Shown piece by piece: positions 1 through 64,000 of a stretch of 64,000 nucleotides of DNA; the first letter of the stretch is position 1; each line of letters begins with the position of its first letter. The position numbers and the translations under genes are program-made. Under the pieces are notes generated by a model, which was not told where the DNA came from, searched no databases, and saw only the letters and a program-made list of their open reading frames with translations. Source of the DNA: Achatina immaculata (Eukaryota > Mollusca > Gastropoda > Stylommatophora > Achatinidae); assembly GCA_009760885.1 (NCBI GenBank), contig CM019707.1:36387234-36451233 (forward strand), read 5' to 3'.

Positions 1-346
1 ATAGCTTATGTGTGTGTGAGTGTACTGTGTTTTGCTTTATAGCTTATGTGTGTGAGTGTACTGTGTTTTGCTTTATAGCTTATGTGTGTGAGTGTACTGT
101 GTTTTGCTTTATAGCTTATGTGTGTGTGAGTGTACTGTGTTTTGCTTTATAGTTTATGTGTGTGTGTGATTGTACTGTGTTTTGCTTTATATCTTATGTG
201 TGTGTGAGTGTACTGTGTTTTGCTTTACATCTTATGTGTGTGTGAGTGTACTGTGTTTTGCTTTATAGCCTATGTGTGTGTGATTGTACTGTGTTTTGCT
301 TTATAGCTTATGTGTGTGTGACTGTACTGTGTTTTGCTTTATAGCT
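1..346 (+). repeat. 38-40-bp tandem repeat, 9 units
   Basis: Units of TTTTGCTTTATAGCTTATGT then a GT run of variable length and GAGTGTACTG. Continues off the left edge. Confidence 0.92.
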
Positions 347-661
347 CAGAGTTAAGACAGGTGTTAGATGCAGTGAGCAGGTTCAGAATCTCATCACAGG
401 ATGCTTTTTTTTTTCGTGGGGGGGGGGGGCGCGCAGTAATAAATGCTTAAGCAGCATTTCTTTTTTTTTCTTCTCAAAAATTCAAAGACTGTTGATGTTC
501 CCAGCCTCAGAAAGTGGCAGAATAAAATTTAATTGTGAAATATAACTAATTCAAGTTTGAACAAATGGTTTTTTTTTAAAACTGTATCTTCCATTTCCTT
601 TCCCCTCATTTTTGACTAGTCACAGGTTGTATATGTAACAAATCAGAAGCTGTCAGTTTCT
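347..661. other. Non-coding spacer
   Basis: AT-rich sequence with a T8/G11/GCGC run near 405-435. No feature seen. Confidence 0.6.
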
Positions 662-840
662 CTCTCTCTGAACCTCAAGTGTCCAAGGCACATGGGGCTT
701 CCGTAAGGGTTTTCCACAAATGTCTGTCCTTTGCCTTTTTTTCTGCTCTTGCCCAGGTGAGCCCTCTATTGCTCAACATCCTTTCTGTTGCTCTTCTCCA
801 TGTCTCTTTTGGTCTACCCTTTTGGTCTTGTCAGTTTATA
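662..840 (-). mobile_element. LINE family E 3' end with (GA)n tail
   Basis: CTCTCTCTCTGAACCTCAAG, then CCAAGGCACATGGGGCTTCC. The minus strand gives the LR.PYVPWTL-type C-terminus and a (GA)n tail. Two further copies are at 8.8 and 19.4 kb, both minus. Confidence 0.7.
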
Positions 841-882
841 TATACATATGTATCTTTACACTTGTTTCTCTGTTTGCATCAC

Positions 883-1575
883 TTAACATTTACATCTCAC
901 ATCCTTTCCGTGCTGCTAAACGTTACACAGGGCCCCTGCATGGTAGTTCGCCAAGTTTTCCTGCTTTCAGCGAGTTCAACATCATTATGGGATTTTATGC
1001 CCACTAATCTGGCCCCTCTTAACAATGTCCTCTTTAGAGTTTCATGTGCTTTTGTTAGCCATTAGATTCACTGTTGTTTCAATTTCATTCAACATAATTT
1101 CATCTAGGTTGACATCTAGCTGTGGGATTGATAAGTTGGTTTCAATTTTTATCAATTCTTTTGGGTGTGGTCAATTAGGTACTTCTTGGAAGTGTTCAGC
1201 CCATCTTTGCTTTTATTCTTTACTTGATGTTAATAGGGTTCCAGTTTTGCTAAAGACTGGTCTTTCTTTGGATGTAATAGCACCCGTTAGCCTCTTCTGT
1301 ATGTTATACAGAGTTTTTGCTGTCTCCTGTTTCTGCTGCTTTCTCTGCTTCTTTCATCATACTGTCCGTGTAATCTCTTTTATCCCTTCTAGCTGAAATT
1401 TGTACTTCCTTGTCTGGTTCTTTGTATCTTGCTTTTGGCAAATCTATTCCAAGATCTGTCTTTATGTTCAACGTGGCTAACTTGGTTGCTTGTCTTTCAT
1501 GTATTTCCACTTGTCTTCAGACATCCATGCTTGCCATTTACTTACTAATATTTCCTTAGCCTGCCTGCTCCATGC
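883..1575 (-). mobile_element. LINE family B, internally deleted copy
   Basis: On the minus strand the end matches family B: ACCATGCAGGGGCCC..TGT.ACGTTTA and GGAAAGGATGTGAG. Further upstream it encodes the linker between endonuclease and RT (RRDKRDYTDSMMKEAEKAAE, then a WAEHF segment). The two parts are joined near 1025-1100, so most of the RT is missing. Confidence 0.7.
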
Positions 1576-1827
1576 TGCACCCACTTGCCAATAAGCAAGT
1601 CTGCTACGGGTGTCCTATTTCTAATCTTTCCTGTGGGAACAGACCCGTTATGCACAGGTCAGCCTGACATTATAAATTCCTATAAACCTGTGTCCAAGGT
1701 CAAAATGAAGCGAGGCACCCCACTGACAGGATTAAAACTTAAACAAAACCTCCCGCCCACTATCTCACTCCTTCTTTTATCTGCAGATTTTCGCTCTTCA
1801 AATAAACTGTATAAAGATGAATGATAC

Positions 1828-2075
1828 CATGTGGTTACATACACATCTATCAGTTCCCTACCCATGTGGTATATACACATCTATCAGTTCCCTACCCATG
1901 TGGTATATACACATCTATCAGTTTCCTACCCATGTGGTATATACACATCTCTCACTTTCCTTCTCATGTAGTAAATATACATCTATCACTTTCCTACCCA
2001 TGTGGTATATACATATCTATTACTTTCCTACCAATGTGGTATATACATAACTATCACTTTCCTACCAATATATCA
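1828..2075 (+). repeat. 34-bp minisatellite, about 7 units
   Basis: Units of CCATGTGGTATATACACATC plus TATCAGTTCCCTAC. Ends in ATCATCATCATC at 2072-2088 and is followed by a CT-rich tract (2155-2220). Confidence 0.9.
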
Positions 2076-2239
2076 TCATCATCATCATAATATGTTCTCA
2101 AACATATTGCCCACACCTTTTAATCTTTATCTCTCAGTTTCAAACATTTTTCTTCACCCCTCCCCCTCCCCCCTCTCTCTCTTTCCCTCTCTCTCTCTCT
2201 CTCTCTCTTTCCCTCTCTATATAAAACTATATAAAAGAC

Positions 2240-3495
2240 AACACAATAGAGGTTACAAGCACTCGAGACCTGCTGCCTGAGAAGGATTCTAAACACCAAA
2301 CAGCAGGACAAGACCAGGAACGAGGAGGTCTAGGAAAGAGAAGGACAAGACCAGGAACGAGGAGGTCTAGGAAAGAGAAGGACAAGACCAGGAACGAGGA
2401 GGTCTAGGAAAGAGAAGGACAAGACCAGGAACGAGGAGGTCTAGGAAAGAGAAGGACAAGACCAGGAACGAGGAGGTCTAGGAAAGAGCAGGACAAGACC
2501 AGGAACGAGGAGGTCTAGGAAAGAGAAGGACAAGACCAGGAACGAGGAGGTCTAGGAAAGAGTAGGACAAGACCAGGAACGAGGAGGTCTAGGAAAGAGA
2601 AGGACAAGACAAGGAAAGATGAGATCTAGGAAAGAGTAGGACAAGACCAGGAACGAGGAGGTCTAGGAAAGAGAAGGACAAGACAAGGAAAGATGAGATC
2701 TAGGAAAGAGTAGGACAAGACCAGGAATGAGGAGGTCTAGGAAAGAGTAGGACAAGACAAGGAAAGATGAGATCTAGGAAAGAGCAGGACAAGACCAGGA
2801 ACAAGGTCTAGGAAAGAGTAGGACAAGACCAGGAACAAGGTCTAGGAAAGAGCAGGACAAGACCAGGAACAAGGTCTAGGAAAGAGCAGGACAAGACCAG
2901 GAACAAGGTCTAGGAAAGAGCAGGACAAGACCAGGAACAAGGTCTAGGAAAGAGTAGGACAAGACCAGGAACAAGGTCTAGGAAAGAGCAGGACAAGACC
3001 AGGAACAAGGTCTAGGAAGAGCAGGACAAGACCAGGAACAAGGTCTAGGAAAGAGTAGGACAAGACCAGGAACAAGGTCTAGGAAAGAGCAGGACAAGAC
3101 CAGGAACAAGGTCTAGGAAAGAGTAGGACAAGACCAGGAACAAGGTCTAGGAAAGAGCAGGACAAGACCAGGAACAAGGTCTAGGAAAGAGCAGGACAAG
3201 AGCCTTTGAATCTACAAATCATGTCATGAAAATGGAGATGGGCTGGCCACACATGAGAAAACCAGACACCAACATAACAAGGCAGGCACTGACATGGAAC
3301 CCCCTGGGGAAACAGAAATCAAGAAAGGCCCAGAACTGCTTGGAGGAGGGAAATTATGAAAGTGCTTAGAGACATGGAGTGAAGCAGAGAACAAATCCAT
3401 GAACAGGGATGACTGGAGAAACTTTATCCATGGCCTATACCCCCAAGGGGGTGACAGATGATGATGACGACGACGACGATGATGATGATATATAA
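2240..3495 (+). mobile_element. LINE family F copy containing a 0.9-kb internal minisatellite
   Basis: The left part (2250-2305) aligns with the 52.8 kb copy (AATAGAGGTTACAAGCACTC and TGAGAAGGATTCTAAACA). The right part (3195-3495) aligns with 53.3-53.6 kb (CTACAAATCATG, GGCCACACATGAGAAAACC, CAAGGGGGTGACAG). It ends in a (GAT/GAC)n tail. Between them lies the tandem array, where the other copy has one unit. Confidence 0.85.
2306..3197 (+). repeat. 37-/34-bp minisatellite, about 25 units, derived from LINE F
   Basis: Two blocks. To about 2790, 37-base units of GGACAAGACCAGGAACGAGG plus AGGTCTAGGAAAGAGAA; afterwards 34-base units lacking one GAG. A variant unit with GACAAGGAAAGATGAGATC alternates in the first block. 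The unit corresponds to LINE coding sequence (QDKIRNEKVWVRAG region). Confidence 0.93.
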
Positions 3496-3839
3496 AACTA
3501 AATATACAAATATACAGAAGCTACTGCAGTAAAGTTGTGACAGCAAAATATTAAAAATATTTAAAACAAAATTATAAAAAGCTTTATCAATTAATGAGCA
3601 CACAACTGTATCACTTCAGTTTACACCTTAATCATACAAAAATATACAGGGTAAAGAAACAGGGAAAGAAGATAAAACATAAATTCTCAGCAATAAACAG
3701 AAAAAAAAACAAAACAAAACAAAATGGAGCACTTAGCTGTGGCTTGCAAGAATCTACATCCAAGAGAGAGTGTGAGGGTGGTTTTAAGTACTATGAATGT
3801 TCAAATAAAAACTTACAGGTGAGGTAGGCTGACAGTTAA

Positions 3840-4450
3840 AAAAAAAGGAGGAAGAGGGCTGGGAAAACAAGAAAGGAGAGAGAGAGAGAGAAAATGAGAG
3901 AGAGTGAGAGAATGAGTGAGAGTGAGAGAGTATGTGTAGGGTGAAGTACTATGAATGTTCAAATAAAGACTTGCAGGTGAGGTATGCCGACAGGGGGGTG
4001 GGAAAACAAGAAAGGAGAGAGAGAGTGAGAGAAAGAGAGTGAGAGAGTGAGAGAATGAGAGAGAGTGTGAGAAAGAGGGAGAGTGAGAGAAAAAGAGAGA
4101 GTGAGAGAGAGTGAGAAAAAGAGAGAGAGAGAGAAAAAGAGAGAGAAAGACAGTGAGAGAGCTAGAGACTGTATGTGCATGTGCGAGAGAGAGAGAGAGT
4201 GAGAGAGAGAGAGAGAGAGAGAGAATGAGAGTGAGAGAAAGAAAGAGAGAAAGAGAGAGAGTGAGAGAGACAGAAAGACGGTGAAAAAGAGCTCATGTGT
4301 ATGAGAGAGTGAGGGAGAGACAGAACAGACAGACAAAAGAGAGCAAGGGACAGTATGTATATATGTGTGTAAGAGATAGAACAGACAGAAAAAGAGAGCT
4401 AGGGACAGTATGTATTTGTGTGTGTGTGAGAGAGAGACAGAACAGACATC
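3840..4450 (+). repeat. Polypurine (GA)-rich tract
   Basis: About 600 bases of GAGAGA/GAAAGA, purine on the plus strand, with a duplicated lead-in (AAGTACTATGAATGTTCAAA at about 3787 and 3945). Open frames on it are artefacts. Confidence 0.85.
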
Positions 4451-4924
4451 TAGTGCTTTTACAGACTAAAAACAATGGCGTTTCCAAGTGTGGGATAGTA
4501 GCACAGACTGTGATAATGTGGGCATTCACAGAGAAACACTCACCCAGCGTAGTACACGTGTGAGTATATGATTATGTGTATGCTCAAATTCAGGGCCGTG
4601 CTTATGTCTGTAAATCGATATAACGATTATCCAGACATATAACCTCGCCATAAAGCGAAAAATGACGTAAAGCGTATTACACAGAGGTGAACATACAGTA
4701 CATAACTTCAAAAGACACGACATATTTTAAAACACAAACACAAAAACTAAAATTACAATGACATTAAATAAGCAAATGTTCATTAATATATGGCTGTAAT
4801 GAATCATCGTAATACGGGATATCGGAAAATGGAGACTACTATATCTGCATATTTCTGTATGTGTGGTGTATCCGTGTGAACAAATTTATAGACGTCAATG
4901 TATGTGAGAATTTTGGAGAATTTT

Positions 4925-5950
4925 AAGTCTATATGGAATACCATCTAAAAATGTCAACATCATTAAGGACTTCTACAATGGATATGTTTGTGCGCTTGAC
5001 AGAAGAAGGGATGAGTGAATGGTTCCAGATTGAAACAGGCGTGAAACAAGGATGTATACTGTCTCCTTTACTTTTTGGGATTACAATAGACTTCATAATG
5101 AAAAAATGCTGCACAGGTAACACAGGTATTGACTGGGTACATGGGACCCAACTAGAAGATTTTGATTTTGCTGATGACATAACTCTTATCAGTAATAATG
5201 TGAATTCCATGCAAGAAAAAAACAGATGGCCTGCCTTCACTGGCTAGCAAAATAGGACTTGAAATTAACAAGGACAAAACAAAAATAATGAAAATTCCCA
5301 TTAATCAAAATGGAAAAATACACACAGAAGGGACAGATATTGAAGAAGTCAATCAATTTGCATACCTTGGCAGCTACATAGACCAGGATGGTGACACTAG
5401 AAAGGAAGTTAGAATCAGAATTGCAAAAGCAGCATCGATCTTCAAAAATCTTGAGAACATACGGGATTCAAAAGTTATAAGCACAAAAACCAAGTTAAGA
5501 CTATTCAATTCAAATGTAATATCCACCCTCATTTATGCATGCGAACGCTGGAAAACAACTAAAGAAATAGACAACAAATTAGACTCTTCTGAAAACAAAT
5601 GCCTAAGGAAAATACCCGGCATCAAGTGGAACGAATTCAAGAACAATGCAGAGATAAGACAGATGACTGAACAACAACCAGTCTCATGGGTGATCAGGAA
5701 AAGGAGATGGACATATATTGGTGATATGATGAGAAGAAACGATCAGAGAATCCCAAAACAAGCTATCAAAGAAAAAGAGGCAGACCGCGTGAAACTCTGA
5801 AGAGGACACTGTTAAGAGAGGCTAAATTAACAGGCATAAAATTCCTTGATGAGGTTGAAAGACTCGCCGAAGACAGGAAAAATTGGCGAACTACTTTGCG
5901 AGCCCTATGTGACGTTTAATGGCACGGGAAGGATATAAGATATAAGATAA
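4925..5950 (+). mobile_element. LINE family B, reverse transcriptase palm to C-terminus
   Basis: The reading starts in the RT palm. VKQGCILSPLLFGITIDF and FDFADDITLISNN contain the conserved SPLLF and catalytic FADD motifs. A frameshift near 5240 leads into a second open stretch (5288-5800): FAYLGSYIDQDGDTRKEV, STLIYACERWKTTKEID, CLRKIPGIKWNEFKNNAEIR and RRWTYIGDMMRR. A further shift near 5795 precedes the terminal WRTTLRALCDV and stop. The 3' tail is GGATATAAGATATAAGATAAG. 5'-truncated and inactive. Confidence 0.9.
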
Positions 5951-6800
5951 GAATGCATGTGTGTTCATTTATGACTTGCAGCCAGTGACGAGTAACGATT
6001 CGCTAGATCTTACAGCCACTTTTGTCTTGTTTCGATGTTTTTAAACTTCGCCCATTACGAACCAAAGCGCAATCACTCTGTACCGAGTTCCAGCCAACGT
6101 TAAGGAAACGAAAGAGTGGGTCAGTTGGCTGGTTCAGCGAATTCTGAGGAGCAGCGGATCCAGTTGGAGTGTATGAAAATCTAGGAGATTAAGAGAAAAA
6201 AATAGAGCTAGGATCAATTCTGAGGAACAGAAGCCGCCAGAAATGATGTACCGTCCATAAAGAGCTGAAGAGCGGGAACAATCGAGGAGATGTAGCCAGA
6301 AGCAGTTCTGAGCAAGGGCCGAAGCTGCTGTCACTTTGGAAGACCGCAGGCCTTTTCGCGTGTACACAAAACTAACATTTCCACGAAAATCTCTTTTATC
6401 CTAGCACAATGACGAAACGTGTGCCCGGTACACTTTATGTGTGGCTCATATTTCAGGCCACTATTCCTCTTCTCAGTGTAAGAAATCAGACGTCTCTAGG
6501 TGATCAAGTAAGGGAGAAACAAGGTTTGAACCGGTGCCTGTTAATGCAGCAGGCGAGCTTTTGTCTCAAAGTTATTCAACAAAGTCTGGCCGTGCCAGTT
6601 TAGCGTTTAGAAACAGAGTGGTTCATAAAATCTAGTGACTCCGTGCCAAAGGTCTGTCCAACATTCTTGGATAATGTTTAACTTGCTTTTTGGTCTCTTG
6701 GGGATAACGTTTAACCCGCTTTTTGCTCTCTTTGGGACTCCATTTTTTTCCTTTGTTCATGCTGCTGGGCTTTTCATGCCATATCCTGCCTATTTTCCTC
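5951..6800. other. Non-coding stretch
   Basis: No gene, element end or tandem array recognised. A short tandem of TAACGTTTAACCCGCTTTTT-like sequence (AT 6670-6735) repeats twice. Confidence 0.5.
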
Positions 6801-6809
6801 ACTGACCGG

Positions 6810-7107
6810 AGAGAGAGAGTGAACAACGGACAACGAAAGAGGAGAGAGAAAGAGAAGTGGGAGAGAGAAAGAAAGTGAGAGCAAACGTGACAGAAAGAAA
6901 GATGGAGAGAAAGAAAGAAAGAAAGAAAAGAAAAAGAGAGAGAGAGAAAGAGAGGGAAAGGAGAAGAGAGAAAGAGAGGGGGAGAGAAGAAAGCGCGCAA
7001 GAGAGCAAGAGAGAGTATAAGAGAGAGAGACAGATAGAAAGAGAGAGAGAGAGAAAAGAGAGGATGCAAGAGAACAGGTGAGAGAAAGAGAAAAAAATGT
7101 GAGAGAG
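6810..7107 (+). repeat. Polypurine GA-rich tract
   Basis: GAGAGA/GAAAGA repeats, purine on plus, abutting the 3' end of the minus-strand CR1-like LINE. Confidence 0.85.
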
Positions 7108-7990
7108 AAAGAAAGATTGATTGATCTTTATTTGAAAATGGTTAAGAATTGGGCACGCAGGCCCGTCTGACATTCTGCCCTTTATCATACATCTTTCACT
7201 CCATTCCAGACATTCTACAAATATGCTGTTCATGTAACAAACATAATTAACACTGAAGCTGAGAGACATAAAATAAAATATAACATTTACGTTTCGCTCT
7301 TATCCATTCACTCAGTACAGAAGTAACTACATATATATGTAAATGACTATCTACTAAACAAAAATTTCGGGACTATTCAGAATAAACAATTAACTGTATT
7401 CGGTGTCTGTAAGAGCAGTCTAAAATAACTTTTAAGTTTTATGATTCATGGAGGCATGTAGTCGACATCAAATAGATAAAGTTTGTATTTGTAGGAAGGA
7501 GTATAATTTATATTTTTTTATACAGGACGGGAGGGTATTCCAAAAATGAGCAGCAGAATAACTAAAGCTTTTCTTGTAAAGATCAAGTCTAGGTTTTGGA
7601 AGACATATGTTGTTCAAGCGTTGGCTGCACTTTGGGCTAAATTTAAACAGGTTCCATAGATAAAGCGGGGCATGCCGTGAAAGAATTTAATGTACTAACT
7701 TGGCTTTGTTGAAGAGGAACCTGTTCTTAAGAGGCAGTATTTTGATACGTTTGTGCTGGTTAGTTGTTTGTGCTTGATCTTTGTCACTAATAAGCTTTAC
7801 TGCTCGCTTTTGAAGTGAGCAAAGCCTCTTTGTATTTGACACTGAGCAACCATCCCAGATTGTTGACCAATAGTCTAAATGTGTTTGTATATGTGATATA
7901 TAGTACGTCTTCCTTGTGTCTTGATTGATGAAGTGCTTAATTTTGGCTAACTGGTATACTTTTTGTGCGATGAGTTTTGTGAGAGAAAGA
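7108..7990 (-). mobile_element. CR1/jockey-like LINE 3' fragment
   Basis: Minus strand encodes KLIAQKVYQLAKIKHFINQD, THLDYWSTIWDGCS, RLCSLQKRAVKLI and KILPLKNRF. This is the C-terminal RT region common in CR1/jockey-type elements (HLDYC..IWG, LQ+RA.+LI). About 580 bases of 3' UTR end in CATTTTCAAATAAAGATCAA on that strand. 11140-11210 carries a related 3' end in plus orientation. Confidence 0.75.
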
Positions 7991-8114
7991 GAGAAAAAGA
8001 GAAGGAGAAAGAGAGAGAGAGAAAGAGAAAGAGAGAGCACAAGAGAGCAAGAGAAAGAATGAGAAAAGAAAGAGAAAAAAGAGACAGCGAAAGAGAGAAT
8101 AAGAGACAGAGATT

Positions 8115-8150
<36 letters not shown>
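7978..8150 (+). repeat. Polypurine GA-rich tract
   Basis: GAGAAAGAGAG repeats ending in a pure (GA)n of about 30 bases. Confidence 0.85.
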
Positions 8151-8151
<1 letters not shown>

Positions 8152-8774
8152 ATTCCACCTGCCTTCTCCTGTGGCCAGACATTCCAAGTAATGGCTACCA
8201 GGTTTACACGTCCTGACTGACTGCAAGAGCAGCCCACCATCGATTAGTCCTCGCAGGAGGACAGCATGACCAACATAAAAGACACGTGACTCTTATTCTA
8301 CAGGTACCCGCGTGCGTGTGAAACTCTACAGGCGTGGCTAATACACCTGGTAGGCTAACCACGTTTGCAGTATTATTATATAAAGGTGTGACAAACCCGG
8401 CACGGAGTGTAGCGCCATATTTACCAGTAACTATATTCACCGTACAGGCAGATCACGTTAGCCAGCAAATCTGTGACAGATCTGGTTGAGAAGCTTCACA
8501 CAAAGTTATAAGATATGCATGATAGACATCTCATAAACGAAGATTATACTGTCATACGATTGCAGATAAAATATGTCTATGAGATATACGACGGAGAAGC
8601 ATACAGCGTATAATCTAACGCCCACTCGGTCTCCAACTGCTACGAGAACTTTTATATCGCGAGTTTGTTTTTTTTTCTTTTGGGTCGAAAGGGTGAATGA
8701 ACTTCATTTTCTAACTGTGAAAGATTGAGCATGCGAGAAATAAGAGACATGACGACCGAGGTAAAACTGGTTTT
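8151..8774. other. Non-coding stretch
   Basis: No supported feature. Contains one oligo-T (about 8670). Confidence 0.5.
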
Positions 8775-8945
8775 CTATCTCTCTGGACCTTAAAGTGTCC
8801 AAGGCATATGGGGCTTCCGGAAGGGCTTTCCACAAATTCACGTCCTCTGCCCTCCCCCCCCCCGTTCTTGCTGAAGTGAGCCCTCTACTACTCAACATCC
8901 TCTCTGTTGTTCCTTCTCTGTGTCTCCTCCTTTGGTCTACTCTTA
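8775..8945 (-). mobile_element. LINE family E 3' end
   Basis: Minus strand encodes MLSSRGLTSARTGG, LWKALPEAPYALDTL and a GAGAGATAGA tail. The most diverged of the three copies. Confidence 0.7.
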
Positions 8946-9371
8946 AAACTGGTTCTGGTAGAAAACATGGAGGGTGTGTGGTTCAGTTTTACAAAAAAGA
9001 TAAGAGTGAGGAAAGTGGGCAGGAACAAGAATTGCAGAAAGTAAAATGAGTACGTACAGATGACGAACATATAACAATCCAATATTTCGGCAAAAGCCTT
9101 TTTCAAGGACTACATAAAAAAAAACCAACACAACTGATAAAAAGAAAACGGAAAAAAATTAATGAAAAATACAGACTCAGTTTGTTTTTTTTTTTTGGTG
9201 GGGGGGGGGGGGCCTCCTCCTACTAAAAATAGACGAGTTCCTGAAAAGAGCGCTGAAAGATTAGGCACACAAGACAAACTTTCTGATATTTTTTTATCTC
9301 CGTACTTTCACACTGCTCTGGACACTTCACCTCGGTTATTCTTGTCCAATCTGTGTCATCATTCGTGATAC

Positions 9372-9855
9372 CTATAACCAGGTCTTATGCATCTATTTTC
9401 CTCTATTTGCTCTTCTTCTCCACTCTATAACCAGGTCTTATGCATCTATTTTCCTCCACTTGCTCTTCTTCTCCACTATATAACCAGGTCTTATGCATCT
9501 ATTTTCCTCCACTTGCTCTTCTTCTCCACTATATAACCAGGTCGTATGCATCTATTTTCCTCCACTTGCTCTTCTTATCCACTCTATAACCAGGTCTTAT
9601 GCATCTATTTTCCTCCACTTGCTCTGCTTGTGCATCCTATAACCAATTCTTCTGTATCTGTTTCCCTATACTTGCTCTTCTTGTCAACCCTATAACCAGG
9701 TCTTATGCATCTATTTTCCTTCACTTGCTCTCTTGCCCACTCTATAACCAGATCTTCTGCGTCTATTTTCCTCCACTTGCTCGTCTTTTCGACCCTATAA
9801 CCAGGTCTTCTGCGTCTATTTTCCCTTCACTTCCTCTGCTTGTCTAGATATTTTT
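9372..9855 (+). repeat. 53-bp minisatellite, about 9 units
   Basis: Units of CTATAACCAGGTCTTATGCA then TCTATTTTCCTCCACTTGCT and CTTCTTCTCCA. Unit length varies slightly in the last four. Confidence 0.92.
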
Positions 9856-10164
9856 CATGTCCCAGTTTAACCCTCTCACTCATACATTAATTTCCATGCT
9901 CTGCAAGAATAAACTCCGATGAGAAATGTTGGTAGATAGAAACTGGAATGAGGGTTAAAGTTTAAGAATACGAGCTGGGCCAGAACTGTGTTCATTTTAT
10001 CATGTCGGCATTTCGTGCTGGAGTTTCTTACATGGAGGAGGTCAAAATGCTAAGTCTACATATTTTTCACACATTTTTGTGCTTTTATATGTCCTGTTGT
10101 TTTTTTATGTGATTCCAGAAAAAGACTTTTGCCAAAATATTTGATTGTTGTATGTCTTTCATTT

Positions 10165-10605
10165 ATATGTACTCTTCTTGCTTCCCATCGCAACATATGC
10201 CTGTGAGACCTGGACACTTAACAAAACAGCTGACAAACACATAAATGCCTTTGAATGTAAATGCTACAGAAGAGTTCTTCAATATCATGGACACACAAAA
10301 AGAACAAATATATCCATACTACTAGAACTTAATACTGAAGAATTGCTGGCTAGTAAAGGGGACTAAACTGAGAAAACTTAAAATACTGTCGAAATAATAA
10401 ACATTATGAGAATTTAGAGAAGACCGTCTTGGAAGAGTACGTAATGGGAAAAAGAAAGAGATGAAGACCAAGGCGAAGATGGCTGCAAGACATCGTTGAT
10501 GATCGGCGAATGGATGCATCAGCAACAAGCCATCTTGCTCACAACCGAGAGGCTTACAGGAGAGCTGCTAGGGAGGCAAAGTTCCGCAAGGGACATAACT
10601 GACTG
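10165..10605 (+). mobile_element. LINE family C 3' fragment
   Basis: Encodes TYACETWTLNKTADKHINAF, ECKCYRRVLQY and TNISILLELN. Frameshifts follow, with the GRRLQDIVD and HNREAYRRAAREAKFRKG end of the family. Relatives of the last segment recur at nine other places in this window. Confidence 0.82.
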
Positions 10606-11134
10606 ACTTGTTGCTTTGTGCCATTCTTGTTTCTGCTCACCATCCTCACTCTTTCTATTATTTGTTTGTTTGTTAAACTGTACCATACACCCATCTACTT
10701 TCAGTACTTTTCATTTTATCCAGACTTTGCCTAAGTATAGCTCCGAGCCCTGATTCGCGTAGTTGTCGTGCAAGATCTACTAAAACTGCTAGTGTTGTAG
10801 GGGGAGGGGGGGGCGTTAAAGAGTTAATATACAATTTCCCAGCAACGCAGCTGGAGTTTACTACATCACAATGGCCCGTTCAGATCGTTGCTGCACCCAT
10901 ATGATCGTGCTGTGTCACTGAGCTTATGTAGAAGACAAGAAATGAACGATCCCTTTTTCCTGTGTTTTAAAGCGATTTCACTGTAAGTGTACGTGAGATG
11001 TGTATTAGCTGAGTCCCATGTATTTAGTTCTTTCATATTTGTAAATGTATGGATGACCGCTTTATTATTTTATATTTTATTCTTGCTGCTTATGTACTTA
11101 GTATTCTAGAAATAAACGGAATGAATGGGAAGAA
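10606..11134. other. Non-coding stretch
   Basis: Nothing recognised except a G-rich run near 10800. Confidence 0.5.
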
Positions 11135-11210
11135 AGAATGAAGGACAGAATGTTAGACAGGCCCGCATGGCCAATTCTTCACCCTTTTAAAACAAAGTTC
11201 GTTCAATCGC
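11135..11210 (+). mobile_element. Related CR1-like 3' end
   Basis: AGAATGTTAGACAGGCCCGC and GGCCAATTCTTCACCCTTTT match the complement of 7135-7175. Confidence 0.5.
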
Positions 11211-11249
11211 CCGTGCTGTCTTTTTTGGCTTTAAGTTTATCCAAAGCCT

Positions 11250-11700
11250 GTCAGTTAATCGACTGATCTCAGAAGGTGGGCTGGACATTCCCATATCTGC
11301 TCCGTCGCCCGTTCTGGTAACCAATGTAAAATGTGTACTGGCTCTCCATGTCGCGTCCCTGCATGTAATGATACAAAAAGCAACCCCGTCCCAATCGACG
11401 GAGACATCTTAAGGAGATAAGATATCTGTGGACAAGTATTCACTGACCTGCGGGCATCTATAGCGCGTGACACGGTCGGCACCATACTTGGGGCTGCTTG
11501 TATAAAGAATTCCGCTTGGTATTTTTTATCCTTATGATTTTAATAGTGCAGTAAAATGTTTTGGAAAATTTCTAGCTTTACTAAACAATACCATACGTTC
11601 TCTAGCCGTCCACATGCACAATTACAAAAATGAGTTTTCGTAACGTCACAAAATTTGCTAGGAGCGCAGAAAGACTGGGTCTAATAACCCAAAAATGAAT
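11250..11700. other. Unassigned sequence, probably repeat-derived
   Basis: Short similarity (GGACATTCCCAT..CTGC) to 63868-63905. No coding gene supported. Confidence 0.35.
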
Positions 11701-11764
11701 TTTTTGTTTCTTTAACTCAATATGTCAGGACTGTTCCTTGCACCTCCTCCAGGATCCAGCTCTA

Positions 11765-12240
11765 CGAGAGGAGGAGGAGGTGGAGAACAAAGAGGGAGGT
11801 GGAGAATAAGAAGGAGAAGAAGAAGAAGGAGGACGAGGAGAAGGAGGACGAGAAGAAGGAGGAGGAGGAGAAGGACGAGGAGAAGAAGAAAGAGGAGGAG
11901 CAGGAGGAAAGAGGAGAAGGAGGTGGAGGATGAAAGAAGAAGACGAAGGAGGAGATAGAGAAGACGGAGGAGGGGCAGCAGGAGAGAAGAAGGAGGAAAG
12001 AATAAGAGGAAAAAAGAAGGAAGGGCGAGGAGGAAGAGGAGAAGAAGAAGAATAAGGAAGAGGACAGAAGAAGAAGAAGGAGGAGGGGGAGGAGAGAAGG
12101 AGGAAGAGGAGGAGAATAAGAATGAGAAGGAGGAGGAGGAGGAGAAGGAGAGAAGGAGGAGGAGAAGGAGAGAAGGGGAGGAGAAGAAGAAGATGAAGAA
12201 GAGGAAGAAAAATAAGGTAGAGGAGGAGAAGGAGAGAAAA
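11765..12240 (+). repeat. GAGGAGAAGAAG polypurine tract
   Basis: About 475 bases with hardly a pyrimidine on the plus strand, made of GGA and GAA triplets. Encodes poly-Arg/Glu in spurious frames. Confidence 0.88.
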
Positions 12241-13250
12241 AAGACTAAAAATTATCTATCTCCCAACATAAAACAACGCTACAGTTATACATCCCCACAC
12301 CACAGCCCTCTATCAAGAACAGCTGTTATTTGCAATGATCTCTCTTCCACTACACGGAAACCACGAAAAGTGCACTGCTACCTACGCTTGCTGGAAGATT
12401 AAAAAGTCATAAAACAGGGCCTACCCATTTCACAAACACGTATAAAGGTAATGAAGGTGAAACCTCGTTAATCCAGGGGCAGCACACACACACACACACA
12501 CACAAAAGGTAAGTCATATCGACAAATTTACAACCTGGTATTTCTGGCTCCTTGTATTCGCTTCACCTTCCCTGCGGTTTGTACGGCGCGCCATTATGGC
12601 CAAACCGCCCGTGATGTGACTCCGCTGTTCAGATTGTATACGATAGTCCACTTGGATGACATCACACGACCCACAAACTGGTTTCTGTGTGTACATACAC
12701 TCAGATCTGTTTACGTGGTGAAGAGGTGCTGCAAATATGGATTCTGTAATGGTTTTCTGACACGGAGTTCTGTGTGGTTTTGGTTGGTTGCTGGGGGTGA
12801 CGGCATCCTTTAGCATCCTTGTTTGGAGAAATCAGCTACCACACAGAACGGTCCTTAAACTTTCCACATTCAAGGACCACTTTTCCAGCTTTAGATAGCT
12901 CGTTGACCACCATCTTGTATGCACTTATGGTGATACAATAAACCCTTCATTTAAAAAACAAAATTTCGCAGATAGCAGAATGGATCATTTGATAATGAGC
13001 CTTGGGCCACTTGTGGTCCCTAGACCACAGGATGATAACCACTGGCATAAAGGAAAAAAAAGGGGGAGTTGGGTAGGGGAGGAGGTGCGTTTCTTGGGAG
13101 CCGTGAAAGAGGGCGGTTCAAGAGACGATGTATCCAGGATATCAATGATACTCTAAACACCACACTCTCTCGGGCAGGCACTGTCGCTACACTTTTAAAA
13201 GTCTGAACATTTCCTATCAAGCGTCAGTTGATCGTCAGTACTTCCGCGTT
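12241..13250. other. Non-coding stretch
   Basis: Contains an (AC)n of about 18 bases at 12484-12504. A possible hAT-like terminus lies near 13000-13045 (complement CCAGTGGTTATCATCCTG). No gene supported. Confidence 0.4.
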
Positions 13251-13279
13251 GTAACTATTTACCCAACAGGCCGTCACCT

Positions 13280-13500
13280 CCCACAAGCAACCAAAATCGC
13301 ACGGAACTAAAACCATGAGCAACCAGGCAACCACAAGTAACTAAAACCAAAAGCAACCACAATCACAAGTAACTAAAACAACAAACAGCTACAACCACAG
13401 GAAACCAGAAGCAACTAAAACCGCAAGTAACTAAAACAACAAGCAACTACAAGTAACCGCAACTACATGCAAATGAAACCACAGGCAACCACACACAACA
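13280..13500 (+). repeat. Degenerate short tandem repeat
   Basis: Irregular units around AACCACAAGTAACTAAAACC and CAAGCAACCAC. Confidence 0.7.
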
Positions 13501-13875
13501 GACACTCACAAAGTCTTCTGACGTGACGTGAAAACATAAAAGTAAACAGAAACCATGATAAGAACAGGAAAACTCAAATAAAAAAGAAGCAGGATGACAG
13601 CAAGGAATTTTTTTTTTTAAAATCTGACGAAGTCTCAAGGAATGGAAACTGAAATGACTGAAAACGCCAAGTAAACATACACACCGGACAATCATGATCG
13701 TCTACGACTGCCAGCACCTGACATTCTCCCTTCATCACTCTACCCTGTAATGTTCAAACTGTTACACACACTGCACAGTTACCTTGTAAAATCCTTCGTT
13801 TCTGGAGAACTGACAGCTGCGGGCGGCTGTACGCGTCGGGGCAGCGGGTCTCTACTTTTTCAGTTCCAGGGGCCT

Positions 13876-14040
13876 TTTTCTCCAAATATCAGAATGTCAC
13901 TCTCTTTCTTTCGCCCCTCCCTTTCTCCAAATATCAGACTGTCACTCTCTTTCTTTCGCCCCTCCCTTTCTCCAAATATCAGAATGTCACTCTCTTTCTT
14001 TCGCCCCTCCCTTTCTCCAAATATCAGACTGTCACTCTCG
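13876..14040 (+). repeat. 45-bp tandem repeat, 4 units
   Basis: Units of TCCAAATATCAGAATGTCAC then TCTCTTTCTTTCGCCCCTCC. The 15-codon period gives an open but artefactual frame. Followed by CT and (TA)n runs (14110-14143). Confidence 0.92.
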
Positions 14041-14106
14041 CTCTCTCTCTCTCTCCCCCTCCCCCTCTTTTTGGAAGAATGATTCAATAGGTATATTTCA
14101 AATAAG

Positions 14107-14145
<39 letters not shown>

Positions 14146-14269
14146 TAACATTCTGAATTTGTCAATCTGTGGTCTCAATCGCCACCCCCCCCCCACCCAC
14201 AGATAGAAAACCCCTGTTCTAAAGCATCTTCTAACACGGATATTGTTTCAGACAAGCAAGTGAACAAAC

Positions 14270-14665
14270 AACAAGGACATTCAACCGATCGATGGAAAGA
14301 TCACTAGAAGCAACAGAAATGTGGTCCATCAGAAGAATGTTAAGAATATGACGGGCAGCTAAGATGACAAGGCAAGGGAACGTCTAACAAAGGAAAATTG
14401 TAGATATGAAAAGAATTAAATGCTATTAAAACGAAAATGTCATCATTCATCGGACATATTATGAGAAGGGGAGGGCTTGAAGACATCATAACAACAGGGA
14501 AGATCAACGGAAAGAGAGGCAGGGGAAGACAAAGAGGGGGGGGGGGGGAACACGGACAAGACTAACGCGAAGACAAAAACCGAGCTGACAGAAAAGACCA
14601 AGGAAAGAAATCTGTGGAGAAGCAGTACCGGAAAGGCAGCTGGAGATGATGATGATGACATTGAG
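14270..14665 (+). mobile_element. Diverged LINE family A fragment
   Basis: Recognisable by AGAAGCAACAGAAATGTGG, CATCAGAAGAATGTTAAG and the segment for GHIMRRG..DIITTGKI. It ends in GATGATGATGATGAC. Frameshifted throughout, with an internal poly-G run. Confidence 0.65.
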
Positions 14666-14719
14666 TGAACAACAGTCATTTTCTTAACTCCAAAAAAAGC
14701 AACTCTGTGTAGCCAGGCT

Positions 14720-15120
14720 GTCAGCAAACTGCCCGGCACGTCCAGCCAGCATTCTTCAATATTCTATCTACATCTGGGGCGGCACAATCACCGGGACCCC
14801 CCATCCTACAAGACCCCTGGTCCAGCCACTGATCTCTTATCGAACTGAGCCAACAACTTCCCCACACAGAAACAGCCACTTCCAACATGAGAGAGCTGCG
14901 ACATAGATGAGAGAAGAGAATACACAAGAAACACCACGACTGAAACAAGGAAGCAGATTCTCTCGCGGGTTTACCAAAAAAAAATCTGAAAGAAAAATAG
15001 GTCAGACAGGTAGACTGTGAGGAAGAAACAGAGTAAAGAAATACGTAATTAACAACACAAAACAAAACAAAACAAAAAAACTGACAGGCAAGATTGAAAA
15101 TGTGAAGACAGGAGTTTTTT
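14720..15120. other. Non-coding stretch
   Basis: No recognisable feature. Includes AACAAAAC runs near 15055-15078. Confidence 0.45.
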
Positions 15121-15124
15121 TTTT

Positions 15125-16120
15125 GGGGGGGGGGAGGGGGAGAGAGAGAGAAATGTAAGGGCGGGGGGAGAGTGAGAGGAAGATAAAGAATGGGAAGAAG
15201 GAGAGGAAATCCGAGAAAGAGTGGATGAGAGAAAGAAATAGAAGAAGAGATGGAGGGAGGGGAGGGTGGGAAGAAGAGATGGAGGGACAGAGAACGAAAG
15301 AGAGGGAGGGATCGATAAAGAAAAAGAGAGGGGTGATGGTAGGGCCATCTTAACAGCATCGAGGGCCCCTGGGCCAAGTAATAATAAAATAACAAAATAA
15401 GCTCACCAGCCATATACATTCATATACATAGATTTCCACGGACTGGTTGGGCCCCACGCACTTGGGGCCTCTGGCCAGTGCCAAGGTGGGCCCATGCGTT
15501 AAGATGGCACTGAGTGGTGGGGGAGAAAAAGAAGAGAGGGAGAGAAAAGGGTAGAGAGAAAGAGATAGGAGGGAGAAAGAAGCGAGGAGACAGAGACTGG
15601 GAGAGAAAGTGATGATAGGGAGATGGAGGAAAAAGAGGAGACAGGAAGAATGAGAAAGGAGACAGAAAGAGGGAGGGAGAGAGAGAAAGAAAGAGGGAGG
15701 GAGAGAGAAAGAAAGAGAGAGAGAGAGAGAAACATGAGATAGGGAAAGTAAAGGGGAGGGGGGGGAGACAGAAAGGGAGAGGAAGAATGAGAAGGGAGAC
15801 AGAAAGAGAGAGAGTGAAAGAATGAGAAAAGAGACAGAAAGAGGGAGTGAGAAATGGAGAGAGAAAAATAACATGAGATAGGGAAAGCACTGTGGGGGGC
15901 GGGGGAGTGTGAGAGAAAGGGAGAGGAAGAATAAGAAGGCAGAGAAAGAGGGAGTGAGAAATAAATGGAGAGAGAGAGAGAAAAAAAAGAAACGGAAAGT
16001 ATGGGGGAGAGAGCAAGAGAGAGGAAGAATGAGAAGGGACATAGAAAGAGGGAGTAAGAAACGGAGCGAGAAAGACAGGGAAAAAACGAGATAGGGAAAG
16101 TATGGGAGGGTAGAGGGGTG

Positions 16121-16163
<43 letters not shown>

Positions 16164-16165
16164 TT
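15125..16165 (+). repeat. Long polypurine GA-rich region
   Basis: GAGAGA/GGGAGAAAGA tracts at 15125-15350 and 15515-16165 with a short non-repetitive bridge (15350-15515). Within it, units ending GAGATAGGGAAAG recur about every 150 bases (15735, 15880, 16090). The long open frames on the complement are artefacts. Confidence 0.85.
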
Positions 16166-16640
16166 ATCAAGTTACAGAGAATTCAGACAAGATTTAATGG
16201 GGAAAACTCAAAAATCTATTCCTTACCTGGTCTTTAAAAAAAAAAAACAACAACAACAACAACAATATGCAACAAGCTGGCTGAACTAGGCGGGAACAAT
16301 CAACTCCAAAAAAGTGCCGTGGAGCGAGAGAAGGAGCTAGCTTCTCAAGAAACGTTGAACGTACACGCCAACACTGCTCAGACCAGACGAGAATAAACAG
16401 TTTCCCCTTCGCCTGATAAACACTACAAATATCTCCCACTGCAAATCTTGGCGCCGTCATAAACTGAAGAGGAACTGACTCCATTTCCCCAAACATAAAA
16501 CACACAACTCTGATTTTCAAATGTAAAAAAAAACAAAAAACTGAAAATAAATCAGTGTGAAATATAACACAAAGTTGTATCAAACATTAAATATTAAACA
16601 CAGACGTTACATAATATTTATATCAGAGAAGTATTTCTAA
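16166..16640. other. Non-coding stretch
   Basis: Nothing assigned. An (AAC)n of about 20 bases at 16246-16265. Confidence 0.45.
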
Positions 16641-16644
16641 GGCA

Positions 16645-16750
16645 GTGAAGCTGTAGTCGGAGAAAGACGGCAATCTTATTGAAGCTGTAGTCGGAGAAAG
16701 ACGGCAATCTTATTGAAGCTGTAGTCGGAGAAAGACGGCAATCTTGAATA
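16645..16750 (+). repeat. 34-bp tandem repeat, 3 units
   Basis: Units of GAAGCTGTAGTCGGAGAAAG plus ACGGCAATCTTATT. Confidence 0.93.
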
Positions 16751-17081
16751 TAAAGGATTCGTTTTTTATGCAAGATTTGTTTGTTTTAACACACGAGACT
16801 CTGCTCTCAACGTTTTGTACATTCCGTTTATTCTTCCTTTCCAGTCCATGCACGGGCTAATGTGCCACACAGCCTGCCGTGTATCCCACAAGTCTTTGCT
16901 TCTGCTCTGTGAGGTTCAATACAGGACTACAAGAAACTCGTTGCATCCCACTCCTAATCCGACAAGCCGTTTGAAGGTCATGGTCATTATGGTGTTTGAT
17001 GGGGGAGATACAAATTCTTCGCAGTTCCAAGAAGCATATAACAACGATGATGACGAGAAACACGGATGTCAAGCTGGACTG

Positions 17082-17440
17082 GTTAGAAATTTACCGCTTA
17101 TGAAATCACTTGAGTCGCGGTGATTAGAAATTTACCGTTTATGAAATCACTTGAGTCGCGGTGACTAGAAATTTACCGTTTATGAAATCACTTGAGTCGC
17201 GGTGACTAGAAATTTACCGTTTATGAAATCACTTGAGTCGCGGTGATTAGAAATTTACCGTTTATGAAACAACCTGAGTCGCGGTGACTAGAAATTTACC
17301 GTTTATGAAATCACTTGAGTCGCTGTGATTAGAAATTTACCGTTTATGAAACAACCTGAGTCGCGGTGACTAGAAATTTACCGTTTATGAAACAACTTGA
17401 GTCGCGGTGACTAGAAATTTACCGTTTATGACGGACCTAG
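17082..17440 (+). repeat. 41-bp minisatellite, about 9 units
   Basis: Units of GAAATTTACCGTTTATGAAA plus TCACTTGAGTCGCGGTGACTA, with AACAACCTG variants. The last units decay toward 17500. Confidence 0.93.
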
Positions 17441-17954
17441 ATTCGAGTTTGTTAGAAATGTACCATTTACGAAGGCGTCAAAGTCGACACGGTTAGGCAA
17501 GTAGTAGTCGGGTAACAGAAAAATAAAATTACCGGGAGCCCAAGTTCTGTTGGAGCTGGACTCCGTAGAGAGCGCTCAATTTCTGAATGAGTGGGAATCT
17601 CACAGCAGAATAAATAAGAGATCTACTTGAAGTCCTTGAGGTACTGACCCTACAGCCTTCATGCAAGGAGGGTTGATACGGTGGTCAATGAATTTTGCAA
17701 AAGAACAGCCCAAAGCGCCGCCAGCAAAGAGCTTTTTTTTTCTTTCTGTAAATTAGCATCTCAGGTTTTCTTTACCCGCGTTAAAAACCAGGAAGAGAAC
17801 ATAATAGCGCGATTATTAAATGCTGCCTTCACTGGTCCTGCATAACAACATGCAACTGTTCGTGAGAAATGACTTCACAGACGTTTCTTTGTTTCTCAGG
17901 TTTCCTTTCCCAGTGAAAACAACCCTGTGAAACTCGCTCGAAAATGTGATCTTT

Positions 17955-18190
17955 TGGAACCTGTCCAGAACTCTAGGCGGAGCGTTTCACAGTTGCACAA
18001 GTAAGCCAGCGTTTCTCACTGTGTGCGATACTGGGAACTCAAAGTGCAGAACTCTACGCGGAGCTTTTCACAGTTGTACAAGTAAGCCATCGTCTCTCAT
18101 TTTGCGGGATGCAGGTAGTCCAAACTGTACAGAAGTCTATGCAGAGTGTTAGCTACACAAGTACAACAGCGTTTCTCACGTTTGTGGGGT
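17955..18190 (+). repeat. About 80-bp tandem repeat, 3 diverged units
   Basis: Each unit holds GCGTTTCACAGTTGCACAAG-like sequence followed by GTAAGCCAGCGTTTCTCAC-like sequence. Confidence 0.8.
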
Positions 18191-18289
18191 GCATGTTTGT
18201 CTTCAGTGTTATCTTTCTATTGTTCCATAATATTTTCCTTAGTCTGCTAAAAACCGCCCGCCTATCCTTCCTATTTGTGTAGGGATTTC

Positions 18290-18331
<42 letters not shown>

Positions 18332-18332
18332 G
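18290..18332 (+). repeat. (CT)n(CA)n microsatellite
   Basis: About 20 bases of CT followed by about 20 of CA. Confidence 0.95.
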
Positions 18333-18599
18333 AAGGAAGACAAAGTCCTAATCAAGAAAGTTCTATTCGTTGATGATACATACAGCTCCTGTACTGCTCA
18401 AAGCGAGGCAACTCTGCGGGCACAAACTTTTGCTCTATGCACTTCCACCCAGGACATTATTTCTAACGCAATCTCCACGCAAATATTTATACATTTACAA
18501 GAGGCTGCCTTTTCGTGGAGATGTTTTTTTTAAGTGTCTTGGATGAAAATATGATACTGTAAACATGTTATCAGCCTTGTATATGCATACAAAATTTGG

Positions 18600-18940
18600 G
18601 GAGGGAAAAAAAAAAAGCTACGCTTCACTTTACAGGGAAGGAATCCAAAATATTAACCAGATGTTTGAGCAAGGGTGGACTAGAACACTGGTCGTCCAGG
18701 TTGGAGATCAGATCATGGGGCCAACGACCGCATCTCCGCAAACAAACAAAAAAAATTCGTGTTACGGAACACGGTGAAGCCTCGACGCTGGAAGGAGAAA
18801 AATGGATCACGACCTTGGAACGTCAAAACTACGTACAGGAAACTGGTGTCACCAACTAGAGAGAGAAGAGGGAGGAATCAGAGACGAATTTGATCTGCAG
18901 CAGTGAGCCTTAATGCCTCGGAAAGAAGAAGAAGAAGACT
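18600..18940 (+). mobile_element. LINE family G 3' end with (GAA)n tail
   Basis: Ends with GCAGTGAGCCT..ATGCCTCGG and AAGAAGAAGAAGAAG. The same terminus occurs at 29.0 and 58.3 kb. The preceding sequence encodes broken LINE-like protein; frames are disrupted. Confidence 0.6.
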
Positions 18941-19095
18941 AGTGTCCGTGTACAGACAGGAACTCTTGACAAGGAAACAACCACACAGCTACTCAGATCA
19001 TAAGAGGGAGTGATCCTCGTCTGACTAGTACTGCAACCCTCGGAACCACGAAACTCTACACATCCGAAGACTGTTTGAAATATACACTCCATATA

Positions 19096-20147
19096 CCTAT
19101 CCCATTGTTCCCTCTAAGCTGCGCGGCTGCGCACAGAAAAAAAATCATACTGCGCACACAATTTTTGGAGCCTCACTAAAAGACAAAATGAAACTGGTAC
19201 TTTTATCTTCCAGTTTTCAGATGTTACTCCGTGCTATAACCGCGATCAAGAATGGTACATCAAAAATGCGATACAATGATGGTACATGCTGTTTCTTTGC
19301 TGTTTCTTTCTTGTTGAGAAATGACTTTCGGATCGTATGTTTCAACTGGTCTTTGATCGCGTAGTTTCAGTAGTAGTGTAGCAGATTCGTGACGAGGCAA
19401 TAGGCACACAGAGAATCTCTCTCTCTCTCTCTCTGAACCTTAAGTGCCCAAGGCACATAGGGCTTCCGCAAGGGTTTTCCACAAATGCCTGTTCTTCGCC
19501 TTTTTTTTTCTTTTGCTCTTGCCCAGGTGAGCCCTCTATTGCTCAACATCCTCTCTGTTGTTCTTCTCCATATCTCTTTTGGTCTACCCTTACTTCTGTT
19601 CCCCTGTGGTGTCCATCTTAGTGCTATTTTTGGTAGTGAGTTCTCAGTCATTCGGAGCACATGTCCCAACCATCGCCAGCGTCTTTCCTCAATAATTGTT
19701 GTCAGTGGCTTCATATGCATTTCTGCCAACAAGATGTTATTCCTTATTGTGTTTGGCCAAAATATTTTTTCTAATTCTTTGTAAACATTTAGTCTGGAAA
19801 GAATTCAACTTGTTTTCTATGGTTTCGGTGATTTTCCAGCGAAATATAGAAACACGGAGAATAGAGGGTACTAAAATATACGGGCCGATGAATTTCCACT
19901 GCGTCGCGGAAAAGGAGAATGTCCATTGAGCTGCTCAAGTATGCAAATTGATCTTGGTAATGAGCACCAGACGTCGTGATCACCAACATTCGAGCCGTCC
20001 TGTTTTTTAAATAGCAGTAAATTTACAATATATATATATATATAACTACGCACATTTGCACACACAATAGTGCAATACTGTTTTGCACAAGAGCTGAAAA
20101 TATTCCGCACACATACCGCAAACCTTAGAGGGAACATTGCCTATCAC
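19096..20147. mobile_element. hAT-like non-autonomous transposon
   Basis: The left end ATTGTTCCCTCTAAGCTGCG and the right end (complement AATGTTCCCTCTAAGGTTTG) are inverted repeats. CCTATCCC (19096-19103) and CCTATCAC (20140-20147) form an 8-base near-duplicate as expected for hAT. No transposase. It contains the family E LINE at 19.42-19.77 kb. Confidence 0.7.
19418..19770 (-). mobile_element. LINE family E 3' end inserted in a hAT-like element
   Basis: Open for about 110 codons on the minus strand: LAEMHMKPLTTIIEERRWRW, LGHVLRMTENSLPKIALRW and GNRSKGRPKEIWRRTTERML. It ends PYVPWALKV followed by a (GA)n tail at 19418-19433. Confidence 0.82.
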
Positions 20148-20483
20148 CCTATCGACCTTTCAACTCTTTAACGTTGTGAAGCTCGCTGCATATTTCTGTA
20201 TTCTTCATAAATGTCTGAACCTACATTACCTAGAGATAAACCTGCTCTGCGTGTCTCTAATCTGGCCGGGCAATGCTCGCCACCTGCGCTATCCAAGTTA
20301 GTTAAAAGTCTGTCTAGAACAAAGAAAACGATTTGTTCACAAAGCGCATAGCAGGAGAATAACCGAGGGGTCTATCTGCTCCCGACAAGCACAGAACCCA
20401 TCTCTTGCTGTGGGTGCAGGCCGCTCTTTCAGACTACACGTTTCTGACAGCCGATGTTGTTGTTGTTTTTTTTTTTTTCCTGG

Positions 20484-20936
20484 TTTAAGATACTAAAATG
20501 CTATATTGAACCTATCTTGTTATATGGAAGTGAATCATGAACAATAGGCAAGTCTGCACAAAAATCATTGGAAGCAGCAGAAATGTGGTTTATTAGAAGA
20601 ATATTGCGAATCCCCTGGACAGCAAAAATAACTAATGAAGAATGTAGGAGAAGAGCTGGAGAGACAAAAAACCTTGTCAAAAAGATAAGAGAGAGACAAT
20701 GTACTTTCATAGGACATGCAATGAGAAGAGGGGGCATTGAAAATATTATAACAACAGGAAAAATAGAAGGAAGAAGATCAAGAGGAAGACCAAGAGAAAT
20801 GATACTGGACAGTCTGACGGGATGGTGTGAGAGGAGATCACCAACTGAGCTGATGGCATGCATGAAGGATCGCGTACTCTGGAGAAGCATAATAGCCAAC
20901 GCCAGTCGGCAAGGCACATGATGATGATTTAAGATA
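20484..20936 (+). mobile_element. LINE family A fragment with target-site duplication
   Basis: TTTAAGATA flanks the insert (20484-20492 and 20928-20936). The insert starts at CTAAAATGCTATATTG, encodes AAEMWFIRRILRIPW, GHAMRRGGIENIITTG and the ASRQGT terminus, and ends ATGATGAT. It is 5'-truncated to the last 145 codons with a stop near its start (SES* in place of SESW). Confidence 0.88.
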
Positions 20937-21184
20937 TTAACATAAGTAGTCTTAAACATTTTAGTTTTCCTTTCTCCAACTTTTAACGTCTAAAACACTC
21001 ATCAGTAGATTATGTTAACACGAGGAGAACGTACATCCTTACACGGTCGGCTAGGCCAACGGGAAAGAGTTAAAATATTCCCTGTGGTGGTGGATTCTTT
21101 TTCAGAAGTTAGCTGTATAAATCAGCTCTGAGAAGTAAATAAATCCGCTATTGCATCCTGTCATGCCTTAGAGGCACATAGGGA

Positions 21185-21345
21185 TACGGTGTTAGTGCCC
21201 ATATTTTCCTTGACCTGTCAGCACTCTAGAGGGTGATATGGTCAGTATCACGCCTGGCCGCCTTTCCTTCCCCAACTACAGAAGTAGTCGGGTACCCATT
21301 TCTACAGCTGGGTGACTGGGGTGGAGTCGAAGTATGGAACATTTT
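21185..21345 (-). mobile_element. SINE body fragment
   Basis: GGTCAGTATCACGCCTGGCC and GGGTACCCATTTCTACAGC match the body of the 37.3 and 58.9 kb SINEs. The tRNA head is missing. Confidence 0.6.
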
Positions 21346-21599
21346 TTTTTTTTAGTCAACACGAGTATGAACACAATGGATTAACTATGAAGATGTCGGA
21401 TATGAAGTGGGGCACTATAAACTGACATGACGTGTAGTCAGAAACAATTTTATGTGGAGCGGAACCTGAATAAATGGATTGTTGATTAAAAAGTCGGCGA
21501 TGACGTCAAACTCTTAGAAAGTAGGAGACTCCAGAACTTAGAGAAATTTTCAGCCACTAGACAAAAAAAAAAAAAATCAAAAGAGTCTGGAGTGGAAGA

Positions 21600-22135
21600 T
21601 TTACTTCAAGTGGTTCTTACAGATATCTATTATTACTTCAAGTGGTTCTTACAGATATCTGTTATTACTACAAGTGGTTCTAACAGAAATCCACTATTAC
21701 TACAAGTGATTCTAACAGAAATCCAGTATTACTACAAGTGGTTCTAACAGAAATTCACTATTACTCCCAGTGGGTCTAACAGAAATCCACTATTACTACA
21801 AGTGATTCTAACAGAAATCCACTATTACTACAAGTGATTCTAACAGAAATCCAGTATTATTACAAGTGGTTCTAACAGAAATTCACTATTACTACAAGTG
21901 ATTCTAACAGAAATCCACTATTACTACAAGTGATTCTAACAGAAATCCACTATTACTACAAGTGATTCTAACAGAAATCCACTATTACTACAAGTGATTC
22001 TAACAGAAATCCAGTATTATTACAAGTGATTCTAACAGAAATCCAGTATTATTACAAGTGGTTCTAACAGAAATTCACTATTACTCTCAGTGGGTCTAAC
22101 AGAAATCCACTATTACTACCAGTGGTTCTAACAAC
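21600..22135 (+). repeat. 32-bp minisatellite, about 16 units
   Basis: Units of ACTACAAGTGATTCTAACAG plus AAATCCACTATT. Lies just downstream (on the gene's strand, in the next intron) of the jub LIM1 exon. Followed by decayed AACAACTATACCTTCC repeats to 22230. Confidence 0.93.
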
Positions 22136-22371
22136 TATACATTCCTTAACAAATATACCTTCCTTTACAAGTATGCCTTCTTTAACAACAATACCCTCCT
22201 TAACAACTATACCTTCCATAACAACATCACGCGATAAATTTAAGAGGTAAGACTACGACCACTTGGATAAAGTTCATTCATGTAATCTGCACACGCTAGC
22301 AGAACAAGAGAAAACGACGGTGAATGTGGTAATAAATGATGGAACGTGAACAAACGGCTGACCGTACTCAC

Positions 22372-22473
22372 CGCAAGAGCAGCATACGAAGCATTTGGTA
22401 TGATACAGATTTCCCATTGCCTGACACGCTTGGTTGGCCCCGGTCACTTTGTCTCCACACGTCACGCACTGGC
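22372..22473 (-). CDS. jub: Ajuba/LIMD1-family gene, second coding exon (first half of LIM domain 1)
   Basis: Exon of 102 bases between an acceptor (AAATATAG, AG at 22475-22474) and a donor GTGAGT (22371 downwards). Its first two bases GC complete the glycine codon left open by the exon at 40175, so the junction reads DYFG-QCVTCG, matching the family's usual DYFGxCxxC. It supplies six LIM1 zinc ligands in the order C-x2-C-x18-H-x2-C-x2-C-x2-C. GANQACQAMGNLYH is a near-signature of Ajuba/LIMD1/WTIP LIM1. The exon ends in phase 1 within the CSCG codon. The continuation of LIM1 and LIM2-3 were looked for by eye on the minus strand down to position 1 and not found, so they are probably outside the window. 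Confidence 0.88.
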
Positions 22474-22679
22474 CTATATTTGGACAGATAAATCAGAGGG
22501 CAGATGTTAGCCTCTGGCACATGAGTTTATAAAAGCACCAGACAATTAATTACACCATATACGTTAAAATCAAAAACATAAAACAATGTGGTATGCTCTT
22601 ATGTACACGCATAGATGACGTAACAGACGCTGTCTGATTATGGCCGTCAGTGACATGTTAGCGTCGCGATTGGCGAACC

Positions 22680-22850
22680 AACATTGACCAAGACCCTGTC
22701 TCACCTCTCCACTGGTATCCTTTCAGAGTAACAGGCCATAGCCTGGCCATCAGGGCCAGGGATCGTCATGGTCCTATGGAGGTGGAGTCTGCTAAAGAAG
22801 CACTGCACACACCCTGCTTTTTTTTGTCTGCAGTCAAAGACTGAAGAATA
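22680..22850 (+). repeat. Dispersed repeat (copy 1)
   Basis: ACCAAGACCCTGTCTCACCT..CC, GGTGGAGTCTGCTAAAGAAG and CACCCTGCTTTTTT. Shared with 31815-32050 (minus) and 35655-35835 (plus). No coding potential; possibly the 3' end of an I-type LINE, since the 31.8 kb copy lies near an RNase H fragment. Confidence 0.75.
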
Positions 22851-22869
22851 AGCGATGTGTGATAACTGG

Positions 22870-23585
22870 ATTGGGACGCTGGAAGGATATAAGAAAAGCT
22901 AAAAGTCTTGTCGGCTAATCTGACTACACAGTCTACAAAAGTCTGTGAAATTGGTACGACGCATAAAGAAGCCGGACTAGTAATCAGTCTACAGGTGGAA
23001 AGTGCCAGGGGCAAGAGGCGGACATTCGACAGCACTAAACTGGCAGGTTATGACTCGGAAACCGGTCTGTACGCATATCGAAACCAGTGGGCCAGTTAGA
23101 GGCGGAGCAGAAATACGGACTGGTCAGTTCATCAAACCGGACTCCAGCATAAAACGAAAGAGAGAGTGAGAGAGAGAGAGAGAGAGACAGGGGAGGAGAG
23201 TATGCACACAGAGGTACGTACAGACACACGCACACAAAACTCCGACACCAAGATACTCAGAGACGAAGATACTCGGTAGATCGAGACCAGGAAATATGTG
23301 CAGACAAACAGCTACAGGCAGATGTAGTAGGAGATTTAGAGAGATGACTTAGCTGAAGTGTACCCTTGCCAAAACAGAGAGATCTAGAACCAGACAGTCA
23401 TGCTAATGTGATGAAACTACGAGCTAGACTGATATGCGGAAACTTAAGAGAGGTAGTGAAAAGATATCAAGATCATGTGAATGTGAACAGAAAGAACTCA
23501 ACATACATTAGCCAAAGGTTCATGAGAGAAAGAAAGAGATTGTCTACAAATGCTCGTCTAGTCCAGGTGATATATACTTACAGAA
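22870..23585 (+). repeat. Unclassified ~0.7-kb dispersed repeat (copy 1)
   Basis: Similar in order to 46.0-46.92 plus 48.25-48.52 kb: AAAGTCTTGTCGGC, ATAAAGAAGCCGGACTAG, GAGCAGAAATACGGACTG, GATACTCAGAGACGAAG and GATGAAACTACGAGCTAG. No ORF or known family recognised. Contains two units of what is an eight-unit minisatellite in the other copy, and a short (GA)n. Confidence 0.65.
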
Positions 23586-23904
23586 TGAGTTCTCCGTTGT
23601 TTATGCCTTTTCTGTTGAACTGTTGGAAATTCTACACCCATTTTTTTTTACAAGAGTCAACTGGTATAAATAAACTTGTCTTCTTCTTCTTCGTTCACTT
23701 CTACCACCAAAAACCGCACTGTGAACCTACTGTGGTCCTCGTTAGGTCCCGTGGTCCCCTGTGTGGTCCAAAATAGACCACACGAGATCCACGAGAGGAC
23801 CACAAGGGGTTCAGAGTATCACAGTGCTTTAGCCTGTATTCTTGGTGGCTCTCGGAAGCGGGATTGCGTGACACCGTGGTTTTCATTGCACCAGTTTAGT
23901 CTAG

Positions 23905-24080
23905 GGTTGGACTTTCTCACCGGAAGACCTCGACGTGTTTAGGATATCAGTGCATCTCCGCTGGGTGAGAGGCGGTAGCCCACCCAGGACAGAGTTGGAC
24001 TTTCTCACTGGAAAACCTCAGCGTGATTAGGATACGCAAACATCCCCGCCGGGTGAGAGGTGGTTGCCTATCTAGACTGT
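23905..24080 (+). repeat. 88-bp tandem duplication
   Basis: Two units starting GTTGGACTTTCTCAC and ending GGTGAGAGG.GGT.GCC. Confidence 0.85.
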
Positions 24081-24189
24081 CCTGGTCCAGTGTCTCCGAC
24101 TTCAGCATTTTGCGGTCGTGGCCGCTACCCTTCCTAGTTGTGACCAGGATGGAGCTTTTGTCCAGGAGGACGAATCCTCGCCACTAGTG

Positions 24190-24745
24190 ACTTCTACCCC
24201 TGGGTTGAGCCGGTTTAGGCATTATCCCAGTATGGGCGTGTTTGGGACGGGACCGACCTCTACGGCAGAGGTACTGTGACATGCATAGCCTTCAAGATTC
24301 ACCCCTGGTATGAGCCGGTTTAGGCAAAATTCACCAGTATGGGTGTTTATCAGGCGTTACCGACCTCTAGAGCGGAGGTGGCATGACATGTCTAGCCATC
24401 AAGTTCCACCCCTGGTGTGTGCCGGTTTAGGCATATTTCACCAGTGTAGGTGTATTTCGGACGTGGGCGGCCTCTAGAGCAGAGGTGCCGTGGTATAGCT
24501 TTCGTAGCGATACTACTGGACATGCCGGTTAAACTTCACTTTCCACCACCTTTTCACGTCGGCTCCGCACAGCAACCTTTATTTCTTTTCTGCATTTACT
24601 TCCTTAACCGGGAGGAGCTTCACTCCACGCGCAGCATTTGAAGAGTCTCGCCAGCAGTGTCTTAACCTCTGGGACAAGCCGGTTCATGCATTTCACCCGA
24701 TATGACTGCACTCAGGACGTGGCCGACCTCCAGACCAGAGGTGCC
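24190..24745 (+). repeat. About 107-bp tandem repeat, 4 units, last displaced
   Basis: Units contain GAGCCGGTTTAGGCA, then CCAGTATGGGTG and CGACCTCTAGAGC.GAGGTG. Units 1-3 are spaced about 107 bases. The fourth follows about 260 bases later, after sequence (24510-24650) that is itself partly repeated at 24770-24880 (CCACCTTTTC, GGGAGGAGC..). Confidence 0.8.
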
Positions 24746-25189
24746 GTGATTTGACTGTTTGCTTCGCTTTATCCTTTCTACCACCTTTTCCGCTGTGATG
24801 CTGCGCGGCAACCTCATTTGCAAATTTCTTCATTGGCCGGGAGGAGCACAGCTCCACGCACGGCAGCTGAAGATCTCGCCAACAGGGCAGATGAGCTACC
24901 AAACGTGCCACTCATCTACCCTAAGTAACTGGTTTTCAGGCGCCAGATATTCGCCCTCGCCCCTTCTCCTGTCAGTTTAAACAGTTCTGCCACGGGAAGG
25001 CCAGGAGCTGGACTTGACTGCCAGAGGCTGTTTGTGGCGCGTTTGCAGTCCTTAGAACCAATAAACTTGTAACTCTCGTCACGGACGAATGGAGTCACAG
25101 TACTTGTGCAGGAAGTTTCTGTGTGCCAGTTTTTAAAATCCAACACACACAACTTAAAAATATTAAAGTGTAGCAGTAGGGAAAAAAAA

Positions 25190-25270
25190 AAAACACTTCT
25201 GGGACTTGAACCCGGTACCGCTGGATTAGTAGACTGAGCGCCTGAACACTCAGCCAACCAGGCCGAGATC
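25190..25270 (-). mobile_element. SINE tRNA-like head
   Basis: Minus strand CCTGGTTGGCTGAGTGTTCA, then GGGTTCAAGTCCCAGAAG (box B). The body is absent or unrecognisable. Confidence 0.65.
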
Positions 25271-26300
25271 TAATTTATTATTTTACTTTGTTATTTACTA
25301 TTCTCATTTCAACACTGACGCTGTTATACATATTGTCCATTTCACTTTTTCTGTCAAGTCATTCACTGTGCCGTGCCGAAGAGAACTGGCATCAGCATCA
25401 CTATGTGAACCACAAACTTTTAACATTCAACCCAGCAGGCAAAACAAGGCAGCGAGTTGTGCCATTATACCTGTAAAGAATGCAGATCGAAGCAGTAGTT
25501 CAATGAACTGAACCAGTGTGATGAGACCAAACTGACTCTCAAGTTTTTTTTTTTTAGCTACATACAAGTTGTTGTTGCGTTCACGTAACTACCTTCGCGA
25601 TCTCTTGCCTGTCTGGTGGTGGACTGGGTTATGCTTGCTTTGACCGGTCACCTTCAAGTTCTAACAATAACCGTTTACGCACCCAAAACAGACAACCTCC
25701 CGTGATCCCGGGCAATCACGTCCAGATCAAAGCATGAGCGTCTGGTCTTTGATCAGTATCGGCATCGGAAGGTCTTTGTTCAACCTACCGACTACTGATA
25801 TGTTTCAATCAGTGAGATTGACGAGTTCATCGCCACGCCTCTTCCAGTCCTCCGGGGCGAGGCAATGTTCACCGAGACGACGGGCGTGACTAGAAAGGGG
25901 GGGGGGGTGGGTGGGGCATTTGCTGATGGGCAAGAAACATCAGGAATTTGAACCCCCTCACTGAAAGACGACGAATACCATAAACTCAAGAAACGACCAT
26001 GTGATAATCTTTCGACTGAGAAGGACATTGTAGGCTGAGACAACACCCATACCAGAAGCTAAAAACGGCCCGAACAGACCTACGTACCTGCAACAAAGAG
26101 CAACAGACAACACATCACCCCCACCCCCACCCCCTCCAGACTTGTCAGCTACACGATCACTCTGGTATAGGACCTGCCCCCCTCCCCCCAGCCCCCTACA
26201 AGAGAAGGTCTACGGTGAAGGCGAAAACCTGAGACAAACAGCCCGCATTTCTGAAAGATTGGTGACCATGTTTGAGCGGACGACGGAGACCTCCTGTCTC
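25270..26300. other. Intronic non-coding stretch
   Basis: No gene supported. Short C-rich (26120-26190) and G-rich (25896-25915) runs. Confidence 0.45.
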
Positions 26301-26321
26301 CTCATAGACCAAGTACTTGGC

Positions 26322-26438
26322 ATAGTACAGATTTCCCATTGCCTGACACGGTTGGTTGGCGCCCGTCACTTTATGACCGATATTCTCATAAGCTTCCAGG
26401 AATCTGATACCCTTATAAACTTCACGTCACGCACTGGC
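26322..26438 (-). pseudogene. Degenerate duplicate of the LIM1 exon inside the large intron
   Basis: Read on the minus strand, this repeats the acceptor AAATATAG and the first 16 bases of the LIM1 exon (GCCAGTGCGTGACGTG). It then has about 40 extra bases and resumes with the segment for KVTGANQ.CQAMGNLY. In the exon's frame a TGA stop follows CVT. After the insertion the zinc-ligand His is Tyr and the next Cys is Tyr, and no GTGAGT donor follows. Several differences from the intact exon fall at synonymous third positions (ACC/ACG, GGG/GGC, TAT/TAC, AAA/AAG). A functional LIM half-domain is excluded; a spliced, non-LIM-coding exon cannot be excluded from sequence alone. Confidence 0.75.
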
Positions 26439-26984
26439 CTATATTTGCGTAGACAGACAGACAAAATCTTAACAAATCTCTACAAAGACTAAAATAAAAA
26501 TAATAATAATTTTAAAAAACATAAGACGGACCTCGCCTAGCAAATCAATGAGCAGTATTTTCTAACAAAAAAGAAAATGGCGGAATATTCATCAAAATCT
26601 AAGAGATCGTACGGTGACTCCACACACAACGAAGTCTAAGTCGTGCCCACTTTCGCGTCACATTACCAAGCGTTCTCTTGGCCCTTTTAAAATCTCTGGA
26701 CATTTATTCGGGCGGCTGTTACGTATGAACTGCTTCAGCAATACCTGGTCGAGTTTGGGTTTACTCGGTGCGAAATTTAGCAGGGCCAACTCTGGGCAAA
26801 CTTTGAATGCCGTAGATCGTTTGACTACATCAAACACTGGGAGATTTTTGTGGCAAAGGACGTGAGTGTGCTGTTGTTGCTGCCAGATTTCCTGGTGTGT
26901 TTCCACGGTAACAAGCCTCTCGTGTCTGTGTTGAGGGAGCTTATATACCACCTTCCCTGAAGGCGATTTAATAAAAAAGTGATG

Positions 26985-27098
26985 GTTTTAAGACTCCAAA
27001 ACTTATGACACGTCTACTGGATCGTAAAGACTCCAAAACTTATGACACGTCTACTGGATCGTAAAGACTCCAAACCTTATGACACGTCTACTGGATCG
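26985..27098 (+). repeat. 37-bp tandem repeat, 3 units
   Basis: Units of AAGACTCCAAAACTTATGAC plus ACGTCTACTGGATCGTA. Abuts the 3' end of the Penelope-like fragment. Confidence 0.93.
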
Positions 27099-27149
27099 TA
27101 TGCTTAGTAGTAGTAACCATGTGAAAAATCGAGAGTGACAAAAACAGAA

Positions 27150-28470
27150 AAATGCAAAGGCGGTTTTAACTTTAATATCTGTCTGTTTGTCTTCTGTCGA
27201 AGGATTATGATAGTGGAAGAGGGGAATGTTAGGTGTAGCTGAACAGCGAGTTCAAACCCTGTGGCCCCAGCGTCCTATAATCCTGAATGTAGTGGTTCTC
27301 AAGCGCTAGGCAGATTATGTCATCAGCGTGACACTGTTTTATGGGTGTTACCAGAAAGTGAGATTTGCCTCTGTGGTCTGGGCCCTTGAAATGATTAGGG
27401 ACTGGTTTCGAGGCAAGCTGGGTGATATCTTACAGATGTTTCTGAATGTGGTCTCCTAATCTGAGACCAGTTTCACCAATGTAAGTTATCATGCATCTTT
27501 AGCATGCAATGGCACGTATCACATTACGGGGCTCGTATGTGAATCTCTCATGGAGAGTAAGGATAGCTTTAGAAAATGTGATCGTTTTCGTTTCCAAGAC
27601 TACAGAGCAGGTAACACAGCGGGGGTGGTTACATTTTCTGGTACCAACATATGTAAGATTCCGCTTCATGTGGCTGTGGACGAGGATGTCCTTAAGATTT
27701 GGTTCTCATTTTGATGCTAGTAGGAGCAGATCAGAGAAGATGTCGCGAGTGTCGGGGTCGAGTTGGGTTAGTGGCAGGTGGCGATAAAGAATTTTCTTAA
27801 TCATCTGACCACGCGGATGAAAAGGAAGCACTAATTTATCTCTGTTGGATGGGGTAACAGATTTTTTATCCCTGAATGCCTCTTAGGGGCTCACTAGTTA
27901 GATACGGTTAAATGTTTTCCAGAGGACATTTTCTGGGTAGTGGCGATGACGGAAAAATTCTAATAATTTGTTGGACTGATCTGTTATAGCCCAAGTTATC
28001 CTGACGTAGGCGGCGAAGACGGAGGAGTTGGGAGTATGGGATGGAGTTCTTACAAGTTTCAGGATGAGAGGAGGTGTAAAGTAAATAGGTGTGGCTGTCG
28101 GTGGGCTTGTAAAATACAGAGGTGACAAGCCTGTCTGTGCCAAGAGATATTTTGATGTCTAAAATGTTGACAGACTTGTCAGAAATTTCATAAGTGAATT
28201 TGGTGTTCTTATTAAGCGAGTTCGCGAATTCAATAAAATTTCTTAGCTCGTCCTGCTGCATACTGGTGACTCCAATGCCATCATCGATGTAGCTTTTATT
28301 GAATTCTGGGAGCCTGCCCATGTAGGTTTCCTATAATTTGACTACCAGAAAGCCCATAAATAAGCATGCATAACTGGGACCCATTTTCGTTCCCACGGCG
28401 ACACCACTGATTTGCTCAAAGTATTCGCCGTTGAATTCAAAGGAAATTAGGTTGAGTACTATTAGTGTTA
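27150..28470 (-). mobile_element. Penelope-like element fragment (RT plus GIY-YIG endonuclease)
   Basis: Minus strand, 5' to 3': [32 protein letters not shown], then SYIDDGIGVT (RT catalytic DD) and KFTYEISDKSVNILDIKISL. A YKPTDSHTYLLYTSSHPETC segment and IPYSQLLRLRRLR follow. After frame breaks come a Cys-rich linker (CNHPRCVTC) and TYIGETGLRLGDH, the GIY-YIG core, with a stop two residues before it. This order is diagnostic of endonuclease-containing Penelope-like elements. The N-terminal third is missing and there are several stops. Confidence 0.85.
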
Positions 28471-28969
28471 GTGGTGGGGTGAGGGTCTTTGTCACGAAAA
28501 TAGCAGAGTGCTAATAGTCCATCCTTATTTACAGTTATATACTTGTACAATAATTACAGGTGCGTAACCTATTCGTTCCTACCCGTGTCATAGCCCAGAG
28601 CGATCTTATGTTCTCCGTACGCTCCACTACCACTACAAAAGTAATAAAGAATACAAAAACTGTAGAGTTTATTTTATTATATAAAAATTCACCAAGTTTG
28701 TATTGTTTTTCTTTTAGCGCTTTACTCATCAAAGGTTACCCAAATTTTCTGGGGGAAAGAAAAAGAAAAATTATTTTGCATTTAAAGCGCATGGGTACCA
28801 TACAGATACGAAGCCTGTCCAAAATAATTGGGAGGGGGGAGGGAGGGAGGGTTCGTGGCCTAGATTTCTGAAACAGCATGGGGTCCGCGGACTTTTGTTA
28901 ACTGGGAACCGCTGACCTAAACAACAATGGCGAGACAACCTAAAAAAAAAATATATACGCTCTCTTGGA

Positions 28970-29100
28970 ATCTACAACTGGCGAGAAAAGATCAAGAACG
29001 GAGAGGAATGGAGGCGTGTCTTGTCCTCAGCAGTGAGCCTCAACGGGCTCGGGACGCTGCTGAATTTAGCGGCTGCTCAAAGAAGAAGAAGAAGAAGAAT
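28970..29100 (+). mobile_element. LINE family G 3' end
   Basis: Shares GAGGAATGGAGGCGTGTCTT-type sequence, CAGCAGTGAGCCTCAACGG and GCTGCTCAAAGAAG with 58.3 kb, then (AAG)n. Confidence 0.7.
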
Positions 29101-29785
29101 ATATTTAATACACTTTACCGCTGAGCCGTCTACACCTGTACTAGTTTTATTTATAAAACATAAATGTTTACTCTTAGATTCGCCAGCCGCGTATAAATGA
29201 GCCCAAATGCCATTCATCATCCAGCACTCGTGAAAGTTTAACGGGGCTTGAAAATCTGTGCACGGCGTGAGGGAGACTGTCACCGCTACGGGCCCGCCCT
29301 CCAGAGAAATCTACCTGATTTTCCAAGAATATCAACGCTTTAAGTGAACCGTGTCTAATTTCCAATTTCATGTTTACTGAGCTACTGGCAATGATGTGGA
29401 GGACAGACTTGCTGGACAGGCTAAAATCAATGGCAGACGGTCAATGGACAAGGGAGGCATTGCTAAAGGCTGTGCTGGACAGACTGCGAGGAAAATGAAG
29501 AGCAGGAATGGAAGAACAGTGTAGCTGTGAAGAGATTGCTGGAGCTAGGACAAGTTAAAGTTGCTGGTAGGAAATCTGAACTGTGTGGCAGAAAACACAT
29601 CGTAAACAACCAACATTTGACAGGAACTATTAGCAGACATTCTCTTGGATGGATGCTGCGGCATGCGGGGGGGGGGGGGGGGGCATATACGGGGTTTCCC
29701 CCTTAAGCAGTGAAGCTGGAGTCTGAACTTTGAACTTTTGAGTGACTGTAATAAGTCTAGTAATGTACGGGAACTTGTTCAGGGA

Positions 29786-29825
<40 letters not shown>

Positions 29826-30880
29826 CTCTCTCTGTGATAATACAGTAAAATCTAACTATAACGGACTTTGAGGCGACTGACAAATTATAATGAACGCGGC
29901 TGACACGTGGGAACATGGTCCGTTACAACGACAATTCACTGTAACTACATCTTACGTATTTCGTAAGTTTTTTTTTTGTTTTGTTTTGTTTTTCTTGTTT
30001 ATATTACAGAGGGCAAGGATCAGAGGCTGGATGTAAATTGTAAGCCATGTTACCTTTCCTAACCGCCTTGTATGCATTACGTAACGGACTTCAGTGAATG
30101 TTTGAAAACTTGAGTTAAAGTTGAGGCACGAAGAGCAGAGTGCCTGACCGCGGGCTGCCAGTCCAACTCCTCATCCGTACACAAAAAAAAAAAAGCACAA
30201 GATCACTCCTTCTACCTCTTCAAACAACCCAAGCCCCCTCACCACACATACACACGCACAGATGGGGCTCACACACACACGTGCTTTCTTCTTCCTCTAA
30301 ACACACCAGCGAAACCCAGGTAACTCTTCTGAAAAAAAAAACACACACACATACAGAGAAAAGGATAGTGCGATGAGAAGATGTGAATGTGTATGTGTGG
30401 AAGGGGGGATTTAAAATTTAAAAAAAAACATGATAGAAGAAGCTGGAGAAATAAAAGACTCGCAGGTGAATCTGAGAACAGGTAACGACTGGTGAATGAG
30501 TGAATTCAACCGTGCACTCCTGTAGAACGAGGCAATCGAGAGAGAGAGAGAGAGAGTTGAAGAGCTAGTGATCTAATAGTGATATGTTATCAGTTGTTCT
30601 CTACGAAGGGGCAGGGAACTTCCCCCCTAAGTCAAGGGTGCCAGAAGAAACTCTCCCCCTCCCCCAAACCGACGATGATGATTTAATATATCGAGGAGGA
30701 TTATGGGATAGGCTGTGTTGAAAATGGCGGATTGGGACCTGGGACGCTGTAATGTAACTAGAGAAAAAAAAATTCAAGAGGATATTGATTAAAATAATCA
30801 AATACAGTGAGAAAAGACTTAGAGGGTTTGGGGGGGGGGGGATAATGGAGAAAAAATATACGCAAACATGAAAGACATAT
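29100..30880. other. Intronic non-coding stretch with simple repeats
   Basis: Holds a G18 run (about 29668), a (CT)n of about 60 bases at 29785-29834, AC-rich patches (30240-30350) and a short (GA)n at 30540. A piece at 29655-29740 is shared with 38830-38905. Otherwise nothing seen. Confidence 0.45.
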
Positions 30881-30894
30881 AGATATGCCTGGTT

Positions 30895-31165
30895 AGTGTG
30901 ATGTGTTGTTATGTGTCAGACAAGTGTGATGTGTTGTTATGTGTCAGACAAGTGTGCTGGGTTGTTATGTGTCAGACAAGTGTGCTGGGCTGTTATGTAT
31001 CAGACAAGTGTGCTGAGTTGTTATGTATCAGACAAGTGTGCTGGGCTGTTATGTATCAGACAAGTGTGCCGTGATGTTATGTGTCAGACAAGTGTGCCGT
31101 GTTGTTATGTGTCAGACAAGTGTGCCGTGTTGTTATGTGTCAGACAAGTGTGCTGTGTCTACTAG
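30895..31165 (+). repeat. 28-bp minisatellite, about 9 units
   Basis: Units of TTATGTGTCAGACAAGTGTG plus CTGGGTTG. 28 is one more than a multiple of three, so the spurious frame rotates each unit and still stays open. Confidence 0.93.
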
Positions 31166-31229
31166 ACAGGTGTGATGTGTGCGTTAGTGAATCACGATTG
31201 CCAACGCTATCTTGCATACACATAATAAC

Positions 31230-31450
31230 GATAATACTAATAATTTCCACTATGAAAGCCAACAGACTACAGCTGGGGCATCGACTGGCAATCGTTTTAT
31301 GCACCGGGGCATGCAGGTGTCAGGGGCAATGAAAGAACAGCTCACCTGGCTGACCCAGTTCCCACGAAGGAAGACCAGGCAATGGACCGGGCAGACATCA
31401 CCTGTGCTATAAGAGAAGCTGACCGAAGACAGGACTTGACTGACAACTGC
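31230..31450 (+). mobile_element. LINE ribonuclease H domain fragment
   Basis: Encodes WQSFYAPGHAGVRGNERTAH and LADPVPTKEDQAMDRADITC. PGHAGV.GNE.A is the last conserved block of the RNase H domain of I-type LINEs. Runs into the 24-bp minisatellite. Confidence 0.65.
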
Positions 31451-31454
31451 GAGT

Positions 31455-31705
31455 CAGTTTCGTTGTCAAGAATGAAGGCAGTGTCGTTGTCAAGAATTGA
31501 AGGCAGTGTCGTTGTCAAGAATGAAGGCAGTGTCGTTGTCAAGAATGAAGGCAGTGTCGTTGTCAAGAATTGAAGGCAGTGTCGTTGTCAAGAATTGAAG
31601 GCAGTTTCGTTGTCAAGAATTGAAGGCAGTGTCGTTGTCAAGAATGAAGTCAGTGTCGTTGTCAAGAATGAAGGCAGTGTCGTTGTCAAGAATGAAGGAT
31701 TCGGG
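31455..31705 (+). repeat. 24/25-bp minisatellite, about 10 units
   Basis: Units of AAGGCAGTGTCGTTGTCAAG plus AATG or AATTG. Begins immediately after the LINE RNase H fragment (its last CAGTTTCGTTGTCAAG may be the seed). Confidence 0.92.
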
Positions 31706-31814
31706 AGGGGGGGGGGGGGGAGAGAGAGAGAGAGAGAGAGAAAAAAATGAACGATTCATGAAGAGCTCCAGACGGGTGATCAAGCAACAAAAAACTGGCG
31801 TCATCTGCGGGTTG

Positions 31815-32050
31815 TGGCAGCTTTTATTTTTCACTCCTGGAGTACAGCTAAAAAGCAAGGGGTGGGGTATATGCGTGTGTGCAATGCTTATTTAGCAGAC
31901 TCCACCACCATGGGGACTATGGCGATCCCTGCCCCCATTAGCCAGGCTAGGCCTGTTACTGGAGGGGTGTGTGTGTGTGTACCACGGAGAGGTGGGACAG
32001 GGTCTTGGCCAGTTATGGTTCGCTTACCCTGACGCAAGCATTTCAGCTAT
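31815..32050 (-). repeat. Dispersed repeat (copy 2)
   Basis: The complement carries AAGACCCTGTCCCACCTCTC, CCATGGTGGTGGAGTCTGCT and TTAGCTGTACTCC. Interrupted by a short GT run. Confidence 0.75.
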
Positions 32051-32084
32051 GGGTCGCTGGCTGGCTCTTGAGACAGCGTCTTCA

Positions 32085-32215
32085 CACCCCCCTCCCCCAG
32101 GCAGTCTATAAAAGAACCCCCCTCCCCCTGGCAGTCTATAAAAGAACCCCCCCCTCCCCCGGGCAGTCTATAAAAGAACCCCCCCTCCCCCAGGCAGTCT
32201 ATAAAAGAACCCCCA
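32085..32215 (+). repeat. 32-33-bp tandem repeat, 4 units
   Basis: Units of CAGTCTATAAAAGAACCCCC plus CCTCCCCCAGG. TATAAAAG in each unit is a TATA-box look-alike. Confidence 0.9.
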
Positions 32216-32689
32216 AAAAATGAAGAAACTTGTTCCAAATTTCTAGGGCATCCCAAACTGAATAAAACAACACTGAAAACTGAACATACTTTGGACACGT
32301 CACCAGAAATGAGAAATTCCCCAACCTCTGCTACTTCCTGCTCAACAAAAAAACCAAAACAAAAAAAAAATGCCAGAAGAAAACGATGGATACAGCTGAT
32401 CTAGCTATACGAGAAATGAGAAGAAGCAACAACAGATATTTTTCAGAAGAACAAAGAAAACAGAATGGAGAAAATGAGACTGCTATAATCTTACCAGTGA
32501 AAGAATCTCATGATTATGATGATTAAGGATCTTGATTACAATAAAAGAGTTGCTGCGCAGTTTAATTTTAAGGTAAATTTATCACAAATTTAGAAAATGA
32601 AGACATACAAGGATAAAATATCACTATGAGAAAAAAAAAATCAGCAAGCCTTTCTTTTCATAATTTTAAAATGATGGTTGGATGTGTAT

Positions 32690-33035
32690 AAAAAAATACC
32701 CCGGACAGCTAAGATAACAGGGAAGGTCTAACACAAGAAAACGCAGAAAGGAACTTAATTAAATCCATAATAAAAGGACAGTCATCATTCTTATATCTTA
32801 TATCCTTCCCGTGACGTTAAACGTCACATAGGCCTCGTATGGTAGCTCGCCAGTTATCATTCATTGGGCATATAATGAGAAAAGGAAGGATTAAAAACAT
32901 CACAACAACAGGGAAGATAAGTGGGAAATGATGCAAGGGAAGACAACAAGGGAAGAAAAAGATCACAAGAGAGCTTATGGAAAATATCAAGGAACAAGAT
33001 CTGTGGAGAAGCATTACTGACAAATGGCACCTGAT
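32690..33035 (+). mobile_element. Diverged LINE family A fragment carrying a 65-bp LINE B insertion
   Basis: Encodes remnants of RTAKITG, GHIMRKGRIKNITTTGKI and LWRSITDKWH. It is split at 32791-32855 by a minute family B insertion flanked by ATCATTC. Ends CACCTGATGATGA. Confidence 0.7.
32784..32862 (-). mobile_element. 65-bp LINE family B 3' end with 7-bp target duplication
   Basis: ATCATTC at 32784-32790 and 32856-32862 flanks 65 bases. Read on the minus strand they are the last codons (RLMxDV-like end), the stop TAA and the GGGAAGGATATAAGATATAAG-type tail of family B. An extremely 5'-truncated retrotransposition. Confidence 0.8.
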
Positions 33036-33114
33036 GATGACTGGATATGTACTACCCTTTTGTTCACACAATGAAGAGGATATTCTTTTTTGTTATCCAT
33101 ATGCTTTCTGTTCA

Positions 33115-33355
33115 TACTTGTAAATCTAAGATGATGTCTGGATATAAATAAGTCCTTTATTCATAAATCTAAGATGATGTCTAGATATAAACAAGTCTTT
33201 GCTTCACAAATCTAAGATGATGTCTGGATATAAACAAACCTTTTCGTCATAAATCTAAGATGATGTCTGGATATAAATAAGCCTTTTCTTCATAAAACTA
33301 AGATGATGTCTGGATATAAACAAGTCTTTTCTTCATAAATCTAAGATGGCGTCTG
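33115..33355 (+). repeat. About 42-bp minisatellite, 6 units
   Basis: Units of AATCTAAGATGATGTCTGGA then TATAAACAAGTCTTTTCTTC. Confidence 0.9.
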
Positions 33356-33394
33356 GATTTAATAGAACACAAAGAGCAAATGCCATTACATACC

Positions 33395-33560
33395 AGCTAT
33401 CCCCGCTGCTTTCTCACCACAACATACCAGTTATCCCCACTACTTTCTCATCCTAACATACCAGCTATCCCTACTACTTTCTCACCATAACATACCAGTT
33501 ATCCCCACTACTTTCTCATCCTAACATACCAGCTATCCCTGCTGCTCTCTCACCCTAACA
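33395..33560 (+). repeat. 34-bp tandem repeat, 5 units
   Basis: Units of CATACCAGTTATCCCCACTA plus CTTTCTCACCATAA. Confidence 0.92.
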
Positions 33561-33639
33561 TACCACTCAAAACCAAGAGAATACTAATTAGTAGCATATC
33601 TACACCAACCATGTGCTACCAGTGTCAAACTTTGGCACT

Positions 33640-33990
33640 CACCAGAAACAACAAAATAAAATATCTACATGTGAAATGGTATGCCTAAAAAACAAAAGCA
33701 TCAAACATCACTAGAAGGGATAAGATAAGAAATGACGACATAAGACCATTGGTAGGAGCCATACCAAGCCTACAGTACACAGAGAAACAAAGAATTAAGT
33801 GGTCTGGCCACTTAAATGGGACTGACGCACATACACCCAGCCGCAAGAGCCTTCAAGGAAGAACTGCAGGACGCAGACCAAGAGGAAGACCCTGAATAAA
33901 GATGGATAGTTAGATTTACAGAAACATTCACAAATTACAGCAGGAACATCACTGAGGCCACTCATAAGGGCCCCCAAAACCACCAACTAC
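33640..33990 (+). mobile_element. LINE family H C-terminal fragment
   Basis: Encodes RRDKIRNDDIRPLVGAIPSL, TEKQRIKWSGHLNG and SLQGRTAGRRPRGRP, the WSGH..R and GRP.GRP features of LINE C-termini, in frames broken by shifts. Confidence 0.65.
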
Positions 33991-34039
33991 ACCTCCCAAT
34001 GGCACCTCAAGGTACAAGAGAAAGGATAAAGTAAAATAA

Positions 34040-34300
34040 GGAAAATCTGGGTGGTGAAATGGTCAACATACTAGTCTTTCATGGTGAAGGGTCAGCAGCT
34101 CAAGCCCTGCCACAGTTGCCCCGGCTGGAAACTGGGGGAAAAAAAAAGAGGACTTCGCTCTTTTGCTAGTCTTGGCGAGCTGCTTTGTTTACACCTGGGG
34201 CATGGCCATACCTGTTTGACTTTTGACATGAGGATGCCCTTCAGTGTTTTTTTTTAGAGACATACTACTCTCATGTTATGTTGGCTGTGTATCTGATGAT
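34040..34300 (+). mobile_element. Second SINE type, tRNA-like head (possible)
   Basis: Box A TGGTGAAATGG, a degenerate box B (GCTCAAGCCC), then about 180 bases ending near an oligo-T. It directly precedes the full-length SINE at 34.3 kb. Confidence 0.45.
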
Positions 34301-34326
34301 ACATGTAAAATGGATTTGCATCCACC

Positions 34327-34615
34327 ACCCTTGGGGCCGGCTAGCGTAGTGGTTAGAGCACTCGTCTAGCAACCAAATGGTCGAGGGTTCGAATCCCCAG
34401 CTGAGCGGGATTTTTTTTCCGACCAATACGGCCCTGAGGTCGACCCAGCCTCGTAAAATGGGTACCAGAGAAAATCTGGGAAGTAAAGGCAGCGAGGAAA
34501 GGAACTGGTCACCCTACCTCATACGCTGATGACCCAGCATAATGAGGTCTCTAACGCTTCACCCCCTACGGCATTTGAAATGCTATGGGACTATCTTTAC
34601 TTTATTTACCCTTGG
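34327..34615 (+). mobile_element. Full-length tRNA-derived SINE with 8-bp target duplication
   Basis: ACCCTTGG at 34327-34334 and 34608-34615 flanks 273 bases. The tRNA head has box A TAGCGTAGTGG and box B GGTTCGAATCC. The body contains GGGTACCAGAGAAAATCTGG and ends in ACTATCTTTACTTTATTT. It should be transcribed by RNA polymerase III. Relatives on the minus strand lie at 21.2, 25.2, 37.3 and 58.9 kb. Confidence 0.9.
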
Positions 34616-34823
34616 TTACTTGTAGCTTAGTCATGAACAATGTGTGCTTTTGGAAAAAAGATGCTGGGATTATTCTATGATTTTTTTTTTTTTTGCTGGT
34701 CGGAGTTAAATAGGTCCTTTTTTGTTGGACAGAGTTATATAGGTCCTTTTTTTTTGTTGGACAGAGTTATATAGGTCCTTTTTTTTTTTGTTGGACAGAG
34801 TTATATAGGTCCTTTTTTTTGTT

Positions 34824-35561
34824 CATCATCATGTGCCGTGCCGACTGGCGTTGGCTATTATGCTTCTCCAGAGTACGCGATCCTTCATGCATGCCATCAG
34901 CTCAGTTGGTGATCTCCTCTCACACCATCCCGTCAGACTGTCCAGTATCATTTCTCTTGGTCTTCCTCTTGATCTTCTTCCTTCTATTTTTCCTGTTGTT
35001 ATAATATTTTCAATGCCCCCTCTTCTCATTGCATGTCCTATGAAAGTACATTGTCTCTCTCTTATCTTTTTGACAAGGTTTTTTGTCTCTCCAGCTCTTT
35101 TCATACATTCTTCATTAGTTATTTTTGCTGTCCAGGGGATTCGCAACATTCTTCTAATAAACCACATTTCTGCTGCTTCCAATGATTTTTGTGCTGACTT
35201 GCCTATTGTCCATGATTCACTTCCATATAACAAGATAGGTTCAATATAGCATTTTAGTACTCGTTTTCTAACATTCATTGATAAGGATGTGTTGGTCAAT
35301 ATGTTTCTCATTCTCTGAAATGCAGTCTTTGCTTGGCCTATTCTGTTCCTAATTTCTGTTCTGCATTTCCCATCTGAAGTTATTACTGCTCCAAGGTATT
35401 TGAATTTCTGCACCTGCTTTAGAACAGTTCCGTTTAATTTAATACTGCATGCTGGTGGAGTCTGTTTCTTAGATATAACCATAGTCTCTGTCTTTTTGAT
35501 GTTCAAAGTAAGGCCTTTCTGTTCACTTTCTCTGGCGACTTTATCCAAGACATTTTGCAGA
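34824..35561 (-). mobile_element. LINE family A fragment inserted in a minisatellite
   Basis: The best-preserved copy of this family, open for about 240 codons. It includes NLQNVLDKVARESEQ, FKYLGAVITSDGKC, MRNILTNTSLSMNVRKR, CYIEPILLYGSESW, AAEMWFIRRMLRIPWTAK and GHAMRRGGIENI, ending ASRHGT, with a (CAT)n tail on the plus strand at 34824-34833. It interrupts a tandem array of GGACAGAGTTATATAGG units; TTTTTGTT at 34816-34823 and 35562-35569 is a plausible target duplication. The apparent start codon lies in minisatellite sequence and is not real. 5'-truncated after the RT palm. Confidence 0.9.
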
Positions 35562-35654
35562 TTTTTGTTGTTGGACAGAGTTATATAGGTCCTTTTTGAG
35601 GATGAAGACACACAATAAGCTAATCAGCAACCCATAGATGATATGCCAGTGTCA

Positions 35655-35835
35655 GGGTTATCGACCCATAGCTGACCAAGACCCTGTCCCACCTCTCCAT
35701 GGTACCCCCCAGTAACAGATCTAGCCTGGCTGAGGGGCAGGGATCGCCACAGTCCCCATGGTGGTGGAGTCTGCTAAAGAAGCATTGCACATCTCCCTGC
35801 TTTTTAGCTGTACTCTGGGACTGAAAAAGTAGCCG
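35655..35835 (+). repeat. Dispersed repeat (copy 3)
   Basis: AAGACCCTGTCCCACCTCTC, CATGGTGGTGGAGTCTGCTA and TAGCTGTACTCTGGGAC. Lies between parts of the GGACAGAG minisatellite. Confidence 0.75.
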
Positions 35836-36374
35836 CCATTACCCCCTCCCATGCCGATACGATGCTGTGCCTCAACATCTCCACAGCATCAGCTGCAAAA
35901 GAACAACAGCTCGCAATTACAGGGAGTTTGTACAAGTACAGGTACAATAGGTCCTTTTTTTTTATTGGACAGATTTATATAGGTCCTTTTTGCTGGACAG
36001 AGTCATATAGGTCATTTTTATTGGACAGTCATATAGGTCTTTTTTTTTTGGACAGAGTCATATAGGTCTTTTTTTTTTTTTGGACAGAGTCATATAGGTC
36101 TTTTTTTTTGGACAGAGTCATATAGGTCTTTTTTTTTGGACAGAGTCATATAGGTCTTTTTTTTTTGGACAGAGTCATATAGGTCTTTTTTTTTTTGGAC
36201 AGAGTCATATAGGTCTTTTTTTTTTTTGGACAGAGTCATATAGGTCTTTTTTTTTTTGACAGAGTCATATAGGTCTTTTTTTTTTTGCTCATTCTGATGA
36301 GGTCTTCCTGGTTAGCCCTTGCTGCCAATTGGTCAGTTTTGTTTCACCTCTGTGGACTTCAGCATGGCCTGGAC

Positions 36375-36600
36375 AGTATATCCATCTGATACTTTGGATT
36401 CGTGATTAGTCATTCACTTCTAACAGCACTGATACTTTGGATTCATGATTAGTCATTCACTTCTAACAGCACTGATACTTTGGATTCATGATTAGTCATT
36501 CACTTCTAACAGCACTGATACTTTGGATTCGTGATTAGTCATTCACTTCTAACAGCACTGATACTTTGGATTCGTGATTAGTCATTCACTTCTAAACGGC
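36375..36600 (+). repeat. 43-bp tandem repeat, 5-6 units
   Basis: Units of ACTGATACTTTGGATTCATG then ATTAGTCATTCACTTCTAAC. Confidence 0.93.
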
Positions 36601-36837
36601 ACTGTGTTCTACCTTCTTTGGTAGGTTTTGAGAATCCATAATGATGGCTGTTTGTTGTGCATTTTGTGCCATTTTTAGGCTTGTGTTACAGCCTCAGTTT
36701 CCGTTTGCAAGACTGAGCAAGTTTTGGTGTAAGCTCCAGCCATGAGTTTAACTGCGGCGCTCAATCAGGGCTGTAGACACGAGTACCTGGCATCCGAAGC
36801 TGGGAAACTAAAGGTGGCCAGGTGTGATGCTGACCAC

Positions 36838-37062
36838 ACAGTCCCCCAGTGCACAGGCTGGGCCAAGGGTATAGTCCTCCACTGCACAGGCTAGGCCAAG
36901 GGTACAGTCCTCCACTGCACAGGATGGGCCAATGATATAGCCCCCCACTGCACAGGCTGGCCCAAGGATACAGTCCCTCAGTGCACATGCTGGGCCAAAG
37001 ATAAAATCCTCCAGTGCACAAGCTGGGCCAAGGATACAGTCCTCCAGTGCACAAACTGGGCC
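36838..37062 (+). repeat. 33-bp minisatellite, 7 units
   Basis: Units of CAGTGCACAGGCTGGGCCAA plus GGGTATAGTCCTC. The 11-codon period keeps two frames of the complement open (LCSGGLYPWPS repeats); no start or splice context supports a gene. Confidence 0.9.
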
Positions 37063-37239
37063 CAGAAGAGAAAGAATATAGGTACTAATACAGTTTCCCA
37101 CTGGTGTCCCAACAGCACGATAGGGTTATTGTTACCTTTACTTTCTATGTGGGCTGCACTGCTGGTGAAAGACCTGAACTACAAGATTACTGGACCACGC
37201 AGATCTGTAAAGTGAAGGTAAAATCCCCATTCTATGCCA

Positions 37240-37490
37240 TTAAAGCATACTGATACAATGTTACACCCGTATTTCCAGGACCTTTGGCACATGAAAGTGT
37301 GATGTAGTCAATATTGTGCCTGGCTGCATTTACCATCCCAGATTTCTCTGGTACCTATTTTTAAGAGGCTGGGTGGACCCCAGAGCCTTTCTGGCATGGT
37401 GGTACCAGAAAAAAATCTCCACTACTGGACTTCAACCCGGTACCATCAGAACTGTATACTGAGTGCTCAGCTAACCAGGCCACCACATAA
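37240..37490 (-). mobile_element. tRNA-derived SINE
   Basis: Minus strand: GGCCTGGTTAGCTGAGCACT, box B-like GGTTGAAGTCC, then the body with GGTACC...AATCTGGGATGG and TGTGCCAAAGGTCC. Same family as 34.3 kb. Confidence 0.75.
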
Positions 37491-37649
37491 GTCTGCACTC
37501 AATAAAATTTTATGTCTTGTGATATCCAGTTTGTTTTTCTGTCTGTCAGGGGTATCTGCTGCATCCTTCTCAAAAAAAAACCACATCTCTGTTACTTCCA
37601 GTGTGCCATATTTTTTTTTTGTTGACTGCCAAAGCTTCACAATCACAGC

Positions 37650-37850
37650 AGTCAGTCAGTCACTTGAATGTCCCTTGCAGAACTTTGCCTCCCTATCAGC
37701 TCTCCTGCAGACCTCTCAGTTGTAAGCAAGATGGCCTGCTGCTGATGCATCCAATTTGCCGATTATCAACGATGTCTTGCAGCCTTCTTCGTCTTCCTCT
37801 CTTTCTTTTTCCCCATTATGTACCCTACCAAGATGATCTTATATACAGAA
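37650..37850 (-). mobile_element. LINE family C 3' end (partial)
   Basis: The plus strand reads CAGTCACTTGAATGTCCCTTGCAGAACTTTGCCTCCC in outline and then CATCCAATTTGCCGATTATCAACGATGTCTTGC in outline, the reverse complement of the family C terminus. Preceded by GTCAGTCAGTC instead of the usual CATT tail. Confidence 0.7.
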
Positions 37851-37884
37851 CTCACTTTTAAGAATATCCTCTTAGTGTCTTCTC

Positions 37885-38368
37885 CATTCATTCATTCATT
37901 CATTTGCATATCCCTTGCGGAACTTTGCCTACCAAACAGCACTTCTGTAGACCTCTCGGTTGTGAGCAAGATGGCCTGCTGCTGCTGCGTCCATTTGCAG
38001 ATCGTCAACGATTTCTTGCAGCCATCTTCGTTTTGGTCGTCCTCTTTTTCTTTTTTCCCATTATGTATCCTTCCAATACGGTCTTCTCTAAATTATCATG
38101 ACGTTTAATGTGTCCAAAATATTTCAGTTTTCTCTCTTTAATCCTCTTTACTAGCCAGCCTTCTTCAATATTAAGCTCTTGTAGTATAGATATATTTTTT
38201 CTTTTTTGTGTCCATAATATTTGGAGAACTCTTCTGTAGCATTTACATTCAAAGGCATTTATGTGTTTCTCAGCTGTTTTGTTAAGTGTCCAGGTCTCAC
38301 AGGCATATGTTGCGATGGGAAAGATGCATGTCCCTAAAAATCTTATTAAAAATCTTCTCCATACCACA
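37885..38368 (-). mobile_element. LINE family C 3' fragment
   Basis: Tail of four CATT units at 37886-37902, then the family C terminus. It is open upstream for 120 codons: TYACETWTLNKTAEKHINAF, ECKCYRRVLQILWTQ, NISILQELNIEEGWLVKRIK and KLKYFGHIKRHDNLEKTVLE. Lies immediately after another partial copy of the same family. Confidence 0.85.
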
Positions 38369-38574
38369 AAGAAAACACCACATAGGAAACCAGAGAGTAC
38401 TTTAAAACTTAAAGTGGAACAGAGTCACAAATTCACCACCAAAGTAGATCTGTAAAAGTCACAAGTAAAATGATACACGTGATGGACCAAAAATACAGAT
38501 GCTCCCTGACTTATGTTGGGGTTATGCTCCAGTGAACCCATCATAAAATGAAAATATTATTAACTTGAATATGA

Positions 38575-38812
38575 ATATATGATAAATAAATAAGTAAATA
38601 AACAAGTAACTATAGTAATATATGATAATTTTAAATAAGTAAATAAACAAGTAACTACTGTAATATATGATAAATAAGTAAATAAACAAGTAACTACAGT
38701 AATATATGATAAATAAGTAAATAAACAAGTAACTACTGTAATATATGATAAACAGATAAGTAAATAAACAAGTAACTACTGTAATATATGATAAACAGAT
38801 AAGTAAATAAAC
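38575..38812 (+). repeat. About 40-bp AT-rich tandem repeat, 6 units
   Basis: Units of AAGTAAATAAACAAGTAACT plus ACTGTAATATATGATAAAT. Confidence 0.92.
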
Positions 38813-38829
38813 AAGAACCTACTGAACAG

Positions 38830-39340
38830 AACTAGAGCATGCTGTGGCATGCGGCAGAGTATATATGGATGCAACGAAGCTGGAGTCTGAATTTTTAAAT
38901 GAACCAGAGCACTAGTGCAGCCACTGTGGCTTACACCTGGAAACGAAACAGCAGACACCCTAGTGAACGGAGGAGGCAAAAACTACCACACACACACACC
39001 AGGACATCATGTGACCAGGCCAAAACTCGGATAAATCTCAGCCACAAGAACAAATGGGAGATAAATAGTACCCAGGCCGTCAAAGAAAAGTTGCCTACAA
39101 CCAGCTAAACAGTGAAGAACAAGTCATCATTCTAACCATCCTTAAACTATGACCTGATCTTGTTTAGTTCTATCAGGACCAGCGCAGACTCTGCATCAGA
39201 CTCCACAGCCATGATGTAGGTGTCTAAAGCGCAGCCAATAATCTCCAGAAAAGTAAAATCCTGACATTTCACTATTCCATAACGCTCAATTTGCTATAGG
39301 CTTGTAGTAATACAGTAACATCATCCCACTGCAGTGTACC
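38830..39340 (+). mobile_element. Probable LINE RNase H-region remnant
   Basis: GGAAACGAAACAGCAGACAC encodes GNETADTLV, resembling the GNE.AD.L block of LINE RNase H. GCATGCGG...GAAGCTGGAGTCTGAA also occurs at 29660-29735. The rest is too decayed to assign. Confidence 0.4.
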
Positions 39341-39579
39341 TAGGAATGTAAACAACAGACAACCTATCAAAGAGCGGCAGATTTCAGCGACAGATACCAG
39401 CATAAAATAATGATGAGGCTAAATCAATGATAAAAATAACATACAAGGACAAATGAGCAACAGAACACCCCCTGGCCAGTAGAAAACATGCTTGCTACTA
39501 GATCACCAAAGAATCACTAGCAATCACTTTCCAGCTCTATACCAGTCACAACGGACTGAGGTGCCATCTATTCAACTGG

Positions 39580-39937
39580 ACCAGTGGTTCCCAACTGGTG
39601 GGGGCTGCAGACCCCCGGGGATCTTTGGAACCTGCCGTGTAGTTCCATGACAAAAAAATAAAGGCCTTTTTTCTTTTTTTTTTAAACATTAATTACGGTG
39701 TATATTTTTTTTCTTAACTACATTATCGTTATTTTAAAATTTCATCAAGTTTTACCTTGTTTTTAGTGTACAAGAAAGCAGTTAGGGAGGCAAAGTTTCA
39801 TAAGGGACATGCAAATAAATGACTGTCTGAGCTACCATATAGATATGAAACTTTTCCTAAGTACTGAAGTCTGTGGCCTGGATTTTGAAACAGAAGGGGG
39901 TCTGCAGACTTTTGTTGATTGAGAACCAGTAATCTAG
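39580..39937. mobile_element. hAT-like MITE
   Basis: The left end CCAGTGGTTCCCAACTGG..GCTGCAGACCCCC and the right end (complement TACTGGTTCTCAATC..GTCTGCAGACCCCC) share the hAT-type CAGTGGTTCtCAAC terminus. About 350 bases and AT-rich inside. The right end recurs at 28880-28920 (GGGGTCCGCGGAC and GGGAACCGCTG). Confidence 0.6.
39775..39824 (+). mobile_element. Minute LINE family C 3' end inside a hAT-like MITE
   Basis: Only about 50 bases: AAGCAGTTAGGGAGGCAAAG, then AAGGGACATGCAAATAAATGA. This is the last few codons and tail of family C. Confidence 0.6.
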
Positions 39938-40174
39938 ATCAACTCGACTGAGATGTGCGGATGTGGCACCAGTAAGATGACAAGAGAATATATTCTATGG
40001 GATGCCCAAAATATGAGGAACAAATGTTGCTAATGCCTGTAACAGTTTAAGAAAAAATTTTATGGGGATGTACTTAAAGGTTCAGATGACCATCAACAAC
40101 TTCAGAAGTATACAAGTGGATGTCTGAAAATAATCAAGGAAGTTATGGGACTGGAAAAAAAAATAGTTCCTCAC

Positions 40175-41777
40175 CAAAATAGTCCCCAGCTGCTACTTGA
40201 TCCATCTCATCCTCCAATTGCTGAGTCAGGGCTGCCAACTTCCGTTCTGCATCTGAAGGACCTTTGGGCTTTGGAGGGGTGACCTGAAAAGCCAGGTGGG
40301 ACTTCATTCCTGGTGATTTAACTGAGCGAGTCAGAGGGGATGATGGACCGGTCTGGACTTGGATGCCCTGTACTGGAGCCACAAGCCTAATATTTGGCTT
40401 CTGTGGCTGGGCCACACCGGGTGGATATTTGGCTGAAGTCTGAACATCGTGAGGGCCATGATAAGGAGGTGGTGGTTCAATCTGCCCATTGTTGTGTGGA
40501 GAATCAGGACCTCTTCTTGATGATGAACTAGATATGCTCATGTCTCGTTCTAGCTGTTGTGTCAAGGCTGCAACTGCCTTTTCTGCATCTAAATTTGAAT
40601 TCTTCGCCTCATGAACTGTGTTTACAGGTATCCTAACTGGCAATGAAGGAGAGGCATTATGATTCTCCAAGGTATGCTGATTATTTGAATTCCTGCTTGC
40701 TGGTGAATGAGATGACACATTCACATGAGATCCTTCATTTGCTGTTGATTTCACTATTCGGCCCCCAACATTCGTTGCATAAGTTGTTGTGTGAACACTA
40801 GCAGCCATTTGTGGTGGCAGGGTTCTCTGTCGAGGGTCTGTATAAATGTGCTCACTGAATCTGCTGTCACCACGAGGACCTAAACTTATTACAGACTGCG
40901 ATACTGATGGGTAAGACCGAGTAGTGCTATCATGTTCTGAACTACCTACAATTCTCTGAACTGGTATTTGATCTTGAGCTCCAATATAACGGGAATCAAA
41001 TGATCCAGCATTCCATGCTTTCTGCTCAAAAAATGCTGGATTGGTCACACTAGCACGAGGACTAGAGTTCTTGGAATCTCCTCCGCTGCCAACACTTGAA
41101 TGAGGGCTAGAGTTACCACCTGGTGCTGTTGGGTCTGGATTGTATACCATTTGGTACTGTACGCTGATCTGGTGGGGTTTCCCGGGTGCGGATGGGTTTA
41201 CCAGTGCTGCCTGTGAAGTGGGATAACGTGTGCTACCGATCAGGACACTGCCGTCTGAAGATGGAACACCAACAGGCGACATTGATCTCACACCCTGCCA
41301 AAGGACAGATCCAGGTGGATAGTTGGTTGATGCCGCAAGTCCGACATTTCCTGCCACCATGGAAGACGGGATGGGTGGAGGCTTCGCATCCCTCATTCCG
41401 ACTTTACTCACAAAAGCGGATCTCTGGTCAGTGCCGGGTGGCCGTCCATAATACAGGCTATCACCATAATTTGCCTGACTGAAATTACCGTCATCTCCTT
41501 GACTGGATGTATACACACTACGCCCTGGGTACGAATTATTACCCAGTGATCTATTATAACTGTTACTTTCGACGCCCCTAGCATCCGTTGAATTGGGTGC
41601 TAAGCCATCAGAAGATTTCGAACTTACCACATCGATTTTAAGATCATGTCTCTGGGCCGGGTTATCGCTGGTGGCTGTGCTAAACCCGGCACTGCTGAAT
41701 CGTGTTACACTGTATGTGTGATCTCCATCACTGAATACATTCACATCCTTGTTTATCTTGCCCCCATAGACGGCCAT
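40175..41777 (-). CDS. jub: Ajuba/LIMD1/WTIP-family LIM protein, first coding exon (pre-LIM region)
   Basis: Encodes 534 residues plus one base. The ATG at 41777-41775 has G at +4 and an in-frame TAA 42 bases upstream (41822-41820), which supports this start. Residues 1-500 are low-complexity, rich in Ser, Pro, Asn and Tyr, and probably disordered. A PPPPYH stretch (residues 435-440) contains a PPxY motif. Two related segments, AEKAVAALTQQLERDM (398-413) and AERKLAALTQQLEDEM (510-525), precede GDYFG. The AER..ALTQ.LE...DYFG sequence just before LIM1 is characteristic of the Ajuba/LIMD1/WTIP family, scaffold proteins known to act at adherens junctions, in P-bodies and as inhibitors of LATS/Warts in Hippo signalling. 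The exon ends at a donor GTGAGG (40174 downwards); reading through gives ten foreign residues and a stop. Family call strong; orthology to a particular vertebrate paralogue cannot be resolved. Zyxin/LPP is a less likely alternative. Confidence 0.88.
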
Positions 41778-42589
41778 AACCCTCGACAGGTTGCTCGGGC
41801 TGTAGAATAAAGAGAAACTTTACTCCGTATATAGCGAGACCTACACGAAATATCTCAGCAGAACCGACTGGAAGCCATGTTTTGCGTATGAATTTTCATA
41901 GTGCCGGTCTGACCTGCTCACTTTCATAAAGATGGATAAAAATCAGTGCGCCGTAAGAAACTAGTACTTCGATGTGTTGTTGGTGGTGTTATTGTTGTTG
42001 CTGTGAGAAGGATCATCACAGAACCAGGCATTAAAAACTGGAGGATACAATATTAACAACCTTCGGTATGCTGACGACACAGTACTGATAGCTGAGAACC
42101 AACAAGACCTGCAAAATCTCTTAGATAAAGTCGCCAAAGAAAGTGAACAGAAAGGCCTTACTTTGAACATCAAAAAGACAGAGACTATGGTTATATCTAA
42201 GAAACAGAATCCACCAACATGCAGTATAAAATTAAACGGAACTATTCTAAAGCAGGTGCAGAAATTCAAATACCTTGGAGCAGTAATAACTTTAGATGGG
42301 AAATGCAGAACAGAAATTAGAAACAGAATAGGCCAAGCAAAGACTGCATTTCAGAGAATGAGAAACATATTAGCTAACACATCCTTATCAATGAATGTTA
42401 GAAAGCGAGTCATATATGCAGGAAACTCTCTACCGTAGAGAGCGGAACAACAACACAGTTCCTTCAAATCATCAGAGGAAATACCCCCCCTCAGACAAGT
42501 GTTTCGGCCCTTTAAACTCCTGACACTCTAAGGGGGGTGGGCCCCTCTGGGTCATGACTCCCAGAGGTCTTGTGAGTTGTTGCTTTTTT

Positions 42590-42661
42590 TTCGGTCCCGG
42601 GATCGAACCCATGATCTTCCAGTTGCCACACGTCTTTAGCGATTTAGCTATGGAGGACTGG
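42590..42661 (-). other. tRNA-like sequence in the 3' region of the HERO-like fragment
   Basis: The minus strand reads TAGCTAAATCG (weak box A) and, about 30 bases later, GGTTCGATCCC (perfect box B), then CGGGACCG and a run of A. The spacing resembles a tRNA-derived promoter. It may be part of the element's 3' UTR or a SINE head fused to it. Confidence 0.5.
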
Positions 42662-42682
42662 TATTGGTTGTGGCGAATGAAA

Positions 42683-43027
42683 TTACTTATGCTCCCAATG
42701 CTTGTTTCGCATACTCCACAGCCAGCATGAGGCCTTTTCTGCTGTTTCTGAAAGGCTTCTCAATGCCCTTGCTCTTGCTTGTCCCTTTATGCCCAGTTGC
42801 TTACATAGGTCATATGCTGATGTTGCTATGAATCCTCTTGCTCCCACTTCTACAGCTATCACTTTTGCCCTGATTCCTGCCCCCTGCCTCAGTTGCTTGA
42901 CCAGATCATTGTACTTCTCCAATTTGAATAAATGCTGTTCCTCTATTCTAGTTTCGTATGGGACCGCAAGCTCGATCATTATTAATTCCTGTTTTTCTGT
43001 GGAGTACACTACAATGTCCGGTCGCAT
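42683..43027 (-). pseudogene. Restriction-like endonuclease domain fragment of an R2/HERO-like element
   Basis: 114 residues, truncated at the N-terminus by the insertion boundary. PDIV and the following IELAVP fit the PD-(D/E)xK endonuclease core seen at the C-terminus of R2, NeSL and HERO proteins. The C-terminal AERASCWLW-like motif (here AEKASCWLWSMRN) is usual in this group. No reverse transcriptase is present, so it is a dead fragment. Confidence 0.7.
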
Positions 43028-43479
43028 TCCTGTGTTCTTAATAAAATGCTATATTGAACCTATCTTGTTATATGGAAGTGAATCATGGACAATAGGCAAG
43101 TCTGCACAAAAATCATTGGAAGCAGCAGAAATGTGGTTTATTAGAAGAATGTTGCGAAATCCCTGGACAGCAAAAATAACTAATGAAGAATGTATGAAAA
43201 GAGCTGGAGAGACAAAAAAAACCTTGTCAAAAAGATAAGAGAGAGACAATGTACTTTCACAGGACATGCAATGAGAAGAGGATACATTGAAAATATTATA
43301 ACAACAGGAAAAATAGAGGAAAGAAGATCAAGAGGAAGACCAAGAGAAATGATACTGGACAGTCTGACGGGATGGTGTGAGAGGAGATCACCAACTGAGC
43401 TGATGGCCTGCATGAAGGATCGTGTACCCTGGAGAAGTATAATAGCCAAAGTATCAGTCGGCACGGCACCTGATGATGA

Positions 43480-45290
43480 TTATTATTATTTAGTGTGTTT
43501 CTGTTATTAATGTTGTTATTACTGCTTCTGTTTTTGCTAGCTGCTTTTGCACTTTTTTGCGTTTGTTTTTGCCACTTTTGTTGCTGCTGCTGTTTTGTTA
43601 ACAGTTTTTTTAATGTTGTTCTTCTTGCTGTTGTTCTTCTTGTCGCTGCTGTTATTCTTATTGCTGATGTTCTTCTTGTTGTTGCTGTTCTTGTTGCTTT
43701 ATCGTTCTTATTGCAGTTGTTGCTGTTCTTGCTGCTGCTATTGTTGTTCTTGCTGTTGCTGTTGTTGTTTCTGTTACTGTTGCTGTTCTTGTCGCTGGTG
43801 TTGTTATTGTTGCTGCTGTTGTTCTTGTTGCTGTCGCTGTTCTTGTCGCTGCTGCTGTCGGTGTTCTTGCTGCTGTTGTTGATGTTAATGTTGCTATCGG
43901 TTTTCTTGCTGCTGCAGCTCTTGTTGTTCTTGTTGTTCTTGTTGCTGTTGCTCTTCTTGCTGCTGCAGCTGTTGTTGTTCCTGATGCTGTCTCTATTTTT
44001 CAGGCTGCTACTGTTCTTTCTGCTGCTTTTTGCTGTTGCTACTATTGCTGTTGTTGTTCTTGCTGCTGCAGTTTTTGTTCTTGTTGATGTCAGTGTTCTT
44101 CCTTCTACTGTTGTTCTTGCTGCAGCTGCAGTTCTTCTCGCTGTTGCTGTTGTTGCTGCTGTTGTTAGTGCTGTTCCTGTTGCTATCGGTGTTCTTGCTG
44201 TTGCTGTTGTTGTTGTTCCTGTTGTTGTCTGTGTTATTGCTGCTGTCGTTGTTGTTGCTGTTCTTCTTGCTGTCCATGTTGTTGTCGCTAGTGTTGTTCT
44301 TGTTGCTGTTGCTGTTGTTGTGCTTGTTGCTGTCGCGTTTCTTGCTGTTGTTGTTTTTGTTCTTGTGGTTGCAGTTGTTCTTGGTGCTGTCGTTATTCTT
44401 GTCGCTGCTGTTGTTCTTGTTACTGCTGCTGATGCTGTTGTTCTTGTTGCTGCTATTGTTAATGCTGCTGCTGTTGTTGTTCTTGTGACTGCTGTTGCTT
44501 TTGTTGATGTTCTTGTCGCTGCTGTTGTTCTTAGTCCTGCTGTTGTTCCTTTTGCTGTCGCTGTTCTTTGTGCTGCTGTTTTTGTTCTTCTTGTTGCTGT
44601 CGCTTTTTTGCTGCTGCTGTTGTTGTTCCTGTTGCTGTCGCTGTTCTTCTCGCTGCTGCTCTTCTTCCTGCTGTTTTTGTTGCTGTTCCTGTTACTGTCG
44701 CTGTTCTTGTTCTTGTTGCTGCAGTTATTCTTGTTGCTGTTGCTGTTCTTATCGCTGCTGTTGTTGTTGCTGTTTCTGCTGTTTTTATTCTTGTCGCTGC
44801 TGCTGTTGCTGTTCTTGTCGCAGCTGTTGTTCTTGTTGCTGTTTTGTTCCTGTCGCTGTTATTTTCTTGCTTTTGCTGTTGCTGTTCATGTCGTTGCTCT
44901 TGTTCTTGCTACTGTTGTTGTTGTTCTTGTCGTTGCTTTTGTTCTTTCTGTTACTGTTCTTGTCTCTGCTGTTGTTCTTGCTGCTTCTGCTGCTTTTGTT
45001 CTTCTTGTTGCTGCTGTTGTTGTTCTTGTCGTTGCTCTTCTTCTTGTTGTTGCTGTTGTTGTTCTTGTCGTTGCTCTTCTTCTTGCTGCTGCTGTTGTTG
45101 TTCTTGTCGTTGCTCTTCTTCTTGTTTCTGCTGTTGTTGTTCTTGTCGTTGCTCTTCTTCTTGTTGCTGCTGTTGTTGTTCTTGTCGCTGTTTTTGGTCT
45201 TGCTGCTGTTATTGTTGTTCTTGTCGCTGCTTTTGGTCTTGCTGCTGCTGTGTTGTTCTTGTCGCTGCTGCTCTTTCTCTCTAGAATCGT
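43480..45290 (+). repeat. 1.8-kb degenerate GTT/GCT/CTT array
   Basis: Almost pure pyrimidine+G triplets such as TGTTGTTCTTGTTGCTGCTG, with local 54-base higher-order units near 45010-45180 (CTTGTCGTTGCTCTTCTTCT). It directly follows the ATT/ATG tail of LINE family A. A 632-codon open frame (Leu/Val/Ala) is considered artefactual. Confidence 0.9.
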
Positions 45291-45339
45291 GATACTCTTG
45301 TCCTTTCCACGGATAAGGACGACTTTCCCCAGGTTTTCA

Positions 45340-45605
45340 CTAGGAAAGATAAAAAAGCCACCAGTAGAAAAGATAAAAAAGCCACCAGTATGAAAGATAA
45401 AAAAGCCACCAGTATGAAAGATAAAAAAGCTACCAGTAGGAAAGATAAAAAAAGCCACCAGTAGGAAAGATAAAAAGCCACCAGTAGGAAAGATAAAAAA
45501 GCCACCAATAGGAAAGATACATAAAAGCCACCAGTATGAAAGATTTTTAAAAAACCCTCAGTGGGAAAGATAAAAAAGCCATTAGTAGGAAAGATAAAAA
45601 AGCGA
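45340..45605 (+). repeat. 25-bp minisatellite, about 11 units
   Basis: Units of AAGATAAAAAAGCCACCAGT plus AGGA. Complement gives FFIFPTGG repeats. Confidence 0.92.
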
Positions 45606-45669
45606 CACATGGGTGCAATCATAAACCACGAGAAACTGAAACAAACGACAAGCTGCAGTTGTCTAGAGC

Positions 45670-45800
45670 TTTAACTTACTTAGGATGGGAGACGTGGGAC
45701 AGAGATCAAGAAAAGAATAGGAATGACAAGACACACATTCAGCATCAAGAAGGCCGTGCTGCTATCCAGGAATCTGCCCATTAAAACAACCCCCCCCCCA
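45670..45800 (+). mobile_element. LINE family I fragment
   Basis: Encodes EIKKRIGMTRHTFSIKKA and LLSRNLPIKT, closely related to 61720-61845. Followed by mixed C and A runs. Confidence 0.6.
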
Positions 45801-46599
45801 AAAAAAAACAAAAAAACCCGACATTTCTAAATTGCTAAACCTATTCTGTACTACGATAGCATAGTACCTTGTAAGTAGAATTATGAATATAATTATGAAT
45901 ATATTTTAATTATAACAGTTAACATCAAATAAGAACAGAAAGGTTAGGTAAGAAACTTGAGAGCAAGGTAGAAAATAAATTCCAACGACACTAGTAAGAG
46001 ACCATTACGACTGGACGCTGACAAAGGTAAACAGAAGTAACAGATGAATAGAAAAGGCAGACGCTATGACGCCGAGATAAGGAAATGCTAAAGAAAGACG
46101 CTCGGAAGTAAAATAGTCCACCAATAACAAGTGATGACACACAGTCGCGCACGAAGTCTAAGATTAAGTGGACAGTCATTTAATGGCCGACAGAACCCAA
46201 ACGCGTGAGAACAACTTGACCAGAGGCGAAAAACCTGGACAGTGGCGCTAGACGGATTTAAGAAAAGCCAAAAGTCTTGGTGGCGACAGATTGTCTGCGA
46301 ACTGGACACAACGAATGGAGAGATAGACTAGCGATCAGTAAACAAGTGCAGGTAGAACGTGCTACAGGCAAAGGGCTGGACATTTAACAACGCTAACCGG
46401 GACACATATAGAAACCAGTAAGAAATAGGGCTGGAGCAGAAATACCGATTGATCGGTCCATCAAGATGAAAAGACGGACAGCAGAGGATCAGAAGATTGG
46501 AGGATGCTAAAGAAGAGAATGCAAAGATCCAGAGGAGGTGCAGGAGAGGTACCACCATGACTCGGGAGCAGAACTAAAACTCCGACATCAAAATACTCA

Positions 46600-46800
46600 G
46601 AGGCTAAGATAACCAGGTACTCAGAGGCGAAGATAACCAGGTACTCAGAGGAGAAAATAACCAGATAGTCAGAGGCAAAGATAACCAGGTACTCAAAGGC
46701 AGAGATAACCAGGTACTCAGAGGAGAAGATACCCAGATACTCAGAGGCGAAGATAACCAAGTACTCAGAGGAGAAGATAACCAGGTACTCAGCGACGAAG
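46600..46800 (+). repeat. 24-bp minisatellite, about 8 units
   Basis: Units of AGGTACTCAGAGGCGAAGAT plus AACC, with GGAG/GGCG variants. 24 bases is a multiple of three, so the complement is open (LSSPLSTW repeats) without being a gene. Confidence 0.9.
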
Positions 46801-46923
46801 GTACTCCGACGCCACGAAACATGGACACTCAGACAGAGACTTGGATAAGTAAATCGAGACCATGAAAATTGTGCAGATAGAAATAGATAGAAGCGCACTT
46901 CGCGAAATAGACAGAGAGATGTA

Positions 46924-48247
46924 CAAGGTCCAACAATTAAGTAATGAGACTGATTTTATTATGGCCAAGACAAAAATGCCATCTATGAAGCAAAGCATGA
47001 AATCCAAAGAGGCACCTTCATCTATGATCTGGCAACTTTTCATCGCCGCCAGATAAGCAGACGACAAGTAAGCCGCCATTTTGTTGACCCAGTCAGAAGT
47101 GCATTGTTATGTAATCAGCATGGAGCAAAAAGCTAACATTAGATTCTGTTTAAAACTCGGAAAAAGTGCCACTGAGACAGTTGAATTGATGCGACAAGTT
47201 TATGGGGATAAATGTTTATCTTGTGAACAGATATTCAGGTGATATTCACGATTCAAAAGTGGCGTGGAAACGATTACAAATGCAACTAGACATGGACGCC
47301 CAATTTCTGATCGTAATGAGGAACTCACTGCAAAAGTCAGAGAACGGACGCAAGAAGATTGTTGTTTGACTGTGAGGATGATGGCAGATGAATTTGGTGT
47401 TAACCGAGAGACCATTCGTAAAATTTTAGTGGAAGATTTGGGCAAGAAAAAAGTTGCTTGCCGGTTTGTACCACATTCGTTGTCTGATGACCAAAAACAT
47501 CAGCGTGTTGAGTACGCAAAAGACATCATCAAAACGTGTCGCAGAAATAAACATTTCTTAAATTTGATTGCTGTAGAGGATGAAACATGGATTTTCTACT
47601 ATGATCCTGCAATTAAATGCCAAAGTGCTCAGTGGAAGTCATCATCATCACCAAAAGGCAAAAAAATTCGTCTTCAAAATCGAAAGTGAAGACAATGTTT
47701 GTGTGCTTCTACGACAGCAAAAAAGTTATTCACAAATAATTTATTCCGGAGGGACAGACAGTCACTGCCAAAGTTTATTTAAGTATTTTGGAACGCCTAT
47801 TGAAAAGGATCCTCCGAGCCCGACCCGAGTATTCAACACCTGGCAGTTTTTCCCTTCTTCATGATGATGCACCGGTTCACCGGGTGGTAGTTGTACAGGA
47901 ATTTGTTGCCCAAAAACAAGTGTGTGTTCTCAACCATCCACCCTATTCCCCAGATTTGTCTCCCTGCGATTATTTTCTATTCCCAAAATTAAAGTTACCA
48001 TTAAAAGGACGCTTCTCTGACGATACTGACGACATCCAAAGGGCCGTAACATCGAGTTAAAGGGCCATACCAACAGAAGAACTGCAGAGGCCGTTCCAGT
48101 GTTTATTATATCGTGCCATTCACTGTATCAATGCACAAGGGGGATTACTTTGAATAAAATTACAGGTTATATCTTCAACTGTTGTTTATTTTATTTTATT
48201 TTTTTAAATGTAATTAGTCCCATTACTTAATTGTCAGACCTTGCATA
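46924..48247 (+). mobile_element. mariner transposon 1, with terminal inverted repeats
   Basis: About 1.32 kb, the usual mariner size. The left end CAAGGTCCAACAATTAAG and the right end (complement CAAGGTCTGACAATTAAG) form inverted repeats of about 30 bases with few mismatches. TA precedes the left end (46922-46923) and lies two bases beyond the right end (48250-48251). It encloses a broken transposase on the plus strand. A related dispersed repeat at 22.9-23.6 kb lacks the element and supplies an approximate empty site. Confidence 0.92.
47120..48060 (+). pseudogene. mariner transposase, D,D34D type, inactivated
   Basis: Starts MEQKANIRFCLKLG at 47120. An in-frame TGA at about 47240 replaces a residue expected to be Trp before YSRFKSG, in the N-terminal DNA-binding region. 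The helix-turn-helix segment follows (MMADEFGVNRETIRKIL). The catalytic region gives D in VEDETW, then after a frameshift between 47690 and 47790, D in HDDAPVH and D in SPCDYF. There are 34 residues between the second and third Asp, which defines the mariner D,D34D signature. One premature stop and at least one frameshift mean no active enzyme, although the catalytic residues survive. The frame ends at 48060. Confidence 0.9.
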
Positions 48248-48671
48248 AGCAGATAGTCAAGCTGAGGTGACGAAACTACGAACTAGTTTGATACAGACTC
48301 TTAGGAGAGCTAGTGAATAAATGTCGATACAGTGAGTAGGGAACTGAAAGATCTAGACTTACATTTCGTAGACAGTTCATTTAACGAGGTCCAGGTAGAC
48401 CAGACTAATCTGCATATTAAGACTGAACTCGTTGATGGCTCCCGAGAGAGAGGACGAGATAAACAGCTCATAAATGCTCGTGTGATGCAGATTTATATGC
48501 ACATTAAGATTCCAAGTTCTTGCTGTTTATGATTTTCATACGAACTGACAGAAATTCAACGTACGTGTTAACGGAGGCAAACGTGTACATAAAATTTGTA
48601 TTTATCGTTCCTGCCAAATGGACTTGACAGTATGTGAACGTGTGTAAGACGTTTTCGACGTGAAGACTTTC

Positions 48672-49012
48672 TGTGCAACAGTACATTCATTCATTCATTT
48701 GCATGTCCCTTGCGGAACTTTGCCTCCCAAACAGCACTCCTGTAGGCCTCTCGGTTGTGAGCAAGATGGCCTGCTGCTGTTGCATCCATTTCCAGATCGT
48801 CAACGATGTCTTGCAGCCATCTTCGTCTTGGTCTTCCTCTTTTTCTTTTTCCCATTATGTATCCTTCCAATACGGTCTTCTCTAGATTATCATGACGTTT
48901 AATGTGTCCAAAATATTTCAGTTTTCTCTCTTTAATCCTCTTTACTAGCCAGCCTTCTTCAATATTAAGCTCTTGTAGTATAGATATATTTGTTCTTTGT
49001 GCAACAGTACAT
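48672..49012 (-). mobile_element. LINE family C 3' end with 15-bp target duplication
   Basis: TGTGCAACAGTACAT occurs at 48672-48686 and 48998-49012. The 311 bases between are the family C terminus on the minus strand, with its (ATGA)n tail (TCATTCATTCATT at 48687-48699) directly against the duplication. This defines the true 3' end of the family. Confidence 0.92.
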
Positions 49013-49019
49013 CAACATC

Positions 49020-49050
49020 AAATTTAATAATAAAAAAGGACAAAAATATT

Positions 49051-49085
<35 letters not shown>

Positions 49086-49690
49086 GAGAGAGAACTGTGG
49101 AGTGCACTCTGGCGACCCGGCTTGTAAGTAGCATGACCTGGCACTTGAACACAGAAGAAGAAGAAGCCATCGTTCTAGGATGCCTCCGTTGAAAGATTTC
49201 ACTTCGCGCCTGACCCAGCTATCATGATTCTCGTAAAATCGGCATTTACAGGACATACAGCAACATACAACAACAATAACAGCAGTAAACCAACAAAAAA
49301 AAACGGAACACCAACATGAACTTCGGTCAAGGACATCCAGGTGTGATTTCTTCTAAAAACTACACTGAACCTCCAGATCTGAAGGAATCCCCTGGTATTA
49401 TCCTATCTAGGCCAGTGACCTATTTTATTAATGTCGATCCACGCTTTTCATTGGCTGGTAAGATGTTTACGGAGATTTCTGGCACAGATGTTTCTCATAC
49501 GCTGAAACTGGGAACACGTGGGAATATGATTTCCGTGTGTTTTCTTTATGTGAGTGGATACGCCCATCGCTACCCAGCACAGAATAACATAGCCTGTGCT
49601 GGTAGGCTGAAAAAACAAATAAAGGCTAGAAGAAAGTATTTTGTTCAGTGTCTGAATACAGCATTTAAACTTATATGATTCGATAGTTTG
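49020..49690. other. Non-coding stretch
   Basis: (GA)n at 49052-49094, then a 120-codon plus-strand frame (49316-49678, MNFGQGHPGV start) with no recognised family or splice context. Not called as a gene. Confidence 0.4.
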
Positions 49691-49694
49691 GAGA

Positions 49695-50862
49695 CCTCTC
49701 TCTCTCTCTCCTCCCTCTCTCTCTCTCGCTCGCTCTGTATGTTGTGTTTGTCTGTGTCTCTTTGTTTATCTCTCTTACTGTGTCTCTTTTATGTCTCTGT
49801 GTCTCTGTCTCTCTTACTGTGTCTCTTTCTGTCTCAGTCTCTCTTACTGTGTCTCTTTCTGTCTCAGTCTCTCTTACTGTGTCTCTTTCTGTCTCAGTCT
49901 CTCTTATTTACTGTGTCTCTTTATGCATCAGTCTCTCTTACTGTGTCTCTTTCTGTCTCTGTCTCTCTTACTGTGTCTCTTTCTGTCTCTGTATCTCTTA
50001 CTGTGTCTCTTTCTGTCTCTCTGCCTCTCTTACTGTGTCTCTTTATGCATCAGTCTCTCTTACTGTGTCTCTTTCTGTCTCTGTCTCTCTGCCTCTCTTA
50101 CTGTGTCTCTTTTGTCTCTGTCTCTCTTACTGTGTCTCTTTCTGTCTCTGTCTCTCTTACTCTGTCTCTCTCATTGTTTCTCTTTCTGTTTCTGTGTCTC
50201 TGTCTCTCTTACTGTGTCTCTTTCCGTCTCTCTATCTCTCTTACTGTGTCTCTTTCTGTCGCTCTATCTCTCTTACTGTGTCTCTTTCTGCCTTTGTATC
50301 TCTCTTACTGTGTCTCTTTCTGTCTCTGTATCTCTCTTACTGTGTCTCTCTCTGTCTCTGTGTCTCTTTCTGCCTCTGTGTCTCTTACAGTGTCTCTTTC
50401 TCTTTCTGTGGCTCTGTCTCTCTTACTGTGGCTCTGTCTGTATCTCTCTGTCTCTATGTCTGTTTCTCTTTCTGTTTCTGTGACTCTGTCTGTATCTCTC
50501 TGTCTCTATGTCTGTTTCTCTTTCTGTTTCTGTGACTCTGTCTCTCTGTCTCTCTTACTGTATCTCTTTCTGTTTCTATGTGGCTCTGCGTATCTTTTTT
50601 CTCTGTCTCTTACTGTGTCTCTCTGTGTATCTCTCTCTGCTTGTCTCTTTCTTACTGTCTCTCTCTACCTCTCTCTCTGTCACTGTCTGTTTCTGTCTCT
50701 AATATTGTGCCTCTATCTTTCTATCTCTCTCTGTGTCTTTCTCTGTATTTCTCTCTCTCTCTCTCTCTTTCACTGTATCTCTGTATTTCTTTCAGTGTCT
50801 TTCTCTGTGTCTCTAGCTCTGTCTCTTTATGACTCTCTATCTCTCTCTGTCTCCCTCTACAA

Positions 50863-50925
<63 letters not shown>
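49695..50925 (+). repeat. 1.2-kb CTCTGTCTCTTACTGTGT array ending in (TA)n
   Basis: Irregular units of about 24-30 bases built on CTCTCTTACTGTGTCTCTTT and CTGTCTCTGT, then (CT)n and (TA)n at 50883-50922. Open in three frames only because TAA/TAG/TGA cannot arise in the units. Confidence 0.9.
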
Positions 50926-50928
<3 letters not shown>

Positions 50929-50929
50929 C

Positions 50930-51259
50930 TTGTTCCCTAAGCCACGGCCCCTGAGATTTAAACCCTCTCACCTTCCCCCAGATAATACCACACATGGAGA
51001 CTCAACCCAGTTTTCAAATGAACACTTAATATTCTAAAAACTCATTTTGCCTAACGTGCCCCATCATTAATTTTACATATTATTAACATTTTACAAATTA
51101 ATGAAAAAAATCACAAGAAAACCTATACATCATCATCATCTCATCATCATCATCATCACGATAGTTCATCATTGCCAGTAGTTATTAAAAAGCTGGGGAA
51201 AAGTATTTGAAAGATTGCTTGGACTCACTGAAGAGAAAAGTATGTTCACAATTTTTATC

Positions 51260-51309
<50 letters not shown>

Positions 51310-52320
51310 CATGTCAAACAGGCGTTGGTCGTCATAGATTCCCACAACCACCTGTCCTTTGCTCTTTCTACAAACTATGTTTTTGACCGTCCTCTATGCC
51401 ACTCTTTTAGTCCGTCAAGCATCTTGCTTCTTTGTCTTCCTCTTTCCCTTTTCCTTACAGTTTTCCTGTTGTCACTAGCTGTTATAGTTTGCCTCTTCTC
51501 AAAACATGTCCTGCAAACCTAGATTGCCGTGTTCTGAATTTTCCATAATCTCTCTCTCTTTTCTCCAGCCTCACGTAGAATCTTCTTTTTTTTTCTCTCG
51601 ATTTTTCGATTTAGAATGTAGAAATAATTTCTTTCTTTCTTTCTTTCTTTCTTTCAATCCCAGCTGCCCTACATTAGTAATAGCCACAGAATACACGTTA
51701 CAAGTGAATTAAAAAGAAGTTTGCGTTTGACCTTAACGATAGCGCTAAATGTACTCAGAGACCGGCATCCCCTGCACACGGAACATTCCCGTACGTGCTC
51801 CGCCTTCTATTCCAACACTCACTGAAGCGTAGGCCAGCTGATGGAGCCAGTCACACACACACACACACTGCTTGTGGCTAACACGCGCTAAACTACTTCT
51901 TCCGGGAAAACGAAAAACAAAACAAAAACGTCAATTTCTCTTCTTCTCTCCCAGTTCGACCATCCCCCTGATATGATTGTCGTCATTCAGCTAGATGTCT
52001 TCCTCCATACTCAGCCTATCCAAGGTGGCTCTTGCAGTCTCCTTCTTGACCATTCATAAGGTTCCCTGGATTGATGCAACGCTTGCCAGCTTGCCCGCTT
52101 CCTCGTTTGTCGTTGACTCCTGCATGACCCGAGCATTAGAACCACGTCAAACTGGATAATCGAGAGGCCTCTAGAAGCTGGGGTCACTCCCTGTGTAAGG
52201 AATGTCTCTCGATCCTCCATTAGCACTGTGACGAATAAAACTCACTGGATTATAAAAGTATTGACCGCTGCATTTACCCTTTCCATTGTATCAGTTCGTA
52301 TAAATAAAAAGTAACATTCC
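50930..52320. other. Non-coding stretch with simple repeats
   Basis: (CAT)n at 51130-51160, (CT)n of about 40 bases at 51263-51306, (TTTC)n at 51630-51655, (AC)n at 51853-51870. No gene supported. Confidence 0.45.
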
Positions 52321-52652
<332 letters not shown>

Positions 52653-52671
52653 ATGTATTATAAATTCAAAT

Positions 52672-53600
52672 CTATAATAACATCTAAGAACACCAAAACA
52701 AGAACCAGACTTAGGCTTTTCCGTACAAAGATAAAAACTGTCCTGCTATATGGTTCGGAGACATTGGTTATGACCAAGACACTACAACAGAGGATACAAA
52801 CATTCATGAACTACTGCTTGAGAAGGATTTTAAACATTAAATGACAGGACAAGATCAGGAACGAGAAGGTCTGGGTAAGGGCAGGACAAGAACCTATGAA
52901 CCCACAAATTATTCCTTCATTTGCATGTCCCCTGCAGAACTTTGCCTCCCTAACAGCTCTCCTGTAGGCCTCTTGGTTGTGAGCAAGATGGTCTGCAGCT
53001 GATGCATCCATTTGCAGATCATCAATGATGTTTTGGTCTTCCTCTCTTTCTTTTCCCCATTATGTACTCTTTCAAGATGGTCTTCTCTAAATTCACATGA
53101 CGTTTAATGTGTCCAAATTATTTACGTTTTCTTTGTTTAATCCTCTTTACTAGCCAGCCTTCTTCAATATTAAGTTTGTAGTATGGATATATTTGTTCTT
53201 TTTTGTGTCCATGATATCTGAAGAACTCTTCTGTAGCATTTATATTCAAAGGGATTTAAGTGTTTCTCAGATGTTTTGTTAAGTGTCCAGGTCTCACAGG
53301 CATATGTTGCCTACAAATCATGTCTAGGAAATGGAGGTGGATTGGCCACACACTGAGAAAACCCGACGCCAGCACAGCAAGACAGGCACTGCCATGGAAT
53401 CCTCAAGGAAGTAGAAAACGAGGAAGACCTAGACTTACTTGAAGAAGAGAAATTATGAAAGTGCTCAGAGACAAGGGATGCACACGGAAGGAAGCAGAGA
53501 GTAATTCCAAGAACAGGGATGACTAGAGAGCCTTTATCCGCTGCCTATGCTCTCAAGGTGGTGAAAGGCAATGATGATGATGATGATGATGATATAGATT
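52672..53600 (+). mobile_element. LINE family F, RT C-terminal region, interrupted
   Basis: Encodes KTRTRLRLFRTKIKTVLLYG, SETLVMTKTLQQRIQTFMNY and CLRRILNIK, then a stop, then QDKIRNEKVWVRAGQEPM. After the family C insertion it resumes with WRWIGHTLRKPDAS and WNPQGSRKRGRPRL. The 3' end is CAAGGTGGTGAAAGGCA followed by (ATG)n. Contains one copy of the unit that forms the 2.3-3.2 kb minisatellite. Confidence 0.85.
52904..53321 (-). mobile_element. LINE family C fragment inserted in LINE family F
   Basis: ACAAATTAT (52904-52912) and ACAAATCAT (53313-53321) flank a 400-base family C 3' fragment. Removing it restores a sequence that aligns with the uninterrupted family F copy at 3.2 kb (CTACAAATCATG). 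Confidence 0.88.
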
Positions 53601-53604
53601 TAAA

Positions 53605-54030
53605 TATATGTGTAAAAATAACACTCGGGTTTCACAGACCGTAAAGAATCTGCTCGGTTAGCTTAGTTCTCGTTCGCCAATTGAAATTCATCTCTTAATT
53701 ATTGCCCCTGTAACTTATTACCTCGTGTGTCGAACTTTTCACGGTTTTCTCCCCTGGTCTGGATGACCGAGTGCCGCAGAAGTAATGCAGGTACACAAAA
53801 AGCTGAATTACAAACGTAGACGCAGATCGTCCCCGTTTTCCGACATCTCGCTTTACGACTATTCGGATTTTTGCCAGCGTCAGTCCAGTGAATTCCTATT
53901 GTAAATTCCTTCTTGTTGTTGTTGTTGCTGTTGTTGTTGTTATTGTTGTTCCTCTTCTTCTTCTTCTTCTTCTTCTTCTTCCAGTGTGTCATGGCAGCTA
54001 TTTTTGTCAGTTCTTGATTAGAGGAAGGTG
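53605..54030. other. Non-coding stretch
   Basis: (GTT)n(CTT)n at 53911-53982, similar in composition to the 43.5 kb array. Otherwise nothing seen. Confidence 0.5.
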
Positions 54031-54034
54031 GGGG

Positions 54035-54585
54035 ATGTGTAATAGTACACTATATATGTTATGTAATAGTACACTATATATGTTGTGTAATAGTACACTA
54101 TATGTTTTGTAATAGTACACTATATATGTTGTGTATATGTTGTGTAATAGTATACTATGTATGATGTGTAATAGTACACTATATATGTTTTGTAATAGTA
54201 CACTATATATGTTTTGTAATAGTACACTATATATGTTATGTAATAGTACACTATATATGTTGTGTAACAGTACACTATATATGTTGTGTAATAGAACACT
54301 ATATATGTTGTGTATATGTTGTGTAATAGTATACTATGTATGATGTGTAATAGTACACTATAAATGTTTTGTAATAGTACACTATATATGTTATGTAATA
54401 GTACACTATATATGTTGTGTAATAGTACACTATATATGTTTTGTAATAGTACACTATATATGTTATGTAATAGTACACTATATATGTTGTGTAATAGTAC
54501 ACTATATATGTTGTGTAATAGTACACTATATATGTTATGTAATAGTACACTATATATGTTGTGTAATATTACACTATATATGAGA
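54035..54585 (+). repeat. 24-bp minisatellite, about 22 units
   Basis: Units of GTAATAGTACACTATATATG plus TTGT/TTTT. A larger block (GTGTATATGTTGTGTAATAG, TATACTATGTATGATG) occurs twice about 175 bases apart, showing a higher-order duplication. Open on both strands with an 8-codon period. Confidence 0.93.
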
Positions 54586-54779
54586 ATTATAATAAGAATT
54601 AGTAGTAACCAGCAGCAGACATTGTTCACTGCCTGTCACAGGCATACAGGCAGGTTCTTCTTTAGCTGGTGCCAGCGAGTTGGCCACATATCTCTTATTT
54701 GTTTATACGTATTTAAGACAAACGTGACATCCAAGATCATCCAACGACTGAACAGAATCAAGACACCATTGAACGGGTC

Positions 54780-55640
54780 CAAGCAGCACCACCACAGGGC
54801 TTAAGGGTCCAAGCAGCACCACCACAAGGCTTGAAGGTCTAAGCAGCACCACCACAAGGCTTGAAGGTCCAAGCAGCACCACCACCACAAGGCTTGAAGG
54901 TCCAAGCAGCACCACCACAGGACTTGAAGGTCCAAGCAGCACCACCACAAGGCTTGAAGGTCCAAGCAGCACCACCACAGGGCTTGAAGGTCCAAGCAGC
55001 ACCACCACAGGGCTTGAAGGTCCAAGCAGCACCACCACAACAGGGCTTGAAGGTCCAAGCAGCAGCACCACAAGGCTTGAAGGTCCAAGCAGCACCACCA
55101 CAGGGCTTGAAGGTCCAAGCAGCACCACCACAACAGGGCTTGAAGGTCCAAGCAGCACCACAACAGGGCTTGAAAGTCCAAGCAGCACCACAACAGGGCT
55201 TGAAGGTCCAAGCAGCACCACCACAACAGGGCTTGAAGGTCCAAGCAGCACCACCACAACAGGGCTTGAAGGTCCAAGCAGCACCACCACAAGGCTTGAA
55301 GGTCCAAGCAGCACCACCACAACAGGGCTTGAAGGCCCAAGCAGCAGCACCACAATAGGGCTTGAAGACCAAAGCAGCAGCTCCACCACAGGGCTTGAGG
55401 ACCAAAGCAGCACCACCACAGGGCTTGAGGACCAAAGCAGCACCACCACAGGGCTTGAGGGCACAAGCAGCACCACCACAGGGCATGAGGGCACAAGCAG
55501 CACCACCACAGGGCTTGAAGGCAAAAGCAGCACTACCACAGGGCATGAGGGCCCAAGCAGCACCACCACAGGGCATGAGGGCCCAAGCAGTACCACCACA
55601 GGGCATGAGGGCCCAAGCAGCACCACCACAGGGCATGAGG
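54780..55640 (+). repeat. 27-33-bp minisatellite, about 29 units, triplet-phased
   Basis: Units of GGCTTGAAGGTCCAAGCAGC plus ACCACCACA, varying by whole triplets (CAC or CAA). Three minus-strand frames and one plus-strand frame are open over 165-325 codons. One plus-strand TAG near 55358. Confidence 0.92.
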
Positions 55641-55789
55641 GCCGATTTTGACAGGAAAATTTCTCACTACCTAAACACATCCTCTCAATCTGTTGTGGGC
55701 CCCCCCAGTTGGATATCCCTGGATATAATTAAGAAAAACCAACCCGACGTGATGAGGATCCATTAAAATAGTGGAAAGAAATATCAAAC

Positions 55790-56135
55790 ATTGCTACCAG
55801 AACTGCAAAGGATCAGCCAAAGGACGTCTATGTACTCCAGCTGCCTCATTTCCCTCATAACGCCTCATAAATTCTCCATAATGAATCTCCGTGTATGCTA
55901 TCAAATGCCTTTTTAAACTGCTTCTCCCTTTTCGAAATCCTGCATGTTCTTCTCTCATTGCGGTATCTACTATAACTTTAAGCCTATTCAAAATGACCTT
56001 GCAAAATACTTTTGACACAACTGATACTAAGGTTACTTCTCTCCAACTGTTACAGTCGCTAAGGTTGCCTTTTTTATATTTTAACAATGATTCCTTTTTT
56101 CCATTTAGAATGGACCTTTTCTTCTTTCCAAATCT
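55790..56135 (-). mobile_element. LINE reverse transcriptase N-terminal fragment
   Basis: Minus strand encodes KKGNLSDCNSWREVTLVSVV, SKVFCKVILNRLK and REEHAGFRKGRSS. These are the fingers motifs of non-LTR reverse transcriptases (NWRG.TL, QAGFRKGRS). Frameshifted after that. Confidence 0.8.
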
Positions 56136-56149
56136 TATTAAACATGGAA

Positions 56150-56398
56150 GGGTACATAATGGGAGAATACATAATGGGAGGATACATAATGGAAGGGCAC
56201 TAAATGGGAAAAAGAAAGAGAGGAAGACCTAGGCGAAGACGGCTGCAGGATATCGTTGATAATCTGCAAATGGATGCACCAGCGGCAGGGAATCTTGTTT
56301 ACAACCGAGAGGCCTACAGAAGAGCTGTTAGGGAGGCAAAGCTCCGCAAGGGACATGCAAATGACTGGCTGACTGACGTAATAGACGCGCGTACATAA
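56150..56398 (+). mobile_element. LINE family C 3' end
   Basis: Opens with a short triplication of GGTACATAATGGGAGAATA-like sequence, then GKRKRGRPRRRRLQDIVDNL, DAPAAGNLVYNREAYRRAVR and EAKLRKGHAND, followed by GACTGGCTGACTGACG. Confidence 0.82.
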
Positions 56399-56494
56399 AG
56401 AAGTATAACTTGAAAACCGCTGGTCTCTTTTTTTTTTTTGCATGCTCCCGGAAAAAAGCTAAATCTAATACCTGGTAGCACAATGTACGAACAG

Positions 56495-57510
56495 CTTTAT
56501 TCGTTCACAACATACAGTACAGCCTTATTATTCCACAATATATAGTACAGTTTTATTAGCTATCATTATGCAGCACAACCTTTTTTTCTCATAATATACA
56601 ATACATCTTTATTCTATAATAATAAACAGAATGTATCACGACACGTCGCCTCGTAATACACAGTAAAGCTTTATTATCTCACAGTATACAATACAGCTTT
56701 ATACTCTCACAATATACAGCACAGGTTTATTCCTTAATAATATGCAGTACAACTGACCTTCAAGAATCTTTAGAACATAAGGCATTCAAAATTTATAAGC
56801 ACAAAAAAAAAAACCAAAGTTAAGATTATAATTATATAATAATATGTAATATATAATATTATGTAATATCCACCCTCATTTATCCACGCGAAAGCTGGAA
56901 AACAACTAAAAAATAGTCAACAAATTATACTCTTTTCAATACAAATGCCTAAGGAAAATACTCGGTATAAAGTGGAAGGAATTCAAGAACAACGCAGAGA
57001 TAAGAGTGAACAACCTGTCTCATGGCTGATCAGAAAAAGAAGATGGACGTATGTCGGTCATGTGATGAGAAGAAACAGTCAGAGAATCCAAAAACAAGCT
57101 ATCAAGTGCAACACAGCAGGCCGAAGAAAAAGAGGTCCACCATGTGAAATTCTAAAGAAGACATTGTTAAGAGAAGCCAGTTTAGTGGGCATAACATCTC
57201 CTGATGAGGTTGAAAAGCTCACCGAAAACAGGAAATCTTGGCGAACTACCATGCGGGCCCTATGTGATGTTTAACGGCACGGGAAGGATATATGATGTAA
57301 GGCACAGTATAGCTTAATTATCTCAAAATATACAGCACAACTTTATTATCTCACAATGTACAGACCAACTTTACTATCTCACAATATACAGCACAACTTT
57401 ATTATCTCACAATATACAGCACAACTTTATTATCTCACAATATACAGCACAACTTTATTATCTCACAATATACAGCACAACTTTATTATCTCACAATATA
57501 CAGTACAAAA
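56495..57510 (+). repeat. 28-bp minisatellite, split by LINE B
   Basis: Degenerate units at 56495-56757 and near-identical units of ACAATATACAGCACAACTTT plus ATTATCTC at 57300-57505. Confidence 0.9.
56757..57297 (+). mobile_element. LINE family B fragment inside a 28-bp minisatellite
   Basis: Encodes CLRKILGIKWKEFKNNAEIR in broken frames, RRWTYVGHVMRRNSQRIQKQ and WRTTMRALCDV with stop, then GGCACGGGAAGGATATATG. Tandem units of ACAATATACAGCACAAC occur on both sides (to about 56757 and from 57300), so the LINE landed in, or recombined into, the array. Confidence 0.82.
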
Positions 57511-57860
57511 ATCATTGGAAAGTTCCTGTATGCATCTTTAAAAAAGCAAGTATAAAACAAATGCAGAAAAAAAAGAAGAGATGTTGACATCCCCCACTCC
57601 CCCTCCTCCCCAAACTGCATACATTCATTCATTTGTTATTTACTTTTGCATATTATATAAATATCACATTCCCTTGTCCTTTTTTTTAACAGGGAAAGGG
57701 ACTGTTTTTTGGGGGGACGGGGTGACATTTCTCAATGTTAATCAGATTACTACGCGAGCGAGCCAAAATGTGAACACCAAATCAAGGGACGTAACCATTT
57801 AAAGATTTCTAAAAAATACCCGAGATTAAAATAATGTAGAACTGTGCCCTCTTGCATCCC
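57511..57860. other. Non-coding stretch
   Basis: No feature recognised. Confidence 0.5.
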
Positions 57861-58376
57861 TCTTATCTGCCCTTACTTCGTAGATCTAGCTTTATTATTC
57901 CCTGGAGTTCAGCTGCTTCAAAGACTTTATGATAACAGTGTGTGTACTCAATGTTATGCTTCTAAAAATACAAACAATTTTGAGAATAGAATCCTGAGAA
58001 GAATTTATAGACCGCTAAGAGACCCTATAACACAGCAATGGAAGACAAGAAGCACCAAAGAAATCTACACATTGTTTAACTCTCCGCTCATAGCAGCCAT
58101 TATGAAAAAAAACAACAACAGACTGAGGTGGCTCGGGCGTTTAGACAGAAAGGATAGACAAACAAAGATGGTCTATATATGTAGGAGTGTTGAAAGAAGG
58201 TGGACCAAGAGGTAGACCTAGACAAAGACGGTGAGACGACCTAAAAGAAGATCTAGACGCTCCTTGAGTCGATAACTGGCAAGAAAAATAAGAGGAATGG
58301 AGAGGTGGCTTTTCTGCAGCAGTGAGCCTCACTGGCCCAGAAATTCAGCGACTGCTCAAAGAAGAAGAAGAAGTTA
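57860..58376 (+). mobile_element. LINE family G, RT C-terminus
   Basis: Encodes NFENRILRRIYRPLRDPITQ, WKTRSTKEIYTLFNSPLIAA and NNNRLRWLGRLDRKDRQTK, then frameshifted GRPRQRR..DLKEDLDAP. The 3' end is CAGCAGTGAGCCTCACTGG, GACTGCTCAAAGAAG and (AAG)n. Confidence 0.8.
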
Positions 58377-58800
58377 TGCTTCAAAAATGATTAAATAATC
58401 ATTGCTTGAGAAAGTGTTAAAGAAATTTTTTTTTTAAACATTCAGCCCAAGCGAGTACAACACAGACACGAACGAAACAAATTTTATTTCTTGTATACGA
58501 TTATAACTACTGTGTTATTATGAAACCATAACAAGTAAACAAAACAAAACAAAACAAAAATCAGGCAGCTTCTCCCATTAAAACTGTAGGGCGTTGTCAA
58601 AGCACTGACAACTTTACTGAATCAAGAATTCAGATTTTAAGACAAACGGATGTTCATCCTTCCTTTCCGGTTCTGTCATGTCGTGTTGAAGCCTCTTGTT
58701 TTCTTAAACCATATCTTGCGTCACGTGGTAGGAGAGACCTCAGAAGTCTTCCACAATGGCTAACTGCCGCGTGGCGTTAAGGAAGTCTGAGAAAAGGAAC
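58377..58800. other. Non-coding stretch
   Basis: AT-rich, with AACAAAAC runs near 58535-58558. No gene supported. Confidence 0.5.
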
Positions 58801-58804
58801 AAAA

Positions 58805-59118
58805 TTATCTTTAAATGTGAATAAATGGAAAAGGCAAAATTCTCACTTCCATGACATTAAGGCATATTTCGGACACGATATTAGGCCCCTATTTTCACGA
58901 CCTTCGGCACATGACAGTGTGGCGTGGTCAGTACCACGATGGCCGCATTTACCTTCCCAGATTTACCTGGTGCCCATTTTTTAGAGGTTGCGTGGACCTC
59001 GGGGCCTTTTCGGCGTGTACCAGAGACAAACAAACTCTCATCTGCTGGGACTTGAACACAGCACCACGGGATTAGCAGACAGAACGAGTAACCACTCAGC
59101 CAACCAGGCCACCGAATG
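58805..59118 (-). mobile_element. tRNA-derived SINE
   Basis: Minus strand: TGGTTGGCTGAGTGG (box A) and GTTCAAGTCCC (box B), body with TCTGGGAAGGTAAATGCGGC and TGTGCCGAAGGTCG. Same family as 37.3 kb. Confidence 0.8.
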
Positions 59119-59286
59119 ATGGTGAACTTCTAGCATGTCTTGATAGTTTTTTATTTAAACATTGTTTAGTTTTGCATCGGGTGAGTAATGCTGATAATCA
59201 TTTATTTACAGAAAGAAATACTGAGCGACCAATCAACGGCGACACATGGTAACTAATTTAGTAACAAGGGAAGCAACAGAACAATA

Positions 59287-59565
59287 CTCAATCATTCATT
59301 TGCATGTCTCCTGCGGAACTTTGCCTCCTTAACAGCACCCTTGAAGGCCTCTCGATTGCAAGCAAGATGGCCCTCTGCTGATATATCCATTTGCAGATCA
59401 TCAACAATGTCTTGCAGCCATCTTCGCCTTGGTCTTCCTCTCTTTCTTTTCCCCATTATGTACCCTTCTAAGATGCTCTTCTCTGTATTATTATGTCATT
59501 TAATGTGTCCAAAATATTTAAGTTTTCTTTAAATATTTTGGACGCATTAAAAGTCATGATAACTG
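59287..59565 (-). mobile_element. LINE family C 3' end with 5' inversion (snap-back)
   Basis: The minus-strand family C terminus runs from the CATT tail at 59290 to about 59530. Then about 35 bases of the same element (AAATATTTTGGACGCATTAA) appear in the opposite orientation, making a near-perfect hairpin with the preceding 30 bases. Confidence 0.75.
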
Positions 59566-59674
59566 AATAACACGTGGTACTTTCTAAGAGTCTCATATCA
59601 ATGAATATACGATGGATGATTGATAAATTCTCGGCGTAAGGTACAACGGAATATTTGTGGACAAATTTGTTGAG

Positions 59675-61361
59675 TTATTTCTCAACATAGTCCCCTTGCA
59701 AGTTTATGCACTTAGTCCAGCGATCCTGGATCATTCGAATCCCTTCTTTGTAAAAGTCAGCATCTTGTGCCAGTAGAAAGTATTCTACAGCATGAAAGAC
59801 GTCATCATCTGAAGCAAATTTGCGACCAATGAGCTCCTTTTTGAGTTTGGTAAACAGGTAATTTTACCATCGCCTTCGATAGCACAGAAGTGAAAAAAAT
59901 TGACAGATTCGATTACTTAGAAACAATTATAACAGCTGATGGGAAATGTCACAATGAAATAAAAAGCAGACGTGCTCAGGCTAAATCAGCATTCCAGAAA
60001 ATGAGAAACATCTTCTGCAACAGATCCATATCAATAGAAACAAGATTCCGAGTACTTAAATGTTACATCGAGCCAATTTTGTTTTATGGATGTGAAGCAT
60101 GGTCCATGAATAAGAGAGTACAGAGAGAAATGGAGGCCATGAAAATGTGGTTCATAAGAAGGATGTTGAAGGTACCATGGACACCAAGGAAAAACAACGA
60201 AGAAGTCTTAAGAGAGGCTGGAGTTAAAAGGCAAATTACAGCAAAGATCAGAGCCAGACAAGAGAGATTTATAGGACATTTTCTGAGAAGAGTAAAATTG
60301 AAACACACTGTGGCAACTGGAAAAAATTGAGGGAAGAAAAGACAGAGAGAGAGAGAAGTTACTGGATGGGCTGTCAGTGTGGCTAGGAAGAAAGTCACCG
60401 GTGGATCTCATAATAAAATCTAAAGACATGGAATTGTGTAGAGAAATGATCGCCTACGTCACGCGGCATGGCACTTTATTGGTCGATTGAAACAGGTAAT
60501 AGTCCGAAGGGGCTAATCTGGGGGATAAGGAGGATGATCAAGAAGCTGGAAGCCGCATTCATGAATAGCAGCCATTGCCACCGCCGACTTGTGAACTGGA
60601 GCATTGACTTGATGAAAGATGACTCCTCTCGTGAATTTCTCTCAACGCTTTTCCTTCAGTTTGACCCGCAATTGCTTCACAAGATTAGCATAATAGACAC
60701 TGGTGACCGTTCTGCCCTTTTGAAGATAGTCTACCAATAGCACACCTTCTGAATCCCGAAAGATGGAAGCCATCATTTTGCACACAGATAGAACCACCCT
60801 TGCTTTCTTTGGATTTGAGGATCCATGATGTTTCCGCTGCTTTGACTGTTCTTTGGTTTCAGATTGAAAATGATGAACCCAAGTCTCACCCATAGTCACA
60901 AATTGCTGAAGAAGCTTTTCAGGATCTGCAGAAAAATGGCTAAGACTGTCTCTTGACATGTTGAGACGCTGTCGTTTGTGATCATCTCCAAGAAGTTTCA
61001 GGACCCATCGAGCGGAGACCGTCGTTATTTGAAGATCATTGTGAATAATGACATGAACACGTTCCTGGGAGATGCCCAACTCCGAAGCAATGTACCGCTC
61101 AGTTAGTCGTCGATCCTCCATTATCATGTCATGGATTCTACCGGTGGTTTCATCGGTGGTTACCGTTCTTGGTCTTCCTGGACGGGGATCATCTTCCAGA
61201 CTCTCCCTTCCATGTTTGAATTGAGCTGCCCATTTTTTCACTGTAGTTTAAGAAGGGGCACTCCCATATAGAGTCTCCACCATATCCTCATGGATCTTCT
61301 TCGATGATAAGCCCTTGATGCAGAGGTAGTGAAAGACTGCTCGATGAGAAATTTTATCCAT
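59675..61361 (-). pseudogene. mariner transposase, broken by stops, frameshift and LINE insertion
   Basis: The frame begins MDKISHRAVFHYLCIKGL at 61361, meets TAA before TTVKKWAAQFKHG, and continues through GRPRTVTTDET. The first catalytic motif reads MGETWVHHF where mariner enzymes have MDETW, so the first Asp is lost. The second motif region reads FHQVNAPVH in place of HDNAPVH. A one-base deletion lies in the PPD..PSDYY region, and the 59863-60489 insertion splits the reading just after the third Asp codon. The C-terminus ends CINLQGDYVEK at 59675. Clearly inactive. Confidence 0.9.
59852..60500 (+). mobile_element. LINE family A-like fragment inserted in mariner 2, with 11-bp target duplication
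   Basis: AAACAGGTAAT occurs at 59852-59862 and again at 60490-60500, flanking a 627-base insert. The insert encodes, on the plus strand, a LINE C-terminal region: DYLETIITADGKCHNEIKSR, then CYIEPILFYGCEAW and MKMWFIRRMLKVPWTPRKNN, and a GHFLRRVKL segment. It is a diverged relative of the family A copies at 20.5, 34.8 and 42 kb, 5'-truncated. The frame is open from 59890 to 60330. Confidence 0.88.
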
Positions 61362-61529
61362 TTTCTCAATTTCTGCCACCCCTTACCACTTCAGTAGCCT
61401 GTTGCAGTTAATTTCTTGAAACTTTGTGTTTAATCTTACATTAACCTGATCTACAAATGCACCTAATATCAACTGCGCATTTCAAGCATACATATCTAAT
61501 GCCGAGAACTTATCAATCACCCCTCGTAT

Positions 61530-61714
61530 TTAAGAATATTTGAAAAAAAGGAACTTTAAAATGAAAAGTATCTTCAAATCTAATAATAAATAATATTTAT
61601 GTGGTCAATAGAGAGATTAACATGTAAAGCTAGTAATGCAGAGAACGATCAAAAGCTACAAATGGATGTAATCTTAAACAAGTAGAATCTGGAACTAGCA
61701 GCAGCCTTACAACT
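61530..61714. other. Spacer between mariner 2 and LINE I
   Basis: AT-rich, nothing seen. Confidence 0.5.
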
Positions 61715-61849
61715 AACTAGGCCATAAAGTAACCGAGGACGGCAGATGTAGGCGGAGATAAAGAGAAGAATAGGAGCGACAAAGCACACATTCAACACCT
61801 TAAAGACAAGGCTGTTATACAGGAATCTGCACATACAATTTTAAAAAAT

Positions 61850-62320
61850 TGAAATTTGTCACAATGCTATATCTAAATTGATGAGAACTGACAAAACAAA
61901 CAAGGTAACTGATATATGTATCAATGAGGAAAAACTGGAAGAGGTGGAGAGTTTTGAATATCTTGGATCATTACTAACTAAAAACGGAGATACAATGAGC
62001 GACATTAAAAGGAGGACATCTATCGCTTTTCAAAAAGTAAAACAACAAAAGAATCTGTGGAGAGGAACAGACAGAACTACAAAAATAAGATTTTTAAGCT
62101 CATGCATCTTTTCCATCGCAACATATGCCTATGAGACCTGGACACTTAACAAAACAGCTGAGAAACACATAAATGCATTTGGACGTAAATGCCACAGAAG
62201 AGTTCTTAAAATATCATGGACACAAAAAAGAACAAATATATCCATACTATAAGAACTTAATATTGAAGAAGGTTGGCTAGTAAAGAAGATTAAACAGATA
62301 AAACTGAAATATTAACTGAC
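61850..62320 (+). mobile_element. LINE family C fragment inserted in LINE family I
   Basis: Encodes VTDICINEEKLEEVESFEYL, GSLLTKNGDTMSDIKRRTSI, TTKIRFLSSCIFSIATYAYE and WTLNKTAEKHINAF. The frame stops at TNISIL*ELNIEEGW. Ends ATTAACTGACTGACTGACTG. The longest family C protein segment in the window. Confidence 0.85.
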
Positions 62321-62523
62321 TGACTGACTGACTGACATCTATTCTCTATTACTGTATGGAGCAGAAACCAGGACTCTAAGCAAAAGTCGGAAATTATCTT
62401 AAATAGACCATAAAGTGTGGATCTACTGGAAAGTAAGTCATATATCATGGAAAATGAAAAGAACTAATGCACAAGTATTAGAAGAACCAAAAGTGCAACG
62501 TGAAATTCTCAAGGAAATTTAGA

Positions 62524-62940
62524 TCATTCACCATCATCCTTTAGCATGTCCTTTTTTGAACTTTGGCTACCTAACTCTCGGTTGTAAGCAAGACGCCCTG
62601 CTGCTGATGCATCCATTCGCAGATTATCAACGATGTCTTGCAGCCATCTTAGCCTTGGTCTTCCTCTCTTTCTTTTCCCCATTATGTACCCTTCCAAGAC
62701 GGTCTTCCGCAAACTCCCATGACGTTTAATATGTCCAAAATATTTAAGTTTTCTCTGTTTAATCTTCTATACTAACCAACCTTCTTCAATACTAAGCTCT
62801 TGTAGTATGGATACATTTGTTCTTATTTGTATCCATGATATGTGAAAGACTCTTCTATAGCATTTAGAATTTACATTCAAAGGCATTTATGCGTTTCTCG
62901 GCTGTTTTGTTAAATGTCCAAGTTTCACAGAGATATTGAT
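62524..62940 (-). mobile_element. LINE family C 3' end inserted in LINE family I
   Basis: Second family C insertion into the same family I element, opposite in orientation to the one at 61.9-62.3 kb. Possible decayed target duplication GAAATTTAGATCA / GAGATATTGATCA. Encodes GKRKRGRPRLRWLQDIVDNL and the C-terminus. Confidence 0.82.
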
Positions 62941-63318
62941 CAAGAAAACTGGATACTTTGGCTGTAAGAAAAGACATAAAAAATATACAGAAGAACATAA
63001 TAGAAGGAAAGGTGGAAGAAAAGAAGAGCAAGAGGTAGACATAGATGCAGATGGGAAGATGAGTTGATATAACACAGCCTAAGTGGGTGCACTATCGAGG
63101 CGAAGGAGCGATGAAACTGGTGGTTCATTATCGCTAACTTTAGTACTGAAGACAGTACATAATAACGACGATGAAGACGATGATAGAAGAACGTAAATAT
63201 AGAGAAACACGAGAAAATGAAACGATGCTCTGGACGAAGGGAAATAAACAGATCAAATTGTTCATAAATTAATGCAGTTGTTGCCCTTCGACAGGCAAGA
63301 AAGAAAGCCGCATCTTAC

Positions 63319-63520
63319 AGGCCTTGTCCAAACTGGACACAGAGCTAATGGCAGATGCGGCCTCAGAATTGCCGGGGGTCATTTTCCCTCTAAGACGGCG
63401 ATTTCCTGGCGGGGCGACCAAAGGATCGCACGCGACGAGATTGACTCTGGGCGTGCCGTCCACGGTCACTGAACCAGTCAGGCCAAGAGACAGGTCTGAG
63501 TGCACGCTGGTGACATTAAC
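63319..63520 (-). CDS. Possible internal exon of an unrecognised gene
   Basis: On the minus strand a T-rich tract and TTCTTTGATCAG (AG at 63522-63521) precede an open frame beginning VNVTSVHSDLSLGLTG. It runs 202 bases to a donor CCTGTAAGATG (GT at 63318-63317). The encoded 67 residues include VTVDGTPRVNLVACDPLV and end near SSLDKA. The segment is GC-richer than its surroundings and is not recognisable as a mobile-element protein. I do not recognise the family. Support is only the pairing of good splice signals with an open frame. Confidence 0.4.
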
Positions 63521-63834
63521 CTGATCAAAGAATAAAAAAAAAAAACAAGGATGATGTTTTAACCCTTAACTCACCATGAACCGTTTAAACATCTTTGTAA
63601 ATAATACCCCCTCCTCCTTTCCCCCCCCCCCCCCTCAAATCATATTGTTTTATTTCGTAGTCAAGAGTTTGGTATTTTAAATGACGGTAAACGCTAAAAG
63701 ACAGGCATCGAGTCTTTTATCGGTAAATCATGGCGGTCTAGAGTTTTAGTTACAAAAACTGTTGCCAAGTCATGGATCGCCTTCGCCAGGCAAGACTTAA
63801 ATGGAGTTAGAGAGAGAGAGAGAAAAAAAAAAGG

Positions 63835-64000
63835 TCAGTTTCGTTTCGCCCTTGTTCATCGCAGTCAGGACATTCCCATGCCTGCCGGTGTGCCCGTTCC
63901 AGCTGTCCCTTCTCAGAACGGGGGCTGCACCTGTGCCGAAACTCTGTGCTGGATTTCCTAGAAGTTTCCCCAAGGCAGCGGCCGTCTGATCTACTCCTTT
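63835..64000 (-). other. Open, coding-like segment at the window edge, function unknown
   Basis: The minus strand is open from the window end to a TAA reached after an AAAAAA/CT-rich tract. Part of it (GGACATTCCCAT..CTGC and a following CCCGTTC on the plus strand) resembles 11277-11315, so it may be a dispersed repeat rather than an exon. No family recognised. Confidence 0.2.

Follow-up and report, generated by a model that had tools for sequence, protein, structure and literature searches.

At one coding site of a LINE family, the number of copies of a short unit is 0, 1, 2 or 4-69 at different loci, with a phase common to the arrays read. We consider this probably a minisatellite origin of the Haber-Louis type that has recurred at a single site in one LINE family. 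Haber and Louis, in 1998, are said to have described the origin of minisatellites between direct repeats of 5-10 bp. The genome was searched as one assembly of 1.65 Gb in 145 contigs.

The window (the whole stretch of DNA analysed, 64,000 nucleotides long, at G000:C24:36387234-36451233) includes two copies of this LINE, the first with an array and the second with a single unit:

2218-2229, plus strand: left target-site duplication TATATAAAACTA of copy 1, a 12-bp exact match with 3489-3500
2235-2303, plus strand: LINE 5' flank of copy 1; 2235-2295 aligns with copy 2 at 52776-52836
2304-2312, plus strand: left native direct repeat CAGGACAAG of copy 1; the family consensus form is the 12-bp GGCAGGACAAGA
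2306-2786, plus strand: 13 tandem units of 37 bp each (from TRF and unit starts)
2787-3193, plus strand: a further 12 tandem units, of which 11 have 34 bp and one has 33 bp (from unit starts)
3192-3200, plus strand: right native direct repeat CAGGACAAG of copy 1, with the LINE 3' flank next
3202-3488, plus strand: LINE 3' flank of copy 1 with a (GAT)n-like tail (from similarity to copy 2)
3489-3500, plus strand: right target-site duplication of copy 1, matching 2218-2229
52670-52912, plus strand: LINE copy 2, 5' part with the single unit
52845-52853, plus strand: left direct repeat CAGGACAAG of copy 2
52882-52890, plus strand: right direct repeat CAGGACAAG of copy 2
52913-53312, minus strand: fragment of another LINE inserted in copy 2, with diverged borders CCCACAAATTATT and CCTACAAATCATG and boundaries set by eye
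53313-53597, plus strand: LINE copy 2, 3' part with a (GAT)n tail

We identified 25 tandem units in the window array, delimited by 26 GGACAAGA starts at 2306 to 3194. TRF reports the array at 2298-3201 with a period of 37, 25.4 copies and 94% matches. The insertion that forms copy 1 is truncated at its 5' end, about 68 bp upstream of the site, and is flanked by the 12-bp target duplication TATATAAAACTA. The window unit is 86% like copy 2 and the array sits inside a TE copy (target-site duplication and flanks); it is a TE-derived tandem repeat in the sense of a unit at least 70% like the TE and an array within the TE copy. An earlier note on this DNA had seen an expanded array in copy 1 and a single unit at the same LINE site in copy 2, and unit count and alignment confirm this. 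When the array is represented by one unit and the insertion in copy 2 is omitted, the two copies are 75% identical over 419 columns (E 1e-82); the 3' flank alone (3212-3483 and 53311-53593) is 76% identical over 284 columns. The flanks do align on both sides, as had been claimed, but the right flank of copy 2 is broken by about 400 bp (52913-53312). This insertion belongs to another LINE family, of which other pieces in the window are 78-90% identical. For the direct repeats of copy 2, the earlier position 52882 is correct and 'about 52851' should be 52845.

In all 25 window units, the TGG (Trp) codon of the ORF is replaced by TAG. Because every unit carries TAG, either the Trp-to-TAG change predates the window expansion or homogenisation spread it. 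The birth had been placed inside a LINE reading frame. That frame is not a working one, as the copy is truncated and there is a stop codon in all units. AACAAGGTC is the sequence of the 34-bp unit and is read in all 12 short units, which are found on the right side of the array, after the 37-bp units. Removal of one GAG from AACGAGGAGGTC gives AACGAGGTC; reaching AACAAGGTC also takes a G-to-A change. The split into 37-bp and 34-bp blocks, attributed earlier to loss of one GAG, thus involves the 3-bp loss but needs the substitution as well. Window units 9, 11 and 13 alternate in carrying a second variant, which suggests expansion by unit pairs. In the window as a whole (1-64000), we identified 121 tandem-repeat rows, many of which are minisatellites of 24-53 bp, and a 544-aa minus-strand ORF at 40143-41777, the end of which may resemble LIM proteins of the zyxin/LPP type.

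The consensus of 32 single-unit copies (L014, L038, L040, L041 and L045 excluded) is AAATGGCAGGACAAGATCAGGAACGAGGAGGTCTGGGAAAGGGCAGGACAAGAGCC, in which GGCAGGACAAGA occurs twice, 37 bp apart. The consensus therefore has the form expected of a Haber-Louis ancestor, a single unit flanked by short direct repeats. A family consensus with many units was looked for as counter-evidence and is absent; the 32 copies give one unit. The 12-bp native repeat is the longest direct repeat in the 420-bp consensus segment, and the next (within 150 bp) is 8 bp. In Markov-randomised sequences, with spacing of 12-60, a repeat of at least 12 bp appeared in 10/2000 and one of at least 9 bp in 389/2000. A match of at least 9 bp is still present at the site in 17 of the 32 single-unit copies; the other 15 are without it.

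The site encodes WQDKIRNEEVWERAGQE, which is intact in the close relative P0001 and in L029. The two 12-bp repeats lie in the C-terminal coding region of the LINE and encode ...WQDK... and ...AGQE..., spelled alike in different frames. One 37-bp step shifts the reading frame. Beside the site, a stop-free piece of L029 matches DUF6451 (E 3.6e-14, 52.8 bits, cut-off 28); the same profile gave no match on the copy-2 fragment or on P0001. The host element is a DUF6451-type LINE (non-LTR retrotransposon), presumably of the RTE clade, to judge only from its C-terminus and tail type. The LINE protein has named relatives in snail, clam, amphioxus, schistosome and moth, and no relatives were found in the phages and viral contigs searched. 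The single-unit spacing fits 79 of 120 family proteins, by a pattern that admitted that spacing alone and with the other 41 not read.

Units were counted across copies of this LINE, as the earlier note had proposed, in two flank samples. For the 3' flank of the window copy, the best 40 of 3238 first-look candidates were the window copy and 39 others: 32 single-unit copies, two arrays (L020 and L037), one small duplication (L045) and four copies without a complete site. For the flank of a young copy, the best 40 of 4318 were the query L088 (an array), the already-seen L024 and 38 others, of which 31 are single-unit, one is an array (L129) and six are without the site. Joined, and with the query copies excluded, the samples contain 77 copies: 63 single-unit, three arrays, one different small duplication and 10 without a complete site. 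Arrays are present in 3/67 site-bearing copies, queries aside, in samples that are non-random. The centre of the earlier reading, that one unit flanked by short direct repeats expanded into the array, is supported by this sample together with the one-unit consensus. In L045 (1440-1510) there are about three repeats of a ~15-bp piece within the 37-bp segment; thus, other periods also arise at the site.

At least 63 places in the genome have two or more units, and 38 of these were read as sequence. Five window units used as query gave 145 matches in 35 places by grouping (best 40 of 338 candidates; four places not read). A query of five L088 units added 18 places (best 40 of 529 candidates; none read), and L129 adds one place. 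The array search ranked matches by likeness to the window array and so favours homogeneous arrays of 37-bp period. An exact junction pattern gave 165 matches, with 0 in the control. Among the 100 junction matches listed (C1 to C12), spacings within loci are mostly multiples of 37 bp; from these matches come three more places that have several junctions each and six that were verified by reading. Nine single-junction matches were read (two more were not). Three are dimers (L160, L161 and L162) and three are longer arrays (L156, L158 and L159). The remaining three, L155, L157 and L163, had been candidate two-unit sites and were rejected, as on reading they proved to be single-unit copies.

The 31 arrays that were fully read have a 37-bp unit and 4-69 units each (577 in total). 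BLAST identified the LINE 3' flank in 30 of the 31; it is absent from L073, and there is a gap before it in L072, L076 and L091. At least 13 bp of left flank precede the first repeat in 26/31 (by eye where short). The left flank is 5-7 bp in L079, L083 and L090, and none is clear in L077 and L086. Period and phase correspond to the spacing of the repeats, as in a Haber-Louis origin: the period is 37 and the right end falls at the native repeat. Target-site duplications of at least 9 bp were identified in 2 of 18 arrays tested (12 bp in the window copy and 9 bp in L093; null 0.3% of pairings). No duplication is claimed for the other arrays, because only these two reach 9 bp.

Some loci have further features. 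The locus L084 has two 37-bp arrays about 3 kb apart in opposite orientation, at 1513 (minus) and 4480-5263 (plus). An array of about 2.5 kb with 69 units is located at G000:C19:24793918-24796430, and one of about 2 kb, found by similarity, at G000:C31:4872610-4874681. In L069 (1170-1497) there are six 50-bp units from the LINE 5' flank, in the same copy that also has a 37-bp array. A direct repeat of at least 5 bp with spacing of 44-55 was looked for in the first 130 bp of the consensus, and none was found.

The zero-unit state, in which the left flank is joined to the right through one repeat, was identified at 13 exact sites (control 0), and five inexact zero-unit copies were also read (L135, L148, L150, L152 and L154). 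Thus, a unit has been lost exactly between the repeats in at least 18 copies, which is the reciprocal loss of a Haber-Louis origin. The pattern used for the 13 sites had been lengthened with left flank. The pattern AAATGGCAGGACAAGARCCTATGAACC, with 62 matches, was rejected as an indicator of zero-unit sites, as 13 of 20 fetched are single-unit or truncated copies; in these false cases the right border differs by one base. The earlier note had described one birth, with copy 2 as the single-unit state. A single birth does not hold, given at least 63 multi-unit places and at least 18 losses. Nor is copy 2 the ancestor; its position is in the younger subfamily.

Several separate births and losses are likely, although their number is unproven. 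Multiple births are likely because each of the two subfamilies includes array copies, with units that match the copy in which they lie. When 27 array and 33 single copies are placed on a tree by their flanks (60 in total), 15 changes of the array label are required, compared with a mean of 19.9 for shuffled labels; the starred young clade holds five of the arrays, and the other 22 lie outside it. The starred branches force only two changes, gain plus loss is possible, and most inner branches are weak. Four arrays (L072, L073, L076 and L089) have too little 3' flank and were left out of the tree and the timing. The ATC unit type is present in 6/6 young-flank arrays and in 4/25 others (Fisher 2.9e-4), a count in which L073 is called young by its 5' flank alone and L072, L076 and L089, which have no place on the tree, are taken as old. 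For the zero-unit state, six copies (L136 is probable) require five changes on the tree, and all six copies lie in the young clade; L154 is not among the rows.

The clustering of arrays beyond that of shuffled labels, on weak inner branches, runs against independent births. It could also reflect one or a few array-bearing source elements that transposed and so spread the array, an explanation that we regard as very improbable. A single clade for the first three array copies is not rejected (AU p 0.15), and the two arrays without a clear left flank (L077 and L086) would also fit with it. However, such sources do not explain why arrays in both subfamilies have units of the host's type. In 26 of 31 arrays, the 5' end is at least 13 bp upstream of the left repeat and not within a long array, and 37-bp steps break the reading frame. 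In addition, the window copy groups with the single-unit copy L012 (SH-aLRT 80-84). False tandem expansion during assembly or sequencing is hardly credible. Although there is one assembly only, we identified variants within arrays, fixed differences between arrays, dozens of loci and graded divergence.

Half the pairwise unit divergence is below the flank divergence in 25 of 27 arrays, with a median ratio of 0.33. Half the unit divergence plus the fixed unit changes is approximately equal to the flank divergence at the median (0.99). The array L051 is contrary (0.044 for half the unit divergence and 0.023 for the flank), and L020 also runs against late birth. There is no increase in unit number with flank divergence (rho -0.08). 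Flank divergence is 0.152 in old array copies versus 0.100 in old singles (p 1.2e-4), the singles having been picked for likeness to the window. This timing is consistent with arrays that were born, or last homogenised, long after the insertion; the data do not separate these two cases.

Expansion in place does not predict the excess of array copies truncated just before the left repeat. The 5' end lies within 30 bp upstream of this repeat in 10/31 arrays by script, or 12/31 by eye, versus 6/64 single-unit copies (p 0.008 and 0.0014, respectively). When only the 33 old singles are compared, these values become 0.07 and 0.02. The test left out 10 copies without a complete left site (four old and six young), and L094 and L095 were reclassified by eye. 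If real, the excess suggests that the reverse transcriptase slipped during insertion. Stutter during target-primed reverse transcription, in which the cDNA end would slip from the left 12-bp repeat back to the right one and then recopy or skip the unit, would make arrays, dimers and zero-unit copies products of insertion. It would account for array copies often ending just upstream of the site. We consider it unlikely. The dimer L160 starts within the left repeat, three of seven zero-unit or probable zero-unit copies read (L136, L148 and L154) start close upstream by eye, and half the unit divergence is at least 0.9 of the flank divergence in L020, L077, L088 and L051. However, this ratio is below 0.8 in 23/27 arrays, so arrays look younger than their insertions, unless homogenised. 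Changes in all units, such as the window TAG, need a source RNA that already had them or homogenisation. The numbers are also small, and the 30-bp cut is a post hoc choice.

For the preferred Haber-Louis origin, we envisage that a LINE copy inserts with one unit, and that slipped replication or unequal exchange between the 12-bp repeats may first delete or duplicate this unit. Once two units are present, further slippage, unequal exchange and gene conversion could expand and homogenise the array. The window array would be an event of this kind, in an old copy that was 5'-truncated and had already acquired a stop codon. At a later stage, one window unit would have lost 3 bp and gained a substitution, and the spread of this unit over the right half would have produced the 37-bp and 34-bp blocks. 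No host function is indicated.

Minisatellite origin between short direct repeats is established, as are TE-derived minisatellites with hotspots, according to the portions of the literature available (PMC6947457, PMC3389668). The site resembles a Haber-Louis origin, as far as accounts of it were accessible, in the single unit between short direct repeats, the gain and loss of units and the later expansion; it differs in that the same repeat pair recurs across a large LINE family. Because of this recurrence, births and losses are replicated at one site. The accessible part of one study reports 7,276 human TE-derived tandem arrays, of which 300 are flanked by direct repeats of 5-20 bp, with hotspots in AluS, and two established models explain 6% of the arrays (PMC3389668). 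These arrays share with ours a unit from an interspersed repeat, direct-repeat flanks and a hotspot in the element, whereas here one LINE coding site has zero, single, dimer and array states together (PMC3389668, in part). PROsat and Pvc20 are described, in the section available, as L1-derived satellites from LINE ORF2. They are also tandem arrays out of a LINE coding region, but here short arrays stay inside LINE copies (PMC9659126). The SINE-derived repeats of squamates, as summarised in the available text, are satellite-like and likely tied to subtelomeric regions. They emerge repeatedly from retroelements and are incompletely homogeneous, as here; however, theirs have many variants and ours one fixed LINE site (PMC10702118). 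In open-access titles and the starts of abstracts, we found no description of a single LINE site whose unit number ranges over zero, one, two and many across numerous loci.

The beginnings of minisatellites are poorly known. Here, a 37-bp cassette with a known repeat pair is present in thousands of candidate LINE copies, and its unit states can be counted against repeat match and age, which makes this family a natural replicated experiment.
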